Origin: Pseudophaeobacter flagellatus
Lineage (GTDB): Bacteria > Pseudomonadota > Alphaproteobacteria > Rhodobacterales > Rhodobacteraceae
NCBI RefSeq assembly: GCF_021228235.1
Contig: NZ_JAJQRG010000007.1
Span: 62,001 to 126,000 of the forward strand
DNA: 64,000 bases
Reading direction: 5' to 3'
Notes under the pieces: model-generated
Told to the model about the DNA's origin: nothing
Database searches by the model: none
Seen by the model: only the letters and a program-made list of their open reading frames with translations
Part shown: in pieces, positions 1-64,000 of the stretch
How positions within the stretch are numbered: position 1 is the stretch's first letter
How the letters are laid out: every line of letters starts with the position of its first letter
Made by a program: the position numbers and the translations under genes

Positions 1-366
1 CGCCAGCTCGACCAGCCCCAACTGGGCGGAAACAAACATCTCCTCCGGGCCAAAGCGACTCCAGATTGGATAGAGCCGCTGCAGCCAGCCAAAGAGCAGC
101 GCATTCTGCGCCCCCGGTACCGCGCGGGTAAGGTTCTGATACAGATGGTGGTGGGTATTGACCAACCCCGGCGTCACCACACAGCCCAGGCCCGAGACCA
201 CCTGGCAATGTGGCGACAGCCCGGTTGTTTCCGCCCCCTGCCGCAGACCATTGCCCAGGGCCGCAATCTGACCGTCGCGGATCAGCACATCGGCGTTTTG
301 CAACACCCGGTCGTCATCGTCCATTGTCAGAACGGTATCGGCATTTTCAATGAGGATTTCACCCAT
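1..366 (-). CDS. Aminohydrolase, 8-oxoguanine deaminase-like (partial)
   Basis: This is the N-terminal 122 codons of a gene that continues beyond base 1. The frame is open to the window edge and starts at an ATG (bases 366-364). The protein opens with a short beta-sandwich segment (ENADTVLTMD, then RDGQIAALGNGL), followed by the amidohydrolase metal-binding motif NTHHHLYQNLTRAVPGAQ. That segment is typical of the ATZ/TRZ branch that includes 8-oxoguanine deaminase, hydroxydechloroatrazine hydrolase and guanine deaminase. The family hydrolytically deaminates a purine or triazine ring using a bound metal. The ALLFGWLQRLYPIW stretch favours the 8-oxoguanine deaminase subgroup, but the rest of the active site is outside the window. 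It lies downstream of the HisN-like gene on the same strand, 137 bp away. Confidence 0.75.
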   Translation of the reverse strand, partial: MGEILIENADTVLTMDDDDRVLQNADVLIRDGQIAALGNGLRQGAETTGLSPHCQVVSGLGCVVTPGLVNTHHHLYQNLTRAVPGAQNALLFGWLQRLYPIWSRFGPEEMFVSAQLGLVELA

Positions 367-503
367 CACAGCACACTCCATTTAGGCCCGACTCGGTTCA
401 TGGAGGTGCAATGGGTCGACAGAGAACGGGCAAAGGACTCGACCTGTTTCAGTCTTTACTCCAGATGGCCAACCCCGTTCAAGACCTCAGGCCCAGCTGC
501 CGA

Positions 504-1307
504 CTATGCTGACGTGGGCTGCGCCTGCAACAGCTGCAGCGCCTGCGCGTGCAGCGCCGGGGTTGCGGCAGCAAGAACCTGCCCGCCGTCATGGGCTGGC
601 CCGCCCTGCCAATTGGTGACGATACCGCCGGCCGCCTCGATCACCGCAATGGGGGCCTGAATATCATAGGGGTTCAGACCAGCCTCGATCACCAGATCAA
701 TCTGCCCCGCCGCCAAAAGCGCATAGGCATAGCAATCCATGCCATAGCGCGTCAGCTTTACCGCCTGTGACACCCGGCCAAAGGCAGCACCTTCTTCTGC
801 AGTGCCCACCTCTGGGAAGGTGGTGAACAGGATCGCCTGTTCCAGCTGTTGCTGATCACGACATTTCAGCGGCTTGATGCCCAGTGGGCCGGACATCTCG
901 GCCAAATCAGGCCCACCAGAAAAGCGCTCTGCGGTGTAGGGCTGATCAATGACACCCAGAATAGGCCCCGTCGCATCAGAAAGGGCAATCAGCACCCCCC
1001 AGGTTGGGGTGCCGCTGATGAAACCACGCGTGCCATCAATCGGATCCAGCACCCAGGTGCGCCCCGACCGCCCCGCCACCGGGGGAAACTCTTCTCCTAG
1101 GATGCCATCTTCGGGGCGAAGCTTGGCCAGAACCGCCCGCATTGCCTCTTCAGCGGCACGGTCCGCGATGGTGACGGGATCAAAGCCCTCGCTCAGCTTG
1201 TTCTCTGCATCCAGGTCGCCCTGGCGAAAATAGGGTAGGATCACCGCTCGGGCTGCCTCGGCCAGGTGATGGGCCACCTGCATGTCATTCAAAGCTGTCT
1301 CTGTCAT
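504..1307 (-). CDS. Inositol-monophosphatase family phosphatase, HisN-like
   Basis: A 267-residue phosphatase of the IMPase/FIG superfamily. It carries the metal-binding signature DPIDGTRGF, a preceding GEEF motif (first metal-site Glu) and a C-terminal NPYDIQAPIAVIEAAGG segment with the third metal Asp. The family removes phosphate from inositol phosphates, 3'-phosphoadenosine phosphate or histidinol phosphate. The TRGFISGTPTWG stretch is typical of alphaproteobacterial histidinol-phosphatase (HisN), so the last step before histidinol is the most likely role. The ATG at 1307 is preferred because AGGTG sits just upstream and the product has the family's length. The reading frame extends upstream to 1430 without plausible family sequence. 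Confidence 0.8.
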   Translation of the reverse strand: MTETALNDMQVAHHLAEAARAVILPYFRQGDLDAENKLSEGFDPVTIADRAAEEAMRAVLAKLRPEDGILGEEFPPVAGRSGRTWVLDPIDGTRGFISGTPTWGVLIALSDATGPILGVIDQPYTAERFSGGPDLAEMSGPLGIKPLKCRDQQQLEQAILFTTFPEVGTAEEGAAFGRVSQAVKLTRYGMDCYAYALLAAGQIDLVIEAGLNPYDIQAPIAVIEAAGGIVTNWQGGPAHDGGQVLAAATPALHAQALQLLQAQPTSA

Positions 1308-1520
1308 ATTTTCACCTGAACCATTTGGACCGCGTGGCCCCTTGAAATCCGCATGAAAAAACCGGTGCCACTCTCGCGGCTCCGGTTCAAGGGAATTCAT
1401 CGTTTCGCGGTCAGCGCTGGCTTGGATCAAAGCGAAACTTGCGCCTTTGGCCGCCCCCGGTGTACAGAGCGCGGCCCCCGAGCGGCAGAGCGCAAAAAGG
1501 CACAGGCGGGGCCGGTAGGA

Positions 1521-1889
1521 TCAGGCCGCGTCGCTTAGTACGCGGGCCAGTTCAAACAGGCGGCGGCGCTGGTTTTCCGGGATCGCATAGTAAGAGCGCA
1601 CCAGATCAAGCGCTTCTTTATCGCCCATCAGATCATCCGGCACAGAGGAGCTTGCCCCTGTCTTGCCCTCTTCCTCCAGCCCTTCGAAGAAAAAGCTGAC
1701 CGGGACCCCCATCGCATCCGAAATATCCCAGAGCCGCGAGGCGCTGACGCGGTTCGCACCGGTTTCATATTTCTGGATCTGCTGGAACTTGATACCGACC
1801 TGTTCGGCCAGTTGCTGCTGTGTCTTGCCGATAAGCCACCGACGGTGGCGGATCCGCTTGCCTACATGTACGTCTACAGGATGAGCCAT
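1521..1889 (-). CDS. XRE-family helix-turn-helix regulator
   Basis: A 122-residue protein with a lambda-repressor-type HTH at residues about 10-66 (RHRRWLIGKTQQQLAEQVGI, then a recognition helix around FQQIQKYETGANRVSASRL). A short acidic linker (GLEEEG) and a small C-terminal helical region (ALDLVRSYYAIPENQRRRLFELARVL) follow. This architecture is very common in Alphaproteobacteria, often as one of several small paralogues, and acts as a soluble DNA-binding regulator. A strong AGGAGA ribosome site precedes the ATG. It is transcribed towards the HisN-like gene, 213 bp away, so it may or may not share that transcript. Its target is unknown. Confidence 0.85.
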   Translation of the reverse strand: MAHPVDVHVGKRIRHRRWLIGKTQQQLAEQVGIKFQQIQKYETGANRVSASRLWDISDAMGVPVSFFFEGLEEEGKTGASSSVPDDLMGDKEALDLVRSYYAIPENQRRRLFELARVLSDAA

Positions 1890-2129
1890 TCGCTATCTCC
1901 TAGTTAATCAATAAAACCCCTGCCCGGGCATAGTCATGTCATCGGCGTTGCTGGATAGGTCATTTGCCAGCCTGCCGCAGATGCACTCAACTATCACGAT
2001 CAGAGCTCAACCTCTGCTCCAACTGTAAGACCTTCGCAGTTGAACACAAGCCTGACACCTCTACCCATCGCATTGCAACGCAGCAAATGTATGAATTCAC
2101 CTATCATTTTGATGGTGCCCTATATACTT

Positions 2130-2158
2130 TTGACTAGCCAAATATGGCTCCCCATAAA
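2130..2158 (+). promoter_or_regulatory. Sigma-70-like promoter for the quinone oxidoreductase gene
   Basis: TTGACT (2130-2135) and CATAAA (2153-2158) are separated by 17 bp, about 80 bp upstream of the ATG at 2238. The spacer contains the inverted repeat AGCCA-AATA-TGGCT (2136-2149), a plausible operator overlapping the promoter. The rest of the gap between the two divergent genes (1890-2237) shows nothing else that I can support. Confidence 0.45.
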
Positions 2159-2237
2159 TAGTGAGGTGCAAAATCTGGCTTTTCAGCGTCAGGTTTTGAT
2201 GCGAATCACCTGACCCAAAGCAGAGGTGGACAGAAAT

Positions 2238-3194
2238 ATGCAGGCCTATCGTATCAGATCCTTTGATGGCCCTCCCGTTCTAGAAGAAATCCCCAGCCCG
2301 TCCCCGGCGCCCCACGAGGTGAAGATCAGAATTCGCGCCTGCGGATTGAATTTTGCAGATTTGCTAATGCAAAAGGGCACATACCAAGACACACCAACGC
2401 CCCCCTTCACCCCCGGCCTAGAGGCCGCAGGTGAGGTCCTGCAATGTGGCCAGGCCGTGCAGCATCTTACCCCCGGCGACCGCGTTGCGGTATTTGGCGG
2501 TCAGGGCGGATTGGCCCAGGAAGGGGTGTTTGATGCCGCCCGCGTGCTGGTGATCCCAGACAGCATGTGTTTCGAAGATGCCGCCGCATTTCAGATCGCA
2601 TATGGCACCAGTCAGGTGGCTCTGGACCACTGTGCCCGCCTGCAGCCCGGAGAGACTCTCTTGGTGACGGGCGCCGCCGGTGGCGTCGGGTTGACGGCAG
2701 TGGAAATAGGCAAGTTGATGGGGGCGCGCGTCATCGCCCATGCACGTGGAACGGGTAAACTGAAAATAGCCGAGGCCGCCGGGGCTGACCACCTGATTGA
2801 TGCCAAGGAAGACCTGCGCCAGGCGGTAAAATCGCTGGGGGGTGCCGATGTGGTTTATGATGCGGTTGGCGGCGATGTCTGGACCGAAGCCTTTCGCGCC
2901 ACCAACCCCGGCGGCCGCCTGCTGCCCATTGGCTTTGCCAGTGGCGAGGTGCCGCAAATTCCCGCCAACCACCTGCTGGTCAAGAACCTAACTGTGATCG
3001 GGTTTTATATTGGCGGCTATATGAAATCCCACCCCGAGGTGATCCGCCGCGCGCTGACCACACTGATGGATTGGCACAGCGCCGGGCGTATTCGCCCCCA
3101 TATCAGCCATGTCCTGCCGCTGGAGCGTGTGGCCGAAGGGCTGGAGCTTCTGCGCAGCCGCGCCTCTACCGGCAAGGTGGTGATCACCCCGTAA
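2238..3194 (+). CDS. Zinc-independent NADPH:quinone oxidoreductase
   Basis: A 318-residue medium-chain dehydrogenase/reductase of the quinone oxidoreductase branch. An N-terminal GroES-like domain (residues about 1-110, CGLNFADLLMQKGTY, PGLEAAGEV) is followed by a Rossmann domain with the nucleotide loop TGAAGGVGLTAVEIGK. The catalytic-zinc ligands of alcohol dehydrogenases are absent, as expected for this branch, which moves hydride from NAD(P)H to quinones or enones. The C-terminal half matches the NADPH:quinone reductase / acrylyl-CoA reductase-like family. The start is placed at the ATG at 2238, with AGAGGTG about 10 bp upstream. A GTG at 2226 is in frame but lies inside that ribosome site. 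It is monocistronic and convergent with the LysR gene. Confidence 0.85.
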   Translation: MQAYRIRSFDGPPVLEEIPSPSPAPHEVKIRIRACGLNFADLLMQKGTYQDTPTPPFTPGLEAAGEVLQCGQAVQHLTPGDRVAVFGGQGGLAQEGVFDAARVLVIPDSMCFEDAAAFQIAYGTSQVALDHCARLQPGETLLVTGAAGGVGLTAVEIGKLMGARVIAHARGTGKLKIAEAAGADHLIDAKEDLRQAVKSLGGADVVYDAVGGDVWTEAFRATNPGGRLLPIGFASGEVPQIPANHLLVKNLTVIGFYIGGYMKSHPEVIRRALTTLMDWHSAGRIRPHISHVLPLERVAEGLELLRSRASTGKVVITP

Positions 3195-3268
3195 CGCCCT
3201 GGCACGGCCCCTCTGTCGACACAGGCCAGTGCTGAACAGCACAGCCAGAGGGGCCGACCCGATATTGC

Positions 3269-4150
3269 CTAGCTTGCGGCGCGCAGCGGGCTGCGGCGCA
3301 GGGCGGCATAGCCCTGGCGAATAATCCGCGCCAGGTCCTCGACAAAGCCCGCACGCACACTGTCAGCCCCATAGAGGTTGATATGCTGCACCGGCAGATC
3401 TGGCAGGGCACCACCGTGCTCGATGGCTTCCTGATGGCTGGGAATGGTGCCTTCAAGCAAAACCCCAACGGCGAGATCTGCGCTGATCGTCGCCTCGACC
3501 GTGCGATCAGATTCGCTATCCACCGCCATGTCCCATTCAAGCCCGGCCTGGTCCAGCTTGGCCGTGGCCACCGGTCGGAAGATACAGGCGCGGCAAAACC
3601 CCAGCCGCAGCGGGTGCTGCCGCCAGGCAGACCCATTTGGTGCCCCGACCCAGCGCAGCGGCATCTCGTGGATCGTCTCTCCGCCGACGCCAGCGCCGCT
3701 TTCCGTGGTCAGGATCAAATCATAGGTGCCCTTGGCAAAGCCCGCCTTCAGATCCCGGGTATTCGAGGTCACCAGATTGACATTCACCCGCGGGAAGCTG
3801 GCGTTAAAGCGCTGCAGTACCTGCGGGATCACCGGGTAAACCACATCATGCGGCACCCCCAGAACGACCTCACCCTCAAAGGCCTGGTCGGTCAGTCGCC
3901 CGATGACCTCGTCGTTCAGCGCCACCATACGCCGGGCATAGCCAAGCAACTGCTCTCCCGACGGGGTCAATGCAATGGTCCGGCCAGACCGATCCAGCAA
4001 GGCCAGCCCCAACAGCTCTTCCAACCGCTTGAGCTGCATCGAGACCGCCGATTGCGTCAGATGCAGAAAGCCAGCCGCCCGCGTGACGCCGCCATAGTCA
4101 GCTACCGCCACAAAGGACCGCAGCGTGGTGATATCCAAATTCCGTGCCAT
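3269..4150 (-). CDS. LysR-family transcriptional regulator
   Basis: A 293-residue LTTR. An N-terminal winged HTH (residues about 6-65, with TRAAGFLHLTQSAVSMQLKR and LGLALLDRSGRTIALTPSGE) is followed by a periplasmic-binding-protein-like effector domain. These proteins are tetrameric DNA-binding regulators that usually control a divergently transcribed neighbour in response to a small molecule. Here the divergent neighbour is a DUF1127 protein at 4275, 124 bp away. The effector cannot be inferred. The start is the ATG at 4150, with AGGGG upstream; a GTG immediately before it is also in frame. Confidence 0.88.
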   Translation of the reverse strand: MARNLDITTLRSFVAVADYGGVTRAAGFLHLTQSAVSMQLKRLEELLGLALLDRSGRTIALTPSGEQLLGYARRMVALNDEVIGRLTDQAFEGEVVLGVPHDVVYPVIPQVLQRFNASFPRVNVNLVTSNTRDLKAGFAKGTYDLILTTESGAGVGGETIHEMPLRWVGAPNGSAWRQHPLRLGFCRACIFRPVATAKLDQAGLEWDMAVDSESDRTVEATISADLAVGVLLEGTIPSHQEAIEHGGALPDLPVQHINLYGADSVRAGFVEDLARIIRQGYAALRRSPLRAAS

Positions 4151-4274
4151 CACAACCCCTGATGTGTTTCATCAATAACATTCGTTTTTAAAATAGATCA
4201 TAAGAGGTCATATACATCAACAGAAATGATAACGATCCAACCAAGTATCAAAATTTGACGAAAGGACAGAAACG

Positions 4275-4499
4275 ATGACATATAATGTAACCCCCTGCAC
4301 CACCAGCTGTGCCCTGCCCCGGACTGCTCGCTTTGGCCTTTTGTCCTTTGTTGCCAACCGGGCTGCCCTGCTGCGCCAACGCCGCGCCCTGAAAGCCCTG
4401 GATGCCGCTGCCCTGGAAGATATTGGCATCACCCGTCAAGAGGCCCTGACAGAAGCCGCGCGCCCTCTGTGGGACGCCCCGGAAAGCTGGCGCCGCTAA
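4275..4499 (+). CDS. DUF1127 small arginine-rich protein
   Basis: A 74-residue protein whose C-terminal half has the DUF1127 (YjiS-like) pattern: LRQRRALKALDAAALEDIGITRQEALTEAARPLW. These short, basic proteins are frequent in Alphaproteobacteria. Some family members bind RNA or take part in phosphate and carbon metabolism regulation, but no function can be assigned here. An AAAGGA site precedes the ATG, and a strong terminator follows 38 bp after the stop, so it is a single-gene transcript. Confidence 0.8.
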   Translation: MTYNVTPCTTSCALPRTARFGLLSFVANRAALLRQRRALKALDAAALEDIGITRQEALTEAARPLWDAPESWRR

Positions 4500-4537
4500 G
4501 GCCCAAACGCCGCCAACAGTCTGCGCATGCAGCGCTC

Positions 4538-4571
4538 AAAAGACCTGCCAAGGAATGCGGCAGGTCTTTTT
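4538..4571 (+). terminator. Rho-independent terminator after the DUF1127 gene
   Basis: A perfect 12-bp stem (AAAAGACCTGCC / GGCAGGTCTTTT) with a 9-nt loop runs into a U-rich tract and a further T run. Confidence 0.9.
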
Positions 4572-4602
4572 ACGTTTTTGGGGGGATTTTTGACCAAGAG
4601 CC

Positions 4603-4631
4603 TTGAATGGACGCCAAAGAAAGCCGATATT
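4603..4631 (+). promoter_or_regulatory. Possible promoter for the BAX-inhibitor-like gene
   Basis: TTGAAT (4603-4608) and GATATT (4626-4631) lie 17 bp apart, about 75 bp upstream of the ATG at 4707 and just after the preceding terminator. Both hexamers are imperfect. Confidence 0.35.
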
Positions 4632-4706
4632 TATCGGGAATGCCTCCTGGCACGCTTTGGCGTATTAGGGTCGGCAAGGGAGATTTTGGAACGGAGACCA
4701 TGATAC

Positions 4707-5483
4707 ATGGCACAGTTTGACACAATAAGATCCGCTGCAGGCACCCGCTCTGCAGAGATCGACGCAGGGCTTCGCGCCCATATGAACAAGGTCTACGGCA
4801 CAATGTCGTCGGGCCTCTTCATAACATTCTTGGCGGCCTGGGCCCTGTCCAATCTGGCCGTCACCGGCGACCCGGCAGGCGCCACCAGTATGATCAGTGA
4901 AGGCAAATACCTGACCGGGCTTGGCGAAGCAATCTACATGTCGCCGCTGAAATATGTGGTCATGTTTGCACCGCTCGCCTTTGTTTTTGGCTTTGGTGCC
5001 GCTGCGAACCGCATGTCGGCCGCAGGTGTGCAGCTGCTGTTTTACGCATTTGCCGCAGTTATGGGCCTGTCGCTCAGCTCGATCTTTCTGGTCTTCACCG
5101 GGCAGTCGATCATTCAGGTCTTTCTGATCACCGCGATCTCTTTTGCGGGCCTGTCCCTGGTGGGCTACACTACCAAGAAAGACCTCTCGGCGATGGGTGC
5201 CTTCCTGATCATGGGTCTGATCGGCCTGATCGTGGCGTCAATCGTCAACATGTTCATGCAGTCCGGCGCCATGGCCTTTGCGATTTCGGTGATTGGTGTG
5301 CTGATCTTTGCCGGCCTGACCGCCTATGATACCCAGAGGATCAAGACCACCTACCTTGAGATGGCCCACTCCGGCGATCAAGAATGGCTGGGCAAAGCCG
5401 CCATCATGGGCGCGCTGAGCCTCTATCTGGACTTCATCAACCTCTTCATGATGCTACTCCAGCTGCTTGGCAATCGCGAATAA
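4707..5483 (+). CDS. BAX inhibitor-1 / YccA-family membrane protein
   Basis: A 258-residue polytopic protein of the Bax inhibitor-1/YccA (TMBIM) family. Seven hydrophobic segments are visible, beginning at SSGLFITFLAAWALSNLAV. The family signature AYDTQRIKTTYLEMA, followed by ALSLYLDFINLFMMLLQLLG, lies near the C-terminus and contains the conserved Asp residues of the pH-sensitive calcium-leak family. It sits in the inner membrane. Bacterial members are implicated in FtsH-dependent membrane protein quality control (YccA) and ion leak, but the role here is inferred only from the family. It has its own terminator and appears monocistronic. Confidence 0.9.
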   Translation: MAQFDTIRSAAGTRSAEIDAGLRAHMNKVYGTMSSGLFITFLAAWALSNLAVTGDPAGATSMISEGKYLTGLGEAIYMSPLKYVVMFAPLAFVFGFGAAANRMSAAGVQLLFYAFAAVMGLSLSSIFLVFTGQSIIQVFLITAISFAGLSLVGYTTKKDLSAMGAFLIMGLIGLIVASIVNMFMQSGAMAFAISVIGVLIFAGLTAYDTQRIKTTYLEMAHSGDQEWLGKAAIMGALSLYLDFINLFMMLLQLLGNRE

Positions 5484-5512
5484 GCGATCCTGAAAATTCC
5501 AAGACCTACAGC

Positions 5513-5550
5513 GAGGGGCGGATCACAACGATCCGCCCCTCTTTCTTTTT
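5513..5550 (+). terminator. Rho-independent terminator after the BAX-inhibitor-like gene
   Basis: A 12-bp perfect stem (GAGGGGCGGATC / GATCCGCCCCTC, loop ACAAC) is followed by a T-rich tract. Confidence 0.9.
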
Positions 5551-5590
5551 GAGCAACCATTCCTTCACACATTGATACACAGGGAAGCCA

Positions 5591-6064
5591 ATGGAAATTC
5601 TGGATCTACCGCCAAGCGAGGCCACCCGCCTTATCCCGCTCCTGCAAGAACTGCATGCCCTGCATGTTGAACATCAGCCCGCCCGCTACCCCGCTGCGCC
5701 CTCTGACGCTGCGCTGGGCCAGTGGCTGCAGGATTGGCTACAGGCGGAGGATATCACCGCGCTCATCGCTGAAAGCCCACAGGGCGCGCTCTTGGGCTAT
5801 GTCCTCTTTGGCATAGAGCACCGGCCACCGCTGCCCATCCGATTAGAAGAGACCCGCGTGATGGTGCACCATATCACCACCGCAAAGGCTTTTCGCCGCA
5901 TGGGCGTTGGGCAAGCCCTGCTCACTGCGGTCAAACAGCGGGCAAAGGCCCTGGCTATCGACAGCATCGCCACCACCTACGCCCCCTTCAACAGCGCCTC
6001 GGCGGGCCTGTTTGAAAGTCAGGGGTTGCAACCGGTCCTGACCATGGCCGAGTGGCGGGCCTAA
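5591..6064 (+). CDS. GNAT-family N-acetyltransferase
   Basis: A 157-residue protein with the GNAT fold. The acetyl-CoA binding loop reads TAKAFRRMGVGQALLTAVKQRAKAL, matching the R/Q-x-x-G-x-G/A motif. It is preceded by strand sequence VMVHHITT and followed by the C-terminal STTYAPFNSASAGLFESQGL segment (FN...A..FE..G). The family transfers acetyl from acetyl-CoA to an amine of a small molecule or protein; the substrate is not predictable. AGGGAAG precedes the ATG. It sits alone between a terminator and a convergent hypothetical gene. Confidence 0.85.
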   Translation: MEILDLPPSEATRLIPLLQELHALHVEHQPARYPAAPSDAALGQWLQDWLQAEDITALIAESPQGALLGYVLFGIEHRPPLPIRLEETRVMVHHITTAKAFRRMGVGQALLTAVKQRAKALAIDSIATTYAPFNSASAGLFESQGLQPVLTMAEWRA

Positions 6065-6138
6065 ATGACACCCCTTTAGGAGCCTCGCAACTCGCCGACC
6101 TGAATCTCGGATTTAAAGCAGAGTGAAAGGCCAACCCG

Positions 6139-6579
6139 CTAGCTGCAAGACAGCCCTGTTGCCAGCGCCAGCGTGCCAACTCTGCCGCCGATCACCTGAA
6201 CCTGCCCAACTGGGCGACAGCCCGTTTCCACAGCCACCAGACGACGAAAGGCATCGGATTCCAGGTTCGGAAGGCTGGCAATGACACTCCGCTTTGGCAC
6301 GCTCAGAACCGCCAGCCCCATGCGATCCGCCCGCATCATAGAGAGCGATAGCGACCGCCCCTGAACCTGCACCACCCGCCGCTGACTAACAGAGGCAACC
6401 AGTTCATTGTCTCGGGTGGCAGCCCCTCCGGAAGAATACTGATCTGTTGGCCCGCTCCCGGCCTCCAGGTCAGTGGCAGCAACCTCTATGGGCAGGGGAA
6501 CCACATTTGCCAAAACCGGATTTGGTTCGGGACCAACCGCAAATATAAATGCGACACTAAACAACACACTCTTCACCAT
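6139..6579 (-). CDS. Hypothetical exported protein
   Basis: A 146-residue protein that I do not recognise. The ATG at 6579 with AGGTG upstream gives a good signal peptide (MVKSVLFSVAFIFAVGPEPNPVLA), pointing to the periplasm. The mature part is polar, with a Ser/Gly/Ala-rich linker (residues about 40-58). A compact C-terminal part contains one conserved-looking cysteine pair, C in VETGCRPVG and C at the penultimate position (LSCS), which could form a disulfide. The frame extends 10 codons further upstream, but that extension would destroy the signal peptide. Confidence 0.6.
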   Translation of the reverse strand: MVKSVLFSVAFIFAVGPEPNPVLANVVPLPIEVAATDLEAGSGPTDQYSSGGAATRDNELVASVSQRRVVQVQGRSLSLSMMRADRMGLAVLSVPKRSVIASLPNLESDAFRRLVAVETGCRPVGQVQVIGGRVGTLALATGLSCS

Positions 6580-6816
6580 CACAACACCTGTTTCACCATT
6601 CCACGTCAACTACTTAGGTAGAGAATGGGGCAAAATCAGGCCTTACCAATTTGATAATGATGCGCTTTTTCAGCTCTTTCCAATTGAATTTTAGCGATCA
6701 CCCAGATGGCCGGAAGTCTCCGCAACGAGCCTGGTCTCCATGCCCTTGCGGAAAACGAATGCTACGCAGCACCAGTTGATGACCTTGCCCCCCCCCGACA
6801 CTGACCAGCAAAAACG

Positions 6817-6845
6817 CAAAAGGGCCACGCAATGCGTGACCCTTA
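6817..6845 (-). terminator. Terminator of rpmG
   Basis: On the minus strand AAGGGTCACGC-ATT-GCGTGGCCCTTTT forms an 11-bp stem with one G-U pair and a U-rich end, 24 bp after the rpmG stop. The roughly 235-bp stretch between this site and the exported-protein gene shows no further feature that I can support. Confidence 0.85.
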
Positions 6846-6868
6846 ATTCATGCAAGACCAGCTAAGGC

Positions 6869-7036
6869 TTACTTGATTTTGCCTTCTTTGTACTCGACGT
6901 GCTTGCGTACAACCGGGTCGTACTTACGCACAACCATTTTTTCGGTCATGGTGCGCGCGTTCTTCTTGGTCACGTAGAAGTGGCCGGTGCCCGCGGTCGA
7001 GTTCAGGCGGATCTTGATTGTGGTCGGCTTCGCCAT
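6869..7036 (-). CDS. rpmG: 50S ribosomal protein L33
   Basis: A 55-residue protein with the full L33 pattern: [21 protein letters not shown], then [24 protein letters not shown]33 is a small protein of the large ribosomal subunit near the E site. This copy lacks the CxxC pairs of the zinc-binding L33 form, so it is the zinc-free type. It was too short for an ORF scan but is unmistakable. It has its own promoter and terminator. Confidence 0.97.
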
Positions 7037-7096
7037 GGTGCTTCTCCTGCGTCCGAAAAGGCAGGGGCCTCTCGGTAAATTCCTATACGAGCGTGG

Positions 7097-7124
7097 CTTG
7101 TACCTGCCCCAGCCCCCAAGTCAA
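7097..7124 (-). promoter_or_regulatory. Probable rpmG promoter
   Basis: On the minus strand TTGACT (7124-7119) and TACAAG (7102-7097) are 16 bp apart, placing transcription start about 50 nt before the rpmG ATG. Confidence 0.5.
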
Positions 7125-7252
7125 TAGGATTCCCACGTGATTGCTGCGGAATTCTGGGCATGCCCCCGTTTTCCTGCAGGCTGCGGGGAATCCACCGTGC
7201 TGCCTGTTGCCTGAATAGGCAAGTAGCTCCCGGCGCTCCAGGTCGAAAAAAT

Positions 7253-7678
7253 GCGCAGAAGGCCTGTAAGCCGGATTTTGTCCCAGAGCTTGCGCTCCTT
7301 AGACGACCATTCCTCTGCGGTGCATATTGCTATGCACCTCTAGCTGCCAACCCGGTCCCTCTCGGCTATAGCATGCCTAGCGACGGTTTCGGCATACACC
7401 GACCTGCCCGCGCGGGGACCCTATTTGGCATTGCTCCCAGTGGGGCTTGCCATGCCGCCCCTGTTGCCAGCGGCGCGGTGGGCTCTTACCCCACCGTTTC
7501 ACCCTTACCACGCTTCAACCTGTTTGCCTTAACAGCGCCCAGAGCGTGGCGGTTTGTTTTCTGTGGCGCTCTCCGTCGGGTCACCCCGCCCGGGCGTTAC
7601 CCGGCACCATTGCTATAGGGAGTCCGGACTTTCCTCGCGAAAGCAGAGCTTCCAGCGCGGCCGTCCAGCCTTCTGCGC
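7253..7678 (-). ncRNA. rnpB: RNase P RNA
   Basis: The catalytic RNA of ribonuclease P, which trims the 5' leaders of tRNA precursors. Its 5' region, read on the minus strand, contains the universally conserved GAGGAAAGTCCGGACTCC block. The two ends pair perfectly as helix P1 (GCGCAGAAGGC at 7678-7668 with GCCTTCTGCGC at 7263-7253). The 3' region has the usual GGCTTACAGGCC end. The roughly 426-nt length and order fit the bacterial type A RNA of Alphaproteobacteria. Exact termini are inferred from P1 and may be off by a few bases. Confidence 0.95.
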
Positions 7679-7684
7679 TCTGCC

Positions 7685-7713
7685 CGCCTATTCCTCCCAA
7701 CACCCCGCGTCAA
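7685..7713 (-). promoter_or_regulatory. Probable rnpB promoter
   Basis: On the minus strand TTGACG (7713-7708) is followed after 17 bp by TAGGCG (7690-7685). The expected start then falls at the 5' side of helix P1 near 7678, which supports both calls. Confidence 0.5.
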
Positions 7714-7763
7714 GACACAAGCGCTCTGGGGCTCTGCCCCTCTTGGCCTCTGGCCAATTCACC

Positions 7764-7823
7764 CCGGGATATTTTTAGCCAAATGAAGGGCCCACACTCT
7801 TCATTTGGCTAAAAATATCCCGG
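7764..7823. repeat. 24-bp perfect inverted repeat (possible dispersed intergenic element)
   Basis: Bases 7764-7787 and 7800-7823 are exact reverse complements (CCGGGATATTTTTAGCCAAA and four more bases), separated by 12 bp. The repeat lies between rnpB and the amidase gene, just after the amidase stop in its direction of transcription, so it could act as that gene's terminator. A related, single-arm version of the motif occurs at 56883-56915. Confidence 0.85.
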
Positions 7824-7850
7824 AGCACGAGGCAGAGCCTCGTAAATATC

Positions 7851-8594
7851 TCAAACCCAAAGATCAGACTGCGCCAGCGGCTCTAGATCCTCAGCCACCA
7901 ACGGGCCTTGAGCCCAGGGCCTGTAGCGTAAGCGCAGCGCGGCCAAGAGCGTTGCGTCATCCACTGGGGCTGTATAGCCCAGATCCCGCGCATAGCGGCG
8001 CAACAGATCCGAGAGCGGCGCATCAGGGTCACAGAGCCGCGTGCCGCCGGTGGTTACGGGTGTTGCCCGTGCCAACCCCAGGGCCGCCAACCGTACCCAG
8101 TCAAAGCGCGGCCCAGGATCGAGCTTACGCCCCGGCGCCATGTCGGAATGCCCGATGACACCCTCGGGCGGGATCGCCCAGCGTGCCATGAGTTGACGCA
8201 GTAGCGCCTCAAGCACCGCCATTTGCGGCGCAGGAAAGGGATGGCCGCCGGTATTGTCCAGCTCGATGCCGATAGAACGTGAATTTATATCCTCGTGGCC
8301 GCACCAGGTGCCAGCGCCGGCATGCCAGGCGCGCAGGTCTTCGCGTACCATCTGCCACAATTGCCCGTCGCGCCCGATCAGGTAGTGAGCGGAGACCTCT
8401 GCCGCCGGATCACACAACCGCGCGAGCGCCGCCGCGGCGCTGGTCATTGCAGTATAGTGCAGCACCACCAAATGCGGTTTCAATCCGTCGCGGCGCCCGC
8501 CGTGATTGGGGCTGGGGCACCAGTTAGCCTTGAGCGGCGCCACCGGATCGGGGGTAACGATAGCGCCCACATCAGAACCCGCCGCACCCGGCAT
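7851..8594 (-). CDS. N-acetylmuramoyl-L-alanine amidase (Amidase_2)
   Basis: A 247-residue amidase of the Amidase_2/AmpD-AmiD superfamily, which cleaves the bond between N-acetylmuramic acid and L-alanine of peptidoglycan or its fragments. Zinc-ligand and catalytic regions are visible: VVLHYTAM (first His), HAGAGTWCGHEDIN, and HSDMAPGRKLDPGPRFDW (second His and Asp). A small C-terminal helical domain (PLSDLLRRYARDLGY) resembles a peptidoglycan-binding segment. No signal peptide is evident, so it may act in the cytoplasm on recycled muropeptides. Its ATG overlaps the stop of the upstream lipoprotein gene by one base (TGATG), indicating translational coupling. Confidence 0.88.
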   Translation of the reverse strand: MPGAAGSDVGAIVTPDPVAPLKANWCPSPNHGGRRDGLKPHLVVLHYTAMTSAAAALARLCDPAAEVSAHYLIGRDGQLWQMVREDLRAWHAGAGTWCGHEDINSRSIGIELDNTGGHPFPAPQMAVLEALLRQLMARWAIPPEGVIGHSDMAPGRKLDPGPRFDWVRLAALGLARATPVTTGGTRLCDPDAPLSDLLRRYARDLGYTAPVDDATLLAALRLRYRPWAQGPLVAEDLEPLAQSDLWV

Positions 8595-9394
8595 CAGGAA
8601 TTGCCGCGCACGGCCCGTCGGTAGGGCTGTGGATCCCAGCCGCAGGCATAGCCATCGCCATCCGGGTCAAGCGCCTGGCGATCGCGTTTGGGGCCGCCCG
8701 TCTCGAGAAAGGCAATCTGGGCCAAATCCGGTGAGAGAAAGCCAGCGCAGTTGCGCGCGGACCGCGCCCGCAGATTGATGCCTGCCCGGCTGTAGAGCTT
8801 GGTGCCGCGCGGATGAGAGGTGCTTAGGGCATATTGCACGATATTGGGATCACGGCTGCCTGCCTGGCTGGGCAAGGCAGTGGGTTCAACCTGCTGATAT
8901 TGCGAGCGCTGATTGGCCAGCCGTGCGGCGTCGCTTTCGATGGTTTGGCGAGAGGCCACCGCATCAAAGCTGTTTTCATCCGAAATCCCGGGATTGCCGA
9001 TCAGGGTTGGGGCCGGATTAGAGGGGCTGGCCTCGACCGGGGCCTGACCAGAGTTGGACCCGGCCGCCCGCAGGGCCGCCTGGGTTTCCGCTGCGATATC
9101 CGCCGCAGTCGTGCTGTTGCCATAGCCGGAGGCGGCACTGCTGGAAGCAGTCGTGCTGCGGGCGGGGCTGCGCGGCGCGTTTGGCACCGGTTCGTTACGC
9201 AGCTCCAGACTCTCGCTTGAGATGGCCGCTGGCGGCACCAAGGGTTCGCCGTTGATGGTGGTCCCCACGGCTGGCGGAGGGGCAAAGGGGTCACCATCAA
9301 TGCCAACCCCTGCTGCGCTATCGGGCACAGGTGGGGTACATGCTGCAAGGCTCAAGACGCTGCCAAGGGCAGCAAGTGTAACTATGACACGCAT
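8594..9394 (-). CDS. Lipoprotein with C-terminal Excalibur domain
   Basis: A 266-residue protein starting at the ATG at 9394. A signal peptide ends in the lipobox LSLAAC, so it is probably lipid-anchored in the envelope. A long, low-complexity Pro/Ser/Ala linker (residues about 25-190) follows, and then an Excalibur domain at the C-terminus (NCAGFLSPDLAQIAFLETGGPKRDRQALDPDGDGYACGWDP). This carries the calcium-binding loop DPDGDGYAC and two paired cysteines. Excalibur domains are associated with extracellular or cell-wall proteins. The overlap with the amidase gene suggests the pair act together on the wall. The frame extends 41 codons upstream without signal sequence. Confidence 0.82.
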   Translation of the reverse strand: MRVIVTLAALGSVLSLAACTPPVPDSAAGVGIDGDPFAPPPAVGTTINGEPLVPPAAISSESLELRNEPVPNAPRSPARSTTASSSAASGYGNSTTAADIAAETQAALRAAGSNSGQAPVEASPSNPAPTLIGNPGISDENSFDAVASRQTIESDAARLANQRSQYQQVEPTALPSQAGSRDPNIVQYALSTSHPRGTKLYSRAGINLRARSARNCAGFLSPDLAQIAFLETGGPKRDRQALDPDGDGYACGWDPQPYRRAVRGNS

Positions 9395-9432
9395 GGGATT
9401 TACCTGTTTATCTGCTCGTCTTTGCGCTGAGC

Positions 9433-10920
9433 TTACCACCAATTTCCCGGCTTTGCCACAAATCCGGTCGATTGCTCCAGCGCATAGGCGGTATTGAGCA
9501 GATCGCCCTCTTCCCATGGGCGGCCGATCAGCTGAAGGCCAAGCGGCAAGCCCTGGCTATCCAGTCCTGCAGGCAAGGCGATGCCGGGCAGGCCAGCAAG
9601 GTTCACGGTGACGGTAAAGACATCCAGCAGATACATTGCAACCGGATCCGCATCGGACATTTCTCCCAGACCAAAGGCCGCCGAGGGCGTCGCCGGGGTC
9701 AGAATTGCATCAACGCCGGCCGCAAAGACATTTTCAAAGTCCTGCTTGATCAGGCTGCGCACCCGGCGCGCCCGGTTGTAATAGGCATCGTAGAACCCTG
9801 CCGAGAGCACATAGGTGCCCACCATGACCCGACGCTTCACCTCATCGCCAAAACCCTGAGCGCGAGTCTTTTCATACATTTCGGTGATGCCATCGCCTGC
9901 CTCCAGCCTGGCGCGGTTTCCATAGCGAACGCCATCATAGCGCGCCAGGTTCGACGAGGCCTCGGCCGGGGCGATCACGTAATAGGCGGGCAGAGCGTAT
10001 TTGGTATGCGGCAGCGAGATATCGACGATCTCTGCACCTGCCTCCTTGAGCATATCCCGCCCTTCAGCCCAGAGCTTTTCGATCTCGGCGGGCATGCCCT
10101 CCATGTGATATTCCTTGGGAATACCGATCTTTTTGCCACGGATATCGCCAGTCAGCATGGCCTCAAAATTTGGCACCGCCAGATCGGCGCTGGTGCTGTC
10201 CTTGGGGTCATGGCCCGACATCGCCTCAAGCATGATGGCGGCATCGCGCACCGATTTGGTCATTGGACCGGCCTGATCCAGCGAAGAGGCAAATGCAACG
10301 ACACCCCAGCGCGAGCAACGGCCATAGGTCGGCTTGATGCCAACGGTACCGGTAAAGGCCGCAGGCTGGCGGATCGACCCGCCGGTATCGGTGCCGGTTG
10401 CTGCCAGACACAGATCTGCCGCCACCGCCGCGGCGGACCCACCAGAAGACCCCCCCGGGGTCAGTTGTGCATCGGATCCTTCGCGCCGCCAGGGGCTGAC
10501 CGCATTACCATAGGTTGAGGTCTCGTTCGACGAGCCCATGGCAAATTCATCCATGTTCAACTTGCCCAGCATCACCGCACCGTTGTCGGCCAGTTGCTGC
10601 GACACAGTACTTTCATACTCTGGCACAAAACCCTCGAGGATTTTGGAGGCCGCCTGGCTGGCGACACCTTTGGTGCAAAACAGATCTTTGATCCCCACCG
10701 GCAGGCCACACATGGCCGGGGCATCGCCCTGCTGCAGCCGCGCATCCGCTGCCGCCGCGCGCTCCAGCGCGATCTCGGGCGTTTTATGCACAAATGCATT
10801 CAGCGCATCCGCCTTATCGATGGCGCTGAGGCAAGCTTTGGTCAGCTCAACGGAGGTTGTTTCCCCCTTGCGGAGCGCATCACGGGCCTCTGCCAGACCC
10901 AGTTTGTTCAGATCGCTCAT
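9433..10920 (-). CDS. gatA: Asp/Glu-tRNA amidotransferase subunit A
   Basis: A 495-residue amidase-signature enzyme, the glutaminase/amidase subunit of GatCAB. The complex converts Glu-tRNA(Gln) (and Asp-tRNA(Asn)) to the amide form. The Ser-cisSer-Lys triad is present: K78 in [10 protein letters not shown]158 in [17 protein letters not shown] and nucleophile S182 in [14 protein letters not shown]. The subgroup-specific [14 protein letters not shown] and [22 protein letters not shown] confirm GatA over generic amidases. It lies 3 bp after gatC on the same transcript. gatB is not in the window. Confidence 0.97.
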
Positions 10921-10923
10921 CTC

Positions 10924-11211
10924 TTACTCCATCACTTTGGGCACGGCAAAAAAGCCTTCGCGCGCATCCGGCGCATTGGACAAGATCTTGTCCTGCTGGT
11001 TGCCGTCGGTGACCACATCCTCGCGCCGCTTCAGCCGCTGCGGTGTGACCGAGGTCATCGGCTCGACCCCTTCCACATCGACTTCGTTCAGCTGTTCGAT
11101 GAACTCTAGGATCGTGTTGAATTCGGCGGCCAGGGCTGGCAGCGCGTCATCTTCCACCTTGATCCGGGCCAGTTTGGCCACTTTGGCGGCGGTGTTTTGG
11201 TCAATCGACAT
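10924..11211 (-). CDS. gatC: Asp/Glu-tRNA amidotransferase subunit C
   Basis: A 95-residue GatC, the small wrap-around subunit that stabilises GatA on GatB. The pattern is clear: VAKLARIKVEDDALPALAAEFNTILEFIEQLNEVDVEGVEPM, ending in the DKILSNAPDAREGFFAVPKVME tail typical of GatC. The start is placed at the ATG at 11211 (MSIDQNTAAKV), with GAGGG upstream. The longer open frame to 11385 lies over the upstream region and has no family similarity. It is translated just ahead of gatA. Confidence 0.95.
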   Translation of the reverse strand: MSIDQNTAAKVAKLARIKVEDDALPALAAEFNTILEFIEQLNEVDVEGVEPMTSVTPQRLKRREDVVTDGNQQDKILSNAPDAREGFFAVPKVME

Positions 11212-11506
11212 GGAAACCCTCATCTCGTGTTCATGGTGGCATTTACCGGGGCGATGCGCGCGCCGCAAGCCTGTGCTCTGCTCTGGTGGGGTGAATATCG
11301 GGGAAAACCGCGTCAAAACCCACTGCGGGACGGCCCTGCCCCGCCGCCTGCCGACAAAAGCAGCAACAAAAATCAGCCCATGCACTGCCGCGTCTACATG
11401 GGGTGCACCACAATGGGGCGCATTGGGTCAGAATGGGGTGGCATTCATCTGCACACCGCCTAGGCTGGTGGCACATAGGCCTGATTTGAAACCAAGGGAG
11501 AGGGAC

Positions 11507-12199
11507 ATGAAGATCATCTGGCTAGGACATGGCAGCTTTCGCATCGAGACAGGCGACAGGGTGTTGCTGGTTGATCCCTGGCTGACCGGCAATCCGGCGC
11601 TGCAAGAGAATCTGCACGACGAAGCGATTAACGGCGCGACCCATATCATTCTGACCCATACCCATTTTGACCATGTGGTGGATGTGCTGCCCCTGGCCAA
11701 GGCCCTGAAAATCCCGGTGGTGGGGCAATATGACCTGATGGGCTTTTGGGGCGAAAGCGAGGGTATTTCCACCATCGGCTTTAACAAGGGCGGCACGGTG
11801 GATCTGGGCGGGCCAAAGCTGGCCATGGTGCCCGCCTCGCACAGCTCCACCTTTACCACCGAAGACGGGCTAAGGGCCGGCGGCTCTGAGGTGGGCTATG
11901 TGCTCATGGCCGAGGGCAGGACGATCTATCTGTCCGGCGATACAGCCCTGATGGCAGATATGGACTGGATCGGCGACTACTACAAACCCGATATCGGCAT
12001 CCTGAGTGCGGGGGGCCATTTCACCATGGATATGCAACAGACCGCCTATGCCGCAAAGCGCTATTTCAAGTTCAAGACGCTGATTCCCTGCCACTACCGG
12101 ACCTTTCCCATCCTGGAGCAGAGCGCCGATGTTCTGATCAAGGCCCTGCCCGACGTCGCGGTGATCGAACCGCAGGTAATGCAGGCGATCGAGGTCTGA
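11507..12199 (+). CDS. UPF0173 metal-dependent hydrolase (metallo-beta-lactamase fold)
   Basis: A 230-residue protein of the UPF0173/YtkL family with a metallo-beta-lactamase fold. It shows HTHFDHVVD (metal site), an SGDTALMADM motif (metal Asp) and the terminal CHYRTFPILEQSA motif diagnostic of UPF0173. The biochemical substrate is unknown for the family; phosphodiester or lactone hydrolysis is possible. The ATG at 11507 with AGGGAGAGGG upstream is the start. The frame is open as far back as 10538, but that part is only the complement of gatA and gatC. It is divergent from gatC. Confidence 0.9.
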   Translation: MKIIWLGHGSFRIETGDRVLLVDPWLTGNPALQENLHDEAINGATHIILTHTHFDHVVDVLPLAKALKIPVVGQYDLMGFWGESEGISTIGFNKGGTVDLGGPKLAMVPASHSSTFTTEDGLRAGGSEVGYVLMAEGRTIYLSGDTALMADMDWIGDYYKPDIGILSAGGHFTMDMQQTAYAAKRYFKFKTLIPCHYRTFPILEQSADVLIKALPDVAVIEPQVMQAIEV

Positions 12200-12228
12200 A
12201 ACGCGCAGAGAGCGCTCCCGCCCGTTGT

Positions 12229-12285
12229 CGGCTCTGCTGCGCAGAGCCGCGCCCGTTGGGCCCAGCGCCGGGCAACGCCCGGCGC
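12229..12285. repeat. Two adjacent GC-rich hairpins between convergent genes
   Basis: CGGCTCTGC-TGC-GCAGAGCCG (12229-12249) is followed by GCGCCGGGC-AAC-GCCCGGCGC (12265-12285). They lie between the convergent UPF0173 and tag genes and may terminate either transcript, although neither has a T run. The second hairpin closely resembles the one at 50527-50548. Confidence 0.7.
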
Positions 12286-12292
12286 GGCCGCG

Positions 12293-12916
12293 TCACGCCC
12301 CCGGCTTTCCCTGTGGGGCGGTGAAGGCGGCGCGTGCGGCATCGGCTTTGGCACGGCAGATGCAGCCCCTGGCATGATCGTTGATCAAGCCCATCGCCTG
12401 CATGAAGGCAAAGGCGGTGGTGGGGCCGACAAATTTCCAGCCACGTTTCTTCAGGGCCTTGGACAGGGCAACAGAATCGGGGCTGGTGCTTTGCGTCTGC
12501 GGCTCTGGCAGCGTCTTCGGATCTGGCTCAAAGCTCCAGAAAAACGCCGCCAGAGAGCCCGCTTCGGCCACCAGTTCCTGGGCGCGGCGGGCATTGTTGA
12601 TCACGGATTCGATCTTGCCGCGATGGCGAATAATGCCCCCGTCCTGCAGCAACCGTTCGACATCCTCTTCGGTGAAACCGGCGATCACAGTCCAGTCGAA
12701 GCCGCAAAAGGCACGGCGGAAATTTTCCCGCTTGGCCAGAATGGTGCGCCAGCTCAGCCCCGACTGAAAGCTCTCGAGGCAGATTTTCTCAAACAGGCGG
12801 ATATCATCCCCCACGGGGTAGCCCCATTCAGCATCATGATAGGCGTCAAATTCCGGCGCCGACGCACTCCAGGCGCAGCGGGGCTGGCCGTCTTGGCCCG
12901 TGATTACTTTTCTCAT
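12293..12916 (-). CDS. tag: DNA-3-methyladenine glycosylase I
   Basis: A 207-residue Tag protein, which excises 3-methyladenine from alkylated DNA in base excision repair. The family opening RCAWSASAPEFDAYHDAEWG and the core ICLESFQSGLSWRTILAKRENFRRAF and GIIRHRGKIESVINNA are all present. The four zinc ligands of Tag are visible as C14, H27, H181 and C185 (INDHARGC). The VGPTTAFAFMQAMGLIND stretch completes the HhH-like fold. It is convergent with the UPF0173 gene and has a normal family length. Confidence 0.95.
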   Translation of the reverse strand: MRKVITGQDGQPRCAWSASAPEFDAYHDAEWGYPVGDDIRLFEKICLESFQSGLSWRTILAKRENFRRAFCGFDWTVIAGFTEEDVERLLQDGGIIRHRGKIESVINNARRAQELVAEAGSLAAFFWSFEPDPKTLPEPQTQSTSPDSVALSKALKKRGWKFVGPTTAFAFMQAMGLINDHARGCICRAKADAARAAFTAPQGKPGA

Positions 12917-13060
12917 CCACCTAGTCCCTTTACCTTGCGCCCCGTCGATTTGACTGCGGCACGCCGTTCAGCCCCCCCCTAGTCCCGCCTCAAATACCGA
13001 AATGCAGGGCAAAAATCCAGCCAGCGAAACAGCGGGAGCACGGGAGCGCAGGCCCCGCGC

Positions 13061-13525
13061 CTAACGGCGGGCAGCAAAGAAATCGCGCAGGATCTCAGCC
13101 GCTTCCAGCTCAGCGATGCCCTCGTAGACCTCTGGCGCGTGATGTGCCTGGGGGTGCGAGAACACGCAGGCCCCATGGGCCACGCCGCCGGATTTGGGGT
13201 CTGATGCGCCGTAATAGACCCGGCGAATGCGGGCCGCCGCGATGGCTGCCGCACACATGGCGCAGGGCTCCAGCGTGACATAGAGATCATGGCCCGGCAG
13301 CCGCTCTGCGCCGGCCGCGGCGCAGGCCGCGCGCAGGACCAGAATCTCGGCATGGGCGGTGGGATCCGACAGCGCCCTGGTACGGTTGCCAGCGCTTGCC
13401 ACCACCTGCCCCCCCGGCGCGACCAGAACGGCCCCAACCGGCACTTCGCCCCGTGCGGCGGCGGCACGGGCCTCTGCAAGGGCTGTTTCCATATGCGATG
13501 TGAACATGGCGGGTTTTCTTTCCAT
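13061..13525 (-). CDS. tadA: tRNA-specific adenosine deaminase
   Basis: A 154-residue cytidine-deaminase-fold enzyme that converts A34 to inosine in tRNA-Arg(ACG). The zinc and proton-shuttle motifs HAE (58-60) and PCAMC (87-91) are intact. VPVGAVLV, the N of GNRTR (substrate binding) and YYGASDPKSGGVAHG fit bacterial TadA. The start at 13525 has AGGAAAGG upstream; an in-frame ATG at 13507 (MFTSHMETALAEA) would match the family length equally well. It is divergent from the pseudouridine synthase, 63 bp away. Confidence 0.93.
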   Translation of the reverse strand: MERKPAMFTSHMETALAEARAAAARGEVPVGAVLVAPGGQVVASAGNRTRALSDPTAHAEILVLRAACAAAGAERLPGHDLYVTLEPCAMCAAAIAAARIRRVYYGASDPKSGGVAHGACVFSHPQAHHAPEVYEGIAELEAAEILRDFFAARR

Positions 13526-13588
13526 GGCCTTTCCTGCCCCGGAATGGGAGCTTTCGCAAGCCAGCGGAATGCTCTATGTCCCAAAACC

Positions 13589-14767
13589 ATGAGCAAAGCA
13601 CCCCGACCCCCCAAGGGCAAGGCCCCATCCAAGGCCCAAGCCTCCGCCAAACCTGCCACCAAGGCAGTGCCTAATGCGTCCTCCAGTAACGACGGTGCCC
13701 CAACCGGGGACCGCATCGCCAAGGTCTTGTCGCGGGTGGGTGTTGCCTCGCGCCGCGAGGCCGAGCGCATGATTGCCGAGGGTCGGGTCAAGGTCAACGG
13801 CAGCCAGATCGACAGCCCGGCGCTGAATGTCAGCAGCTCTGACCGCATTCTGGTGGATGGCAAACCCCTGCCCGAGGCCGAAGCCCCCCGCCTGTGGCTG
13901 TACAACAAGCCCGCCGGGCTGGTGACCAGCAACAGCGATGAAAAGGGGCGGCGCACCATTTTTGACGAACTGCCCGAAGATCTGCCGCGGGTGATGACGG
14001 TTGGACGTCTAGATCTGAACTCCGAAGGGCTGTTGCTGCTGACCAATGATGGTGGCATCAAGCGCCGCCTTGAGCTGCCCTCGACGGGCTGGTTGCGGCG
14101 CTACCGGGTGCGGATAAATGGCCGTCCCAAGGAAGAAGATTTTGACCCCCTGCGCAAGGGGTTGGTGATTGATGGCGAGCGCTTTCAACCCATGACGGTG
14201 GCGCTGGATCGCCAGCAGGGCGCCAATGCCTGGCTGACCATCGGCATACGCGAAGGCAAGAACCGCGAGATCCGCCGCGCATTGGAAGATATCGGCTTTA
14301 ACGTCAACCGGTTGCTCCGGCTGTCCTATGGCCCCTTTCAGCTGGGAACCCTGAAGCTGGGCGAGGTGGAAGAGCTGCGCCCGCGGGTGGTGCGCGATCA
14401 GCTGGGGCTGGAACCCGAAGAGGTGGAAGAGGCCCCGGCCCGTCGGCCCACCCGCGGCAAACCCTCTGGCAAACCGACCGGAAGACCGGCAGGCAAACCA
14501 ACGGGGAAACCGGGAAGACCCGGCGCTCCGGCTGGGCGCTCGCCGGGTACCCCATCCGGACGCCCGGGCGGGTCTGCTGGACGCCCCGGCGGCCCCGGCA
14601 AACAGTCCGATAGCCCGCGCAACACCGGCAAACCCGGCGCAAGAGCAGGCGGAAAACCTGCAGGCAAATTTGGCGGGAAACCCAGCAGGACCAGCGCATC
14701 AGGCAAGCCAGAAGGCCGGACAGCCGGGACAAAAAACCGCCCCGGTGGCAAGAATCCCCGCCGCTGA
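13589..14767 (+). CDS. 23S rRNA pseudouridine synthase, RluB/RsuA type, with disordered tail
   Basis: A 392-residue protein. A basic Ala/Lys N-terminus precedes an S4 RNA-binding domain (DRIAKVLSRVGVASRREAERMI). The RsuA/RluB catalytic domain holds the catalytic Asp in VGRLDLNSEGLLLLTNDG and the NREIRRALE motif. It isomerises uridine in large-subunit rRNA; RluB (U2605) is the best guess, with RluE or RluF as alternatives. From about residue 285 to the end is a roughly 105-residue tail of repeated GKPxGKP/GRPGG units, rich in Lys, Gly, Pro and Arg. The tail is surely disordered and probably RNA-binding. The ATG at 13589 is preferred, since the upstream frame is antisense to tadA. Confidence 0.9.
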   Translation: MSKAPRPPKGKAPSKAQASAKPATKAVPNASSSNDGAPTGDRIAKVLSRVGVASRREAERMIAEGRVKVNGSQIDSPALNVSSSDRILVDGKPLPEAEAPRLWLYNKPAGLVTSNSDEKGRRTIFDELPEDLPRVMTVGRLDLNSEGLLLLTNDGGIKRRLELPSTGWLRRYRVRINGRPKEEDFDPLRKGLVIDGERFQPMTVALDRQQGANAWLTIGIREGKNREIRRALEDIGFNVNRLLRLSYGPFQLGTLKLGEVEELRPRVVRDQLGLEPEEVEEAPARRPTRGKPSGKPTGRPAGKPTGKPGRPGAPAGRSPGTPSGRPGGSAGRPGGPGKQSDSPRNTGKPGARAGGKPAGKFGGKPSRTSASGKPEGRTAGTKNRPGGKNPRR

Positions 14768-14861
14768 GGTACTTCGGGCAGACTTCCCCCTAGCAAGTAC
14801 CTCCCGCATCCCCTAGTTTCTTGGTAACAAGAGACAACAGCGCTTTGCGAGGGGAACACGC

Positions 14862-14936
14862 GTGCAGAAAATTGCCTTTGCCGCTTTGCTATTCCTGATG
14901 ATCGGCCTGAGCACCGGCTGGATCGTGGGGGGCTGA
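14862..14936 (+). CDS. Putative 24-residue single-pass membrane peptide
   Basis: A GTG-initiated ORF of 24 codons (VQKIAFAALLFLMIGLSTGW, then four more residues). It is preceded by GAGGGG at good spacing and ends 3 bp before the ATG of the XpaC gene. Nearly all of it is one hydrophobic helix. It was too short for the ORF scan. Position, ribosome site and composition make it plausible as the first product of the XpaC-TelA transcript, but codon-level evidence is thin. It could instead be only a leader. Confidence 0.4.
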   Translation: MQKIAFAALLFLMIGLSTGWIVGG

Positions 14937-14939
14937 CGC

Positions 14940-15875
14940 ATGGCACAACAGTTTGGCGGTAAATTCAGCCCCAAGGGCTCCTCCCGCTCGGGTCCGGACA
15001 GCGCCGAGCAAGGCACCACCTCTGACAGAGCGCCCTTGGCGCGCCCCCATGCCAGCACCCGCAATGCCACCACTGATCCGGTGGGGCTGCGCGCGAACCT
15101 GATGTTCATCCCAGCGGGGCTGATGCTGCTGCTCTCTCTCAATGACGGCGCAACTGGGCTGGCCCTGGGGCTGGTGGCGGCGGCACTCTGGACGGGCGGC
15201 GCATATATGCTACGCGAAGGTCTGCGCGCCACAGCCGCCTTTCAGGCCCGGCGCGTGGCCCGCAGACCCGCCCTCCCCCGCAAGATCCTGGCCGCCCTTC
15301 TGGTTGGCACCGGCGCAGCACTTGCCGCCTGGAAGGCCGAACCGGGGCTGCTGATTGCCGCCATCTATGGCCTGGCGACCTGCGGGTTGCACCTGGCAGC
15401 CTTTGGTCTGGACCCCCTGCAAAACAAGGGCACCGAAGGCATTGATGACTTTCAGCAAAACCGGGTGGCCCGCGCCGTCGAGGAAGCCGAATTCAACCTA
15501 GATGCCATGACCGATGCCGCGCTACGGGTCCGCGACCGCGAGGTCGAAGAGCGGGTCGAACAGTTTCAGGCCGTCGCGCGCGAGCTGTTTCGCACCGTCG
15601 AAGAAGACCCGCGCGATCTGACTGCCGCACGCAAGTACCTGACGGTCTATTTGCAGGGGGCGCGCGATGCCACGGTGAAATTTGCCGACATCTACACCCG
15701 CAGCGGCGATGCAACGGCGCGCAGCGATTACCTCGCCCTGCTGCAGGACCTGGAACAGAACTTTACTGCCCGCACCCGCAAGATGCTGCTGGAAGACCGC
15801 AGCGATCTGACCGTTGAAATTGATGTGCTGCGCGACCGGCTACAGCGTGAAGGCGTCCATCTGGACCGTAGCTAA
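14940..15875 (+). CDS. XpaC-family membrane protein (5-bromo-4-chloroindolyl phosphate hydrolysis family)
   Basis: A 311-residue protein. A polar N-terminus (about 50 residues) precedes two hydrophobic pairs (LMFIPAGLMLLLSL, LALGLVAAALWTGGAYML, KILAALLVGTGAALAAW, LLIAAIYGLATCGLHLAAF). A long cytoplasmic coiled-coil region follows from residue about 165 (VARAVEEAEFNLDAM, RDREVEERVEQFQAVARELFRTVEEDP). This layout and the C-terminal RTRKMLLEDRSDLTVEIDVLRDRL match the XpaC family, which is regularly encoded next to TelA. The family name reflects an old screening phenotype, and a membrane-stress role is more likely. The TelA gene begins 23 bp downstream. Confidence 0.8.
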   Translation: MAQQFGGKFSPKGSSRSGPDSAEQGTTSDRAPLARPHASTRNATTDPVGLRANLMFIPAGLMLLLSLNDGATGLALGLVAAALWTGGAYMLREGLRATAAFQARRVARRPALPRKILAALLVGTGAALAAWKAEPGLLIAAIYGLATCGLHLAAFGLDPLQNKGTEGIDDFQQNRVARAVEEAEFNLDAMTDAALRVRDREVEERVEQFQAVARELFRTVEEDPRDLTAARKYLTVYLQGARDATVKFADIYTRSGDATARSDYLALLQDLEQNFTARTRKMLLEDRSDLTVEIDVLRDRLQREGVHLDRS

Positions 15876-15898
15876 CCTCTTTGCAAGGAACCCTCTTG

Positions 15899-17089
15899 AT
15901 GTCCGAGACCATTCAGAAAAAAGCCGCCGAAGCCGAAGCCCAGGTCATGGCGGTTGCCGCCACCACCCTGCCCGAACCCGTCGAGTCGGTGGCACCGCTG
16001 CAAGAGGCCACGCCCGAGGTAAGCGCCGAAATCCAGACCCGGATCGGTGAAATCGACATGGGCGACAGTAATTCGATCATCCGCTTCGGCTCTGGCGCCC
16101 AGGCGGAACTGCAGACCATCAGTCAGGCGATGCTGGCGGATGTGCGCAACAAGGATGTCGGCCCGGCGGGCGATTCGCTGCGCAATATCGTCACCACAAT
16201 CCGCGGCTTTTCGGTCTCGGAACTGGACGTGCGCCGCAAACCCAGCTTCTGGGAGCGCCTTTTGGGCCGCGCCGCGCCCTTTGCCAAATTCACTGCCCGG
16301 TTTGAAAGCATTCAAGGCCAGATCGACAAGATCACCGATGATCTGTTGGGCCATGAGCACACCCTGCTGAAAGACATCAAATCGCTGGATATGCTTTATG
16401 AGAAAACGCTGAACTTCTATGACGAACTGGCGCTCTATATTGCCGCCGGCGAGGCCAAGCTGGCCGATCTGGACGCGACGGATATCCCAGCGCTGGAGGC
16501 CGCCGTTGCCGCCGCACCAGAGGCCGATCAGGTGATGCGCGCACAAGAGCTGCGCGATCTGCGTGCTGCCCGTGACGATCTGGAACGCCGAGTGCATGAC
16601 CTAAAGCTGACCCGACAGGTTACCATGCAGTCGCTGCCTTCGATCCGGCTGGTGCAGGAAAATGACAAAAGCCTGGTAACCAAGATCAACTCTACCCTCG
16701 TCAATACAGTGCCGCTGTGGGAAACCCAGCTGGCCCAGGCGGTTACCATCCAGCGCTCTGCCGAGGCCGCCCAGGCAGTCAGCTCGGCCAATGATCTTAC
16801 CAATGAGCTGCTGACCTCTAATGCGGCCAACCTGCGCCAGAGCAACAAGATGATCCGCGAAGAGATGGAGCGCGGCGTCTTTGACATCGAAGCCGTGAAA
16901 CAGGCCAATGCCGATCTCGTGGGCACAATCCAGGAAAGCCTGCAAATCGCCGATGAAGGCAAGGCCCGCCGTGCTGCCGCCGAAGCAGAGCTGAAAAAGA
17001 TGGAAGCAGAGTTGCGCGACACATTGGCCGCCGCCAAGGCGCGCAAGGATGGGGTCGGCGATACCGCCGCCACCTCGGTACCTGGTTGA
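15899..17089 (+). CDS. TelA-family toxic anion resistance protein
   Basis: A 396-residue mostly alpha-helical cytoplasmic protein of the TelA/KlaA family. Recognisable stretches are FWERLLGRAAPFAKFTARFESIQGQI, LDMLYEKTLNFYDELALYIAAGE, SIRLVQENDKSLVTKINSTL and VPLWETQLAQAV. A C-terminal coiled coil rich in Ala, Glu and Lys follows. TelA proteins were linked to tellurite resistance on plasmids, but chromosomal copies travel with XpaC, SPFH and Ter-type proteins in stress loci. The ATG at 15899 is chosen over an in-frame TTG at 15881. The next ORF starts immediately after the stop. Confidence 0.9.
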   Translation: MSETIQKKAAEAEAQVMAVAATTLPEPVESVAPLQEATPEVSAEIQTRIGEIDMGDSNSIIRFGSGAQAELQTISQAMLADVRNKDVGPAGDSLRNIVTTIRGFSVSELDVRRKPSFWERLLGRAAPFAKFTARFESIQGQIDKITDDLLGHEHTLLKDIKSLDMLYEKTLNFYDELALYIAAGEAKLADLDATDIPALEAAVAAAPEADQVMRAQELRDLRAARDDLERRVHDLKLTRQVTMQSLPSIRLVQENDKSLVTKINSTLVNTVPLWETQLAQAVTIQRSAEAAQAVSSANDLTNELLTSNAANLRQSNKMIREEMERGVFDIEAVKQANADLVGTIQESLQIADEGKARRAAAEAELKKMEAELRDTLAAAKARKDGVGDTAATSVPG

Positions 17090-18052
17090 ATGCGGCGGGC
17101 GTCCATGGCCCGGTGGCGCAGCCTCGCCCGCCCAGTGGCGACAGGCTTTGGCTTTGCCGCCCTCGCGGTGCTGACCGCCTGTCTGCCTGCCAGCGATACC
17201 ACATCTTTGGTGCCAAAGCCGCGCCCAGAGGTGCTGCCTGCTGCCTATCGCCCCCCCTCAGCCGAGAGCGCCCAACTGCGCAACTATTACCGGGTGCTGC
17301 AACAGGATCTACTGACCCGCGGATTGCTGCGCACGGACGGCGGCGGGCCGGAAACCCCCTTTGATGCCGATGATCTGGCAGAGCATTTTGAGGCCATTGC
17401 CTTTTACAGTGAATATGGCGGGCGCAGCGGCGGCTTGACCGGTGGGCTAAGCCGCTGGTCCGGCCCGGTGAAACTGGTTGCCGAATTTGGCCCCTCGGTG
17501 CCCGAAAGCCAACGTAATCGTGATCGCAAGGTGCTGCGAGCCTATGGCGAACGGTTGGCGCGGGTCACCGGCCATAGCATCACAACCGCGCCGAAACGGG
17601 GCAATTTTCACGTGATCTTTGCCAGTGCCGATGACCGCGCCTTTGTGGCCGAAACGGTCCGCTCCCTCCTGCCCAACCTCAGCGACAACGACCTGCAACT
17701 CTTTATCAATCCGCCGCGCACGCATTATTGTTTTGTGCTGGCGGGCGGCCCGCAGAATGCACCGTTCGACTATCTGCGCGGCGTTGCGCTGATCCGCGCC
17801 GAACACCCAGATCTGGTGCGCGATAGCTGCATCCACGAAGAGGTCGCGCAGGGCCTTGGCCTGCTGAACGACAGCCCGCGCGCCCGTCCCTCTATCTTTA
17901 ACGACGATGATGAATTTGCCTTTTTGACCAGCCATGACGAGCTGCTGTTGAAAATGCTCTATGATCCGCGCCTGCGCACAGGCATGAGCGCCGAAGAAGC
18001 CCGCCCTATCATCCGTATCCTTGCCCGCGACGTAATGGGGCAGCCGCTCTAG
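17090..18052 (+). CDS. DUF2927 lipoprotein, zincin-like
   Basis: A 320-residue envelope protein. A signal peptide ends in a lipobox (LAVLTAC), so it is probably lipid-anchored facing the periplasm. The mature region matches DUF2927: VARVTGHSI, then a core with DSCIHEEVAQGLGLLNDSP, FNDDDEFAFLTSHDELLLKMLYDPRLRTGM. The HEExxQxLGL segment looks like the zinc helix of matrixin-type zincins with the second His replaced by Gln. It could therefore be an atypical or inactive metalloprotease. Its ATG abuts the TelA stop (TGAATG), so it is coupled to the same transcript. An in-frame ATG at 17105 is an alternative start. Confidence 0.82.
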   Translation: MRRASMARWRSLARPVATGFGFAALAVLTACLPASDTTSLVPKPRPEVLPAAYRPPSAESAQLRNYYRVLQQDLLTRGLLRTDGGGPETPFDADDLAEHFEAIAFYSEYGGRSGGLTGGLSRWSGPVKLVAEFGPSVPESQRNRDRKVLRAYGERLARVTGHSITTAPKRGNFHVIFASADDRAFVAETVRSLLPNLSDNDLQLFINPPRTHYCFVLAGGPQNAPFDYLRGVALIRAEHPDLVRDSCIHEEVAQGLGLLNDSPRARPSIFNDDDEFAFLTSHDELLLKMLYDPRLRTGMSAEEARPIIRILARDVMGQPL

Positions 18053-18107
18053 CTGCAACTGCCCTGTTTGCCCGACTTACCTACGACCATAGAAAAGGAC
18101 CTGAACC

Positions 18108-19253
18108 ATGGGAATATTTGACTTTCTCAAAGGCGAATTCATCGACGTCATTCACTGGACCGATGACAGCCGTGACACCATGGTCTGGCGGTTTGAACGC
18201 GAAGCGCATGAGATCAAATACGGCGCCAAGCTGACCGTCCGCGAAGGCCAATCGGCGGTCTTTGTGCACGAAGGCCAGCTGGCAGATGTCTTCACGCCGG
18301 GCCTTTACCTGCTTGAAACCAACAACATGCCGGTGATGACCACACTGCAGCACTGGGATCATGGCTTTCAGTCACCGTTCAAATCCGAAATCTATTTTGT
18401 AAATACAACCCGTTTCAACAACCTGAAATGGGGCACCAAGAACCCGATCATCTGCCGCGATCCAGAATTTGGCCCGGTGCGACTGCGCGCCTTTGGCAGC
18501 TATTCGGTCCGGGTGGTGGATGCGGCGCGCTTCCTGACTGAAATTGTTGGCACTGATGGTGAATTCACCATGGATGAGATCTCTTTCCAGATCCGCAATA
18601 TCATCGTGCAAGAGTTTTCGCGCGCGGTGGCAGGATCGGGCATTCCGGTGCTTGATATGGCGGCCAATACCGCTGACCTGGGCAAGCTGGTCGGTGCCGA
18701 GATCGCGCCAACCCTGTCGGAATACGGGCTGAGCATCCCCGAGCTGTATATCGAAAACATCTCGCTGCCGCCTGCGGTCGAACAGGCAATGGACAAGCGC
18801 ACCCAGATGGGCATTGTCGGCGATCTGGGCCGCTATACCCAGTTTGCCGCCGCCGAGGCCATGGAAGCCGCTGCAACCACCCCAAACAGTGGCATGGGGG
18901 CCGGAATGGGGATGGGCATGGGAATGGCCATGGCGCAGCAAATGGCCAATACCGGCCAGGCCGCTGGCCCCTGGGGGGCCCGCCCCGCCGCCGCAGCACC
19001 TACGCAGGCAGCCGCCCCCGCAGCCCCACCGCCGCCACCCGTCGAACATGTCTGGCACACGGCTGAGAATGGCACCACCTCTGGGCCCTTTTCCAAGGCG
19101 CGCCTTGGGCGCATGGCACAGGAGGGCAGCCTGACCCGTGAGACCCATGTCTGGACACCTGGTCAGGATGGATGGATGCGCGCCGGTGACGTCGCTGAAC
19201 TGGCACAACTCTTCACTATTCTGCCACCACCGCCACCGCCGCCAGCCGCCTAA
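18108..19253 (+). CDS. SPFH-domain protein with C-terminal GYF_2 domain (YdjI-like)
   Basis: A 381-residue cytoplasmic protein. The N-terminal about 260 residues form the SPFH/prohibitin-like domain of the YdjI 'virion core' branch (EFIDVIHWTDDSRDTMVWRF near the start, then EIAPTLSEYGLSIPELYIENISLPP). A Gly/Met-rich stretch (MGAGMGMGMGMAMAQQMAN) and an Ala/Pro linker lead to a GYF_2 domain (VWHTAENGTTSGPFSKARLGRM, TPGQDGWMRAGDVAEL). Proline runs close the protein. In Bacillus the YdjI homologue ends in a zinc ribbon and is recruited to the membrane by YdjG and YdjH with PspA; here GYF_2 replaces the ribbon. AAAGGA precedes the ATG, 55 bp after the DUF2927 gene. Confidence 0.85.
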   Translation: MGIFDFLKGEFIDVIHWTDDSRDTMVWRFEREAHEIKYGAKLTVREGQSAVFVHEGQLADVFTPGLYLLETNNMPVMTTLQHWDHGFQSPFKSEIYFVNTTRFNNLKWGTKNPIICRDPEFGPVRLRAFGSYSVRVVDAARFLTEIVGTDGEFTMDEISFQIRNIIVQEFSRAVAGSGIPVLDMAANTADLGKLVGAEIAPTLSEYGLSIPELYIENISLPPAVEQAMDKRTQMGIVGDLGRYTQFAAAEAMEAAATTPNSGMGAGMGMGMGMAMAQQMANTGQAAGPWGARPAAAAPTQAAAPAAPPPPPVEHVWHTAENGTTSGPFSKARLGRMAQEGSLTRETHVWTPGQDGWMRAGDVAELAQLFTILPPPPPPPAA

Positions 19254-19443
19254 ATCGCGGCCAAGCCACAGGCGCGTTGATGCAGCACCACTGGCGCGGT
19301 TCTACAGCTTGTCGCGTTCATCTGCATTCACGTGACTGGCCATAGCCATTTGATACAGCATGTTTTTATGCGCAAAACCAGCACCCACTTTTGCGCAACC
19401 TGCTCTCACCGGCCAGCTTCCGGCCTCTAGTCTTGGTAGTATT

Positions 19444-20598
19444 GTGACTGACCATCCGCCCGCTGCACCACCAGCCGCCCCGCAAGACAGCTGGGACCCG
19501 GCAGGCCCCCAAAACCCGATCGAGACCAACCGCTTTCCCTGCGAACAATGTGGAGCCGACTATCGTTTTGACCCAAAAGAAGGGCGCCTGATCTGCGGCC
19601 ATTGTGGCCATGGTCAGGAGGTGCAAGAGGCCGCCCCACAGGGCGGTGCTCTGCGCGAACTGGATTTCAAGGCGGCACTGACCGCGCGCCTGCCCGAAGC
19701 CGAGATGGAGGTGACGCGGGTTTCCACCTGCCCCAACTGTGCCGCCCAGGTCGAGTTTTCGGATGAAACCCATGCGCTGGAATGCCCATTCTGCGCCACC
19801 CCCGTGGTGGCCGATACCGGCGAGAGCCGCCACATCAAACCCAAGGGTGTCGTGCCCTTCATGCTGGCGGAACCTGCCGCACAAAAGGCCATGGCAAGCT
19901 GGCTCGGCTCTCTGTGGTTTGCCCCCAATGGCCTGCAGGCCTATGCCCGCAAGGGGCGGCGCATGGAGGGGATCTACGTCCCCTACTGGACCTATGACGC
20001 CAAGACCAAGAGCCGCTATTCCGGGGCCCGGGGCACCACCTATTATGTTTCTGAAACAGTTATGGTGGATGGCAAGGCAGAAATCCGCAGGGTGGCCAAG
20101 ATCCGTTGGACCCCGGTGTCCGGCCGGGTTTCACGGTTCTTTGACGATGTGCTGGTGCTGGCCTCCAAAAGCCTGCCAAAACGCTATACCGACGCGCTGG
20201 AACCCTGGGATCTGTCGCATCTTGCCCCCTATCAACCGCAGTTTCTGGCCGGCTTTCGCGCCGAAGCCTATGCCATCCCCCTAGACGATGGCTTTGATGA
20301 GGCACGCGCCCATATGGATCGGGTGATCGAACGCGACGTACGGTTTGACATCGGCGGCGACCGCCAGCGCATTTCAAACATCGACACGGCGCTTTCGGAC
20401 GTGACCTTCAAACATGTCCTGCTGCCGGTCTGGATGGCCGCCTATAAATATCGCGGAAAGACCTATCGCTTTGTAATCAATGGGCAAAGCGGCAGGGTTC
20501 AGGGCGAACGCCCCTATTCCAGCTGGAAGATCGCCGGTGCCGTTCTTCTGGGACTCGCGCTGTTGGGCGTGGCCGCCTATTTTGGCGCCCAGAGCTAG
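19444..20598 (+). CDS. Double zinc-ribbon membrane-anchored protein (YdjG-like)
   Basis: A protein of about 384 residues with two N-terminal zinc ribbons: CEQCGADYRFDPKEGRLICGHCG and CPNCAAQVEFSDETHALECPFCA. A large beta-rich domain follows (VPYWTYDAKTKSRYSGARGT, FKHVLLPVWMAAYKYRGKTYRF). A single C-terminal membrane helix (IAGAVLLGLALLGVAAYFGA) closes it. This is the layout of YdjG-type partners of YdjI, which hold SPFH proteins at the membrane. The start is uncertain: a GTG at 19444 (VTDHPP) fits the conserved part, but the frame is open back to an ATG at 19360. It is the last gene of the XpaC-TelA run. Confidence 0.78.
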   Translation: MTDHPPAAPPAAPQDSWDPAGPQNPIETNRFPCEQCGADYRFDPKEGRLICGHCGHGQEVQEAAPQGGALRELDFKAALTARLPEAEMEVTRVSTCPNCAAQVEFSDETHALECPFCATPVVADTGESRHIKPKGVVPFMLAEPAAQKAMASWLGSLWFAPNGLQAYARKGRRMEGIYVPYWTYDAKTKSRYSGARGTTYYVSETVMVDGKAEIRRVAKIRWTPVSGRVSRFFDDVLVLASKSLPKRYTDALEPWDLSHLAPYQPQFLAGFRAEAYAIPLDDGFDEARAHMDRVIERDVRFDIGGDRQRISNIDTALSDVTFKHVLLPVWMAAYKYRGKTYRFVINGQSGRVQGERPYSSWKIAGAVLLGLALLGVAAYFGAQS

Positions 20599-20680
20599 CT
20601 GTCGGCAGTTTTATTTCCCAAAATTCGGGGCAAGACCCCCGCAAGACAAATGCCAATATCTGATGACAGGACGATATGAT

Positions 20681-21364
20681 ATGACCGCTCCGCTGCCCAG
20701 CCTGACCGATCTTGAGGCGCTGTTTTCCGCCCGTCACAGTTGCCGTGCCTTTCGCCCCGATCCGCTGCCACGCGCGATGATCGAAGACATCCTGAGATGC
20801 GCCCAGAAAGTTCCCTCTTGGTGCAACGCGCAGCCATGGAAGGTCACCGTGACCAGCGGAGCAGAAACCGATCGCCTGCGTCAGGCCCTGACACAGGCGG
20901 CCATGGCGGGCGGCCACAGTCCTGATCTCGACTTTCCCAAGGCCTATCTGGATGAATATAAAGCCCGACGCCGGGAATGCGGTTGGGCGTTATACGAGGC
21001 GGTCGGGGTCGAAAAAGGCGACCGCGCCGGTTCTGCCCGGCAGATGATGGAAAATTTCACTCTGTTTGGCGCACCCCACTGTGCGGTGCTGTCCACACCC
21101 AACGATCTGGGCGGATATGGCGCGATGGATTGCGGTGGTTTTGTCGCAGGCTTCACCCTTGCGGCACAGGCCGCCGGAGTGGCAAGTATTCCCCAAGCGG
21201 CGGTGGCCTCTTTCGCGCCGTTGCTGCACGAGATGCTGCAGATTCCACAGGATCGCCAGATCCTCTGCGCTATTTCCTTTGGCTATGGCGATCCGGACCA
21301 CCCGGCCAACCGTTTTCGCACCAGCCGCGCCGCCCTGGCTGAATTCACCGACTGGCGCGACTAG
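20681..21364 (+). CDS. Nitroreductase-family flavoprotein
   Basis: A 227-residue FMN-dependent nitroreductase-fold protein. The signature RHSCRAFRPDPLPRAMIEDIL, followed by A..VPSWCNAQPWKV, binds the FMN phosphate, and the C-terminal FGYGDPDHPANRFRTSRAAL is typical. Such enzymes reduce nitro groups, quinones or enones with NAD(P)H; the physiological substrate is not predictable. The Cys in PSWCNAQPW replaces the Ser/Thr that is usual in this loop. The start is the ATG at 20681; the frame is open 67 codons further back, over the previous gene. It is close to dtd downstream. Confidence 0.88.
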   Translation: MTAPLPSLTDLEALFSARHSCRAFRPDPLPRAMIEDILRCAQKVPSWCNAQPWKVTVTSGAETDRLRQALTQAAMAGGHSPDLDFPKAYLDEYKARRRECGWALYEAVGVEKGDRAGSARQMMENFTLFGAPHCAVLSTPNDLGGYGAMDCGGFVAGFTLAAQAAGVASIPQAAVASFAPLLHEMLQIPQDRQILCAISFGYGDPDHPANRFRTSRAALAEFTDWRD

Positions 21365-21418
21365 ACGCTAGCCCCTGTCCCCTGCCGCCGCGAAGGCGGT
21401 CGCAAAGGTTCTCTTTCC

Positions 21419-21865
21419 ATGCGTGCAGTCATTCAACGTGTTTCGCAAGCCTCGGTCACTGTCGATCAAGAGGTGATCGGTGAAATCGACGCCGGGCTTT
21501 TGGTGCTGATCTGCGCCATGCAGGGCGACGACAAATCACAGGCCGATTACCTGGCCAGAAAGATCGCCAACCTGCGGATCTTCACCGATGATGCCGGCAA
21601 GATGAACCGCTCTGTGGTGGATGTTTCGGGGTCAATTCTGGTGGTCAGCCAATTCACCCTGGCCGCCGAAACCCACCGTGGCAACCGACCTGGCTTTTCC
21701 ACCGCCGCATCCCCTGCAGAGGGTGAGGCGCTCTACCTCTATTTTGCAGATCAGCTAGAGGCGCTGGGGCTGCCCGTGCAACGCGGCCAATTTGGCGCCG
21801 ATATGAAGGTCCGTCTGCTGAACGATGGCCCCGTGACCATCTGGATGGACAGCGCCGGCCGCTAA
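21419..21865 (+). CDS. dtd: D-aminoacyl-tRNA deacylase
   Basis: A 148-residue DTD enzyme, which hydrolyses D-amino acids (and glycine mischarged on tRNA-Ala) from tRNA. It contains the family opening [15 protein letters not shown] and the catalytic [21 protein letters not shown]. The cross-subunit Gly-cisPro motif is in [11 protein letters not shown]. The length is normal. It acts as a homodimer in the cytoplasm. It lies 54 bp downstream of the nitroreductase gene, with an AAGG site a little far from the start. Confidence 0.96.
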
Positions 21866-21955
21866 GCCGCGCGCGCCACTGCCGACTGCTTGCCAGGTCC
21901 TGGGCCCTGGGGCCTTCGGCCTGTCCTCTCCGCAGCGGCAGGACAGAGTCGCTCT

Positions 21956-21984
21956 TTGATCATTCGGGGTCGGATTCGCGTTAT
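21956..21984 (+). promoter_or_regulatory. Possible promoter of the ABC importer operon
   Basis: TTGATC and CGTTAT are spaced by 17 bp. Transcription from here would give a roughly 310-nt leader containing the hairpin at 22005-22033 before the binding-protein gene at 22301. The match is imperfect. The rest of the 435-bp gap between dtd and that gene shows nothing else that I can name. Confidence 0.3.
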
Positions 21985-22004
21985 TTTTGCAAGGAACACC
22001 CACT

Positions 22005-22033
22005 GCCCTGCATTTTTCCAAAAAATGCAGGGC
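22005..22033. repeat. 13-bp perfect hairpin in the leader of the ABC importer
   Basis: GCCCTGCATTTTT / AAAAATGCAGGGC with a 3-base loop (CCA). It lacks a downstream T run on the plus strand, so it is not a standard terminator. It lies 140 bp after dtd and 267 bp before the substrate-binding protein gene. Confidence 0.75.
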
Positions 22034-22300
22034 TTGTTCCCGAAGGTCATAAAAACTCAGCAGAGGTGAAACACCGCTACAAAAAGCCGGTTTACCTCGC
22101 AAATGCGGCATGACACCCTAAGAAGGCGACACCGGGCGGAATCTGAAACTTTGCAAAAGTTTCCTCAACCCTGCCCTGTCGTTTTTAAAGCTTGCGAGGT
22201 CGCGGCAAATGCGCAAATCTTGTCGCACCATACAAGAAATTGCGACCAAGATCGCGTTCCGTGATCGCAGGCCGCAAGATATAATAACTGGGAGACATCG

Positions 22301-23884
22301 ATGAACGATCACCTTCATTTTCTGGCACGCCATGCCGCCGCCGACAAACTCAGCCGCCGCGACTTCATGGCAAAAGCCGCCGCCCTGGGCTTTAGCGCCG
22401 CCGCTGCCGGCACCCTGCTGACCTCTCAAGCCCGCGCTGCCGAGCCGCAAAAGGGGGGGACCATCCGTATGGGCCTGCAAGGCGGCAGCACCACCGACAG
22501 CCTGGATCCAGCCCTGTCGACCAATATGGTCGCCTTGATGATGATCCGCCTCTGGGGTGAATCACTGGTTGAACTGAACGACGACGGCGGCCTGGATGGC
22601 AAAGTAGCGGAAAGCTATGAGGCCTCGGCTGATGCCCGCGTCTGGACCTTCAAGATCCGCGAAGGCATTACCTTCTCAAACGGTAAATCCGTCACCGCAG
22701 AAGACGTCGTCAAAACCATGGAACGCCATTCGGGCGAAGACACCAAGTCTGGCGCGCTTGGCATCATGCGCGGCATCAAGAACGTGTCGGCTGATGGCAA
22801 TAATGTTGTTATTGAGCTCGACTCGCCCAACGCTGACCTTCCCTATCTGCTGGCCGATTACCATCTGGTGATCCAGCCGAATGGTGGCCTGGACGATCCC
22901 ACCGCTGCCATTGGTACCGGCCCCTATATCCTCAAGGATGTGGACATGGGTGTGCGTATCGTCGCCGAAAAGAACCCCAACCACTGGGGCGACCTTGGCC
23001 ATGCCGATACCATTGAGCTGGTCGTGATCAACGACAACACCGCCCGCGTTGCTGCGCTGCAGTCCGGTCAGGTTGACATGATCGACCGGGTTCCCCCCCG
23101 GACGGCGAAACTGGTTGACCGCGCCCCCAATATCAATGTGCATTCCACATCCGGCCCAGGCCACTATGTGTTCATCATGCACTGCGACACCGCCCCCTTT
23201 GACAACAACGATCTGCGGATGGCGCTGAAATATGGCATCAATCGCCAGGAAATGGTCGACAAGGTTCTGAACGGCTATGGTTCTGTTGGTAACGACAGCC
23301 CAATCAACTCTTCCTATCCGATGTTCACCCCTGCCGAGCAGCGTGAATATGACCCGGATAAAGCCATGTTCCACCTGAAGAAATCGGGGCATGACGGTGA
23401 GATCCTGCTGCGCACCTCGGATAACTCTTTCCCCGGTGCACCAGATGCTGCAGCCCTGTTCCAGCAGTCCTGTGCCAGCGCGGGTATTAACCTGAACGTC
23501 AAGCGCGAGCCCAATGACGGCTACTGGTCCGAGGTCTGGAATGCACAGCCCTTCTGCACCAGCTACTGGGGCGGTCGTCCGACGCAGGACCAGATGTTCA
23601 CCACCGCCTACCTATCAACGGCGGACTGGAACGACACCCGGTTCAACAATGAAAAGTTCGACCAGTTGCTGCTGGCAGCCCGTGCCGAGCTGGACACCGC
23701 CAAGCGGACGCAAATGTATGCGGACATGGGCGAAATCCAGCGCAACGAAGGCGGCTTGATCTGTCCGATGTTCAACGATTTTGTTGACGCAACATCGGAT
23801 CGCCTGGGCGGCTGGGTAGAAAACACAAAGGGCCAGCCGCTGATGAACGCCTACGCCCCGATGAAAATGTGGGTGAAGGCATAA
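22301..23884 (+). CDS. ABC importer substrate-binding protein, family 5 (peptide/opine type)
   Basis: A 527-residue periplasmic binding protein of SBP family 5. A twin-arginine signal (SRRDFMAKAAALGFSAAAAG, ending near SQARA) directs Tat export, so the protein may fold in the cytoplasm. The mature protein has the family pattern: GGTIRMGLQGG near the start, WTFKIREGITFSNGKSVTAEDVVKTMERH, and NDLRMALKYGINRQEMVDKVL. Substrates in this family are di/oligopeptides, opines, nickel or sugars; the sequence does not settle which. GGGAG precedes the ATG. The permeases and ATPase follow directly, so this is the first gene of a four-gene importer operon. Confidence 0.92.
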   Translation: MNDHLHFLARHAAADKLSRRDFMAKAAALGFSAAAAGTLLTSQARAAEPQKGGTIRMGLQGGSTTDSLDPALSTNMVALMMIRLWGESLVELNDDGGLDGKVAESYEASADARVWTFKIREGITFSNGKSVTAEDVVKTMERHSGEDTKSGALGIMRGIKNVSADGNNVVIELDSPNADLPYLLADYHLVIQPNGGLDDPTAAIGTGPYILKDVDMGVRIVAEKNPNHWGDLGHADTIELVVINDNTARVAALQSGQVDMIDRVPPRTAKLVDRAPNINVHSTSGPGHYVFIMHCDTAPFDNNDLRMALKYGINRQEMVDKVLNGYGSVGNDSPINSSYPMFTPAEQREYDPDKAMFHLKKSGHDGEILLRTSDNSFPGAPDAAALFQQSCASAGINLNVKREPNDGYWSEVWNAQPFCTSYWGGRPTQDQMFTTAYLSTADWNDTRFNNEKFDQLLLAARAELDTAKRTQMYADMGEIQRNEGGLICPMFNDFVDATSDRLGGWVENTKGQPLMNAYAPMKMWVKA

Positions 23885-23885
23885 G

Positions 23886-24845
23886 ATGCCCCTAGTTATC
23901 AAATTGTTGGCCCAGCGCATTGCGTTGGGCCTCATCCTGTTATTTCTCGTCTCGGGGTTGATTTTTGCCGGTACAATTATCCTGCCAGGCGATGTGGCCC
24001 AATCCATCCTGGGACAATCTGCAACCCCTGAAGCCCTGGCAAACCTGCGTGCCGAACTTGGCCTGAACGAACCCGCCTTGCAGCGCTATCTCTCTTGGTT
24101 GGGTGGTCTTGTGCAGGGTGATTTGGGCACTGCCCTGACCTCTGGGCGCGACATCGGCGAGAGCATCTCGCAGCGCCTGTCCAATACGCTCTTCCTGGCC
24201 TTCTGGGCCGCCATCGTCGCTGTGCCGCTGGCGATTTTCCTTGGCCTTTTAGCAGTACGCTTTCGCGAACGCTGGCCTGACAAGGCGATTTCGGGCGTCA
24301 CGCTTGCCTCGATCTCTATTCCCGAATTTCTGATCGGCTATGTCTTGATGTTCTTCTTTGGCGTCAAACTGGGCTGGTTTTACCCCACCGCCACGGCCTT
24401 TCGCCCGGATGCGGCCCTGTTCGACAAACTGGAATCTATCGCCCTGCCCGTCGCAACCCTGACACTGGTCGTACTGGCCCATATGATGCGCATGACCCGC
24501 GCCGCAATCCTGAATGTGATGCAATCGGCCTATATCGAAACGGCTGAACTGAAGGGCCTGAACGGGCTGCAGGTGATTGTGCGCCATGCGCTGCCAAACG
24601 CCATCGCGCCCATCGTCAATGTGGTGATGCTGAACCTTGCCTATCTGGTTGTTGGCGTCGTGGTGATCGAAGTTGTCTTTGTCTACCCTGGCATGGGCCA
24701 ATATCTGGTGGACAGTGTTTCCAAACGCGACGTGCCCGTTGTACAGGCCTGCGGCATCATCTTTGCCGCCGTCTACATCGGCATGAATATGATCGCCGAC
24801 ATTGTCTCTATCCTGTCCAACCCAAGACTGAGGCATCCAAAATGA
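23886..24845 (+). CDS. ABC importer permease, DppB type
   Basis: A 319-residue inner-membrane permease of the DppB/OppB type with six predicted helices. It starts with the typical MPLVIKLLAQRIALGLILLFLVSGLIF helix and a periplasmic insert (SATPEALANLRAELGLNEPALQRYLSWLGGLVQGDLGTAL). The cytoplasmic EAA loop is seen at ETAELKGLNGLQVIVRHALPNAIAPI. It begins 1 bp after the binding-protein stop and its own stop overlaps the next start (ATGA). It forms the heteromeric channel with the following DppC-type permease. Confidence 0.93.
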   Translation: MPLVIKLLAQRIALGLILLFLVSGLIFAGTIILPGDVAQSILGQSATPEALANLRAELGLNEPALQRYLSWLGGLVQGDLGTALTSGRDIGESISQRLSNTLFLAFWAAIVAVPLAIFLGLLAVRFRERWPDKAISGVTLASISIPEFLIGYVLMFFFGVKLGWFYPTATAFRPDAALFDKLESIALPVATLTLVVLAHMMRMTRAAILNVMQSAYIETAELKGLNGLQVIVRHALPNAIAPIVNVVMLNLAYLVVGVVVIEVVFVYPGMGQYLVDSVSKRDVPVVQACGIIFAAVYIGMNMIADIVSILSNPRLRHPK

Positions 24846-25657
24846 GAATACCTCTTGCTGCAGCCATTGGGCTTTTCTTTACCGCCCTTTACTTTCTTGC
24901 CGCGATCTTTGCCCCACTGCTGGCCCCCTATGGCTATGCCGAGGTGGTCAGCTCTGGCTATTGGGACCCCCCCAGTGCCGAATTCCTGCTGGGCACCGAT
25001 GGCATTGGTCGCGATCTTCTGTCGCGCATGATCTATGGTGGGCGCACCACCATCTTTGTTGCTACCGCTGCGACCATCCTGTCCTTTACCACCGGGTCGG
25101 TGCTGGGGTTTCTGGCCGCTGTCGCCGGGGGCTGGGTTGATCAACTGCTGTCGCGCTTTGTCGATCTCTTGATGTCGATCCCCTCGCTTATCTTTGCGCT
25201 GGTTGTCCTGTCGGTAATGCCTGTCACCCTGCCGGTGCTGGTCCTGGTCATGGGCCTGCTGGATTCCACCCGCGTTTTCCGCCTGTCGCGCGCTGTCGCG
25301 GTGGATATCGAGGTCATGGACTACGTCGAAGCCGCGCGCCTGCGTGGTGAAAAAACCATCTGGATCATCTTCCGTGAGATCCTGCCCAATGCGCTGTCAC
25401 CGCTGGTGGCGGAAATGGGGTTGCGCTTTATCTTCATGGTGCTCTTTGTTTCGACCCTCTCGTTCCTGGGCCTGGGGATCCAACCGCCACAGGCGGATTG
25501 GGGCGGCATCGTGAAGGAAAACGCTGAAGGCATCGTCTATGGCATTCCCGCCGCGCTGATGCCAGCCTTTGCCATCGCCACCCTGGCGATCTCTGTCAAT
25601 CTGGTGGCGGATTGGGTGCTGAACCGAACCACCTCGCTGAAAGGAGGCCGCGGATGA
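24842..25657 (+). CDS. ABC importer permease, DppC type
   Basis: A 271-residue permease of the DppC/OppC type. The N-terminal helix (LAAAIGLFFTALYFLAAIFAPLLAPYG) and the LLGTDGIGRDLLSRMIYGGRTT signature are diagnostic. The EAA loop (EAARLRGEKTIWIIFREILPNALSPL) contacts the ATPase. It lacks the extended N-terminal segment of some DppC proteins. Its start overlaps the end of the DppB gene by 4 bp, and its stop overlaps the ATPase start, so all three are translationally coupled. Confidence 0.93.
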   Translation: MRIPLAAAIGLFFTALYFLAAIFAPLLAPYGYAEVVSSGYWDPPSAEFLLGTDGIGRDLLSRMIYGGRTTIFVATAATILSFTTGSVLGFLAAVAGGWVDQLLSRFVDLLMSIPSLIFALVVLSVMPVTLPVLVLVMGLLDSTRVFRLSRAVAVDIEVMDYVEAARLRGEKTIWIIFREILPNALSPLVAEMGLRFIFMVLFVSTLSFLGLGIQPPQADWGGIVKENAEGIVYGIPAALMPAFAIATLAISVNLVADWVLNRTTSLKGGRG

Positions 25658-27291
25658 GCGATCCACAATTGAAGGTCCGCGACCTGAAAATCGGCGCAAC
25701 AGTCTACCCGCCCGGTGAAAAACCCCATGACATCGAAATTGTCCACGGGGTGAGCTTTGATCTGGAAAAGGGCAAGGTTCTGGGGCTGATCGGGGAATCC
25801 GGGGCCGGCAAATCGACCATTGGTCTGGCCGCCATGGCCTATGGTCGCGGTGGGGTCAAAATCACCGGTGGTGAGGTCTGGATCAATGGCCGTGATGTGC
25901 TGAAATCCGGCACTGGCGACATCCGCAAACTGCGCGGCGCCGAGGTGACCTATGTGTCCCAATCTGCCGCCGCCTCTTTCAACCCGGCCAAAAAGATCCT
26001 GGACCAAGTGGTCGAAGCGGCTGTCGAGCAGAAGAAATTCAGCCGCAAACAGGCTGAAGCCCGCGCCCGAGAGCTGTTTGACAAGCTGGGCCTGCCCAAC
26101 CCTGACACCATCGGCGACCGCTATCCGCATCAGGTTTCTGGTGGGCAGCTGCAGCGCTGTATGACGGCGCTGGCGCTTTGTCCCGAACCGGACCTGGTGG
26201 TCTTTGATGAACCGACAACTGCGCTGGATGTCACCACCCAGATCGACGTGCTGATGGCCATCAAGGCTGCCATCCGCGGCACCGGTGTTGCGGCCCTGTA
26301 TATCACCCATGATCTGGCCGTTGTGGCCCAGGTCAGCGACGATATCATGGTGCTGCGTCACGGCAATATGGTGGAATATGGCTCGGTTGATCAGATCATC
26401 AACGCGCCGCAAGAAGACTACACCCAGGCGCTGGTCTCGGTGCGCTCCATCGAGCACGCAGAAAAAGCGTCCACCGGGGATCCGGTGCTGAGCGTGCGCA
26501 ATATCACTGCCCGCTACAAGGGCACGCAGTTCGATGTGTTGCACAACGTCAATGTCGATCTCTACCCTGGTCAGACCCTGGCGGTGGTGGGTGAATCCGG
26601 CTCGGGAAAATCTACCCTTGCCCGGGTGATCACCGGGCTATTGCCGCCGCGCGAAGGCGAGATCGAATTTGCCGGAAGGACGCTCTCGGCCAATCTGGCG
26701 GGACGCTCGCGCGAGGATCTGCGCGAATTGCAGATGATCTACCAGATGGCAGATGTGGCGATGAACCCACGTCAGACCGTGGGCACCATCATCGGTCGAC
26801 CGCTTGAGTTCTATTTCAACATGTCGGGCAAGGAAAAACGCAAGCGGATCATCGAACTTCTGGACGAGATCGAGCTGGGCGAAGAATTCATGGATCGCTA
26901 CCCGGCAGAACTGTCAGGCGGACAAAAGCAGCGGGTCTGCATTGCCCGCGCCCTGGCAGCCAAGCCCAAGATGATCATCTGTGACGAGGTCACCTCGGCG
27001 CTGGATCCACTGGTCGCTGATGGTATTCTCAAGCTCTTGTTGAACCTGCAAAAGATCGAGGATGTTGCCTTTCTCTTCATCACCCACGATCTGGCCACCG
27101 TGCGCGCCATTTCCGACACCATTGCGGTGATGTATCAGGGCAAGGTGCAGCGCTATGGCAGCAAGACCCAGGTGCTGAGCCCACCCTTTGACGACTACAC
27201 TGATCTGTTGCTCAGTTCGGTGCCGGAAATGCGTCTGGGCTGGCTGGAAGAGGTGATTTCCCACCGCAAGATGGAAAGCGCCGGCAACTGA
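25654..27291 (+). CDS. Fused ABC importer ATPase (DppD-DppF in one chain)
   Basis: A 545-residue protein with two complete ABC nucleotide-binding domains in tandem. The first (about 1-265) has GESGAGKST, signature VSGGQLQR and VFDEPTTALD. The second (about 280-545) has GESGSGKST, LSGGQKQR and ICDEVTSALDP. In the second Walker B the usual Glu-Pro is Glu-Val (DEV), still with the catalytic Glu. Both domains resemble oligopeptide-type ATPases, so the fusion replaces separate D and F subunits. AAGGAGG precedes the ATG at 25654, which overlaps the DppC stop. The frame extends upstream to 25612 over the DppC gene. A perfect palindrome follows 33 bp after the stop. Confidence 0.93.
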   Translation: MSDPQLKVRDLKIGATVYPPGEKPHDIEIVHGVSFDLEKGKVLGLIGESGAGKSTIGLAAMAYGRGGVKITGGEVWINGRDVLKSGTGDIRKLRGAEVTYVSQSAAASFNPAKKILDQVVEAAVEQKKFSRKQAEARARELFDKLGLPNPDTIGDRYPHQVSGGQLQRCMTALALCPEPDLVVFDEPTTALDVTTQIDVLMAIKAAIRGTGVAALYITHDLAVVAQVSDDIMVLRHGNMVEYGSVDQIINAPQEDYTQALVSVRSIEHAEKASTGDPVLSVRNITARYKGTQFDVLHNVNVDLYPGQTLAVVGESGSGKSTLARVITGLLPPREGEIEFAGRTLSANLAGRSREDLRELQMIYQMADVAMNPRQTVGTIIGRPLEFYFNMSGKEKRKRIIELLDEIELGEEFMDRYPAELSGGQKQRVCIARALAAKPKMIICDEVTSALDPLVADGILKLLLNLQKIEDVAFLFITHDLATVRAISDTIAVMYQGKVQRYGSKTQVLSPPFDDYTDLLLSSVPEMRLGWLEEVISHRKMESAGN

Positions 27292-27324
27292 CCCAAGCCC
27301 CCCAACCAACAGTAATAACAGGCT

Positions 27325-27350
27325 CAGGCCCGCGCAATTGCGCGGGCCTG
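27325..27350 (+). terminator. 26-bp perfect palindrome after the ABC operon
   Basis: CAGGCCCGCGCA-AT-TGCGCGGGCCTG is self-complementary over 26 bp and sits 33 bp past the ATPase stop. There is no T run, so it may be a Rho-independent-like stem or a 3'-end stabiliser. Confidence 0.6.
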
Positions 27351-27504
27351 ATGTCATGGCGCAGCGATTTTTACAGGCTGTGACACGCCATCACAGCCCT
27401 GCGGTGCACAGCGTCTGATGCCATTTTACGCCAGAATCAATTTTCTGAATGGCAATTCAAGATTTGATCGCAATGATGGAGCAAAGAGACAAAGGATTCG
27501 CACC

Positions 27505-28359
27505 ATGGACAACAAACTGCTTCTCATCATTCTGGATGGGGTGCCCTATCGCAACTTTCGGCGGCTGTTTGGCAATCTGGAAGGCTGGGTCGACAGCGGC
27601 GACGCCCGTGTCTGGAAACAGCGCGCGGTGCTGCCCTCAATTTCAGCCAGTTGCTATGCCTCAATCCACACAGGCGTGGCCCCGGCCGAACATGGCTGTA
27701 CCGGCAATGGCAATGTCTTTCGACTGGAACACAAGGATGTCTTCTCTCAGGTGCGTGAGGCCGGGGGCACCACAGGGGCCGTGGCGCATAGTTTCTGGTC
27801 GCAGTTCTTCAACCGCCACCCTTTTGATTTTGTGCGCGATATTGAATATGATGAACCCGAAAGCGACAGTATCAACCATGGTCGTTTCCACACCATGACA
27901 GGCTATGGTCTTACCAACCAGATGACGCCCTCGGATGTGGATCTCTTTGGTACCCTGACCAACCTCTGCCTGCGCTTTGGCCTGAACTACGGCATGCTGC
28001 ACACCTGCACACTCGACAGTATGGGCCACCGGTTTTTCCATGACTGCCAAGAAATGGACCACGCCTGTTTTGTCATGGATGAAATGCTGGCCCCCTTTAT
28101 CTGCCGCTGGCGTCAGTTGGGCTATGAGGTGATAGTCACCGCCGACCATGGCCAGGATGAACGTGGCCACCATGGCGGGCGCAGCGCGCTACAACAGGAA
28201 ACCGCGCTCTACTACTTTGGCGATGCGCAGGGGCCAGATAAAGACGATGTCATCGACCAGCGCCAGCTGGCCCCCACCATCCTCAGCCGTCTAGGCGCGC
28301 CCATAGCCGATACAATGAAGGCGCAGTCGTTTCTCAGCGAATACCCCAACGCGCGCTAG
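27505..28359 (+). CDS. Alkaline-phosphatase-superfamily hydrolase (nucleotide pyrophosphatase/phosphodiesterase-like)
   Basis: A 284-residue protein of the alkaline phosphatase superfamily. The first metal Asp is in LLIILDGVPYRNF, the nucleophile region is LPSISASCYASIHTGVAPAEHG (Ser or Thr), and the second metal cluster is VTADHGQDERGHHGG, followed by QETALYYFG. It has no signal peptide, so it is probably cytoplasmic. Family members cleave phosphodiesters, phosphonates or sulfates. Being just downstream of an importer, it could process an imported phosphorylated compound, but that is inference. The ATG at 27505 with AAAGGA is chosen; the upstream extension is unlike the family. Its stop overlaps the convergent hydrolase gene by 4 bp. 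Confidence 0.82.
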   Translation: MDNKLLLIILDGVPYRNFRRLFGNLEGWVDSGDARVWKQRAVLPSISASCYASIHTGVAPAEHGCTGNGNVFRLEHKDVFSQVREAGGTTGAVAHSFWSQFFNRHPFDFVRDIEYDEPESDSINHGRFHTMTGYGLTNQMTPSDVDLFGTLTNLCLRFGLNYGMLHTCTLDSMGHRFFHDCQEMDHACFVMDEMLAPFICRWRQLGYEVIVTADHGQDERGHHGGRSALQQETALYYFGDAQGPDKDDVIDQRQLAPTILSRLGAPIADTMKAQSFLSEYPNAR

Positions 28360-29315
28360 TCATAGGGCCAAAGCCCTTGCCCCAGGGCCTCTACCGCGGC
28401 AGAGATCCGTTCAAAGCTATCGCGGGCGCGCCCCACTGTGTGGCGGGCGCGCAGATAGCCATGCACCAGGCCTGGCTCGTTGATCCAATAGGCCTTGCCG
28501 CCCGCAGCCAGCACCCTGTCGCGATAGTCCCGACTGTCATCGCGCACCGGGTCGCAGTCGGCCGAGACCAGCACCGTGGGCGGCAGATGGCTGAAATCGC
28601 TATCCTGCAGAGGCGCATAGCTGGGGTCGGCCTCTGCGCTGGGGCTGCTGCCCTTGGGGCGGCGAATATCTTGGTAGAACAGCACCTCGTCACGGGTCAG
28701 CATCGGGGCCTGCGCATGTTCAAGATAGGATCCTGCATTCACATCGCCGCCAAAGGCACCATAGATCAGAACCTGCCCCATAAGGGCGGCCTGAACTGTG
28801 GCCTCCCCCCGTGCCCCATGGGCCAGGGCAGCACAGAGATTGGCCCCGGCGCTATCGCCCATGAGCACAACCCCCTCGCCGTAGGTCGTGACCACCCAGG
28901 ACAGCGCCTGCCATGCATCGTCATACATCGCCGGGTGTTGATGTTCTGGCGCCAGCCGATAGTCCACAGCCACCACGCGATAGCCAGTCTGGGCGCAGAT
29001 TTCGGCACAGACATCATCGTGGCTCTCAAGGCCGCCAACCACAAAGCCGCCCCCATGGCAAAACAGCACCGTGCGCGTTGGATCACCCGCGCTATAGATC
29101 CGCAGCGACACATCGGGGTTGCCCGGCGCACCGCTGATCTGGCGGTCTTCGGTTTCGACCAGGGCCGAACGCACCGCCAGGAAGGCCCGCGCCATTTCAT
29201 CATAGAGGGCGCGCTGCTCGGCGATGCTTTGCGCGACAGCATCCTCTGGATAGCACTCCCCGGTCTTGCGGATGAAGGCCCAGGTTTCTTCGTCAATCAG
29301 CCGTTCGTAGTCCAT
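28356..29315 (-). CDS. Alpha/beta hydrolase, hormone-sensitive-lipase type
   Basis: A 319-residue HSL-family (Abhydrolase_3) esterase. The oxyanion-hole motif HGGGFVVGG and nucleophile elbow GDSAGANL are present. The acid lies in DCDPVRDDSRDY and the His in GLVHGYLRARH. The N-terminal cap (MDYERLIDEETWAFIRKTGE) is normal. It hydrolyses short-chain esters or acyl groups; the substrate is unknown. The start is the ATG at 29315, with AAGG upstream; a much longer open frame exists but spans the terminator region. It is convergent with the phosphodiesterase gene. Confidence 0.9.
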   Translation of the reverse strand: MDYERLIDEETWAFIRKTGECYPEDAVAQSIAEQRALYDEMARAFLAVRSALVETEDRQISGAPGNPDVSLRIYSAGDPTRTVLFCHGGGFVVGGLESHDDVCAEICAQTGYRVVAVDYRLAPEHQHPAMYDDAWQALSWVVTTYGEGVVLMGDSAGANLCAALAHGARGEATVQAALMGQVLIYGAFGGDVNAGSYLEHAQAPMLTRDEVLFYQDIRRPKGSSPSAEADPSYAPLQDSDFSHLPPTVLVSADCDPVRDDSRDYRDRVLAAGGKAYWINEPGLVHGYLRARHTVGRARDSFERISAAVEALGQGLWPYD

Positions 29316-29391
29316 TCCCGATCCTTCGTAGCGGTGGTTTCCCAGCGCAAGCCTAGGCCAGAGCAAGCGGTGATGGAAATGGCAAATGCAC

Positions 29392-29419
29392 AAAAAGACG
29401 CGCCCGGCTGGGGCGCGTC
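29392..29419 (-). terminator. Terminator of the acyl-CoA synthetase gene
   Basis: On the minus strand GACGCGCC-CCAGCCG-GGCGCGTC is followed by a run of five T. It separates the acyl-CoA synthetase from the esterase downstream. Confidence 0.8.
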
Positions 29420-29517
29420 CTGCGGCAAAGGTAAGTTTCTGATCAAGGGCGCAGGACTCTCCGCATGGCCCAAACCCCTGCTGCTTGGCCCTAGAGCCCG
29501 GCCGCACCGATCCGCTA

Positions 29518-31419
29518 TCAGGCCTTCGCGGCGGGCAGGTGTTCCCAGGGACGGGTAAAGCCCCCCAGCACGCCAGAAATATCGCTGTCTCTGGCGCCAT
29601 TGGCCGCAACCTGGGCGACCAAGCCGCGCTTTTTGTCGTCGATCACCGCCTCTACCCGCGCCGGGCAGGCTGCCTTCAGAAGCGCATCATTATAGACACG
29701 GGTGATGGCATGTTTACGCAGATCCGGTTTGAAAATCTTGCCAACCGCAGTTTTTGGCAGCTCGTCCATCACCGTCAGGTGTTTGGGGATTGCAGCGCGC
29801 TCATGCACATGGATCTTGCAATACTCCAGCAGGTCCTCTGCCGTGGCAGTGGCCCCCTCGACCAGCTCGACAAAGGCGCAGGGCAGCTCTCCGGAATGGG
29901 CATCGGGCTGGCCGATCGCCCCAGCAAAGGCGACCGCCTCATGGCCCAGCAGGGCCTCTTCTATTTCAGCAGGGTCGATGTTGTGGCCACCTCGAATGAT
30001 CAGATCCTTGGCCCGGCCCGTAATCCACAGGTAGCGATCCGCGTCAAAGCGGCCCAGATCGCCGGTGCGCAGATATTTGCCCTGGTAGTAGAGATCGACG
30101 TTCTTCGCCGCCTCGGTATAGGTATGACCGGCATAGACACCGGGGTTCGAGATGCAGATCTCCCCCACCTCGTCGGTGCCGCATTCGACCATGCCATCAG
30201 CTGTACCCTTGACGATTTTGACATCCGTATAGGGAAAGGTGATGCCGATAGAGCCGATCTTCTTTTCCCCGTCGACCGGGTTGCAAGACACCAGGCAGGT
30301 GGCCTCGGTCAGCCCATAGCCTTCGATGATATTGATGCCTGTGGCCTCCTGAAAACGGCGATACAGTTCTACCGGCAGCGGCGCAGACCCCGAAAAGGCG
30401 GTCTTGACGGTAGAAATATCCGCATCCACCGGGCGCTGCATCTTTGCCGAAATCGCGGTGGGGACAGTGATGATAAAAGTGATTTTCCAGCGTTCGATCA
30501 GCTTCCAGAAGTTATCAAACACCCCGTCACCGCGATAGCCCTGCGGCGTTGGAAAGACCACATGTGCCCCAGAAGACAGCGAGGCCATAATGATCACATG
30601 GCAGGCAAAAACATGAAACAGCGGCAGCGGGCACATGATGTTGTCATTCTCGGAGAACAACAGCGTATCGCCAATCCAGCCGTTGTAGATCATGCCTGAA
30701 TAGGTGTGCTGCGCTACCTTGGGCATGCCGGTTGTGCCACCGGTATGGAAATAGCAGGCCACCCGGTCCGTGGTACTATCGGCAAAGGCCAGGGTGGTGG
30801 GCTGTTTCAGCATCTCACGGCGGAAGGATTTGTAATCCGCGTGGGCGATTTTATCCTTGTTTTCCAGCTTGGGACGCAGCAGCGGCACGATCCAGGATTT
30901 TGGCGGCGTCAGATAGCGGTTCAGATCCACCTCTAGCACCGTGTTCACCCCAGGCGCATGGCGCACCGCCTCGGCAACTTTTTGTGCCACATCGGTTTTG
31001 GGAAACGGTTTGAGCGTCACCACGACTTTGGCCTTGGTTTCGCGCAGAATAGAGGCGATCTGTTCTGGTTCCAGCAGCGGGTTGATCGGGTTGACGATCC
31101 CTGCCACCGCACCGCCCAGCATCGTCACCAGGGTTTCATTGCTGTTGGGCAGCACATAGGCCACCACATCTTTTTCGCCGATCCCCAGCGCGCGGAACAT
31201 ATTGGCCGCTTGGGTGACCTGATCCTTCAACTGGCTCCAGGTCAGCGTTTCCGCCTTATCGGTGGGGCCAGAAAAGATCTGATAGCTGACGGCGTTGTTA
31301 TTGGGAAACCTGCCGGTGGTGCGCGACAACAGCTGGTACAGCGTCACCGGGTTATCCCGTTCCTCCCAGGTTGCTTCCTGTTCCATCGCAATGCTGTCTT
31401 CAATCGTGGCAAAAGCCAT
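29518..31419 (-). CDS. Acyl-CoA synthetase (AMP-forming)
   Basis: A 633-residue ANL-superfamily adenylate-forming enzyme, which activates a carboxylic acid as acyl-AMP and then acyl-CoA. Motifs in order: P-loop CYFHTGGTTGMPKVAQHTY, IIEGYGLTEATC (A5), YLRTGDLGRFD with the hinge at RAKDLIIRGGHNIDPAEIEEAL, and the catalytic Lys in LPKTAVGKIFKPDLR. The C-terminal roughly 50-residue extension after that Lys is longer than average. Chain-length preference cannot be read. GGGGAG and AGGA precede the ATG. It has its own terminator and a roughly 300-bp upstream region. Confidence 0.92.
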   Translation of the reverse strand: MAFATIEDSIAMEQEATWEERDNPVTLYQLLSRTTGRFPNNNAVSYQIFSGPTDKAETLTWSQLKDQVTQAANMFRALGIGEKDVVAYVLPNSNETLVTMLGGAVAGIVNPINPLLEPEQIASILRETKAKVVVTLKPFPKTDVAQKVAEAVRHAPGVNTVLEVDLNRYLTPPKSWIVPLLRPKLENKDKIAHADYKSFRREMLKQPTTLAFADSTTDRVACYFHTGGTTGMPKVAQHTYSGMIYNGWIGDTLLFSENDNIMCPLPLFHVFACHVIIMASLSSGAHVVFPTPQGYRGDGVFDNFWKLIERWKITFIITVPTAISAKMQRPVDADISTVKTAFSGSAPLPVELYRRFQEATGINIIEGYGLTEATCLVSCNPVDGEKKIGSIGITFPYTDVKIVKGTADGMVECGTDEVGEICISNPGVYAGHTYTEAAKNVDLYYQGKYLRTGDLGRFDADRYLWITGRAKDLIIRGGHNIDPAEIEEALLGHEAVAFAGAIGQPDAHSGELPCAFVELVEGATATAEDLLEYCKIHVHERAAIPKHLTVMDELPKTAVGKIFKPDLRKHAITRVYNDALLKAACPARVEAVIDDKKRGLVAQVAANGARDSDISGVLGGFTRPWEHLPAAKA

Positions 31420-31721
31420 TCCTATACTCCCCTAACCCCGAGCATGCCCGAGAGATATCCTCTTTGGGCTCAATTTGGGACCAAAAGGCGCAGCGTGCAA
31501 GCGCATGCGCAGGGTCACGTCAAGGCAAGAGGGAAAACTGACGTGGCGATACAGGTCAACACAAATCGGCACAGATCGAAACAGATCAAAACCAGGTCAG
31601 CAAAAGGCACTGACAGGGGAAAGGCACCCCTGCGCATGATATCGCCCTGGCCAATCCTACCAAGGCATCAATCAAAACAGTGACAGGTGCCCTGCCCCGC
31701 CACACCTCGCCGGGTTAGCCG
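31420..31721. other. Intergenic region with short AC-rich tandem units
   Basis: A 302-bp gap between two minus-strand genes. Bases about 31555-31605 carry irregular repeats of ACAGATCRAAAC-like units (CACAGATCGAAACAGATCAAAACCAGGTC). These could be operator half-sites upstream of the acyl-CoA synthetase gene, about 140-190 bp from its start. No gene is visible. Confidence 0.4.
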
Positions 31722-33521
31722 CTATTCGGCCGCCAAGCCATCGGTGAACTGCAACCGCGCCAACCGCGCATATAGCCCACCCTCAGCCACCAGCGCATCA
31801 TGGGTGCCAGTGGCAACCACCCGGCCATTCTCCATCACCACGATGCGATCGGCCTTCTTCACCGTGGCAAGACGATGCGCCACAATCAAGGTGGTGCGGC
31901 TCAGGCTCAACTTGTCCACCGCAGCCTGCACCAATCGTTCGCTTTCAGCATCCAGCGCCGAGGTGGCCTCGTCCAGCAGCAGGACCGGCGCATCGCGCAG
32001 GATAGCCCGGGCAATAGCGATCCGCTGTTTCTGCCCCCCCGACAACATCACACCGCGCTCGCCCACAAAACTGTCATACCCCTCTGGCAAGGCCGAGATG
32101 AAATCATGCGCGGCGGCGGCAGCAGCGGCGGCTTCGACTTCGGCGTCCGTGGCCTCTGGACGGCCAAAACGGATATTCTCGCGCGCCGAGGCGGCAAAGA
32201 TTACCGGATCCTGTGGCACCATGGCGATATGTTTGCGAAAGTCATCCCGTCGCAAATCGCGAAGGGCGACACCATCCAGCAGCACAGCCCCCCTGTCCGG
32301 GTCATAAAACCGCTGAATCATCTGGATGATGGTGGTCTTGCCAGCCCCCGAAGGCCCGACAAAGGCGACGGTTTCACCCGGCTTCACCGCTAGGTTCACA
32401 TCATCCAGGGCCTGCACGGCGGGGCGTGCAGGATAGGCAAAGGAAACCCCCTGAAAACAGATCTCACCGCGCACCGGGGTGGGCAGCGCCGCAGCGGCGC
32501 TGGGATCTTTCACCGTATCCGTCGCGTTTAGCAGCTCAATCAGCCGTTCCGTGGCCCCAGCAGCACGCTGCAGCTCGCTCCAGATTTCAGAGAGGGCGGC
32601 GACAGACCCCGCCACCAGAACCGCGTAGATTACAAACTGGATCAGGGTGCCTTCGGTCATCACGCCCGCGCGCACATCATTGGCCCCCATCCAGAGCACC
32701 CCGACAATACCGGAAAACACCAGGAAAATAACAATCACAGTCAGATAGGCGCGGGTTTTGATCCGAGTGACAGACACATCAAAGGCGGTCTCGGTCATAT
32801 TGGCAAACTGCGCCCGGCTGGCGGCCTCATGGGTAAAGGCCTGCACTGTCTGCACCGCGCCAAGCGCTTCGCCGGCATTGCCCGAAGAGGCCGCGATCCA
32901 ATCCTGATTTTCGCGGCTGATGCCGCGCAACCGCCGCCCCAATACCATGATCGGCACAATCACCGCCGGCACGATCAACAGGACCAACCCGGTCAATTTA
33001 GCCGAGGTCAGCAGCATCAGGATCATGCCACCGATAAAAATCAACAGGTTGCGTAGGGCAATCGACACGGAAGAGCCCAATACCGATTGGATCAGCGTGG
33101 TGTCGGTGGTGATCCGGCTCAGCACCTCTCCGGTCATGATCTTTTCAAAGAAGGTCGGGCTCATACCGATGACGCGGTCAAACACCGCCTTGCGAATATC
33201 CGAGACAACCCGCTCTCCCAGCCGGGTCACCAGCGCGTAGCGTAGCCCGGTTCCCACCGCCAACAAGGCGGCAATGACCAGCGCGGCCATGAAATACTGA
33301 TTCAGCAAGGCGCTCTCCGACACCCGGAAATTGTCGACCACGCGCCGCACCGCCAAAGGCAGCGTCAACGACAGGCCAGCGGTCATCACCAGGGCACAGG
33401 TGGCAGCAAACATCAGCAGCCGGTAGGGGCGCATAAAGGGCCACAATGCCCCCAGAACACCAATTTCCCGAGAGCTCTCGCGCTCTTCTTGCGAGGTCGG
33501 AGCTGCCTTGTTACGCGCCAT
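31722..33521 (-). CDS. ABC exporter, fused permease and ATPase (MsbA/LmrA-like)
   Basis: A 599-residue type IV ABC exporter half-transporter that works as a homodimer in the inner membrane. A six-helix domain (residues about 25-320) contains the coupling-helix sequence MSPTFFEKIMTGEVLSRITTDT. The ATPase domain has GPSGAGKTTIIQMIQRFYDPD, LSGGQKQRIAIARAI and LLLDEATSALD, then the H-loop VAHRLAT. The substrate is unknown; lipid or drug export is typical. An Ala-rich insert lies between Q-loop and signature (EVEAAAAAAAAHDF). AAAGGA precedes the ATG. It is the last minus-strand gene before the tRNA-Gly region. Confidence 0.93.
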   Translation of the reverse strand: MARNKAAPTSQEERESSREIGVLGALWPFMRPYRLLMFAATCALVMTAGLSLTLPLAVRRVVDNFRVSESALLNQYFMAALVIAALLAVGTGLRYALVTRLGERVVSDIRKAVFDRVIGMSPTFFEKIMTGEVLSRITTDTTLIQSVLGSSVSIALRNLLIFIGGMILMLLTSAKLTGLVLLIVPAVIVPIMVLGRRLRGISRENQDWIAASSGNAGEALGAVQTVQAFTHEAASRAQFANMTETAFDVSVTRIKTRAYLTVIVIFLVFSGIVGVLWMGANDVRAGVMTEGTLIQFVIYAVLVAGSVAALSEIWSELQRAAGATERLIELLNATDTVKDPSAAAALPTPVRGEICFQGVSFAYPARPAVQALDDVNLAVKPGETVAFVGPSGAGKTTIIQMIQRFYDPDRGAVLLDGVALRDLRRDDFRKHIAMVPQDPVIFAASARENIRFGRPEATDAEVEAAAAAAAAHDFISALPEGYDSFVGERGVMLSGGQKQRIAIARAILRDAPVLLLDEATSALDAESERLVQAAVDKLSLSRTTLIVAHRLATVKKADRIVVMENGRVVATGTHDALVAEGGLYARLARLQFTDGLAAE

Positions 33522-33775
33522 GCCGGATCCTTTTGCCTATTTCCCTGCCAAGGCCCCTCGCCCTGCGGTCCAGTCAGGTTCATGGCCCCGCCAGCCCTGC
33601 AGGTCAAGCGGCTGTCGGCTCTGGATGCCGACAAACCAGGGGAATATGGGCTCAGACAGGGCCTGGGGCCAAAACGCCGCAGCCCAGTTGCAAACCAAAC
33701 GGCCCAGCAAAAGCAAGACAAAACAGGTCTGTCACATATGGGAATGTTTCTGAGGTAAGTTGTCAGGGACAATAC

Positions 33776-33849
33776 TGGAGCGGGCGGCGGGAATCGAACC
33801 CGCGTCATTAGCTTGGAAGGCTAAGGTCTTACCACTACACAACGCCCGC
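33776..33849 (-). tRNA. tRNA-Gly (TCC anticodon)
   Basis: A full cloverleaf on the minus strand. The acceptor stem is GCGGGCG/CGCCCGC, the D loop contains TAGTGGTAAGAC, the anticodon loop reads CTTCCAA (anticodon TCC), and the T arm contains GGGTTCGATTCCC. CCA is encoded at the 3' end (33778-33776). It is 74 nt long. Confidence 0.97.
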
Positions 33850-34237
33850 TCTCTTGCTGCAGGTGATATTTCAAAGAAAAATGGAGGTCAAGCCTCGCAG
33901 CTGTCTTCTTTTGAAGAATAGCACTATCGCAAAACTATCCCGCGCCCTGCGCTGATTGCCTCGCCCCACTCCTTTCGGATCCTGCTGGGGCGGCGCGGTT
34001 CAGTCCCGATCTGGGGAAACCACCACAATGTCCGTTGGGCTGCCCAATTGCGGATCGCTCTACAACCCGCCCCACCACTCTAGTTGGACGTCGATATCTG
34101 TAGTAACCGGAAGAGGCCCGAAGACACCGCAAGGTCGCAGACAAACGCCTATTTGAAAGGAGTTTTAGGCGTTGAAACAATGAGGGGGCGGAGAAAACGG
34201 TGGTTTTCGCTGGTGACAGAAACCTCTGAGGTTTGCG
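33850..34237. other. Non-coding or degraded region beside tRNA-Gly
   Basis: A 388-bp stretch between the tRNA and ridA. Open frames up to 81 codons exist on both strands, but none resembles a family that I know. A short minus-strand frame rich in Arg (near 33935-34180) could be a decayed gene or transposase scrap, though this is not supportable. It lies at the edge of the gene-debris region. Confidence 0.5.
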
Positions 34238-34630
34238 CTATGCGTCGTCGGGAACAACTGCATCAACCTCGATCTCGACCAACCATTCAGGGTTCACAAA
34301 TCGATTGATCGCCATGATCGTATCAACGGGTCGGGCATCGACGCAGTATTTCTTCCTCGCTTCGATAGCCTCTTTCCAGTTGTCGATATCTGTCAGGATG
34401 ACCCTTGTCCGCACAATGTCTTGAAGACCAGAGCCTGCCTGTTCCAGGGCCGCTTTTATTATTTCAAAGCATTGAGTGGTCTGCGCGAATACATCCCCGA
34501 CGCCTACTGTCTTGCCCTGCGCATCAACAGGTGCGGTTCCTCCTACCGAAATGTAGGGACCGACGCGAACCGCACGGCTGAAGCCAACGATCTCCTCCAT
34601 CGGGTTTCCATTTGAAATCAGTTGCCGCAT
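34238..34630 (-). CDS. RidA/YjgF/UK114-family protein
   Basis: A 130-residue RidA-family trimer-forming protein. It has the N-terminal MEEIVGFSRAVRVGPYISVGGTAPVD and the core arginine in IVRTRVILTDIDNWKEAIEARKKYC. The RPVDTIMAINRFVNPEWLVEIEVDAVVP end includes the conserved Glu. Canonical RidA hydrolyses reactive 2-aminoacrylate. The VNPEWLVEIEVDA end and the Arg fit an active-like site, but several subfamilies differ in substrate. GGAGG precedes the ATG. It is a single gene at the border of the debris region and looks intact. Confidence 0.88.
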   Translation of the reverse strand: MRQLISNGNPMEEIVGFSRAVRVGPYISVGGTAPVDAQGKTVGVGDVFAQTTQCFEIIKAALEQAGSGLQDIVRTRVILTDIDNWKEAIEARKKYCVDARPVDTIMAINRFVNPEWLVEIEVDAVVPDDA

Positions 34631-34826
34631 GTGATGAACCTCCGCTCTTCCTCAAGCATAGGCGAATTTGTTTCCTGTTGCTATGACTCTGAAAGTCTCA
34701 AGAATACCGTTCTGCAATACCTGGGCTCCAAAAAGGTGAAATCTGGCAGCTGAAAATTGATCAGCTAGGGCACGAGCGCCGTCCAGGTTGGCTTAAGAGT
34801 ACGCGAATGCTAGTAACAATCAAGCT

Positions 34827-34990
34827 ATGACAGGGATTACATGCCTTTGTTTTTTTCTGACTTGGGTAGCGGCCATGTCACTTGCATTTGCTGCAACTGC
34901 GCAAGTGGCCGTCTATTTCATAAGACATGCTGAGAAGGAACTCAGCGGAGATGACCCCTCGCTCACCGAGGAAGGTCGGGCCAGAGCATA
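34827..34990 (+). pseudogene. Truncated histidine-phosphatase gene (5' fragment)
   Basis: A signal-like N-terminus (ITCLCFFLTWVAAMSLAFAA) is followed by the histidine phosphatase opening AVYFIRHAEKELSGDDPSLTEEGRARA, with the RHxE catalytic motif. Homology ends abruptly at about 34990, after some 55 residues of a family usually 160-200 long. The frame then runs a few codons into unrelated sequence that is coding on the other strand. The catalytic domain is therefore lost. Confidence 0.7.
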
Positions 34991-34992
34991 TC

Positions 34993-35186
34993 CACGCAAA
35001 CAGCGGCCCACTGCCCAAGCCCGTTCGCTTTGAACGCAAGAATGTGTAGGCTGGGACAAACAGCAGAATCCAAACCAGTAAGCCGTTTGCCGCTTCCTTG
35101 CGGCCACTTCGCTCCACCGCGTTCCGGTCAAGCAGTGCACAGATCGTGGTGGCGAAGAAGAACACTAGGAACGAAAGTCCAGGCAA
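34993..35186 (-). pseudogene. Fragment of a membrane-protein gene, inverted against the phosphatase fragment
   Basis: The minus-strand frame reads LPGLSFLVFFFATTICALLDRNAVERSGR, then EAANGLLVWILLFVPAYTFLRSKRTG and LGSGPLFAW, a two-helix pattern like the C-terminal part of small bacterial membrane proteins. The frame opens after a stop near 35199 and loses its character at about 34990, exactly where the histidine phosphatase sequence on the other strand ends. Two gene pieces are thus joined in opposite orientation. Confidence 0.5.
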
Positions 35187-35432
35187 GTCGCCTCATGCCC
35201 CGGCATGCGCGGATAACGATAACCAATTTGATCCGCGCAATCTAATCGAGAAATCGAAGACCTCAACTATCGGATCGTTCTCTGCAGTGCCTTCTTTTGG
35301 AACATCCAGAATAATCGGGTTTCCTAGTATCGTCGGCGATTGCCTGCGCAAGTTAAAGGCTACTGATTGTATCGTTCCTGCGCAGTGCTGCCAGCGCTTC
35401 CGGACGGCGCTGACAATGAGCGTAAGAGAACC
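35187..35432. other. Unassigned debris between two gene fragments
   Basis: A 246-bp segment with open frames on both strands. The minus-strand frame (about 35360-35196) reads NPIILDVPKEGTAENDPIVE and FDFSIRLRGSNWLS and ends in a stop. It looks protein-like but matches nothing that I recognise. Confidence 0.4.
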
Positions 35433-35618
35433 TGTTTCTGGCTGCGAAATCTGCCCCCTCTGGTCGCCACTGGCACCCTAGAGGCGCCGTCTCCCAAGCA
35501 AAGCCGGGGGGCCGCTTGGGCAGCCTTTGAAGGCCTGCCCGAGGCCGCCCGCGCCAAGGCAGCAGATCGGTTGCGCGCGCTTGATCTGATCGACACCCTG
35601 CACAGCAATGGCGCCAGC
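35433..35618 (+). pseudogene. Mu-like transposase A fragment (N-terminal part)
   Basis: The frame reads FWLRNLPPLVATGTLEAP and AFEGLPEAARAKAADRLRAL, then LDLIDTLHSNGAS. This is the pattern of the region between the N-terminal DNA-binding domains and the catalytic core in Mu A-type transposases of Rhodobacter phages. It has no start of its own and stops being recognisable at about 35618. There the MuB-like frame begins one frame over. The DDE core is missing, so the transposase is dead. Confidence 0.6.
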
Positions 35619-35619
35619 C

Positions 35620-36222
35620 ATGTTCATGGCCGCGATCTATGCCGCCTCGGCGTTGGATGCGATCCACATCTCTGTTCAGGAGCTTTGGACCCGCAAGACG
35701 CTGCTACAGCAGGTGCTGCGCGAACTGGGTGCCGTACCACAAAAGACGCTGGCCGAAATGATGATGCAGGCCAATGAGCAATTGGCCATCGCGGCCCGGC
35801 CGCTGATCATCGACGAAGCGGATTATGCCATCCAGCGCGGGCTGATCCAGATCATTCGGGATTTTCACGATGGCAGCGACGTGCCCGTGATCTTGGTTGG
35901 CATGGAAAAGCTGCCGCAAAAGCTGCGCAAATGGGAGTTGATTGACAGCCGGGTCATGACCTGGACGGCGGCGCAGCCGGCCAATCTCAAGGATGCACAG
36001 TATCTGGCCAGCTTTTACGCCGCAGACGTGACCATCCATGATGACCTGCTGCAGCATATCCTGGACCGCAACACCGGCAACGTCCGCCGCTCGGTGATTG
36101 ACCTCAACTATGTGCAGGAACAGTGCAAGGTGATGGGCTTCAAGGCAATGGCCCTTGAGGACTGGGGCCAGATGCGGTTCCCCCGCGATGAAGCACCTGC
36201 ACCACGTGTGGGGCTGAAATAA
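35620..36222 (+). pseudogene. Mu B-like AAA+ target-activator, 5'-truncated
   Basis: About 200 residues of a MuB-type AAA ATPase. It starts in the beta strand after the P-loop (FMAAIYAASALDAIHISVQELW), has Walker B in RPLIIDEADYAIQRG and sensor region VPVILVGMEKLPQKL, and ends in the C-terminal domain GNVRRSVIDLNYVQEQCKVMG. The Walker A and N-terminal DNA-binding region are absent: the frame joins the MuA-like fragment at 35618. MuB normally binds DNA and delivers target to MuA. An ATG at 35608 or 35620 could still be translated. The stop overlaps the next ATG (TAATG). Confidence 0.75.
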
Positions 36223-36595
36223 TGCGCTATACACCCCAATTCCCCGAGCTGACACCGGATGACCCACAAAAGCTGGAGATGTGGAATTTCATCCACTCCC
36301 GGCCGCGCCTCACTCGTGCCGAGATCGCAGAAGCCTGCCAGGTGAAAGACACCAAACGGGAGAACTGGCAACCAGCCGCCCAGATATCACCGTAGGTTCA
36401 GCGCAGGACTATTGCACGATGTTGACCCGCGCCGGGTATCTGCGCGCCACTCAGAAGGCCCGCAAGGACCGCCCTGCCCGCTACCTGCTGATCCGCGACA
36501 CCGGCCCTTTGCCGCCCGTTGAAAAACGCCTGCCGGTAGTGATCGACGGCAACGACGATGTGATCGTCCACGCACAGGGGGGACGTTTGGTATGA
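36222..36595 (+). pseudogene. Frameshifted phage early-region protein
   Basis: An ATG overlapping the MuB-like stop opens a frame (MRYTPQFPELTPDD, FIHSRPRLTRAEIAEACQVK) that hits a stop at 36393 after 57 codons. The natural continuation lies in another frame: PDITVGSAQDYCTMLTRAGY, then RKDRPARYLLIRDTGPLPPVE, to the stop at 36595. A one-base change near 36370 explains this. The intact protein would be about 124 residues, with an HTH-like first half. The position after MuB and the overlap with the next gene fit a Mu-like early gene. Confidence 0.65.
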
Positions 36596-36969
36596 ACTCT
36601 CGCCTTGCCATCGCCCGCGCAGCCTGGGGCAACACGCCGCCCGACTGGATCTTTGCCCTGGTACGCGCCTGTGACGCGCCCGGTGCTTCGCAGAACAAGG
36701 TGGCCGCACGTCTGTCGGTTTCTGCGGCGACCGTTAGCCAGGTTCTGCGCAACAGCTACGCCGGAGATACCGCCCGCATTGAGGCACGGGTCCGCGCCAC
36801 CTTTGTGGACGCAGACGTCGATTGCCCCGCCATCGGCACCATTAGCGCAGAGTCTTGCATGTCCTGGCGGGACCGCTCCAAACGCCTAGGCTCGGCGGCA
36901 CCGAACGTGGTGCGCATGTTCCGCGCCTGCCGGGCCTGTCCCAAGTTCAAACCGGGGGCCGAAGAATGA
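36592..36969 (+). CDS. Phage-type HTH protein
   Basis: A 125-residue protein with an apparent HTH at residues about 20-60 (DWIFALVRACDAPGASQNKVAARLSVSAATVSQVL). A C-terminal region contains four cysteines (DCPAIG, ESCMSW, RACRACPKF), with a possible metal-binding cluster in CRACPKFKPG. The start overlaps the previous stop (ATGA), and its own stop overlaps the next tiny ORF. I take it for a small DNA-binding protein of the Mu-like early region. The exact role is unknown. Confidence 0.65.
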   Translation: MNSRLAIARAAWGNTPPDWIFALVRACDAPGASQNKVAARLSVSAATVSQVLRNSYAGDTARIEARVRATFVDADVDCPAIGTISAESCMSWRDRSKRLGSAAPNVVRMFRACRACPKFKPGAEE

Positions 36970-37043
36970 CCCTTCCTCCGAAAACCAAACTCGCCATCTG
37001 GCTCCGCAGCCTTGCCGACCGGCTGGATCCTACCGGAGCCTGA
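36966..37043 (+). CDS. 25-residue coupled phage ORF
   Basis: An ATG overlapping the previous stop (ATGA) opens MTLPPKTKLAIWLRSLADRL and five more residues. The peptide is amphipathic and basic. The overlap, and the fact that the whole early region is built of overlapping ORFs, make it plausible. It is below the usual ORF threshold. Confidence 0.45.
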   Translation: MTLPPKTKLAIWLRSLADRLDPTGA

Positions 37044-37089
37044 TCACCCCGCGCCTTTGAGCGCACCAACCAGCCATAGGAGCTGAACC

Positions 37090-37374
37090 ATGCCTAAACT
37101 GACAAAAGCAGAACTCATTCGTGCCGTTGCCGAGGAAACCGGCCAAAGCCAGGACGCGGTGGACAAGACCATCGCAGCGCTGGCCCAACAGATCATCAAG
37201 GCGGTGAAAAACGGCGATGACGTCACTCTACCCGGTCTTGGCACATTCAAGCGCCGCGAAAACGCAGCCCGCAAGGGTCGTAACCCGGCGACCGGAGAGG
37301 CCATGGATATCGCGGCCTCGTCCTCCCTGGGCTTCAAACAATCCCAGGCCGTCAAAGATGAACTGAACGCCTAA
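37090..37374 (+). CDS. HU-family DNA-binding protein
   Basis: A 94-residue HU/IHF-type histone-like protein. It shows MPKLTKAELIRAVAEETGQSQ, then the beta arm signature LPGLGTFKRRENAARKGRNPATGEAM with the conserved Pro of the arm (NPATG), and the terminal ASSSLGFKQSQAVKDELNA. It bends DNA as a dimer. Because it lies inside the Mu-like early region, it is probably a phage-borne copy; Mu-like phages of Rhodobacteraceae often carry one. AGGAG precedes the ATG. Confidence 0.93.
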   Translation: MPKLTKAELIRAVAEETGQSQDAVDKTIAALAQQIIKAVKNGDDVTLPGLGTFKRRENAARKGRNPATGEAMDIAASSSLGFKQSQAVKDELNA

Positions 37375-37465
37375 CCAACAATGCGAAACCCGCCCGGCAC
37401 TGTCGGGTGCGGTCACCAGGGCGTGGCGGCCCTGGTCTGATGAGCAGCCAAACCCGGAGGTGAAT

Positions 37466-38020
37466 ATGGAATTTCGATTGAATGAAACCGCACCAGACAA
37501 GTTTGAAATTGTGCGGTTTGTGCCAGACCTTGTCGGCACCTTTGCCGACCGTGCCACGGCCCAAAAAATTCTTGGATTTTTGGAAGCCGACGCGGTGAAC
37601 GCAGCACAAGCTGCCGAGCGGAAAGCCGCGCGTGACGCAGGTCCGGTCAGCCCGCCGCCCTTCGTTTCTCCCGAGGCCATGGCACAGGCTGCAGAAGCCA
37701 TTCGGCCTCAAACCGCTGCAAAATCCGACGTCGCTCATTTCTCCTGGAGCGATGGCGATCTCTCAGAAGCCTATGAACGCCTCTCCAAGGGCGAAAAAAT
37801 TACTGCCGTGGCCGATAGTTTTGGCAAGAGCTGGACCGTGCTGCGCGGCAAATGGGCAGCCCACAAAAAGAAGCTGGATGCTGCGAAATCTCCGCTCGAA
37901 AAACTTACGGACGCTGTCTCCGAACTGCAGGAGCAAACCCCCTGCAGCCTATGCGGCCAGCACTTCACGCCAACTGTTGCGAGCATGGATCACTGCGCCC
38001 GCTGCCGCACGGATGCCTAA
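37466..38020 (+). CDS. Phage-type protein with HTH-like core and C-terminal zinc ribbon
   Basis: A 184-residue protein that I do not recognise by name. The first 60 residues have a small alpha/beta pattern (FEIVRFVPDLVGTFADRATAQKIL). The central region FSWSDGDLSEAYERLSKGEKITAVADSFGKSW looks like an HTH. The end carries CSLCGQHFTPTVASMDHCARC, a CxxC...CxxC ribbon. GGAGG precedes the ATG at 37466; a GTG at 37460 lies inside that site. It belongs to the Mu-like early cluster and is probably DNA-binding. Confidence 0.6.
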   Translation: MEFRLNETAPDKFEIVRFVPDLVGTFADRATAQKILGFLEADAVNAAQAAERKAARDAGPVSPPPFVSPEAMAQAAEAIRPQTAAKSDVAHFSWSDGDLSEAYERLSKGEKITAVADSFGKSWTVLRGKWAAHKKKLDAAKSPLEKLTDAVSELQEQTPCSLCGQHFTPTVASMDHCARCRTDA

Positions 38021-38044
38021 CTGCCCCTTTTGATGGAGAACCCC

Positions 38045-38218
38045 ATGGCGCCAATTTTCGTCGGCATTTTCCTCGCCCTTATAGGGGCGTTCCTTACCGA
38101 GGCCGAGGTTCGAGCCTGCGCTTATGAGCGCAACAACATTGGCCCGGTTCTTTTCTTGGTCGGCGTCGCGATCATCATCGTGTCGGCATCCGCCGCGCTC
38201 AGCAAAATCATCTTCTAA
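38045..38218 (+). CDS. Small two-helix membrane protein
   Basis: A 57-residue protein with two membrane helices (MAPIFVGIFLALIGAFLTEA; IGPVLFLVGVAIIIVSASA) around a short polar loop (EVRACAYERNN). The ATG at 38045 has GGAG at ideal spacing; a weaker ATG at 38033 adds four residues. It lies between two Mu-like early genes. Function unknown. Confidence 0.55.
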   Translation: MAPIFVGIFLALIGAFLTEAEVRACAYERNNIGPVLFLVGVAIIIVSASAALSKIIF

Positions 38219-38238
38219 CCCAAGCCAAAGCAATTCTC

Positions 38239-38910
38239 ATGACTTCTACCCCAACGGAAAATAGCCCCTTCAAGCCCGCGACGATCCCCGACGGGATTGT
38301 CGCCGTGAAAGGCAAGAATTACCGCACCAACGCCAAAGGCGCACTGGTGCCCGCCGAACTGGTCAAAGCCCAGGACGCGCTCCAGGACGAGACCGTCCGC
38401 AAGATGATCGGTTACGGCAAGGCCCTGAGCGAGCAGATCGCCCGGTTCAAAGCCCATACGTTCAACGACATTGGCGCTTTTGAAGCGCTCCTGGCCCAGG
38501 AGTACGAGGCCAAGGTCGGCGGCAAAAAGGGCAACAAGACCCTGTTCAGTTATGATGGGCTGTACAAGGTCCAGGTGCAGATCGCCGAGGCCTTCGACTT
38601 TGGCCCCGAATTGCAGATTGCCAAGGAACTGGTCGATGAATGCCTGAACGAGTGGGCCGCCGACTCTGGCCCCGAGATCCGCGCCATCGTGACCAAGGCA
38701 TTCAACACGGACAAGGAAGGCCAGATCAACCGCTCTGAGATCTTCATGCTCCTGAATTTGGATATCAGCGACGAGCGCTGGAAGCGGGCGATGCAAGCGA
38801 TCCGCGACGCGATGCGGGTGGTCGGTTCAAAGACCTATGTGCGCTTCTACGAGCGCGCGACACAAACCGCCGCCTGGGAACCCATCACAATCGACCTGTC
38901 TAAAGCATAG
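38239..38910 (+). CDS. DUF3164 phage protein
   Basis: A 223-residue protein matching DUF3164. It has the opening IPDGIVAVKGKNYRTNAKGALVP, the central FNDIGAFEALLAQEYEAKVGGKKGNKTLFSYDG and the end ERWKRAMQAIRDAMRVVGSKTYVRFYER. DUF3164 is found almost only in Mu-like phages, where it sits in the early cluster near gemA and HU; its biochemical function is unknown. It is the last recognisable phage gene here. No gemA, mor, lysis, head or tail genes follow, so the prophage was cut off beyond this point. Confidence 0.85.
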   Translation: MTSTPTENSPFKPATIPDGIVAVKGKNYRTNAKGALVPAELVKAQDALQDETVRKMIGYGKALSEQIARFKAHTFNDIGAFEALLAQEYEAKVGGKKGNKTLFSYDGLYKVQVQIAEAFDFGPELQIAKELVDECLNEWAADSGPEIRAIVTKAFNTDKEGQINRSEIFMLLNLDISDERWKRAMQAIRDAMRVVGSKTYVRFYERATQTAAWEPITIDLSKA

Positions 38911-38943
38911 AGGCCCCACGCCCCCGCGCTTGGCCTCTAGACG

Positions 38944-38986
38944 GCCCAAAACCGTTTGCTGCAGATATCTATGTCCAAAATTGAAA
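38944..38986 (+). repeat. 43-bp direct repeat, copy 1
   Basis: GCCCAAAACCGTTTGCTGCA and 23 further bases recur at 39072-39114 with a single mismatch (C/T at position 9). It lies 34 bp after the DUF3164 stop, at the right-hand end of the phage remnant. Confidence 0.95.
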
Positions 38987-39071
38987 AAATTCGTGTCCCG
39001 CTACACCCATTTGAAACGGCCTTGCAAAGCCTCAAGTCAATGCGCTAGCGGGGCGCGCGGGGCTATCTGCT

Positions 39072-39114
39072 GCCCAAAATCGTTTGCTGCAGATATCTAT
39101 GTCCAAAATTGAAA
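39072..39114 (+). repeat. 43-bp direct repeat, copy 2
   Basis: The second copy of the 38944-38986 element, 128 bp downstream in the same orientation. Beyond it the sequence turns AT-rich (39115-39180), unlike its neighbours. Confidence 0.95.
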
Positions 39115-39179
39115 GAACCCACATCTCGAAACGATGATAATAAAATAAATCAATATCTTAGATTGATTATGTAAAAAAG

Positions 39180-39249
39180 ATTTACATAGCCCCTTGAAGC
39201 CAGGCACCCTGGATCCGATATGCAGTAATGTGAAAGGCATTTACATAGC
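39180..39249 (+). repeat. Two ATTTACATAGC direct repeats upstream of the DUF2852 gene
   Basis: The 11-mer occurs at 39180-39190 and 39239-39249. The first copy also forms an inverted repeat with ATGTAAA just upstream (39169-39187). The region 38911-39307 is otherwise gene-free. These may be regulator or promoter sites for the DUF2852 gene at 39308. Confidence 0.6.
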
Positions 39250-39307
39250 GCCAAACACAACAATGCCGGTCGCAAGACCGTATAACCGCATAACCTGGAG
39301 ACGGAAC

Positions 39308-39754
39308 ATGACAGCTATCACCTCCCCCACCCCGCCCCACAGCCAGCAGGGGTGGTTCACGCGCAGCGAGGCCTGGTTGGACCAAAAAGGCAAAGGCGCC
39401 TGGATTGCCGCCATGGTACTTGGCTTTGTCTTTTTCTGGCCCATCGGCCTGGCCCTTCTTTTCTACATGATCTGGAGCAAACGTATGTTCAATAAATCCT
39501 GCCGTAGCCGTAAAGCCTGGGCCAGCCATGGAATGTCGGCGATGAAACCCTCTGGCAACTCGGCCTTTGACGCCTACAAGGAAGACACGCTGCGTCGGCT
39601 GGAGCAGGAACAGCATGACTTTGAAAGCTTTATGCAGCGCTTGCGTGACGCCAAGGACAAGGCTGAATTCGACCAGTTCATGGACGAACGCAGCGAAATG
39701 CCCGAAACTGCCCCCGAGACCGACGAGACCGATCGCGCCGCCAAGAGCCACTAG
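39308..39754 (+). CDS. DUF2852 membrane protein
   Basis: A 148-residue protein with one clear N-terminal membrane helix (AWIAAMVLGFVFFWPIGLALLFYMIW). A basic stretch (SKRMFNKSCRSRK) and a helical cytoplasmic tail (AYKEDTLRRLEQEQHDFESFMQRLRDAKDKAEFDQFM) follow. This is the DUF2852 pattern of Rhizobiales and Rhodobacterales. Function unknown. GGAG precedes the ATG at 39308. The RDD gene follows 97 bp later. It is the first chromosomal-type gene after the phage remnant. Confidence 0.82.
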   Translation: MTAITSPTPPHSQQGWFTRSEAWLDQKGKGAWIAAMVLGFVFFWPIGLALLFYMIWSKRMFNKSCRSRKAWASHGMSAMKPSGNSAFDAYKEDTLRRLEQEQHDFESFMQRLRDAKDKAEFDQFMDERSEMPETAPETDETDRAAKSH

Positions 39755-39851
39755 GGCGGTCACTGCCGCTGACTCTCGATCTGTGCACCAAGGCCAAATG
39801 TGGCGGTGCGCGGATCAATCCATACCTTGAAACAACCTTGAAGGACCGCTC

Positions 39852-40283
39852 ATGACCGCCCTGCCCGATCCCGATTATCAGGCTGAATTCTATGCCTCTG
39901 TTGCCCCCAAACGATTGGTCGCCTGGGTCATTGACAGTATCCTTATTTTCGGGCTTTGCCTTATTACGGTACTCTTGACGGCCTTTGTCGGCATGTTCAT
40001 CTGGCCACTGCTTTATCTGGTGATTGGCTTTGTTTACCGCGCCGTGACGATCGCCAATGGCTCTGCCACCCTGGGGATGCACTTTGCCGGGATTGAGCTG
40101 CGCGCCCTGAACGGGCGGCGTCTGGAGGCGGGGCAAGCGACGCTGCATACCATCGGCTATTCCCTGTCCTTGGCCATTCCGGTCCTGCAGGTGATTTCGG
40201 TGATAATGATGCTGACCACCGCGCGCGGCCAGGGGTTGAGCGATTCGCTCCTGGGCACTGTCATGATCAACCGCCGCGCCTGA
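39852..40283 (+). CDS. RDD-family membrane protein
   Basis: A 143-residue protein of the RDD family. The first helix begins APKRLVAWVIDSILIFGLC, with the Arg and Asp that define the family; the second Asp position is less clear. ATLGMHFAGIELRALNGRRLE and a third helix (YSLSLAIPVLQVISVIMML) follow. RDD proteins are implicated in transport or ion homeostasis, but the function is generally uncertain. GAAGGA precedes the ATG. Confidence 0.85.
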   Translation: MTALPDPDYQAEFYASVAPKRLVAWVIDSILIFGLCLITVLLTAFVGMFIWPLLYLVIGFVYRAVTIANGSATLGMHFAGIELRALNGRRLEAGQATLHTIGYSLSLAIPVLQVISVIMMLTTARGQGLSDSLLGTVMINRRA

Positions 40284-40446
40284 GCCGCCCGCAGAGGCCC
40301 CACAATAAGAACCGGGGGCCTGCCTTGACCGCCCGGTATTAACCGGCCTTAACCTTGTCACAATGCAGGCTTGCACGGGGCTGGGCCATTGATATCCTGT
40401 ACGGGCCTCTTATGATCAAGAAAACCCTCTGCAGAACAAGGCCCAG

Positions 40447-41271
40447 ATGCGCCATACACTTCCAATTGCTCCTCAGTTCTATGTGACTGCGCCGCAGCCC
40501 TGCCCCTATCTGGAAAAACGGATGGAGCGGAAGCTGTTCACCTCGCTGCAGGGGGATGGTGCCGAGCAATTGAACAATAGCCTGTCACAACAAGGGTTTC
40601 GCCGCTCGCAGAATGTGCTTTATCGGCCCTCCTGCTCCGAGTGTTCGGCCTGCATGTCGGCGCGGATTAATACCAGCGCCTTTACCATGACCCGCAGCCA
40701 GAAGCGCGTTTTGAAACGCAACGCCAGCCTGCAGCGCCGCGCCACCTCGCCCTGGGCGACAGAGGACCAGTACAGCCTGTTTCGCCGCTATCTGGACAGC
40801 CGCCATTCAGATGGCGGCATGGCGGATATGGATGTCTTTGAATACGCCGCGATGATCGAGGAAACGCCGATCCGCACCCGCGTCATAGAATATACCGAAC
40901 CGCAGTTCAGCGAACTTATTGCGGTGTCTTTGACAGATGTGCTCGAAGATGGGCTGAGCATGGTCTATTCCTTTTATAACCCGGATCAGCCGCAGAACTC
41001 GATTGGCACCTATATGATCCTTGATCATATCAGGATCGCGCAGGAAAGCGGCCTGCCCTATGTCTATCTTGGCTATTGGGTGCCGGGCAGCAGCAAGATG
41101 GCCTATAAGGAAAAATTCTCGGGCCTTGAGATCTATCATCAAGGCAGCTGGAAAAAGATGCAGGATCCGGCTGATTTTTCCGAAAGCACCCACCCCCTAT
41201 CAGCAGATCCCATTGCAGAACAGGTGGCCAATATCCAGCTGCCGCAATCCCCGCTGCACCGCAGCCGCTGA
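40447..41271 (+). CDS. bpt: Aspartate/glutamate leucyltransferase (bacterial ATE family)
   Basis: A 274-residue aminoacyl-tRNA-protein transferase of the Bpt/ATE family. It transfers leucine from leucyl-tRNA onto N-terminal Asp or Glu of proteins, marking them for ClpAPS (N-degron pathway). The N-terminal domain has [22 protein letters not shown] and the Cys cluster [14 protein letters not shown], and the C-terminal GNAT-like domain has [26 protein letters not shown]. The YLGYWV-S-M-YK motif is diagnostic. Length is normal. It has a single-gene layout, upstream of a terminator shared with the TRAP operon. Confidence 0.93.
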
Positions 41272-41425
41272 CGCGCCTCGCCTATCGGCTAGCCCGCTTC
41301 ACTTCATTCTCCCCCTATACTTATCTGTTCGCTGGCCACTTCCCATGGGGGTGGAACAGGGCTGCCTGTGCCGCTCTGTGGTGCGGCATGCCGCGCGGTA
41401 TCTGGGCCACCACATATGGCATAGA

Positions 41426-41451
41426 AAAAGGGCCCCTTCCGGGGCCCTTTT
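41426..41451. terminator. Bidirectional terminator between bpt and dctM
   Basis: AAAAGGGCCCC-TTCC-GGGGCCCTTTT is a perfect 11-bp stem flanked by A and T runs on either side, suited to both converging transcripts. Confidence 0.9.
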
Positions 41452-41477
41452 AGTCATGTCAAACCTGCTGGACAGGG

Positions 41478-43832
41478 TTAGTTCGGGATCAAGGCCGGCA
41501 CGATGGTCACGATCGATGGGAAGAACCACAGGATCGCCAGACCAGCCACCTGGATCAGCACGAAGGGCAGAACCCCGCGATAGATATGCCCCGTCGTCAC
41601 CTCTTTTGGTGCCACCCCGCGCAGATAGAACAGCGCAAAGCCAAAGGGCGGGGTCAGGAAGGAGGTCTGCAGGTTCACCGCCACCATGATCGTCACCCAT
41701 TTGGGATCAAACGACCCGCCGTAGATAACCGGCCCAACAATCGGGATCACGATGTAGATGATCTCAAGGAAGTCGAGCACAAACCCAAGGAAGAACAGCA
41801 CTATCATAACGATCAGAAAGACCGTCAGCTCGTTGTCAAAGCTCTTCAGGAACTGCTGGATATAGTGTTCGCCACCAAAGGAAATCACCACCAGGTTGAG
41901 CAGCTGAGAGCCGATCAGAATGGTGAAGACCATAGAGGTCACCTTGGCAGTTTCCCGCACCACTGGGGTCAGCACGCCACCTTTGAACAACACCCAGCAG
42001 CCATAGAGCAGACCAAAGAGCGCATAAAGATAGGCACCATAGGCGAAGAAGAAAGCAATCCAGCTTTCAAAGCTGACATTTTCCTGGTTGATCCGCAGAT
42101 CAAAGTTCACCCCGATCAGGATTGCAACCATCACGGCAAGGGTCGCCCAGATGATGATCTTGCCAGAACGCCCCTCATCCTGCAGGCGACGATAGGCCGC
42201 CAGCATGATCGCACCACCGGCCCCAAGCGCCGCTGCCGGCGTCGGGTTGGTAATGCCACCCAGGATAGAACCCAGCACCGCAACAATCAGAACCAGCGGT
42301 GGGAAAACCACCCGGATCAGGTCATTCCGGGCACATCGCGCCGCGGCTTCACGGGCGCCATAAAGCGCCAGCACAGCAGGAAGCGCAAGCAGCAGCACTG
42401 TTACACCTGGTGTCGTCGTTGGTGCCACCAAAAGCACATCAACCAACAGAACCAGCAGCAGGCCAATCGCCCCCAGGATCAGTGGTTTGACATCCCTTGA
42501 CGGAGCCACACCGCGACCGATTGCCAGCACAAGCCCCAGCATAACCACAAGAATGGTAATCCCAGTGCCAATTGGCGCGGCATTTGCAATCTTGTCGACC
42601 TGGGCCTGGGCGAACTCTTCCTCTGTCAGCTTGGTTGCCTGGGCAACCCCGCCAGCGGCTTCAATCGCCACCTGTTCCGCAATAGCTGCATCCCAGGCCT
42701 CTTGGCCGTGCAGGTCGATCATGGCGGCCTGACAGTCAGGTCCCACATTGGTCCGCAGCGACGCGGTTTGCCCGGCGTCCGAAAAGGCCGAAATCGTGAC
42801 GTTCTGTGACCCGATCACCCCCAAAGACCCCAGAAGCATGGCACCACCGATGATGGCAGCAGGTGCGCCGAGGAACCACAGCAGGGCCTCATTTCGGGTG
42901 ACCGGCTCGTTCGAGCTGGCTTCCAGCGCCACAGCCGGAGCCTTTTCCGGGTTCAGCATCGCATAACCAAAGGCATAGAGCGCATAGAGCAACGCCAGCA
43001 TAATCCCCGGCAACAGCGCCGCCTGGAACAATGTGCCCACCGAAACAACAGCGGGTTCCCCCAGATAGGTCAGGGCGTCGGAACAGCCGACATCCATCGC
43101 GCGGTTTTCCTGCGCGGTAGAGTAGAGATCCCCCGCCAGAGTGCCCAAGAGAACGATCACGATTGACGGCGGAATAATCTGCCCCAATGTGCCAGAGGCC
43201 GCGATGACCCCGGTTGCCAGTTCTGGCGAGTAGTTGTTGCGCAGCATGGTGGGCAGAGCCAGCAGGCCCATGGTCACCACGGTTGCCCCAACAATCCCGG
43301 TAGACGCGGCAAGGAAGGCCCCAACCACAACAATTGAAACCGCCAGACCACCGGGCAGTGGGCCAAAGACCCGCGCCATTGTGGTCAACAGGTCATTGGC
43401 GATTTTTGACCGTTCCAGGGTGATCCCCATCAGAACGAACATCAAGACCGCCAGCAGGGTTTCAATAGATGCCCCCGCCAGAACCCGTTCGTTCATCCGG
43501 TTCACGATGAAGGAAACGTTGCGGTCCATCGCATATTCCCAGCCCTGTATAAAGACAGGTTCTGCAATGCGTGGTAGTTCCGGATAGCGGAAGACCGAAA
43601 TAACATCGGGTTTCACCCCACTGTTCACCAGATCCTGATACACTGCGGACGATGTATCAATGGCTTGGTGGATCAGCAGCCCGGCACTATCCAGCGCCGC
43701 GATGATCCCGAAGGAGATGATACCAGCACCGCCGATGGCAAAGGCCACCGGGAAGCCGGAGAGGATGCCTCCGAAAAGGCATAGGAATACGATGATCAGG
43801 CCGAGTTCGACGCCATCAAGACCGAATAGCAT
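41478..43832 (-). CDS. TRAP transporter large permease (DctM type), enlarged
   Basis: A 784-residue DctM-family permease, about 350 residues longer than the usual 430. The N-terminal half has the family opening IIVFLCLFGGILSGFPVAFAIGGAG and GVIAASGTLGQIIPPSIVIVLLG, and the C-terminal end has TPPFGFALFYLRGVAPKEVTTGHIYRGV. Between them lie extra membrane segments and a soluble Ala/Gln-rich stretch (CQAAMIDLHGQEAWDAAIAE, EEEFAQAQVDKIANAAPIG). An early insert (VKPDVISVFRYPELPRIAEP) is also unusual. Enlarged DctM of this type pairs with TakP-like binding proteins. It imports carboxylate-type solutes with sodium. The gene follows dctQ by 17 bp. Confidence 0.9.
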   Translation of the reverse strand: MLFGLDGVELGLIIVFLCLFGGILSGFPVAFAIGGAGIISFGIIAALDSAGLLIHQAIDTSSAVYQDLVNSGVKPDVISVFRYPELPRIAEPVFIQGWEYAMDRNVSFIVNRMNERVLAGASIETLLAVLMFVLMGITLERSKIANDLLTTMARVFGPLPGGLAVSIVVVGAFLAASTGIVGATVVTMGLLALPTMLRNNYSPELATGVIAASGTLGQIIPPSIVIVLLGTLAGDLYSTAQENRAMDVGCSDALTYLGEPAVVSVGTLFQAALLPGIMLALLYALYAFGYAMLNPEKAPAVALEASSNEPVTRNEALLWFLGAPAAIIGGAMLLGSLGVIGSQNVTISAFSDAGQTASLRTNVGPDCQAAMIDLHGQEAWDAAIAEQVAIEAAGGVAQATKLTEEEFAQAQVDKIANAAPIGTGITILVVMLGLVLAIGRGVAPSRDVKPLILGAIGLLLVLLVDVLLVAPTTTPGVTVLLLALPAVLALYGAREAAARCARNDLIRVVFPPLVLIVAVLGSILGGITNPTPAAALGAGGAIMLAAYRRLQDEGRSGKIIIWATLAVMVAILIGVNFDLRINQENVSFESWIAFFFAYGAYLYALFGLLYGCWVLFKGGVLTPVVRETAKVTSMVFTILIGSQLLNLVVISFGGEHYIQQFLKSFDNELTVFLIVMIVLFFLGFVLDFLEIIYIVIPIVGPVIYGGSFDPKWVTIMVAVNLQTSFLTPPFGFALFYLRGVAPKEVTTGHIYRGVLPFVLIQVAGLAILWFFPSIVTIVPALIPN

Positions 43833-43849
43833 ATCAGCTGTCCCTTAGG

Positions 43850-44776
43850 TTAATGAGCGCCTTCATAGGCTTCTTCGCCCTCTCCAAGGGTATCCTTGTC
43901 GAGGTATTTATTTTCACTGCCCTGTCCTTCGATGAACTCCAAAAGGGAGCGATAGAAGAAGGCAGCAGCATGCACAAAGACGATGCCAGCGAATGTCACC
44001 AGCAAGATCTTGAAGAGAAAGTAACCGTTAAAGCCATTCGGGCTGAAGCCGATGGTTTCAACGTTCCAGCGCAGCGCGCGGGCCTTCATTACCAGGCGTT
44101 CCAGGCTGTCAGAGGCCGAAGGCTTGGGCACGATGAGGTGGCGCCACAGGAAGTACCAGCCATACATCCAGGTCAGCACGGCCGCTGGCATCATGAAGAT
44201 CAGCGACCCCACCATGTCGACCACTCTCTTGGCGCGGAAACTGATGCCGGAATAGATCAGATCCACCCGCACATGTCCGCCCTGCACAAAGGTGTAGGTC
44301 ACACAAAGGCAGACCACCAAGGCATTGTAGAGCTTCAGTTCTTCGGCAAACCAGCTGATGTCTTTTTCAACCGCGATGCCAAGACCAAAACTCATGTCTG
44401 GGCGCGCAAAGATCCGCTGCATAAAGACGATGATGATCTGTTGGATCACCATGATCAGACCAGCCCAGGCAAAGAACCGCCCGATGCCATTGGCAAAGCC
44501 TTCCAGCACCCGCACCATGCCCCACATGAACTGGCGTCGATAGATGCCAATCGCAGTCAGGATCAGAAACAGGGTGAAGACCACAAAAAAGAACTCGACC
44601 GAGCCGCCATAGTAAACAAAGCGCATGATCGAGGTCTTGTCAGACCAATCAAGCCAGAGCTGCGGGTGGGTTACGGCGTAGCCGAAATTATAAAAGGCGC
44701 CGGCGATGTTCTGGACCAGCCAGATCAGGCCGTTGAACAGAGCGCCGAAAAAGGAAATGCCTGTGTCGTCCTGCAT
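43850..44776 (-). CDS. TRAP transporter small permease (DctQ type)
   Basis: A protein of 308 residues, longer than the usual 160-200 DctQ. It has several membrane helices (FNGLIWLVQNIAGAFYNFGY, FFFVVFTLFLILTAIGIY, the DctQ core LIMVIQQIIIVFMQRI, and VVDMVGSLIFMMPAAVLTWMYGWYFLWRHL) and a charged C-terminal tail. It partners DctM in the membrane. The GAGGGA before the ATG at 44776 decides the start; an in-frame ATG at 44797 adds seven residues. It lies 154 bp after the dctP stop, beyond a terminator-like stem, so permease expression is probably below that of the binding protein. Confidence 0.88.
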   Translation of the reverse strand: MQDDTGISFFGALFNGLIWLVQNIAGAFYNFGYAVTHPQLWLDWSDKTSIMRFVYYGGSVEFFFVVFTLFLILTAIGIYRRQFMWGMVRVLEGFANGIGRFFAWAGLIMVIQQIIIVFMQRIFARPDMSFGLGIAVEKDISWFAEELKLYNALVVCLCVTYTFVQGGHVRVDLIYSGISFRAKRVVDMVGSLIFMMPAAVLTWMYGWYFLWRHLIVPKPSASDSLERLVMKARALRWNVETIGFSPNGFNGYFLFKILLVTFAGIVFVHAAAFFYRSLLEFIEGQGSENKYLDKDTLGEGEEAYEGAH

Positions 44777-44883
44777 TGTTCCCTCGGATGATTGCATGCG
44801 GCGGGTTCGAGGCGCGGTTTGCTCAGCATGAGCATCCTATGGGAATGACCCCTGCCTTCTGGCCTGCGGCAAAAATGAAAAAG

Positions 44884-44910
44884 GGACCCCCCGCGCCCGG
44901 CGGGGGGTCC
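44884..44910 (-). terminator. Partial terminator between dctP and dctQ
   Basis: On the minus strand GGACCCCCCG ... CGGGGGGTCC gives a stem of about 10-11 bp followed by a T-rich tract (CCCTTTTTCATTTTT). It lies 20 bp after the dctP stop. It probably lowers read-through into the permease genes, as often seen for binding-protein genes. Confidence 0.8.
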
Positions 44911-44930
44911 AAAAGATGCGTCAGGGGCGA

Positions 44931-46013
44931 TTAGCCCAGAACGCGGTCGCGCTGTGCGGTGTACACACCGGACGACAGGTTCTGCCAGCCGGAGGAAGAC
45001 TTCATCGACTTCATGGCGCTGTCGTAGATTTTCTTGAACAGCTCGTCGCCCATGTTTTCGTCCATGACTTCTTTCGAAGCCGCACCAAAAGCATCCCAGA
45101 CGGAGTCAGGGAATTCCATGACCTTGACGCCACCAGCCTGCAGACGCTGCAGCGCAGCACCGTTGTTGGCCAGGAACTGTGTCAGGTTCCACTGGTGGCA
45201 TTCACCAGAGGCGATTTCGATGATCTTCTGATGCGCAGGCGACAGGCTTTCAAAGACGTCACGGTTGGTCGCAACCGACAGACCAGCACCTGGCTCGTGG
45301 AAGCCGGCGGTGTAGTAGGTCTTGGTGATTTCCTGGAAACCGGCTTTTTCATCCGCCCAGGGGCCGATCCACTCAGTGCCGTCGATGGCACCAGAGGACA
45401 ACGCCTGATACACTTCGGAACCGGGGATGTTCTGAACGGAGGCACCCAGTTTACCCAGGGCTTTACCGCCGAGGCCAGGCATACGGAACTTCAGACCGTT
45501 GAAATCTTCGGGGCTGTTGATCTCTTTGGAGAACCAGCCGCCAGCCTGGGCGCCGGTGTTGCCGCCGAGGAAGGATTTCAGACCAAAGATCTGGCCCAGC
45601 TCGTCGTGCAGCTCCATGCCGCCGTCCTGGTAGTACCAGTTGGCCAGTTCCTGCGCGGTCATGCCCATGGGCACGGCGGTGAAGAAGGCATAGCCTGGGT
45701 GCTGACCAACAAAGTAGTAGTCGGCGCCGTGATACATATCGGCCTGACCAGAGGATACCGCGTCAAACACTTCAAACGCACCAACCAGTTCACCGGCGGC
45801 TTTGATGTCAACGGTCAGCTGACCATCGGACATGGCGGTGACATTGTCGGCAACGCGCTGAGCGGCGTCAAACACGCCTGCCAGACCGCGGCCCCAGGTG
45901 GTGACCATGGTCAGGGTGCGTTTACCCTGTGCGTATGCCGGTGCGGCCAGAGTGGTTGCAGCTGCGGCGGTCCCGCCCAGCGCAGAGGTTTTCAAAAAAG
46001 AACGACGATCCAT
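44931..46013 (-). CDS. TRAP transporter substrate-binding protein (TakP-like)
   Basis: A 360-residue periplasmic DctP-family receptor with a twin-arginine signal (MDRRSFLKTSALGGTAAA, cleaved near APAYAQG). The mature protein has the family core MYHGADYYFVGQHPGYAFFT, FNGLKFRMPGLGGKALGKLG and EVYQALSSGAIDGTEWIGPWADEK. The binding-site Arg (RMPGLGG) and the Trp region match TakP, which binds 2-oxo acids with sodium. Carboxylate or keto-acid uptake is therefore the leading guess. GGAG precedes the ATG. The divergent two-component system starts 249 bp away and presumably controls it. Confidence 0.92.
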   Translation of the reverse strand: MDRRSFLKTSALGGTAAAATTLAAPAYAQGKRTLTMVTTWGRGLAGVFDAAQRVADNVTAMSDGQLTVDIKAAGELVGAFEVFDAVSSGQADMYHGADYYFVGQHPGYAFFTAVPMGMTAQELANWYYQDGGMELHDELGQIFGLKSFLGGNTGAQAGGWFSKEINSPEDFNGLKFRMPGLGGKALGKLGASVQNIPGSEVYQALSSGAIDGTEWIGPWADEKAGFQEITKTYYTAGFHEPGAGLSVATNRDVFESLSPAHQKIIEIASGECHQWNLTQFLANNGAALQRLQAGGVKVMEFPDSVWDAFGAASKEVMDENMGDELFKKIYDSAMKSMKSSSGWQNLSSGVYTAQRDRVLG

Positions 46014-46111
46014 TATAGTGCTCCTCCCATAAGTAGTCCCTATGTCCGGCTTTTGCCGAACGGATCTTTTCGAGTGGCGTCAGCCTAGCGACGGAATGGC
46101 GCTTGTGAATA

Positions 46112-46127
46112 CCTAGTACTGCGTAGG
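46112..46127. promoter_or_regulatory. Possible operator in the dctP/histidine-kinase divergent region
   Basis: CCTAGTACTGCGTAGG is an imperfect dyad (CCTA ... TAGG) about 100 bp upstream of dctP and about 135 bp upstream of the kinase. Its TAGTAC-TGCGTAG core resembles sites of NarL/LuxR-type response regulators. The neighbouring regulator at 47780 is the candidate binder. The rest of the 249-bp gap shows no obvious sigma-70 hexamer pair. Confidence 0.35.
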
Positions 46128-46262
46128 CGGTGCAAAAACTGGCCATTCCTGAATGCTGGGCCATCGATTTTTGCGAATCCGTCGCGAATTCACGAGGCAA
46201 CATAGCAAAATGCCAAAGCCAGACCTTTGATTCGGTAGCGAGATTGCGTAACGATTCGGCGC

Positions 46263-47684
46263 ATGGCCAATTTTCGCATGATTTTTCGACCGAACTACGC
46301 ACAGAAGCTCTCGATTCTGGCCACGCTGCCGCTTGTGGTTGCAGTGGCGGCAATTGCCCTCCTGATCGCCTTTGAGTCGCGCAGCTCTGCCGAGCGGGAA
46401 ATTCAGGCGCTGCAACAGCAGCTCTTGGCGGCCAAAAAGGCCGAACTGCGCAACTATGTGACCCAGGCGCGCAACGGGTTTTCCTTCATCTATGGCCGCG
46501 CCGCACCTGACGATGAAGAGGCCAAGCAACAGGTCACGCAGATCCTGTCTTCGATGATCTATGGCACCGATGGGTTCTTCTTTGTCTATGATTACGACGG
46601 CACCAATCTTGTCAGCCCGCGTCAGACAGAGTTCATCACCCGCAACTGGACTGGCCTGAAGGACAGCCAGGGCACCCCGGTGGTGGATGAATTCATCCGC
46701 CTGGCCCGACAGGGGGCGGGCTGGCATAGCTTTATGTGGCAAAAACCTTCAACCGGGGAAGAAGCGCGCATGATCGCCTATGTTGTCGGCCTGCAAGACT
46801 GGCAGTGGGCCGTCGGCACCGGCGTCTTTATCGACGATGTGCTGGCCACGGTTGCAACCGCCCGCGCCGAGGTGGAATCGCGGGTGCAGCGCACATTCTT
46901 CTATACAGGCGCAATCGCGCTAGCGGCGCTGATAATTGTCTTTGCCTCGGGCATGGTGCTGAACATCCGCGAACGCCGCCTTGCCGATGTGAAACTGAAA
47001 GAGCTGACCCAGCGGGTTTTTGACACCCAGGAGGAAGAGCGCGGCCGAGTGGCGCGCGAATTGCACGATGGCATCAGCCAGATCCTGGTCGGCGTGCGCT
47101 ACACACTCGACACGGCCAGCCGACAGCTCAAACGTGGCGAATTGCAGCGCGCCCTCCCGCCCCTGGACAAAGGGATCGAGAACCTCGCCACCGCCATCAC
47201 CGAAGTGCGCCGGATCAGCCGTGATCTGCGGCCCGGGGTGCTGGATGATCTGGGGCTGGGGCCGGCGCTGCAGGCGCTGACAGATGATTTTGCCCAGCGC
47301 ACGGGTATTACCTCCAACTTCAGCACGGTGGTGTTTCGCAACCGACTGGATGCCGAGGCCAAGATCGCGCTGTACCGGATTGCCCAAGAGGCCCTGATGA
47401 ATATCGAGCGCCATGCAGACGCCACAGAGATGTCGATGGATTTGCGCGGCCATGCCAAGGGGGCGACGCTGCGGATCTCTGACAATGGTACCGGCCTGCC
47501 CCCCGAACAGGATCGTTCCGGGGCGGGCATTGGCCTACGCAACATGCAAGAACGCATAGAGCAGCTTGACGGCACCTTACGCATTCTGTCATCACGTGGC
47601 ACCCAGAGCGGCACAATGATCGAAGCCATCCTACCCCTGAGCCATCTGCTGGCACCTGCTGGTACTAGGGGAAAGCCTGAATGA
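46263..47684 (+). CDS. Cache-domain sensor histidine kinase (NarL type)
   Basis: A 473-residue membrane kinase. TM1 (about 18-36) and TM2 (about 213-233) bracket a periplasmic single-Cache sensor (about 37-212, with GFSFIYGRAAPDDEEAKQQVTQ, GTDGFFFVYDYDGTNLVSP and VVGLQDWQWAVGTGVFIDDV). The cytoplasmic HisKA_3 dimerisation helix has the phospho-acceptor H268 (EEERGRVARELHDGISQIL). The HATPase_c domain ends it (NIERHADATEMS, ISDNGTGLPPEQDRSGAGIGLRNMQERI). Cache sensors of this type often detect small carboxylates. The stop overlaps the possible start of the response-regulator ORF (ATGATGA). The start could also be the ATG at 46278. Confidence 0.92.
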   Translation: MANFRMIFRPNYAQKLSILATLPLVVAVAAIALLIAFESRSSAEREIQALQQQLLAAKKAELRNYVTQARNGFSFIYGRAAPDDEEAKQQVTQILSSMIYGTDGFFFVYDYDGTNLVSPRQTEFITRNWTGLKDSQGTPVVDEFIRLARQGAGWHSFMWQKPSTGEEARMIAYVVGLQDWQWAVGTGVFIDDVLATVATARAEVESRVQRTFFYTGAIALAALIIVFASGMVLNIRERRLADVKLKELTQRVFDTQEEERGRVARELHDGISQILVGVRYTLDTASRQLKRGELQRALPPLDKGIENLATAITEVRRISRDLRPGVLDDLGLGPALQALTDDFAQRTGITSNFSTVVFRNRLDAEAKIALYRIAQEALMNIERHADATEMSMDLRGHAKGATLRISDNGTGLPPEQDRSGAGIGLRNMQERIEQLDGTLRILSSRGTQSGTMIEAILPLSHLLAPAGTRGKPE

Positions 47685-47779
47685 TGAGCCGCAGATCAAA
47701 TCATCCTGATGTCACCAGCTCTGGGCTGGCGACTGACGATACCGCTGCCAGCGGCCAGGTAGAGGCCAAAGGAAAAGAC

Positions 47780-48424
47780 ATGACTGATGTAACGCGCGTT
47801 TTGATCGTCGATGACCACCCCATGGTGGCCGAAGGCATCCAGTCCATTCTCGAAAGCTATGACGACATCGAGGTTCTGGCCTGCCTCGTGGATGGGGTCG
47901 AAGCGGTGGAACAGGCAGTCACCCTGGCCCCGCATGTTATCCTGATGGATCTTAACATGCCGCGCCTTAGCGGGTTGAGCGCCACCGAGATGATCCTGGA
48001 GCGCCTGCCCGAAACCCGGATCGTGATCCTGTCGATGCATGACAGCCCCGAATATATCTCAACCGCGCTGAGCCATGGGGCCATGGGCTATATCCTGAAG
48101 GATGTACCCACCGACGAGATCAAGCAGGCGATTGATGCGGTGGTGCGCGGAGAGCGCTATCTCTGTACTGGGGCGGAAGGCTCGCTCAAACCCAAAGATG
48201 GCGAGACACGCGAGGCCCTGACTGGGCGCGAACAGACCATTCTGCTTGAACTGGCGCAGGGGAAATCCAACAAGGAAGTCGCGCTAACCCTGGATATCTC
48301 GGTACGCACGGTCGAAACCCACCGCAAGAACATCAAGCGCAAACTGGGCATTTCCTCTACTGCCGGCCTGACCCGCTATGCCCTGGAACACGGCGTTTTG
48401 CAGGGTACCGGGCACGAGTTTTAA
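47780..48424 (+). CDS. NarL/LuxR-family response regulator
   Basis: A 214-residue response regulator. The receiver domain (about 3-120) has the acidic pair DD in VLIVDDHP, phospho-acceptor D57 in VILMDLNMP and the Lys in GYILKDVP. The GerE-type HTH (about 145-210) reads LTGREQTILLELAQGKSNKEVALTLDISVRTVETHRKNIKRKLGI. It is the partner of the Cache kinase. The ATG at 47780 has a strong AAAGGAAAAG site and gives the family length. A longer frame begins at 47681, overlapping the kinase stop, and would add 33 unconserved residues. Regulation of the divergent TRAP operon is the natural inference. Confidence 0.9.
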   Translation: MTDVTRVLIVDDHPMVAEGIQSILESYDDIEVLACLVDGVEAVEQAVTLAPHVILMDLNMPRLSGLSATEMILERLPETRIVILSMHDSPEYISTALSHGAMGYILKDVPTDEIKQAIDAVVRGERYLCTGAEGSLKPKDGETREALTGREQTILLELAQGKSNKEVALTLDISVRTVETHRKNIKRKLGISSTAGLTRYALEHGVLQGTGHEF

Positions 48425-48540
48425 CCCGGCTCAGGTGTTTTCCGCCGAAATAGTCTGCGTATTTTTTCACTAATTACAAAAAAAACTAAATATACGCAAC
48501 AAAATGTCCCAAAACAGCTATTTTTCGGTGTCTTTGCCTG

Positions 48541-48568
48541 TTGACGCCCCGTTCCAGCAGACATAATG
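48541..48568 (+). promoter_or_regulatory. Probable ilv promoter
   Basis: TTGACG (48541-48546) is followed by CATAAT/ATAATG at 48562-48568, giving a 15-16 bp spacer. The implied start near 48575 lies about 37 nt before the leader peptide. The AT-rich stretch upstream (48455-48515) may help as an UP-like element. The whole 48425-48755 leader region is otherwise described by the leader peptide and attenuator. Confidence 0.5.
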
Positions 48569-48611
48569 TCCGCTGCAACGTAGTACAGCAGCACACAGGG
48601 AGAGCCTGGCC

Positions 48612-48659
48612 ATGACCAGCCTAGTCGTAATTGTAGGAACCAAGCGCATGGGCCGGTAA
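48612..48659 (+). CDS. ilv operon leader peptide
   Basis: A 15-residue ORF (MTSLVVIVGTKRMGR) with AGGGAG nine bases upstream. Five consecutive branched-chain codons (Leu-Val-Val-Ile-Val, 48621-48635) let a ribosome sense the supply of charged tRNA-Leu, tRNA-Val and tRNA-Ile. It is followed by a segment that can pair across the leader (48644-48652 with 48678-48686) and then by the attenuator terminator. This is the classic architecture of attenuation of acetolactate synthase operons. It was too short for the ORF scan. Confidence 0.88.
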   Translation: MTSLVVIVGTKRMGR

Positions 48660-48684
48660 CGGTAGACCACAATCAAACCCATGC

Positions 48685-48715
48685 GCCTCCCCTTGAATAA
48701 GCGGAGGCTTTTTTT
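48685..48715 (+). terminator. Attenuator terminator of ilvIH
   Basis: GCCTCC-C-CTT / AAG-C-GGAGGC is a 10-position stem with one C-C mismatch and a GAAT loop, followed by seven T. It sits between the leader peptide and ilvI, so it stops transcription when branched-chain amino acids are plentiful. Confidence 0.85.
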
Positions 48716-48755
48716 ATGCGTAATGGACGATGCCGCCAATTGGAGCAAAAAGCAG

Positions 48756-50507
48756 ATGACACGTGAAATGACCGGCGCAAAAATGGTAGTCGAAGCCCTG
48801 AAGGAACAGGGCGTGGACACAATCTTCGGATATCCCGGTGGCGCCGTACTTCCGATTTATGACGAAATTTTCCTGCAAAATGACATTCGCCACATTCTGG
48901 TGCGTCACGAACAGGGCGCCGTGCATGCCGCCGAAGGCTATGCCCGTTCCACTGGCAAGCCGGGCGTTGTCCTGGTGACCTCGGGGCCTGGGGCAACCAA
49001 TGCGGTGACCGGGCTGACCGATGCGCTGCTGGATTCCATTCCGCTAGTTGTGCTTACTGGCCAGGTGCCAACCTTCATGATCGGCTCTGACGCCTTCCAA
49101 GAGGCCGACACCGTTGGCATCACCCGCCCCTGCACCAAACACAACTGGTTGGTGAAAGATACCGACAAGCTGTCCGCGACCCTGCACGAAGGCTTCCATG
49201 TGGCCACCTCGGGTCGGCCCGGACCAGTGTTGATCGACATCCCCAAGGATGTGCAGTTTGCCACCGGCACCTATCAGTCGGCAAAACCAACCGGCTCGCG
49301 CTATCAGCCGACCGTCAAGGGCGACATGGCCGAGATCACCGAACTGGTCGCCGCCATTGAGACCGCAGAGCGGCCCGTATTCTATACCGGCGGCGGCGTT
49401 ATCAATTCTGGTCCCGCCGCCTGTCAGCTGCTGCGCGAACTGGTCGATGCCACCGGCATTCCGATCACCTCGACCTTGATGGGGCTTGGTGCCTATCCGG
49501 CCTCGGGCGACAACTGGTTGGGCATGCTCGGGATGCATGGCCTCTATGAGGCCAACCTGGCGATGCACGACTGCGATCTGATGATCAATATAGGCGCCCG
49601 GTTTGATGACCGCATCACTGGCCGCATCGACGCCTTCAGCCCCAATTCGCAAAAGGCCCATATCGACATCGACCCCTCTTCGATCAACAAGGTGATCCGC
49701 ATCGACATTCCTATCGTCGGCGATGTGGGCCATGTGCTCGAAGATGTGCTGAAAGTCTGGAAGTCGCGTGGCCGCAAGGTCAACCGCGAGGCCATTGCCA
49801 AATGGCAGGAACAAGTCAGCGCATGGCGCAAGGTCAATTGCCTAGCCTATGCCGGGTCGGAAAAAACCATCAAGCCGCAATATGCCCTGCAGCGGTTGGA
49901 GGCCCTGACCAAGGACCATGACCGCTATATCACCACCGAAGTGGGCCAGCATCAGATGTGGGCGGCGCAGTATCTCAACTTTGAAGACCCCAACCGCTGG
50001 ATGACCTCTGGTGGCCTGGGCACCATGGGTTATGGTTTCCCGGCCTCTATCGGGGTGCAGATGGCGCATCCGGATGCATTGGTGATCAACGTCGCCGGCG
50101 AGGCCTCTTGGTTGATGAACATGCAGGAAATGGGCACCGCCACCCAGTATCGCCTGCCCGTGAAACAGTTCATCCTCAATAATGAACGCCTTGGCATGGT
50201 ACGCCAGTGGCAGGAACTGCTGCACGGGGAGCGCTATAGCCATTCCTGGTCTGAATCGCTGCCCGATTTTGTGAAACTGGCCGAGGCCTTTGGTGCCAAG
50301 GGCATCATTTGCTCAGACCCGGCAGATCTGGACGATGCGATCATGGAGATGATCACCCACGATGGCCCGGTGATCTTTGATTGCCTGGTGGAAAAGCACG
50401 AAAACTGCTTCCCGATGATCCCATCGGGCAAGGCCCATAATGAAATGCTGATGGGAGAGGCCGACACCAAGGGCGCCATCCAGGCTGGCGGCGCGGTTCT
50501 GGTTTAG
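48756..50507 (+). CDS. ilvI: Acetolactate synthase large subunit
   Basis: A 583-residue thiamine-diphosphate enzyme that condenses two pyruvates, or pyruvate and 2-oxobutyrate, in the first common step of valine, leucine and isoleucine synthesis. The N-terminal domain has VDTIFGYPGGAVLPIYDE and the cofactor-activating Glu at E52 (VRHEQGAVHAAEGYA). FAD-domain stretches (SRYQPTVKGDM, GARFDDRITGR) and the C-terminal TPP domain follow (GMVRQWQELLHGERYSHSW). The TPP-motif GDG is GEA here (448-450). The ATG at 48756 with GGAG ten bases upstream is preferred over 48723. It is regulated by the attenuator above and paired with ilvH. Confidence 0.93.
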   Translation: MTREMTGAKMVVEALKEQGVDTIFGYPGGAVLPIYDEIFLQNDIRHILVRHEQGAVHAAEGYARSTGKPGVVLVTSGPGATNAVTGLTDALLDSIPLVVLTGQVPTFMIGSDAFQEADTVGITRPCTKHNWLVKDTDKLSATLHEGFHVATSGRPGPVLIDIPKDVQFATGTYQSAKPTGSRYQPTVKGDMAEITELVAAIETAERPVFYTGGGVINSGPAACQLLRELVDATGIPITSTLMGLGAYPASGDNWLGMLGMHGLYEANLAMHDCDLMINIGARFDDRITGRIDAFSPNSQKAHIDIDPSSINKVIRIDIPIVGDVGHVLEDVLKVWKSRGRKVNREAIAKWQEQVSAWRKVNCLAYAGSEKTIKPQYALQRLEALTKDHDRYITTEVGQHQMWAAQYLNFEDPNRWMTSGGLGTMGYGFPASIGVQMAHPDALVINVAGEASWLMNMQEMGTATQYRLPVKQFILNNERLGMVRQWQELLHGERYSHSWSESLPDFVKLAEAFGAKGIICSDPADLDDAIMEMITHDGPVIFDCLVEKHENCFPMIPSGKAHNEMLMGEADTKGAIQAGGAVLV

Positions 50508-50526
50508 GCCTGCCATTCACCACAAG

Positions 50527-50548
50527 CGCCGGGCGATCACGCCCGGCG
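50527..50548. repeat. GC hairpin between ilvI and ilvH
   Basis: CGCCGGGCG-ATCA-CGCCCGGCG is a perfect 9-bp stem in the 114-bp spacer between the two genes. It resembles the hairpin at 12265-12285. It may stabilise or partly block the message between the subunit genes. Confidence 0.75.
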
Positions 50549-50621
50549 TCCAGTTTGGCCCCCGTTGGCCGCCCTTCGAGGCCCATAGGCCCCATGGCAT
50601 GAATTTTAGAAAGGGACATCA

Positions 50622-51182
50622 ATGTCTGCCCTACACATCAAAAAAGGCTCTACCCGGCATTCTGCCTATAACCTACGCCCAACCTTTTCCGACCAGGAAG
50701 AAAGACACACCCTGGCCGTTCTGGTCGAAAACGAACCCGGCGTACTCGCCCGTGTGATCGGCCTGTTTTCCGGGCGCGGCTACAACATCGAAAGCCTGAC
50801 TGTCGCCGAGGTTGATCACACCGGCCATATGTCACGCATTACCGTCGTCACAACCGGCACGCCGCAGGTAATCGAACAGATCAAGGCGCAGCTGGGCCGG
50901 ATCGTCTCGGTACATGAGGTGCATGACCTCACGGTTGAGGGTGACTCGGTTGAGCGAGAATTGGCGATTTTCAAGGTGGTGGGCGATGGTGACAAGCGGG
51001 TCGAAGCCCTGCGTCTGGCCGATATCTTCCGCGCCAATGTCGTCGACAGCACCCTGAACAGCTTTATTTTTGAGATCACCGGCGCGCCGGAAAAAATCGA
51101 TGCCTTTGCTGATCTTATGCGCCCGCTGGGCCTGACCGAAGTGGCACGCACCGGCGTTGCCGCCCTGCTGCGCGGTAGCTGA
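50622..51182 (+). CDS. ilvH: Acetolactate synthase small (regulatory) subunit
   Basis: A 186-residue regulatory subunit that binds valine and activates IlvI. The N-terminal ACT domain reads LAVLVENEPGVLARVIGLFSGRGYNIESLTVAEVDHTG. The C-terminal ALS_ss_C domain ends with GAPEKIDAFADLMRPLGLTEVARTG. The first 25 residues (KKGSTRHSAYNLRPTFSDQEER) are an extension typical of alphaproteobacterial IlvH. AGAAAGGGA precedes the ATG. It is the last gene of the attenuated operon and is followed by a strong terminator. Confidence 0.95.
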   Translation: MSALHIKKGSTRHSAYNLRPTFSDQEERHTLAVLVENEPGVLARVIGLFSGRGYNIESLTVAEVDHTGHMSRITVVTTGTPQVIEQIKAQLGRIVSVHEVHDLTVEGDSVERELAIFKVVGDGDKRVEALRLADIFRANVVDSTLNSFIFEITGAPEKIDAFADLMRPLGLTEVARTGVAALLRGS

Positions 51183-51212
51183 GACGCGGCGACCGCTGCC
51201 TTTTCCAGTATC

Positions 51213-51239
51213 AAGGCCAGTCTTCGGACTGGCCTTTTT
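51213..51239 (+). terminator. Terminator of ilvIH
   Basis: AAGGCCAGTC-TTCG-GACTGGCCTT is a 10-bp perfect stem with a UUCG loop and a run of five T, 30 bp after the ilvH stop. Confidence 0.95.
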
Positions 51240-51290
51240 CATTGGGGCTATGGCAGCTACGATCCAGCGCATCAAGCACCCGGATAGCCG

Positions 51291-51731
51291 TCAGGCGCTG
51301 CGCCGCCGTCTGATCTGCCGAGTGGGAAAGCGCACTACCTTCGGGTCGTCGCAAGCCAGAGCGGCCCCCCGCGACCAGGACGTCGGCGGCAGCGGAAAGC
51401 CGTCCTGCCCTGCATCGCAGACCGCAATATCCAGGCTGTGATGTCCCGACGATGCAACGACGTCATCTGCAGGCAGGGACATGCCACCACGCCCGCAAGC
51501 AACCAGATCGGCGACAAGCTCTGGGCAACCAGGTTCCTTTAGAACCTGGACATCGCGCGCCAAACGCAGATCAGAAACCAGGGTCAACTCAAAGCTCACC
51601 CAATCGCCCACCCCTAATTCGCAGTCTTCACAGGCGCCCCGATGGGTATAGAAGGCGAGGTCTCCTTGGTCTTCACACCAGATAACAGCTTTCCCGGCGG
51701 CAGCATCACTCCAAAGAACCATTCCAATCAT
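51291..51731 (-). CDS. Hypothetical protein with OB-fold-like N-terminus
   Basis: A 146-residue protein that I do not recognise. The first 65 residues (MVLWSDAAAGKAVIWCEDQG, AFYTHRGACEDCELGVGDWVSFEL, RLARDVQVL) follow the cold-shock/OB pattern: a W strand, an FxxH strand, 'xGDxVxFEL', and a closing strand. Canonical RNP residues are altered. Two cysteines in GACEDCELG are additional. The C-terminal half is low-complexity and basic at the end (RQIRRRRSA). GAGG precedes the ATG. It is convergent with ilvH. Confidence 0.6.
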   Translation of the reverse strand: MIGMVLWSDAAAGKAVIWCEDQGDLAFYTHRGACEDCELGVGDWVSFELTLVSDLRLARDVQVLKEPGCPELVADLVACGRGGMSLPADDVVASSGHHSLDIAVCDAGQDGFPLPPTSWSRGAALACDDPKVVRFPTRQIRRRRSA

Positions 51732-51913
51732 TTCGGACCTCGTATCTTGGGTAGATCAAGTGTGCTGCAAATGAAGGGATTTAACATCGTCAAAACTGCG
51801 TCGAACCATTGCTTTTTGTGTCACCCCGGCTAATCTCCTGACACAGAATTGAACCAGGATGTCACAACCTCGTATCCATCAGCCCCCAACAGCAACAGGA
51901 CACACAGCGCCAG

Positions 51914-52744
51914 ATGCCAGACCGCCACAACGGAAAAGACCAGACCGATGGCGAGCAGATCCGGTCGCCAGTACAGTTGCGCAATATGTTTGGCACAAAT
52001 CTGCGTCAGCTGGCGCAAAACTATCCGTCGATTTCTGAACTGGCCCGCCGCCTAGAGATCAACAGAACCCAGTTTAACCGCTACATGTCCGGCGAAAGCT
52101 TTCCGCGCCCAGATACACTGGACCGGATCTGCGCCTTCTTTAACGTGGATGCGCGCATCCTGCTTGAGCCAGTAGACACAATCGGGCGTCAACCGGTGGT
52201 ACTGGACAGCCCCTTTCTCGCCGATTTTCTGGGCCATGGTATCTCTCAGCTAACTGAGACCATGTTCCCAACCGGATTTTACCGCTTTACCCGGCGCAGT
52301 TTTATTCACAGTGAAAAATTCATCATTGGTCTGGTCTATGTTTTCCATTCAGGCACCTCAGCCACATTCATCAAAGGTTATGAGTCCCGCGAAGCCATGC
52401 GCTTTCAGGGCCTGCCGGAAACGCCCAGGATGCGCGAGTTTCGCGGCCTTGTAACCGCGCATGAAGATGGCGTCGCCTTTGTCATCTCGCGGCGCAATGC
52501 GATGACCTATTCTTTCAACTATCTGGCGCGGATCAGCTCGATTGAGAATAACTTCTGGCTTGGCTATGCGGCGCGCACCGTACGCGATAGCAGCGGAGAG
52601 CGGGTCACCCGCGTGGTCTATGAACATCTGGGCCAGGAAATGGGGCCGGCGTTGAATACCGCCCGCAGCACAGGCTTTGCCGATGCCGCGGATCTGCAAC
52701 CCTATCATCGCCACCTGTTGCGCCCGGACGATCCATTTTACTGA
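51914..52744 (+). CDS. HTH transcriptional regulator with C-terminal sensory-like domain
   Basis: A protein of up to 276 residues. An XRE-type HTH is clear at residues about 24-85 (RNMFGTNLRQLAQNYPSISELARRLEINRTQFNRYMSGESFPRPDTLDRICAFF). A roughly 170-residue C-terminal domain follows, with strands (GFYRFTRRSFIHSEKFIIGLVYVF, FVISRRNAMTYSFNYLARISS) that I cannot assign. It resembles Rhodobacteraceae regulators of unknown target. The start is uncertain: an ATG at 51986 gives a protein beginning at MFGTNLRQL. A hydrophobic minus-strand ORF overlaps the 5' end and is not counted. Confidence 0.75.
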   Translation: MPDRHNGKDQTDGEQIRSPVQLRNMFGTNLRQLAQNYPSISELARRLEINRTQFNRYMSGESFPRPDTLDRICAFFNVDARILLEPVDTIGRQPVVLDSPFLADFLGHGISQLTETMFPTGFYRFTRRSFIHSEKFIIGLVYVFHSGTSATFIKGYESREAMRFQGLPETPRMREFRGLVTAHEDGVAFVISRRNAMTYSFNYLARISSIENNFWLGYAARTVRDSSGERVTRVVYEHLGQEMGPALNTARSTGFADAADLQPYHRHLLRPDDPFY

Positions 52745-52773
52745 CCCGCCGCCCTGGCACGTCGGGGCAGCGG

Positions 52774-53538
52774 TCAGTGGGCGATCAATCGGTAGAGATG
52801 CCAGGTTGCATGCCCCAGCAGCGGCAGAACCAGGAACAACCCGGCAAACCCCGGCAACAGCGCCGCAAAGGTCAAGACCGCGATCCCCAGCCCCCAAAGC
52901 ATCATCAGCAGGAAATTGCGCTGCACATAGGTAAAGCTGGCAATCATTGCAGTGACAAAATCCACCTCCCGGTCCAGTAACAGCGGTAGGGAAATCACCG
53001 TAATCATATAGAGGAGCAGCGCAAAGAGCGCACCAACCAGGCTGCCAGCCGCCAGCATCATCAGGCCATTGGCTGTCAAGAACACCTCTAACGAGCTGGA
53101 AATATTGGTCATCGTTGTCAGCCCCAGAAACAGGGCAAAAATCATGTGGCCAAGGAAGAACCAGAACAGAAAAACCACAATGACGATGGCACAGATAGAG
53201 GGCAACTGGCGGCGGCTCTGATGCAGGATCACCCCCAGAATGGCAGCGGGGTTCATCGGTTCGCCCTGCTCCAGCCGGTGCGACACCTCATAGAGCCCCA
53301 CGGCGGCAAAGGGGCCAATCAGCGGAAAGCCAATGGCCGCAAGCACCAGCCAAAAGGTGGTGCCTGTTTGCAGGGTGATCCAACTCATAAGCCAGCCCGC
53401 TGCCACATAGACCCCGGCAAAAAACAGCCCATAGGCGGGTTTGCGACAAAAATCCTGCCAGCCACAGACCAGCGCCTGTTTCAGAATATCCGCCTGCAGT
53501 GGCCGCAGCTCTGGCAGGCCAAAGGGTTTTTCCGCCAT
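52774..53538 (-). CDS. DUF2189 integral membrane protein
   Basis: A 254-residue protein with six predicted helices of the DUF2189 family, common in Rhodobacterales and Rhizobiales. It begins [38 protein letters not shown], has the conserved [23 protein letters not shown] loop, and ends [19 protein letters not shown]. Function unknown; a transport or membrane-domain role is possible. GGAGGAGA precedes the ATG. The amidase gene is 62 bp upstream in the same direction. Confidence 0.9.
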
Positions 53539-53600
53539 CTGTGTTCTCCTCCCCAGAAGATCTGTTCTCTATCGGCCTGGACTGTGGGACTTTGGCCGCA

Positions 53601-55013
53601 TCAGCCGTTCGGCGCGGGCTCTGGTGGTGGCGACTTTTGTGGCCAGCTGGTTGCCTGATGATAGGCCTGCCCCAGCGCCAGCAACTGGCGATCTTGCCCC
53701 TGCCGCGCAAAGATTTGCAGCCCCATCGGCAACCCCGCCGCACCAAAGCCAGCAGGCACCGCCAGGCAGGGCAGCCCCAGCAGGCTAACCGGAGTGACCA
53801 CCTGCATCCAACGATGATAGCTGTCCATCTCTGTGCCTGCGACCTCGCGAGGGTAGTCCTGGGTCAGCGCAAAGGGCCAGCACTGCGCCGTGGGCAGCAC
53901 CAGCGCATCAAAGTCTTGAAACAGCTCGATCGCCCGGCGCTGCCAATCGGATCGAATATCAGAGGCCGCCTGAATCTGCTGCCCCGTGAGAGCAAGGCCG
54001 CGCTCCAGCTCCCATATGGCGGTGTCTTTCAGCGCTGCTCGCTGCGGGTCATCAAACCGACGCAGCCCCGCCACTATAGCAAAAGAGCGTAGGGTGATCC
54101 AGGACTGCCAGATCTGCTCTGCTGGAAAGGGCGGTGCCACGGGCTCAACCCGGTGGCCCAGCGCGCTCAGATCCTCTAGTGCGGCCGTACAGGTCGACAG
54201 GATGCCCGCCTCCATCGGGAAGGCACCGCCCCAATCGCCCAGCCAGCCGATGCGCTGCGGCTTGGCATCCGGCAGCGGCAGGGTGGCAGAACTGCCCCGC
54301 GCCTGCGGTTGGCGCGGATCCGGCCCCGCCATCACATCCAGCAACAGAGCAATGTCCTGCGGGCTGCGCGCCATCGGCCCCACGGTGGACAACGGGTGTA
54401 GAAACAGATCGCCCTGCGGCTCTGCCGGGATCCAGCCCCAGGTCGGGCGAAACCCGTAGACGTTGCACCAGCCCGCCGGATTACGCAGGCTGCCCATCAT
54501 GTCAGATCCATCCGCCAGCGCCACCAGCCCGGCCGCCAACGCCACCGCCGCCCCGCCCGACGATCCGCCACAGCTGCGCGCCGGATCATAGGGATTGGCC
54601 GTGGCGCCATAGACCGGGTTGAAGGTCTGCGACCCAAGGCCAAATTCCGGGGTATTGGTCTTGCCAATCATAATCGCCCCCGCCGCCCGCAGCCGCGCCA
54701 CGAACAGTTCATCCGCGTCAGGGATGAAATCCTTGAACAACGGCGACCCCTGGGTCGAGGCAATGCCCCGTACATTGGCCAGATCTTTGATTGCAAGGGG
54801 CAGCCCGTGCAGCGCGCCGCGCTCTGTCGCCTGATCCGCAGCTGCAGCCTCGGCCATCAATTCGGCGCGCGGGCGCAGGGCAACAACGGCGTTCAGCCCG
54901 GGGTTCAGCGCTTCGATCCGATCCAGTGTCGCCTGCATCACCTCTACTGCGCTCAGGGCACCAGTGTTGAGCTGCCGCACCAATTCTTGCGCGGATCCAT
55001 AGGGGTCGTACAT
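53601..55013 (-). CDS. Amidase-signature enzyme
   Basis: A 470-residue amidase-signature hydrolase. The Ser-cisSer-Lys triad is intact: K76 (LPLAIKDLAN), S151 (CGGSSGGAAVALAAGL) and S175 (GSDMMGSLRNPAG). It lacks the GatA-specific stretches, so it is a catabolic or detoxifying amidase (acylamide, indoleacetamide, nylon-oligomer or 6-aminohexanoate types); the substrate is unknown. AGGAG precedes the ATG. The product has normal family length. It is transcribed towards the DUF2189 gene, 62 bp away. Confidence 0.9.
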   Translation of the reverse strand: MYDPYGSAQELVRQLNTGALSAVEVMQATLDRIEALNPGLNAVVALRPRAELMAEAAAADQATERGALHGLPLAIKDLANVRGIASTQGSPLFKDFIPDADELFVARLRAAGAIMIGKTNTPEFGLGSQTFNPVYGATANPYDPARSCGGSSGGAAVALAAGLVALADGSDMMGSLRNPAGWCNVYGFRPTWGWIPAEPQGDLFLHPLSTVGPMARSPQDIALLLDVMAGPDPRQPQARGSSATLPLPDAKPQRIGWLGDWGGAFPMEAGILSTCTAALEDLSALGHRVEPVAPPFPAEQIWQSWITLRSFAIVAGLRRFDDPQRAALKDTAIWELERGLALTGQQIQAASDIRSDWQRRAIELFQDFDALVLPTAQCWPFALTQDYPREVAGTEMDSYHRWMQVVTPVSLLGLPCLAVPAGFGAAGLPMGLQIFARQGQDRQLLALGQAYHQATSWPQKSPPPEPAPNG

Positions 55014-55244
55014 TGCAGTTCTGCTCCTGATTTATTACGAAATCAGCCTAGCGGGCAAAGGCGCGCCTGAAAAGCCGCACCCGCGATGCAGCTTTCATTT
55101 TCACTAAAATCAGTAGGATGCGCCGCCGCGCTGACAGCGCGCCCCTGACACATAAAACGGGCGCAAGAGTTCCCTCACGCCCGCCAAGTCGCACCCAAAC
55201 CTGTGCCAGGGCAAACCCCTGCGCCACACCGCGCCAGATTGGCC

Positions 55245-56369
55245 CTAATCGCCCTGCGCTTCAGAGCGGCTCTTGCCTGCCACGTTCAGCGCCAGGGTTG
55301 CCGCCATGAAGCCATCCAGATCGCCATCCAGCACGCCCTTGGTATCCGAGGTTTCATGGTTGGTGCGCAGATCCTTGACCATCTGATAGGGCTGCAGGAC
55401 ATAAGACCGGATCTGGCTGCCCCAGCCTGCATCACCCTTGTTTTCATGTGCCTCGTTGATGGCAGCATTGCGCCGGTCCAGCTCTTGCTGATACAGCCGC
55501 GATTTCAGTGCCTTCATGGCAATATCACGGTTCTGGTGCTGCGATTTTTCCGAACTGGTCACCACAATCCCGGTGGGGTGGTGAGTGATCCGCACAGCAG
55601 AATCGGTGGTGTTTACGTGCTGCCCGCCCGCACCAGAGGAACGATAGGTATCAATGCGGATATCCGCCGGGTTCACTTCGATGTCGATATTGTCATCCAC
55701 CACCGGATACACCCAGACAGAGCTGAACGAGGTATGGCGCTTGGCAGCCGAGTCATAGGGCGAGATACGCACCAAACGATGCACGCCGCTTTCAGATTTC
55801 AACCAGCCATAGGCATTATGGCCAGAAATCTTGTAAGCCGCTGATTTAATACCCGCTTCTTCGCCCGCGCTCTCGGATTGCAGCTCTACCTTATAACCCT
55901 TCTTCTCAGCCCAGCGCACATACATCCGCGCCAGCATAGAGGCCCAGTCGCAGCTCTCGGTGCCCCCGGCACCCGAATTGATCTCAAGGAAGGTGTCATT
56001 GCTGTCAGCCTCGCCATCCAGCAGGGCCTCAAGCTCTTTCTCCGCCGCCGTCTCCTTCAGCGCCTTCAGCGCCTCTTCGGCATCCGCGATGACTTCGCCA
56101 TCCTCTTCCATCTCACCCAGTTCGATCAGCTCGATATTGTCAGCGAGATCCTGTTTGATGCCCTTATAGGTATCAATGGCATCGACAAGGCTCTGCCGCT
56201 CGCGCATCAGTTTCTGCGCCGCCTCAGCATCATCCCACAGATTGGGATCCTCGACCCGCGCATTGAACTCTTCCAGGCGATACTCGGCCGTTTCCCAATT
56301 CAGACGCTGAGCCAGAAGCTCCAGCGACTTCTCGATCTCGGCCACGGTGTTTTGGGTTTCAGCGCGCAT
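55245..56369 (-). CDS. prfB: Peptide chain release factor 2
   Basis: A 374-residue RF2, which reads UGA and UAA stop codons and triggers peptide release. The GGQ motif is at 248-250 ([20 protein letters not shown]). The stop-recognition tripeptide region reads SPY at 203-205 instead of the SPF of E. coli. The gene is one uninterrupted frame: the in-frame UGA that drives programmed frameshifting in many bacteria is absent, as usual in Alphaproteobacteria. AAGGA precedes the ATG. It is the third gene in the amiC-PBP1A-prfB direction, 601 bp after PBP1A. Confidence 0.97.
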
Positions 56370-56970
56370 GTCATGTCCTTGAACTACGTATCAAGCAAGG
56401 GTGATAGACCACGCGGCCCCTGCGGGCAAGCAGCGCGCCGCCCCCGGATGAGGGAATTCAAACCGCCCCCTCGGTGCCATGACCTAGCAAAACCCGACAG
56501 GTGGCTATGCCGACTGCCCCCCGCAAGCCCGCGATGAAGCCTGGCGCCCCACACCTCAACGCAATGGGACCTTTGCAGCCCGCTTGCGCAATGACCTCAG
56601 CCCAGGCAACCGATCCCACAGCAATAGCATCATACCGGCGCCACCAACAAAAATGCTGACAGCAGCTCAAACCTACAGGTGGTGACAGCCCAATATGCTG
56701 ACGGCAATGATTCGCGCCCCGGCCAGGATGGTAACATCCCCAGATCGCCAGCCCTGACAAGGACAGCCTGTCTCGCGACAGCGCGCGCCTTTCCCGGCCC
56801 AGTACAGCCTTTTGAAGTACATGCCAGAGCAGACAGAACAGGGCCTTATGCCCTACCGCCCAACAGTGCCTGCCGCGGCCATCTTCATCTTACCTTAAAT
56901 ACCTCCGCCGGAGGCTCAAAAACTGCACAGGCCCAGGCAGGCGCAGGCGGGCTAGCCTACCCCTCTGCCG
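56370..56970. other. 601-bp gap with a possible decayed gene and a dispersed motif
   Basis: No convincing gene. On the minus strand a 100-codon frame (56760-56458) and a second frame both show protein-like patches (VGGAGMMLLLWDRLPGLRSL in the latter). This suggests a frameshifted remnant of a small membrane protein. Bases 56883-56915 carry a motif (on the minus strand GCCTCCGGCGGAGGTATTTA...GATGAAG) that is 14/21 identical to the arm of the inverted repeat at 7764-7823. A short CCTCC-GCC-GGAGG stem lies inside it. The prfB promoter should also be here. Confidence 0.5.
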
Positions 56971-59475
56971 CTAGTACTGCCCACCCGACGTGATGGTGCC
57001 AAAGGTGGCCTTGGGGCCCAGAACCGCAGTCCCACCGCTTGAAGTGGTGACCTGACGCCCAGACTGTTGCACCTCTTCCAGAAGCGGCAGATCCGATCCC
57101 ATCGCAAAACCACCGTCAAAGGCGAGGCCAAAGATCGGCTCGGCTCCGTCGCGGAAATACTCTGCCACCACATGGGCGCCAGAGGCGCTGTCGGGCAGGC
57201 GCGCGCCTGTGTAGCGGTCGATCTTGATGAAATGACCGCCCTCAGGCACCTCAAACGGGCCACCGCCAAATTTCTCAGTCGCGACCTTCATGAATTGCTG
57301 GAAAACCGGGCCACACATGGTGCCGCCATAGGCACCGCGGCCCATGGGCCGTGGCTGGTCAAAGCCCATATAGCAGCCGGCTACGATATTGGAGGTAAAC
57401 CCAACAAACCAGACATCGCGGGAATCATTGGTGGTTCCGGTCTTGCCCGCCGTCGGCACCGGCAGGTCGATCACGCTAGAGGCCGTGCCGCGATCCACCA
57501 CACCCTTCATCATAGAACTGAGCTGATAGGCTGTAATCGGATCCATCACCTGTTCGCGGTTGGTGATAATACGCGGTGCCTGCCCCGCTGCCAGGCCCGG
57601 GGCGGAACAATCGACGCAGTCACGATCATCATGGCGATAGATGGTGCGGCCATAGCGGTCTTGCACCCGGTCCACCAAGGTCGGCTGCACCCGCTCGCCG
57701 CCATTGGCAAACATCGCATAGGCCGCCACCATTTTATACAAGGTGGTTTCTTCCGCCCCCAGCGAGTTGGCAAGGAAAGCCCCCATATTATCATAGACGC
57801 CAAAGCGTTCCGCATAGCCTGCAACCACCGGCATACCGACCTCTTGTGCCAGACGAATGGTCATCAGGTTCCTGCTCCGCTCAATCCCGGTGCGCAGCGG
57901 TGTGGGGCCATAAAACTTGTTGGAAGAGTTCTTGGGGCGCCACAGCCCCTGCGGGGTGTTGATCTCGATCGGGGCATCCACCACGATGGTCGCCGGGCTA
58001 TAGCCACTGTCCAGCGCGGCCGCATAGACAAAGGGTTTAAAACTGGAGCCCGGCTGCCGCTGCGCTTGGGTGGCGCGGTTGAACACCGAATGCTGGTAGG
58101 AAAACCCGCCCTGCATCGCCAGAACCCTTCCGGTGTTGACATCCATGGCCACAAAGCCGCCCTGCACCTCTGGCACCTGCCGCAGGGACCAGTGTTTCAG
58201 GCTGCCGTCTTCGGCGCGCACAGCGCGCACCAGCACCACATCGCCACGGCTGATATTATCCTTGAAGCTGCCCTTCATCCACTTGATATCATCGCGCGGA
58301 ACCTCGCCGGTGCCCTCTTCGCCTTCAACGCCAACGACCAGGGCCTTGTCGCCGACCTCCAGCGCAACCGCTGGCAGCCATTTGCCGCCAAGGGTGATGT
58401 CGCGCGGGACCTCTGCGGACGACAGCGCCTCGCGCCAGCTGGTTTCATCCGCCAGGTCTGTCTCTTCCAGGGTCACGCCAGTGCCAATCCAGACCCCGCG
58501 CGACCGGTCGTATTTCTGCAGGCCGGTGCGCAGCGCATCTGCCGCTTCGGTCTGCATCTCGACATCAATGGTGGCCCGCACTGAGAGTCCGCCGGTGAAG
58601 AATTCCCCCTCGCCAAAGTTTTCCGACAACTGGCGGCGAATCTCATCCGAGAAATAGTCGCGCGGCGGCAAGGTGGCGCGGAAACTGGGGAAATCACCAT
58701 TCTGCACCGAGCGCAGCGGCTCTTGGACTTCCACGTCATACACCGCCTGAGAGATGTAGCCGTTCTCGCGCATCTCTCGCAGCACATAGTTGCGGCGCGC
58801 CAGCAGGCGTTCCTTCTGGCGCACCGGGTGATAATCCGACGGAGCCTTGGGCATAGAGGCCAGCGCCGCCGCCTCATGTGGGGCCAGCTCGCCCAGGGTT
58901 TTGTTGAAATAGGTCTGCGCCGCAGCCGTCACACCGTAGGAGTTCTGCCCCAGGAAGATCTCGTTCAAATAGAGTTCCAGAATCCGTTCCTTGTCGAGCG
59001 TCTCCTCCAGTCGGGTGGCGAGGATGATCTCTTTAATCTTGCGCGCGGCCCGGCGGTCGCCGGATAACAGGAAGTTTTTCATCACCTGCTGGGTAATGGT
59101 CGAGGCCCCGCGCACATTATCCCCACGCGAACGCACCGCTTCAAAGGCAGCGGCGGCGATACCGCGAGCATCATAGCCATGGTGGCTATAAAAATTCTTG
59201 TCCTCGGCCGAGATGAAGGCCTGTTTCACCAGGTCGGGAATATCCGTTGACGGGGTGAAAAGGCGCCGTTCCTTGGCAAATTCGTCAATCATCCGCCCCT
59301 CGCCCGAATAGATCCGGCTGATGGTGGGCGGCTGGTACTGCGACAGGGATTCATGGCTGGGCAGGTCGCGACCATAGATCCAGAATACCGCCCCAAGGGT
59401 CAGCGCCACCATGGCAATGCCAAGGGTGATGGTACTAAAGATGGATCCAAAGAAGGATAGTATAAACCTGAGCAC
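56971..59475 (-). CDS. Penicillin-binding protein 1A
   Basis: An 834-residue class A PBP that polymerises glycan strands and cross-links peptides. An N-terminal membrane anchor (FGSIFSTITLGIAMVALTLGAVFWI) is followed by the GT51 glycosyltransferase (KQAFISAEDKNFYSHHGYDARGI, STITQQVMKN, YLNEIFLGQNSYGV). An OB-like insert (GKWLPAVALEVGDKALVVGV) precedes the transpeptidase with SSFK (QPGSSFKPFVYAA), SRN (IERSRNL) and KTGTTND. The start codon is a GTG at 59475 with AAAGG upstream. It lies between amiC and prfB on the same strand, the usual alphaproteobacterial order. Confidence 0.96.
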   Translation of the reverse strand: MLRFILSFFGSIFSTITLGIAMVALTLGAVFWIYGRDLPSHESLSQYQPPTISRIYSGEGRMIDEFAKERRLFTPSTDIPDLVKQAFISAEDKNFYSHHGYDARGIAAAAFEAVRSRGDNVRGASTITQQVMKNFLLSGDRRAARKIKEIILATRLEETLDKERILELYLNEIFLGQNSYGVTAAAQTYFNKTLGELAPHEAAALASMPKAPSDYHPVRQKERLLARRNYVLREMRENGYISQAVYDVEVQEPLRSVQNGDFPSFRATLPPRDYFSDEIRRQLSENFGEGEFFTGGLSVRATIDVEMQTEAADALRTGLQKYDRSRGVWIGTGVTLEETDLADETSWREALSSAEVPRDITLGGKWLPAVALEVGDKALVVGVEGEEGTGEVPRDDIKWMKGSFKDNISRGDVVLVRAVRAEDGSLKHWSLRQVPEVQGGFVAMDVNTGRVLAMQGGFSYQHSVFNRATQAQRQPGSSFKPFVYAAALDSGYSPATIVVDAPIEINTPQGLWRPKNSSNKFYGPTPLRTGIERSRNLMTIRLAQEVGMPVVAGYAERFGVYDNMGAFLANSLGAEETTLYKMVAAYAMFANGGERVQPTLVDRVQDRYGRTIYRHDDRDCVDCSAPGLAAGQAPRIITNREQVMDPITAYQLSSMMKGVVDRGTASSVIDLPVPTAGKTGTTNDSRDVWFVGFTSNIVAGCYMGFDQPRPMGRGAYGGTMCGPVFQQFMKVATEKFGGGPFEVPEGGHFIKIDRYTGARLPDSASGAHVVAEYFRDGAEPIFGLAFDGGFAMGSDLPLLEEVQQSGRQVTTSSGGTAVLGPKATFGTITSGGQY

Positions 59476-59614
59476 GGATGCGGCCTTTCTCGCGAGGTGT
59501 CGCCTATATAGGAGCCCGCAGGCGCGGGGTCAAAAGCCCAAACAGCGGAAAAACGCCATTGAAGGGGGAAAAACCACCGCAGAGACCCCAAAGATCACAT
59601 CTAGACTGGTGCGG

Positions 59615-60910
59615 CTATTGCCGGACCAGGGCGCGCTGCGCGTCATCCCGGATACGCCAATCGATCAACCCCTTCAAGATTGCCGCCGCAGTCTGGCGTC
59701 GCCAGGCAGGATTCTGCAGGTTGGCCAGGTCGCGGTCGCTAGACAGAAAGCCGATTTCAACCAGAACCGACGGGATATCAGCCGACTTCAGCACCGAAAA
59801 ACCGGCCGAGCGCTGTGGCTTGCGGTTGAGAGGACCGCCCTGCGCCTGCAATCCTGCCACCAGCGCCTGCGCCAGGGCAATGCTGCGCGGCTGGGTTTCC
59901 TGCCGGGCCAGATCCAACATCACTCCGGCCACCTTGTCATCTGTATGGCTCAGGTCGGTGCCCGACAGCAGATCAGCCCGGTCATGGCGTTCGGCCAGGC
60001 TGGCCGAGGCCGCATCCGTTGCCTCGGCTGACAGAGTATAGACGGTTGTGCCCTGCGCGTGGCCCTGGGTCAGGGAATCCGCATGCAGCGAGATAAACAA
60101 ATCCGCCCCAGCCTGATGGGCCAGCGCCGTGCGCCGCTCTAGCGAGACGAAGTAGTCGCCATCGCGGGTGACCTGCACTGCAAATTGACCGGATCGGACC
60201 AGAACCTCGCCCAGCTCCAGCGCGAATTGCAGCATCAGATCCTTTTCAACAATCCCCCCTGCCGCCTCGGCACCGGGATCAATACCGCCATGACCGGGAT
60301 CAAGCACCACCAAAAGGGGGGCGTTTTCATCTCGTTGCGGTGCAATATCCAGGGCCTGCGGCACCGGCAGATCCCAGCGTGCATCATGTGGCGCCCCTGA
60401 TACTCTGGCAAAATCTTCCGCATCGCTTGGCTTCAGCGAAATTTCAAGCACCGCCGCAGATGTCACCGGATCCACCGCAAGCGCCGCAGCCTCTACCGCC
60501 ATCGGCCTGGACAGGGCCAGCACCATGCGGGACCAGCCCGGCACATAGGTACCAAACTTGACCGATGTAATCTGCGCCCCCGACAGCAGCTCGTCAGATT
60601 TCAGCCCTGTCCAGTCGACCTCTTGAAAATCCAACACCAACCGGGGCGGCCCATCCAGGGTAAACAGCCGATAGGGCACGCCCTGGCTTAGCCCAAGGCG
60701 AATATCAGCGCCAGATCCCGCATCGGCAATGCGCGAAACGGCGGGATCGACGCGGGCCAGGCCGCTAAAGACCTGCCCGGCAGCGGCCTCCTGTGCGCGG
60801 GCCTCCGACATCATCAAGCCACTGCTGCCAGCCCCCATGCAGGCCAGCACCGCTGCCATCAAGAACGCCTTCAATCTGCCTTTTCCCATGCTCTGCTTTC
60901 TCTGTTTCAT
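59615..60910 (-). CDS. amiC: N-acetylmuramoyl-L-alanine amidase, AmiC type
   Basis: A 431-residue periplasmic amidase that cleaves septal peptidoglycan during cell separation. A signal peptide (MAAVLACMGAGSSGLMMSEARAQ region) precedes an AMIN domain (residues about 60-170, DIRLGLSQGVPYRLFTLDGPPRLVLDF). The Amidase_3 catalytic domain holds the zinc ligands in LDPGHGGIDPGA, VEKDL (Glu) and FISLHADS. The catalytic Glu lies near the end, in SVLVEIGFLSSDRDLANL. The GTG/ATG choice is simple: the ATG at 60910 has AGGGTG upstream; one at 60889 is also in frame. PBP1A follows 139 bp downstream. Confidence 0.94.
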   Translation of the reverse strand: MKQRKQSMGKGRLKAFLMAAVLACMGAGSSGLMMSEARAQEAAAGQVFSGLARVDPAVSRIADAGSGADIRLGLSQGVPYRLFTLDGPPRLVLDFQEVDWTGLKSDELLSGAQITSVKFGTYVPGWSRMVLALSRPMAVEAAALAVDPVTSAAVLEISLKPSDAEDFARVSGAPHDARWDLPVPQALDIAPQRDENAPLLVVLDPGHGGIDPGAEAAGGIVEKDLMLQFALELGEVLVRSGQFAVQVTRDGDYFVSLERRTALAHQAGADLFISLHADSLTQGHAQGTTVYTLSAEATDAASASLAERHDRADLLSGTDLSHTDDKVAGVMLDLARQETQPRSIALAQALVAGLQAQGGPLNRKPQRSAGFSVLKSADIPSVLVEIGFLSSDRDLANLQNPAWRRQTAAAILKGLIDWRIRDDAQRALVRQ

Positions 60911-60979
60911 GGCTGCACCCTATGCCAGAACGCGGCGCAAGCACAGCAGCCCTGCGCCCGGCGTTACCGCGCGCGGATT

Positions 60980-62125
60980 TCAGCCGCGCGTAGCCATGAA
61001 TTGGGCCAGCCGCGCCAACCCTTCGGTAATATCTTCGGTTGAACGCGCATAGGAAAACCGCAGTGTCGTCGCGCCGCGCACTGGATCAAAGTCCAGCCCA
61101 GGCGTCACGGCAACCCCAGCCTTTTCAAGAATTTCCGCCGCAAAGCTGCGGCTGTCAGAGGTCAGATCCGCCACATCGGCATAGACATAAAACGCCCCGT
61201 CCGGCGGCGCAATCTTGTCAAAGCCCGCTTTGGGCAACCCCTCAAGCATCAACTGGCGATTGCGCGCATAAACCGCTAGGTTTTCGCGCATCTCATCCTG
61301 ACTGTCCAAGGCCGCAAGGGCGGCCACCTGGCTGGCATGCGGTGCACATATAAACATGTTTTGCGCCAGCCGCTCGACCACCCGCACGTGATCTTCGGGC
61401 ACCACCATCCAGCCGACGCGCCAGCCGGTCATGGCAAAAAACTTGGAAAAGGAGTTGATCACATAGCAGTCGTCGGTCAGCTCCAGCGCGGTGACCGCCT
61501 TGGCCTCGTATTCTAGCCCGTGGTAGATTTCATCGGAAATGAAGGCAGCCCCCTGGGCCTGCGTCTCGTCGATCAGGCCCCCCATGGCGGCATGGTCCAG
61601 CATGGTGCCGGTGGGGTTGTTGGGCGACGCGACCATCAGCCCCGCCAGATCAAGCCCGGCCAGATCGGCTGCCACCGGCTGCAGCCGGTTTTCAGGCGCC
61701 GTTTCAATATCCACCGGGGTCAGCCCCAGCGCCTTGAGGATCTGGCGATAAGACGGATAGCCCGGCGCGCCAATACCAACCCGGTCTCCGCTGTCAAACA
61801 GCGCGGTAAAGCTGAGCAGAAACGCCCCGGAAGAGCCCGGTGTCACCACCACCCGCTCTGGGTTCAGATCGACATTGTACCATTCGCCATAGAGCTGCGC
61901 GATGCGTTGGCGCAGGGCGGGCAGCCCCAGCGCCACGGTATAGCCCAAGGCATTGTTTTCCAGCGCATCCGCCAGAGCGCGCCGCGCCGCCATTGGCGCA
62001 CCAGTTGACGGCTGGCCCACCTCCATGTGGATGATGTGGCGGCCCTTTTCTTCGGCCTGGCGGGCGGCCTCCATGACATCCATCACAATGAAGGGATCAA
62101 CGTTTGACCGACTTGAGTTTCGCAT
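60980..62125 (-). CDS. Class I/II aminotransferase (PLP-dependent)
   Basis: A 381-residue fold-type I aminotransferase of the AspC-like branch. It shows HIIHMEVGQPSTGAP, YTVALGLPALRQRIAQLY, SPNNPTGTMLDHAAM, ISDEIYHGLEYE and the PLP lysine motif NSFSKFFAMTGWRVGW. The C-terminal Arg for the carboxylate is in TLRFSYARSTEDI. Amino-group transfer to a 2-oxo acid is certain in kind, but the substrate is not. The ATG at 62125 with GGGAG six bases upstream is chosen over 62131. The divergent M48 gene starts only 22 bp away. Confidence 0.92.
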   Translation of the reverse strand: MRNSSRSNVDPFIVMDVMEAARQAEEKGRHIIHMEVGQPSTGAPMAARRALADALENNALGYTVALGLPALRQRIAQLYGEWYNVDLNPERVVVTPGSSGAFLLSFTALFDSGDRVGIGAPGYPSYRQILKALGLTPVDIETAPENRLQPVAADLAGLDLAGLMVASPNNPTGTMLDHAAMGGLIDETQAQGAAFISDEIYHGLEYEAKAVTALELTDDCYVINSFSKFFAMTGWRVGWMVVPEDHVRVVERLAQNMFICAPHASQVAALAALDSQDEMRENLAVYARNRQLMLEGLPKAGFDKIAPPDGAFYVYADVADLTSDSRSFAAEILEKAGVAVTPGLDFDPVRGATTLRFSYARSTEDITEGLARLAQFMATRG

Positions 62126-62147
62126 GCTCATCTCCCATGGTGCGCGC

Positions 62148-63500
62148 ATGACTTTTGACCGTTTCTCCCGCCTGGCGTCAATCCCGACCCTGATGTTTTG
62201 TGCCCTGCTGTATACCGCTGCCGCAGTGCAGGCGGCCTCTATCACCTTGTTGCGGGATGCGGATATCGAACAGGGCCTGTCTAGACTGGCTGCGCCTGTG
62301 CTGCAGGCCGCCGGGTTGAATGCAAAACGGGTGCGTGTGTTGGTGGTGAACGATTCACAGTTCAGCGCCTTTGTCTTGGACAGCCGGACGATCTTTTTGC
62401 ATTCTGGCCTGATCCTCAAAACCACCAGCCCCGAGATGCTGCAAGCGGTGATCGCCCATGAGGCGGCCCATATCAGCAATGGCCATCTGGCGCGGCGGAT
62501 GCAGAACATGCGCTCTGCCGGATCGGCGGCGGGGCTTGGCTTGGCGCTTGCCGCCCTGGCCGCAGCGAGTGGCGCCCCCGAGGCCGCAGCGGGAATTGCC
62601 ATTGGCAGCCAGACCTCTGCACTGCGGGGCTTTTTGTCCCATACCCGCGCCGAAGAATCCTCGGCTGATCGGGCAGCCGCCAGCTATCTCAAGGCGGCTG
62701 GGATCAATCCCCAGGGGCTGATCGATGTGCACCAGCTCTTTGCCGGACAAGAGGTTCTGAGCGCCGCCCACCAGGATCCCTACATGCGTTCGCACCCGCT
62801 TAGCCGGGATCGGATTCGCGCCGCCAAGGCCTTTGTTGCCGCGGCCGGTGCCGCCCCCGATCCCTCCCCGCAGGCAGACTATTGGTTTGCTCGGCTACGC
62901 GGCAAGCTATCCGCCTTTACGCGCGCGCCGAAATGGAGCCTGCGTCGCGCCACGGGTGAGAGCCATAAAGACATCCAGCTGATGCGCGAAGCCATTGCCC
63001 ATCACCGACGCCGCGATCTGTCAAAGGCGCTGCGCGCGATCAATGGGACCCTGGCAATCCGGCCCAACGATGCCTTTTACCATGATCTTAAGGGGCAGAT
63101 TCTGTTTGAACACCGTAACTGGAACGCCGCCAAAAATAGTCTGGCACGGGCGGTGCAGCTGGCCCCGTCGGATGCGCTGCTTCTGGCCAACTATGGGCGG
63201 GCGCAGCTCGCCGCCGGAGCGCCCCGCCAAGCTCTGAAGACGATGGAAAAATCCCGCAATCTGGATTTTCGCAATACGCTTTTGCTGCGGGATATGTCAC
63301 AGGCCTATGCCAAGACCGGTCAAAACGGAATGGCAGCCTTGGTAACCGCCGAACGCTATGCCCTTGCCGGGCGTATGGAAGATGCAGGCCTGCATGCCAA
63401 ACGTGCCGCCGCCCTCTTGCCGCGTGGTTCTGCCACTTGGCGGCGGGCCCAGGATGTCTTGGTGGCCTATGAACAAAGTCAGAAAAGGAAACGACGATGA
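62148..63500 (+). CDS. M48-family metalloprotease with TPR repeats (BepA-like)
   Basis: A 450-residue periplasmic protein. A signal peptide (IPTLMFCALLYTAAAVQAAS) is followed by a Ste24/M48 protease domain with the zinc motif HEAAH (H104, E105, H108) and the third ligand E170 (RAEESSADRAA). From about residue 280 there are TPR-like helices (AIAHHRRRDLSKALRAINGTLAI, AFYHDLKGQILFEHRNWNAA, LLANYGRAQLAAGAPRQALK). This is the architecture of BepA/YfgC, which surveys outer-membrane protein assembly. A longer start at 62124 is possible. Its stop overlaps the DsbA-family start (ATGA), so the two are coupled. Confidence 0.9.
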   Translation: MTFDRFSRLASIPTLMFCALLYTAAAVQAASITLLRDADIEQGLSRLAAPVLQAAGLNAKRVRVLVVNDSQFSAFVLDSRTIFLHSGLILKTTSPEMLQAVIAHEAAHISNGHLARRMQNMRSAGSAAGLGLALAALAAASGAPEAAAGIAIGSQTSALRGFLSHTRAEESSADRAAASYLKAAGINPQGLIDVHQLFAGQEVLSAAHQDPYMRSHPLSRDRIRAAKAFVAAAGAAPDPSPQADYWFARLRGKLSAFTRAPKWSLRRATGESHKDIQLMREAIAHHRRRDLSKALRAINGTLAIRPNDAFYHDLKGQILFEHRNWNAAKNSLARAVQLAPSDALLLANYGRAQLAAGAPRQALKTMEKSRNLDFRNTLLLRDMSQAYAKTGQNGMAALVTAERYALAGRMEDAGLHAKRAAALLPRGSATWRRAQDVLVAYEQSQKRKRR

Positions 63501-64000
63501 AATCTCTCTCACGCGGGGTCACTGGGGCCACAACCGCCCTGGTACTGGGGCTGGGCAGCCTGCCGGCGCAGGCCTTTGATCTGGGTGCCATGTCCAAAGA
63601 TGAACGCGCGGCCTTTGGCGCAGAGGTGCGTGCCTATCTGATGGAAAACCCCAACGTCATCATTGAGGCCGTCAACCTGCTGGAACAACAGCAGGCCGCA
63701 CAAGAGGCCAACCGCGATGAAGCCATGGTCACGGCCAATATGGAAGCGCTGTACAATGACGGCTATTCTTGGGTTGGTGGCAACCCCGAAGGCGATATCA
63801 CCCTGGTCGAATTCATGGATTATCGCTGTGGCTATTGCCGCAAGGCCGCCCCCGAGGTTGCCAAGCTGTTGCAGACCGATGGGAACATCCGCTTGATCAT
63901 CAAGGAATTTCCCATCCTTGGCGAAGCCTCTGTCTTTGCCTCGCGCTTTGCGGTGGCGACCAAGCAGGTGGCGGGCGACGACGCCTATGAACAGGTGCAT
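63497..64000 (+). CDS. DsbA-family thiol-disulfide oxidoreductase (partial)
   Basis: The first 168 codons of a gene that runs past the window edge. A signal peptide (GATTALVLGLGSLPAQAF) is followed by a helical leader (ERAAFGAEVRAYLMENPNVIIEAVNLLEQQQ), then the thioredoxin-fold start with the active site CGYC at 111-114 (FMDYRCGYCRKAAPEV). The long N-terminal helix and the CGYC centre fit the alphaproteobacterial DsbA/ScsC-like branch (similar to proteins annotated as BdbD or DSBA oxidoreductase). It works in periplasmic disulfide chemistry. It is coupled to the M48 protease, which suggests a shared envelope-quality role. The C-terminal half is not visible. Confidence 0.88.
   Translation, partial: MKSLSRGVTGATTALVLGLGSLPAQAFDLGAMSKDERAAFGAEVRAYLMENPNVIIEAVNLLEQQQAAQEANRDEAMVTANMEALYNDGYSWVGGNPEGDITLVEFMDYRCGYCRKAAPEVAKLLQTDGNIRLIIKEFPILGEASVFASRFAVATKQVAGDDAYEQVH

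Follow-up and report, generated by a model that had tools for sequence, protein, structure and literature searches.

Six open reading frames (ORFs) lie on the forward strand between positions 14,862 and 20,598 of the window (the whole 64,000-nucleotide stretch of DNA that was analysed), separated by gaps of 3, 23, 0, 55 and 190 bp. ORF calls, the sequence itself and Pfam searches all confirmed the originally predicted run of five long genes and one tiny ORF, spacings included. The tiny ORF (14,862–14,936) encodes a micro-protein of 24 amino acids, with a GTG start and AGGGGA just before it, and is followed by an XpaC-type membrane protein (14,940–15,875; Halogen_Hydrol/XpaC, PF10112, 2e-29), which is hydrophobic in its N-terminal half and has four hydrophobic windows, and by TelA (15,899–17,089; PF05816, 6e-109), a soluble long-helix protein with none. 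Next come a DUF2927 lipoprotein (17,090–18,052; PF11150, 3e-64) with a predicted matrix-metalloproteinase-like (metzincin) fold, and an SPFH protein (18,108–19,253; Band_7_1, PF13421, 5e-100), predicted to be soluble, with a C-terminal GYF_2 domain (PF14237, 3e-19) and a poly-proline tail. The run ends with a double zinc-ribbon protein (19,444–20,598) that has a GTG start, four CxxC pairs and a C-terminal membrane anchor; a longer alternative frame of this gene has a possible start at 19,360.

The adjacent, co-directional PF10112 and PF05816 genes form an XpaC–TelA pair, the same two families in the same arrangement as in Listeria and in Bacillus, where xpaC presumably adjoins yaaN. In the window, unlike in these known pairs, XpaC–TelA is joined to SPFH, zinc-ribbon and DUF2927 genes and has the micro-protein ahead of it. 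The Listeria pair is lmo1966–lmo1967, according to an excerpt of PMC12791056, and the title of a paper cited there (Collins 2010) states that Listeria TelA contributes to nisin and cell-wall antibiotic resistance. The AlphaFold model of the window's TelA consists of two long helices (residues 127–205 and 208–301; pLDDT 78). Its best Foldseek matches were to unrelated helical proteins (E 0.04, probability 0.44), PspA, Vipp1 and ESCRT-III were not among the 50 structure matches listed, and a PDB sequence search gave nothing clear. These weak helical matches do not support a PspA/ESCRT-III-like fold; because the TelA model matches no PDB fold convincingly, replacement of PspA by TelA is kept as a positional analogy only.

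The SPFH protein had been likened to YdjI, and the Band_7_1 domain agrees with this, whereas the C-terminus differs: GYF_2 followed by poly-proline is found there, not the zinc ribbon in which the Bacillus band-7 protein reportedly ends (printed as YdjL in an excerpt of PMC11237479). Binding to proline-rich peptides is characteristic of GYF domains. The GYF signature and poly-proline tail occur in all 112 complete family copies, a count that excludes copies cut by contig ends. The two features also co-occur (12/12 vs 0/12) in a set that includes close kin and excludes L111, whose SPFH frame is broken, and L096 and L097, which are family members. The GYF domain of AgmX (Adventurous gliding motility protein X; PDB 7z3c) is a sequence relative of this GYF_2 domain (E 5e-9), although its protein context differs, the window's SPFH chain itself carrying the poly-proline tail.

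The zinc-ribbon protein had no Pfam match above the cut-off and nothing clear in a PDB sequence search. Among 25 aligned relatives, C96/C99 and C114/C117 are invariant and C33/C36 and C51/C54 are at least 90% conserved, and the only hydrophobic segment is C-terminal, with a helix from residue 363. A double zinc ribbon with a membrane segment beside an SPFH gene places the two among YdjI/YdjG-type modules, the protein being likened to YdjG by description; in such a module the zinc-ribbon protein reportedly carries a YpeB/NTF2-like domain (PMC11237479). The topology originally proposed, with an exported lipoprotein, a soluble SPFH protein and a tail-anchored zinc ribbon, fits the lipobox and the hydrophobicity of the sequences.

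Conservation of the gene run

We compared the run across the host's own bacterial family (hereafter the family) and its class, the alphaproteobacteria. TelA was found in 105 of 120 sampled family genomes, and 40 loci were taken, in list order, from the 104 TelA-bearing genomes besides the window's own; a second set of 80 loci is weighted to close kin and shares at least one record with the first. The five-gene order is intact in 33/40 family loci and 73/80 loci of the second set, so the run is not a product of chance; the families are conserved as a unit, as predicted, and random adjacency is refuted. SPFH was present in all 40 TelA-positive family genomes (window's own not counted) vs one of 15 TelA-negative ones (Fisher 3e-12, uncorrected for kinship). 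Together with the micro-protein described below, the genes are a conserved six-gene block across roseobacter-type bacteria. The block is divided by about 36 kb in G018, only XpaC–TelA is still in place at L034 and L047, DUF2927 has no match at L044, and the run occurs without XpaC on a Paracoccus plasmid and at L051. DUF2927 is also found in family genomes that lack TelA, with the other four genes not nearby (L091–L094) or with only a weak XpaC-like match nearby (L095).

Leftover ORFs of at least 90 amino acids near the run in the 40 family loci yielded no further constant gene inside it. Most frequent among them is a kinase-like gene that follows the zinc ribbon (18/40), a cytochrome b561 gene lies near the run in a few loci, and a TerC-like gene, Pfam-tested in L033 only, precedes XpaC in seven. 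The run tends towards one genomic place, with rluB upstream in 29/40 loci and dtd downstream in 22/40.

Outside the family, 20 of 26 TelA matches in the class were examined (G329, G182, G396 and three below the cut-off were omitted): five carried a four-gene XpaC–TelA–SPFH–zinc-ribbon core without DUF2927, and ten had an XpaC match without SPFH. The SPFH loci surveyed (L111–L130) comprise 17 of 21 non-family matches and three more, with five already known beside TelA excluded. Of nine strong SPFH genes found in the class outside the family, five adjoin TelA and four do not. The zinc-ribbon gene adjoins SPFH outside the family too: in 15 SPFH loci from outside the class a zinc-ribbon match was present in at least 13 (14/15, the remaining one lying at a contig end), and TelA was absent from all 15.

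The tiny membrane ORF noted originally, which encodes a single hydrophobic helix, can be upgraded to a conserved gene. Relatives lie directly before XpaC in 35/39 family loci (three of them at E >1) and 78/79 loci of the second set (ten at E >1e-3), these weaker matches being counted by place and look; the profile was built from the window's and 13 family sequences, so these seeds match by construction. Hydrophobic frames of unclear similarity near XpaC at L074, L075 and L079, three of the non-family four-gene loci, were left out of the counts. A codon test on the 98 matches at E <= 1e-3 plus the window gave pN 0.39 below pS 0.63, with pN<pS in 95.7% of 4851 pairs. The profile found no match in the five non-family four-gene loci.

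A conserved, promoter-like element precedes the micro-protein. Its first block, TTCCCCCTAGCAAG (14,784–14,797, forward strand), recurs as an exact 14-mer once each in 17 of 90 genomes, always shortly before the micro-protein, and the reversed pattern gave 0 matches in all 90. A longer seed of this block, picked from the same upstream regions it was scored on, matched at no fewer than 12 of its 15 positions in 36/118 regions vs 4/590 shuffles. The second block, ATCCCCTAGTTT (14,808–14,819, forward strand), has the consensus ATCcCcTAg.TT over 32 distinct sites, and the 17-bp spacing from TAGCAA to TAGTTT is -35/-10-like. A sigma-70 promoter was rejected here because a standard consensus scan reports none, so we infer the promoter role.

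A lipoprotein with a predicted metzincin-like fold and a substituted metal motif

DUF2927 was originally described as a lipoprotein, and its sequence fits: the lipobox-like LTAC has its cysteine in 37/38 aligned copies, the remaining copy being gapped there. To that description we add a predicted metzincin-like fold with a substituted metal motif. The modelled fold has the shape of the catalytic domain of human matrix metalloproteinases and lacks their zinc-binding residues; identity to matrix metalloproteinases and metzincins was 9–16% among the matches listed, and a PDB sequence search gave nothing clear. DUF2927 resembles MMP-7 and karilysin in predicted catalytic-domain fold, motif spacing and a putative catalytic Glu and Gly, and differs from metzincins in being a lipoprotein and in having E, Q and N at the zinc His positions. 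In place of the metzincin HExxHxxGxxH/D motif, nearly all 56 DUF2927 sequences have EExxQxxGxxN in the register set by spacing (E250-E251-x-x-Q254-x-x-G257-x-x-N260 in the window). In that register, His is missing from all three ligand positions in 55/56 sequences, and the remaining one has His254. We know of no metzincin with E, Q and N as ligands, and none was found among the literature matches listed; the name DUF2927 was not found in the literature searched.

We considered whether DUF2927 could still be an active protease or hydrolase with an unusual metal site (E250, Q254, N260/D261, perhaps H249), making the module one of regulated periplasmic processing. Besides the predicted fold, the invariance of E250, E251 and G257 in 56/56 sequences, D261 in 55/56 and a His at 249, directly before the motif, in 44/56 are consistent with activity. 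The near-total loss of ligand His argues against it, as does the alternative register from H249, which puts Ala, Ser, Thr or Met at the second ligand position, and we regard an active enzyme as improbable. The most likely role of DUF2927 is to bind peptides or unfolded envelope proteins without cleaving them.

A candidate membrane scaffold in a genome without PspA

The original prediction of a PspA-less version holds for the window's entire genome, in which neither PspA (PF04012) nor a TPM/YdjH-type protein (PF04536, present in 8/14 control genomes) was found. In the family, 25/120 genomes had PspA matches (22 over the cut-off) and 95 had none. PspA and TelA are not mutually exclusive, and an anti-correlation between them was rejected (PspA in 19/105 TelA-bearing vs 3/15 other genomes, Fisher p 1.0). 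In Bacillus, YdjI and PspA need YdjG and YdjH to reach the membrane, and PspA needs YdjI (PMC8581546, as excerpted). The window's run resembles the Bacillus subtilis pspA-ydjG-ydjH-ydjI system in its Band_7_1 SPFH protein beside a membrane-anchored double zinc-ribbon protein and in a partner with long helices. It differs in having TelA and XpaC in a genome without PspA or TPM/YdjH, in the GYF_2 and poly-proline end of its SPFH protein, and in the added pseudo-metzincin lipoprotein and micro-protein. As the original prediction held, no description of exactly this gene set was found among the literature matches listed.

In cells without PspA, the six-gene block probably forms a membrane-stress scaffold. 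Quite possibly, this is a PspA-independent scaffold that spans the envelope, for which we infer the physical contacts, the stress role and the lipoprotein's partner. The SPFH/GYF_2 protein would oligomerise beneath the inner membrane, its GYF domains aiding oligomerisation by gripping the poly-proline tail of an adjacent subunit or of their own, and the tail-anchored zinc-ribbon protein would hold this assembly to the membrane. The places that PspA and YdjH take beside Bacillus YdjI/YdjG would be occupied by cytosolic TelA and by XpaC, its partner in the membrane, along with the coupled micro-protein. The exported DUF2927 lipoprotein may bind peptides or unfolded envelope proteins and report their state to the inner-membrane complex, or anchor it. 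A bolder extension, which we consider speculative and unlikely as it stands, is a second, PspA-free SPFH membrane-repair machine in alphaproteobacteria, with TelA as polymerising long-helix effector, a GYF–poly-proline clasp closing the SPFH assembly, and a cell-envelope pseudo-metzincin and the micro-protein/XpaC pair relaying the signal across the envelope.

The run may also be two old pairs sharing a promoter, XpaC–TelA for cell-wall or antimicrobial tolerance and SPFH–zinc-ribbon as a membrane-domain organiser, plus DUF2927, all co-expressed and acting separately. Each pair does occur without the other, in the ten TelA loci without SPFH and in the SPFH–zinc-ribbon loci outside the class; four of the nine strong SPFH genes do not adjoin TelA, and G018 is split. 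The other five do adjoin it, however, and within the family TelA and SPFH are inherited together also where they are not neighbours (G004, G018), making separate action somewhat unlikely. The TelA family name and the TerC-like gene in seven family loci point to a tellurite or metal-oxyanion resistance locus, which is very unlikely given that the other 33 loci have no TerC match, that TelA is not patchy in the family and that having SPFH and zinc-ribbon proteins as partners suggests a link to membranes. A multi-gene membrane module of unassigned function also recalls a phage-defence cassette whose effector acts at the membrane, yet PADLOC gave one weak match (XpaC, E 0.0035) and the run tends to one site, often with rluB upstream or dtd downstream, so we find defence scarcely credible.

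The sea is rich in roseobacter-type bacteria, and a conserved SPFH–TelA–XpaC unit could explain how they manage their membranes without PspA. Such a unit would also put TelA and XpaC, two families with vague names, into a definite context. DUF2927 gains a predicted fold, and the block gains a micro-protein that is conserved and scores below the cut-off of every Pfam and NCBIfam model.

Gene order and co-inheritance in the Rhodobacteraceae

Six ORFs run along the forward strand of the window, encoding a micro-protein (14862-14936), XpaC (14940-15875), TelA (15899-17089), a DUF2927 lipoprotein (17090-18052), an SPFH protein (18108-19253), and a zinc-ribbon protein (19444-20598). An ORF and sequence check reproduced their noted coordinates and their spacings of 3, 23, 0, 55, and 190 bp. 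Pfam matched XpaC, TelA, DUF2927, SPFH, and GYF_2; the zinc-ribbon protein matched no Pfam family above cut-off, and carries four conserved CxxC pairs and a single C-terminal hydrophobic helix. XpaC has four hydrophobic windows and DUF2927 one, N-terminal and adjoining a lipobox-like LTAC, with none in TelA or SPFH.

We detected TelA in 105 of 120 family genomes (one per genus, the window's own counted) and fetched 40 of the other 104 loci by handle order, scanning them with models built from those loci. All five larger genes occurred in order in 33 of the 40, so their adjacency is not due to chance. The run stopped at contig edges in L050 and L056; L053 had no zinc-ribbon match within the 2.6 kb remaining before the contig start, L044 had no DUF2927 match, and L051 was without XpaC. 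Two loci held just XpaC-TelA, with SPFH on a different contig (L034) or DUF2927-SPFH-zinc ribbon about 36 kb away (L047, the distant part being L096). A TelA-pattern search of the genome collection gave a second set of named loci, the best 80 of at least 562 relatives and thus biased to close kin, with at least one record common to both sets. Here the order was complete in 73 of 80, contig edges cutting five (L161, L178, L188, L195, L196) and two having no zinc-ribbon match (L162, L199). The nearest TelA among these 80, from Roseobacter sp. MED193, was 95% identical, the window's own records possibly being excluded.

SPFH was present in 40/40 TelA-positive genomes examined (38 in the locus, G018 in L096, and G004 on another contig) and in 1/15 TelA-negative family genomes, that one a 78%-complete assembly with its match at a contig edge (Fisher 3e-12, kinship ignored). 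PspA was not associated with TelA, scoring above cut-off in 19/105 TelA-positive versus 3/15 TelA-negative family genomes.

Several neighbours and variants were also observed. A nitroreductase gene (window 20669-21364, same strand) follows the zinc ribbon after a short gap, as it does downstream in 7/40 family loci, and the transcript may extend into it. TerC-like membrane genes, Pfam-tested in L033, precede the micro-protein/XpaC in 7/40 family loci (L031, L033, L039, L044, L048, L058, L061) and tie the run to Ter/metal systems. Cytochrome b561-like genes, Pfam-tested for L057 and assigned by look in L036, L058, and L063, lie between SPFH and the zinc ribbon. The window's genome encodes a second, longer DUF2927 protein (501 aa; contig C1:505997-506599, L101) with the same EExxQ motif, and genome G278 has seven DUF2927 matches inside about 20 kb. 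A zinc-ribbon gene broken across two frames (L043, 10034-11181) and an in-frame TAG in the L078 TelA are decay or assembly error.

The micro-protein and its upstream element

Directly before XpaC, a profile of 14 seed sequences (the window's and 13 relatives') found a micro-protein relative in 35/39 family loci having XpaC (30 at E <= 1e-3) and 78/79 named loci (68 at E <= 1e-3). The single miss, L137, arises because the DNA preceding XpaC is absent from the contig, where TelA begins at base 110. The gap, taken up to where the XpaC profile match begins, was -4 to +13 bases and often an overlap, and the best match away from XpaC in the family-locus set had E 3.6. Across 99 sequences pN was 0.39 and pS 0.63, with pN<pS in 95.7% of 4851 non-independent pairs. 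No Pfam or NCBIfam model matched three of the peptides at cut-off; the consensus, read by eye, is L-Q-K-x-A-[FY]-x-x-L-L-x-x-L-x-x-[GY]-V-x-x-G-x-x-G-G. The micro-protein and upstream DNA of JAFKDC010000001.1 (L145), whose title gives the actinobacterial name Enemella evansiae TN21-6, are identical to those of family locus L032; the record is probably a mislabelled assembly.

In the window, TTCCCCCTAGCAAG starts 78 bases upstream of the micro-ORF start. Its exact form occurred once per genome in 17/90 relatives searched, always upstream of the micro-protein, including 11/12 of the window's genus (own counted); it was missing from the other 73, so most family members beyond the genus lack this exact form. 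The reversed-pattern control was never found in the 90 genomes, and looser matches occurred in 36/118 upstream regions. A second block lies downstream, with spacing TAGCAA-N17-TAGTTT, and from sequence this two-block element looks like an operon-specific promoter; a sigma-70 scan did not recognise it as a promoter.

The SPFH C-terminal tail

All 112 complete family SPFH copies fetched combined the GYF-domain signature GP[FYW] with a poly-proline stretch within the last 14 residues. In 53 the last residues are exactly PPG followed by one hydrophobic residue, similar to the PPG-hydrophobic ligands that certain eukaryotic GYF domains bind; the window's copy instead ends in PPPPPPPAA. Among 24 non-family SPFH proteins, 12 had the GYF motif, all with PPP in the last 28 residues, and the other 12 had SHOCT-like or helix-turn-helix-like ends (by eye) and no PPP (p = 7e-7, optimistic as several of the 24 are close kin). 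This co-occurrence suggests that the GYF domain could grip the poly-proline tail, either within the same chain or on a neighbouring one. Across non-family loci L112-L130 the C-terminal add-on varies among GYF_2, SHOCT-like, and helix-turn-helix-like ends (by eye), as though the partner were chosen at this position; the annotation of one plasmid record names both SPFH and helix-turn-helix.

Building blocks and comparison with Bacillus

Outside the family, 20 of 26 TelA loci of the class were fetched; 15 had an XpaC match, some at least 1.5 kb distant, and five (L074, L075, L077, L079, L087; L077 and L079 from one genus) carried XpaC-TelA-SPFH-zinc ribbon without DUF2927. Of the nine strong SPFH genes in the class outside the family, five were in those loci and four were not beside TelA. 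TelA was absent from all 20 further SPFH loci, chosen excluding those five; 18 of the 20 had an adjacent zinc-ribbon match, eight of these matches being weak (E 1e-9 to 5e-4). From these loci, two gene pairs appear to have joined in alphaproteobacteria, with DUF2927 inserted between TelA and SPFH within the family. Paracoccus megaplasmid pFER4 (CP038202.1, L228) carries TelA-DUF2927-SPFH-zinc ribbon, its four larger genes annotated by family name alone, with no XpaC or micro-protein match in the 10.7 kb fetched. DUF350 membrane genes immediately precede SPFH-zinc ribbon in L116 and L124 (other Pseudomonadota), a case of another partner in that position.

No published description of this gene set was found among the literature matches listed, and the search found no paper for DUF2927 or for both product names together. 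The available text of Ravi et al. (PMC11237479) describes band-7, zinc-ribbon, TPM, and PspA genes together, and its main text does not contain the words TelA or XpaC.

In Bacillus, according to the available text of PMC8581546, YdjG and YdjH are required for YdjI and PspA to reach the membrane, and PspA requires YdjI. The window's genome shares the SPFH and zinc-ribbon genes, but in its run these adjoin XpaC and TelA. The module was predicted to be PspA-less, and indeed no PspA match was found in this genome, nor any TPM match. TelA would be a PspA stand-in by position, and a structure-based fold search of TelA gave no support either way. A title cited in PMC12791056 ties Listeria TelA to resistance against nisin and cell-wall antibiotics. 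The proteome of a marine plastic biofilm reportedly included a TelA protein from Paracoccus (available text of PMC11962581), so the TelA family is expressed in this group. Because SPFH and zinc ribbon are present, PspA and TPM absent, and XpaC and TelA adjacent, we suggest by gene position that TelA-XpaC may occupy the places of PspA and TPM (YdjH).
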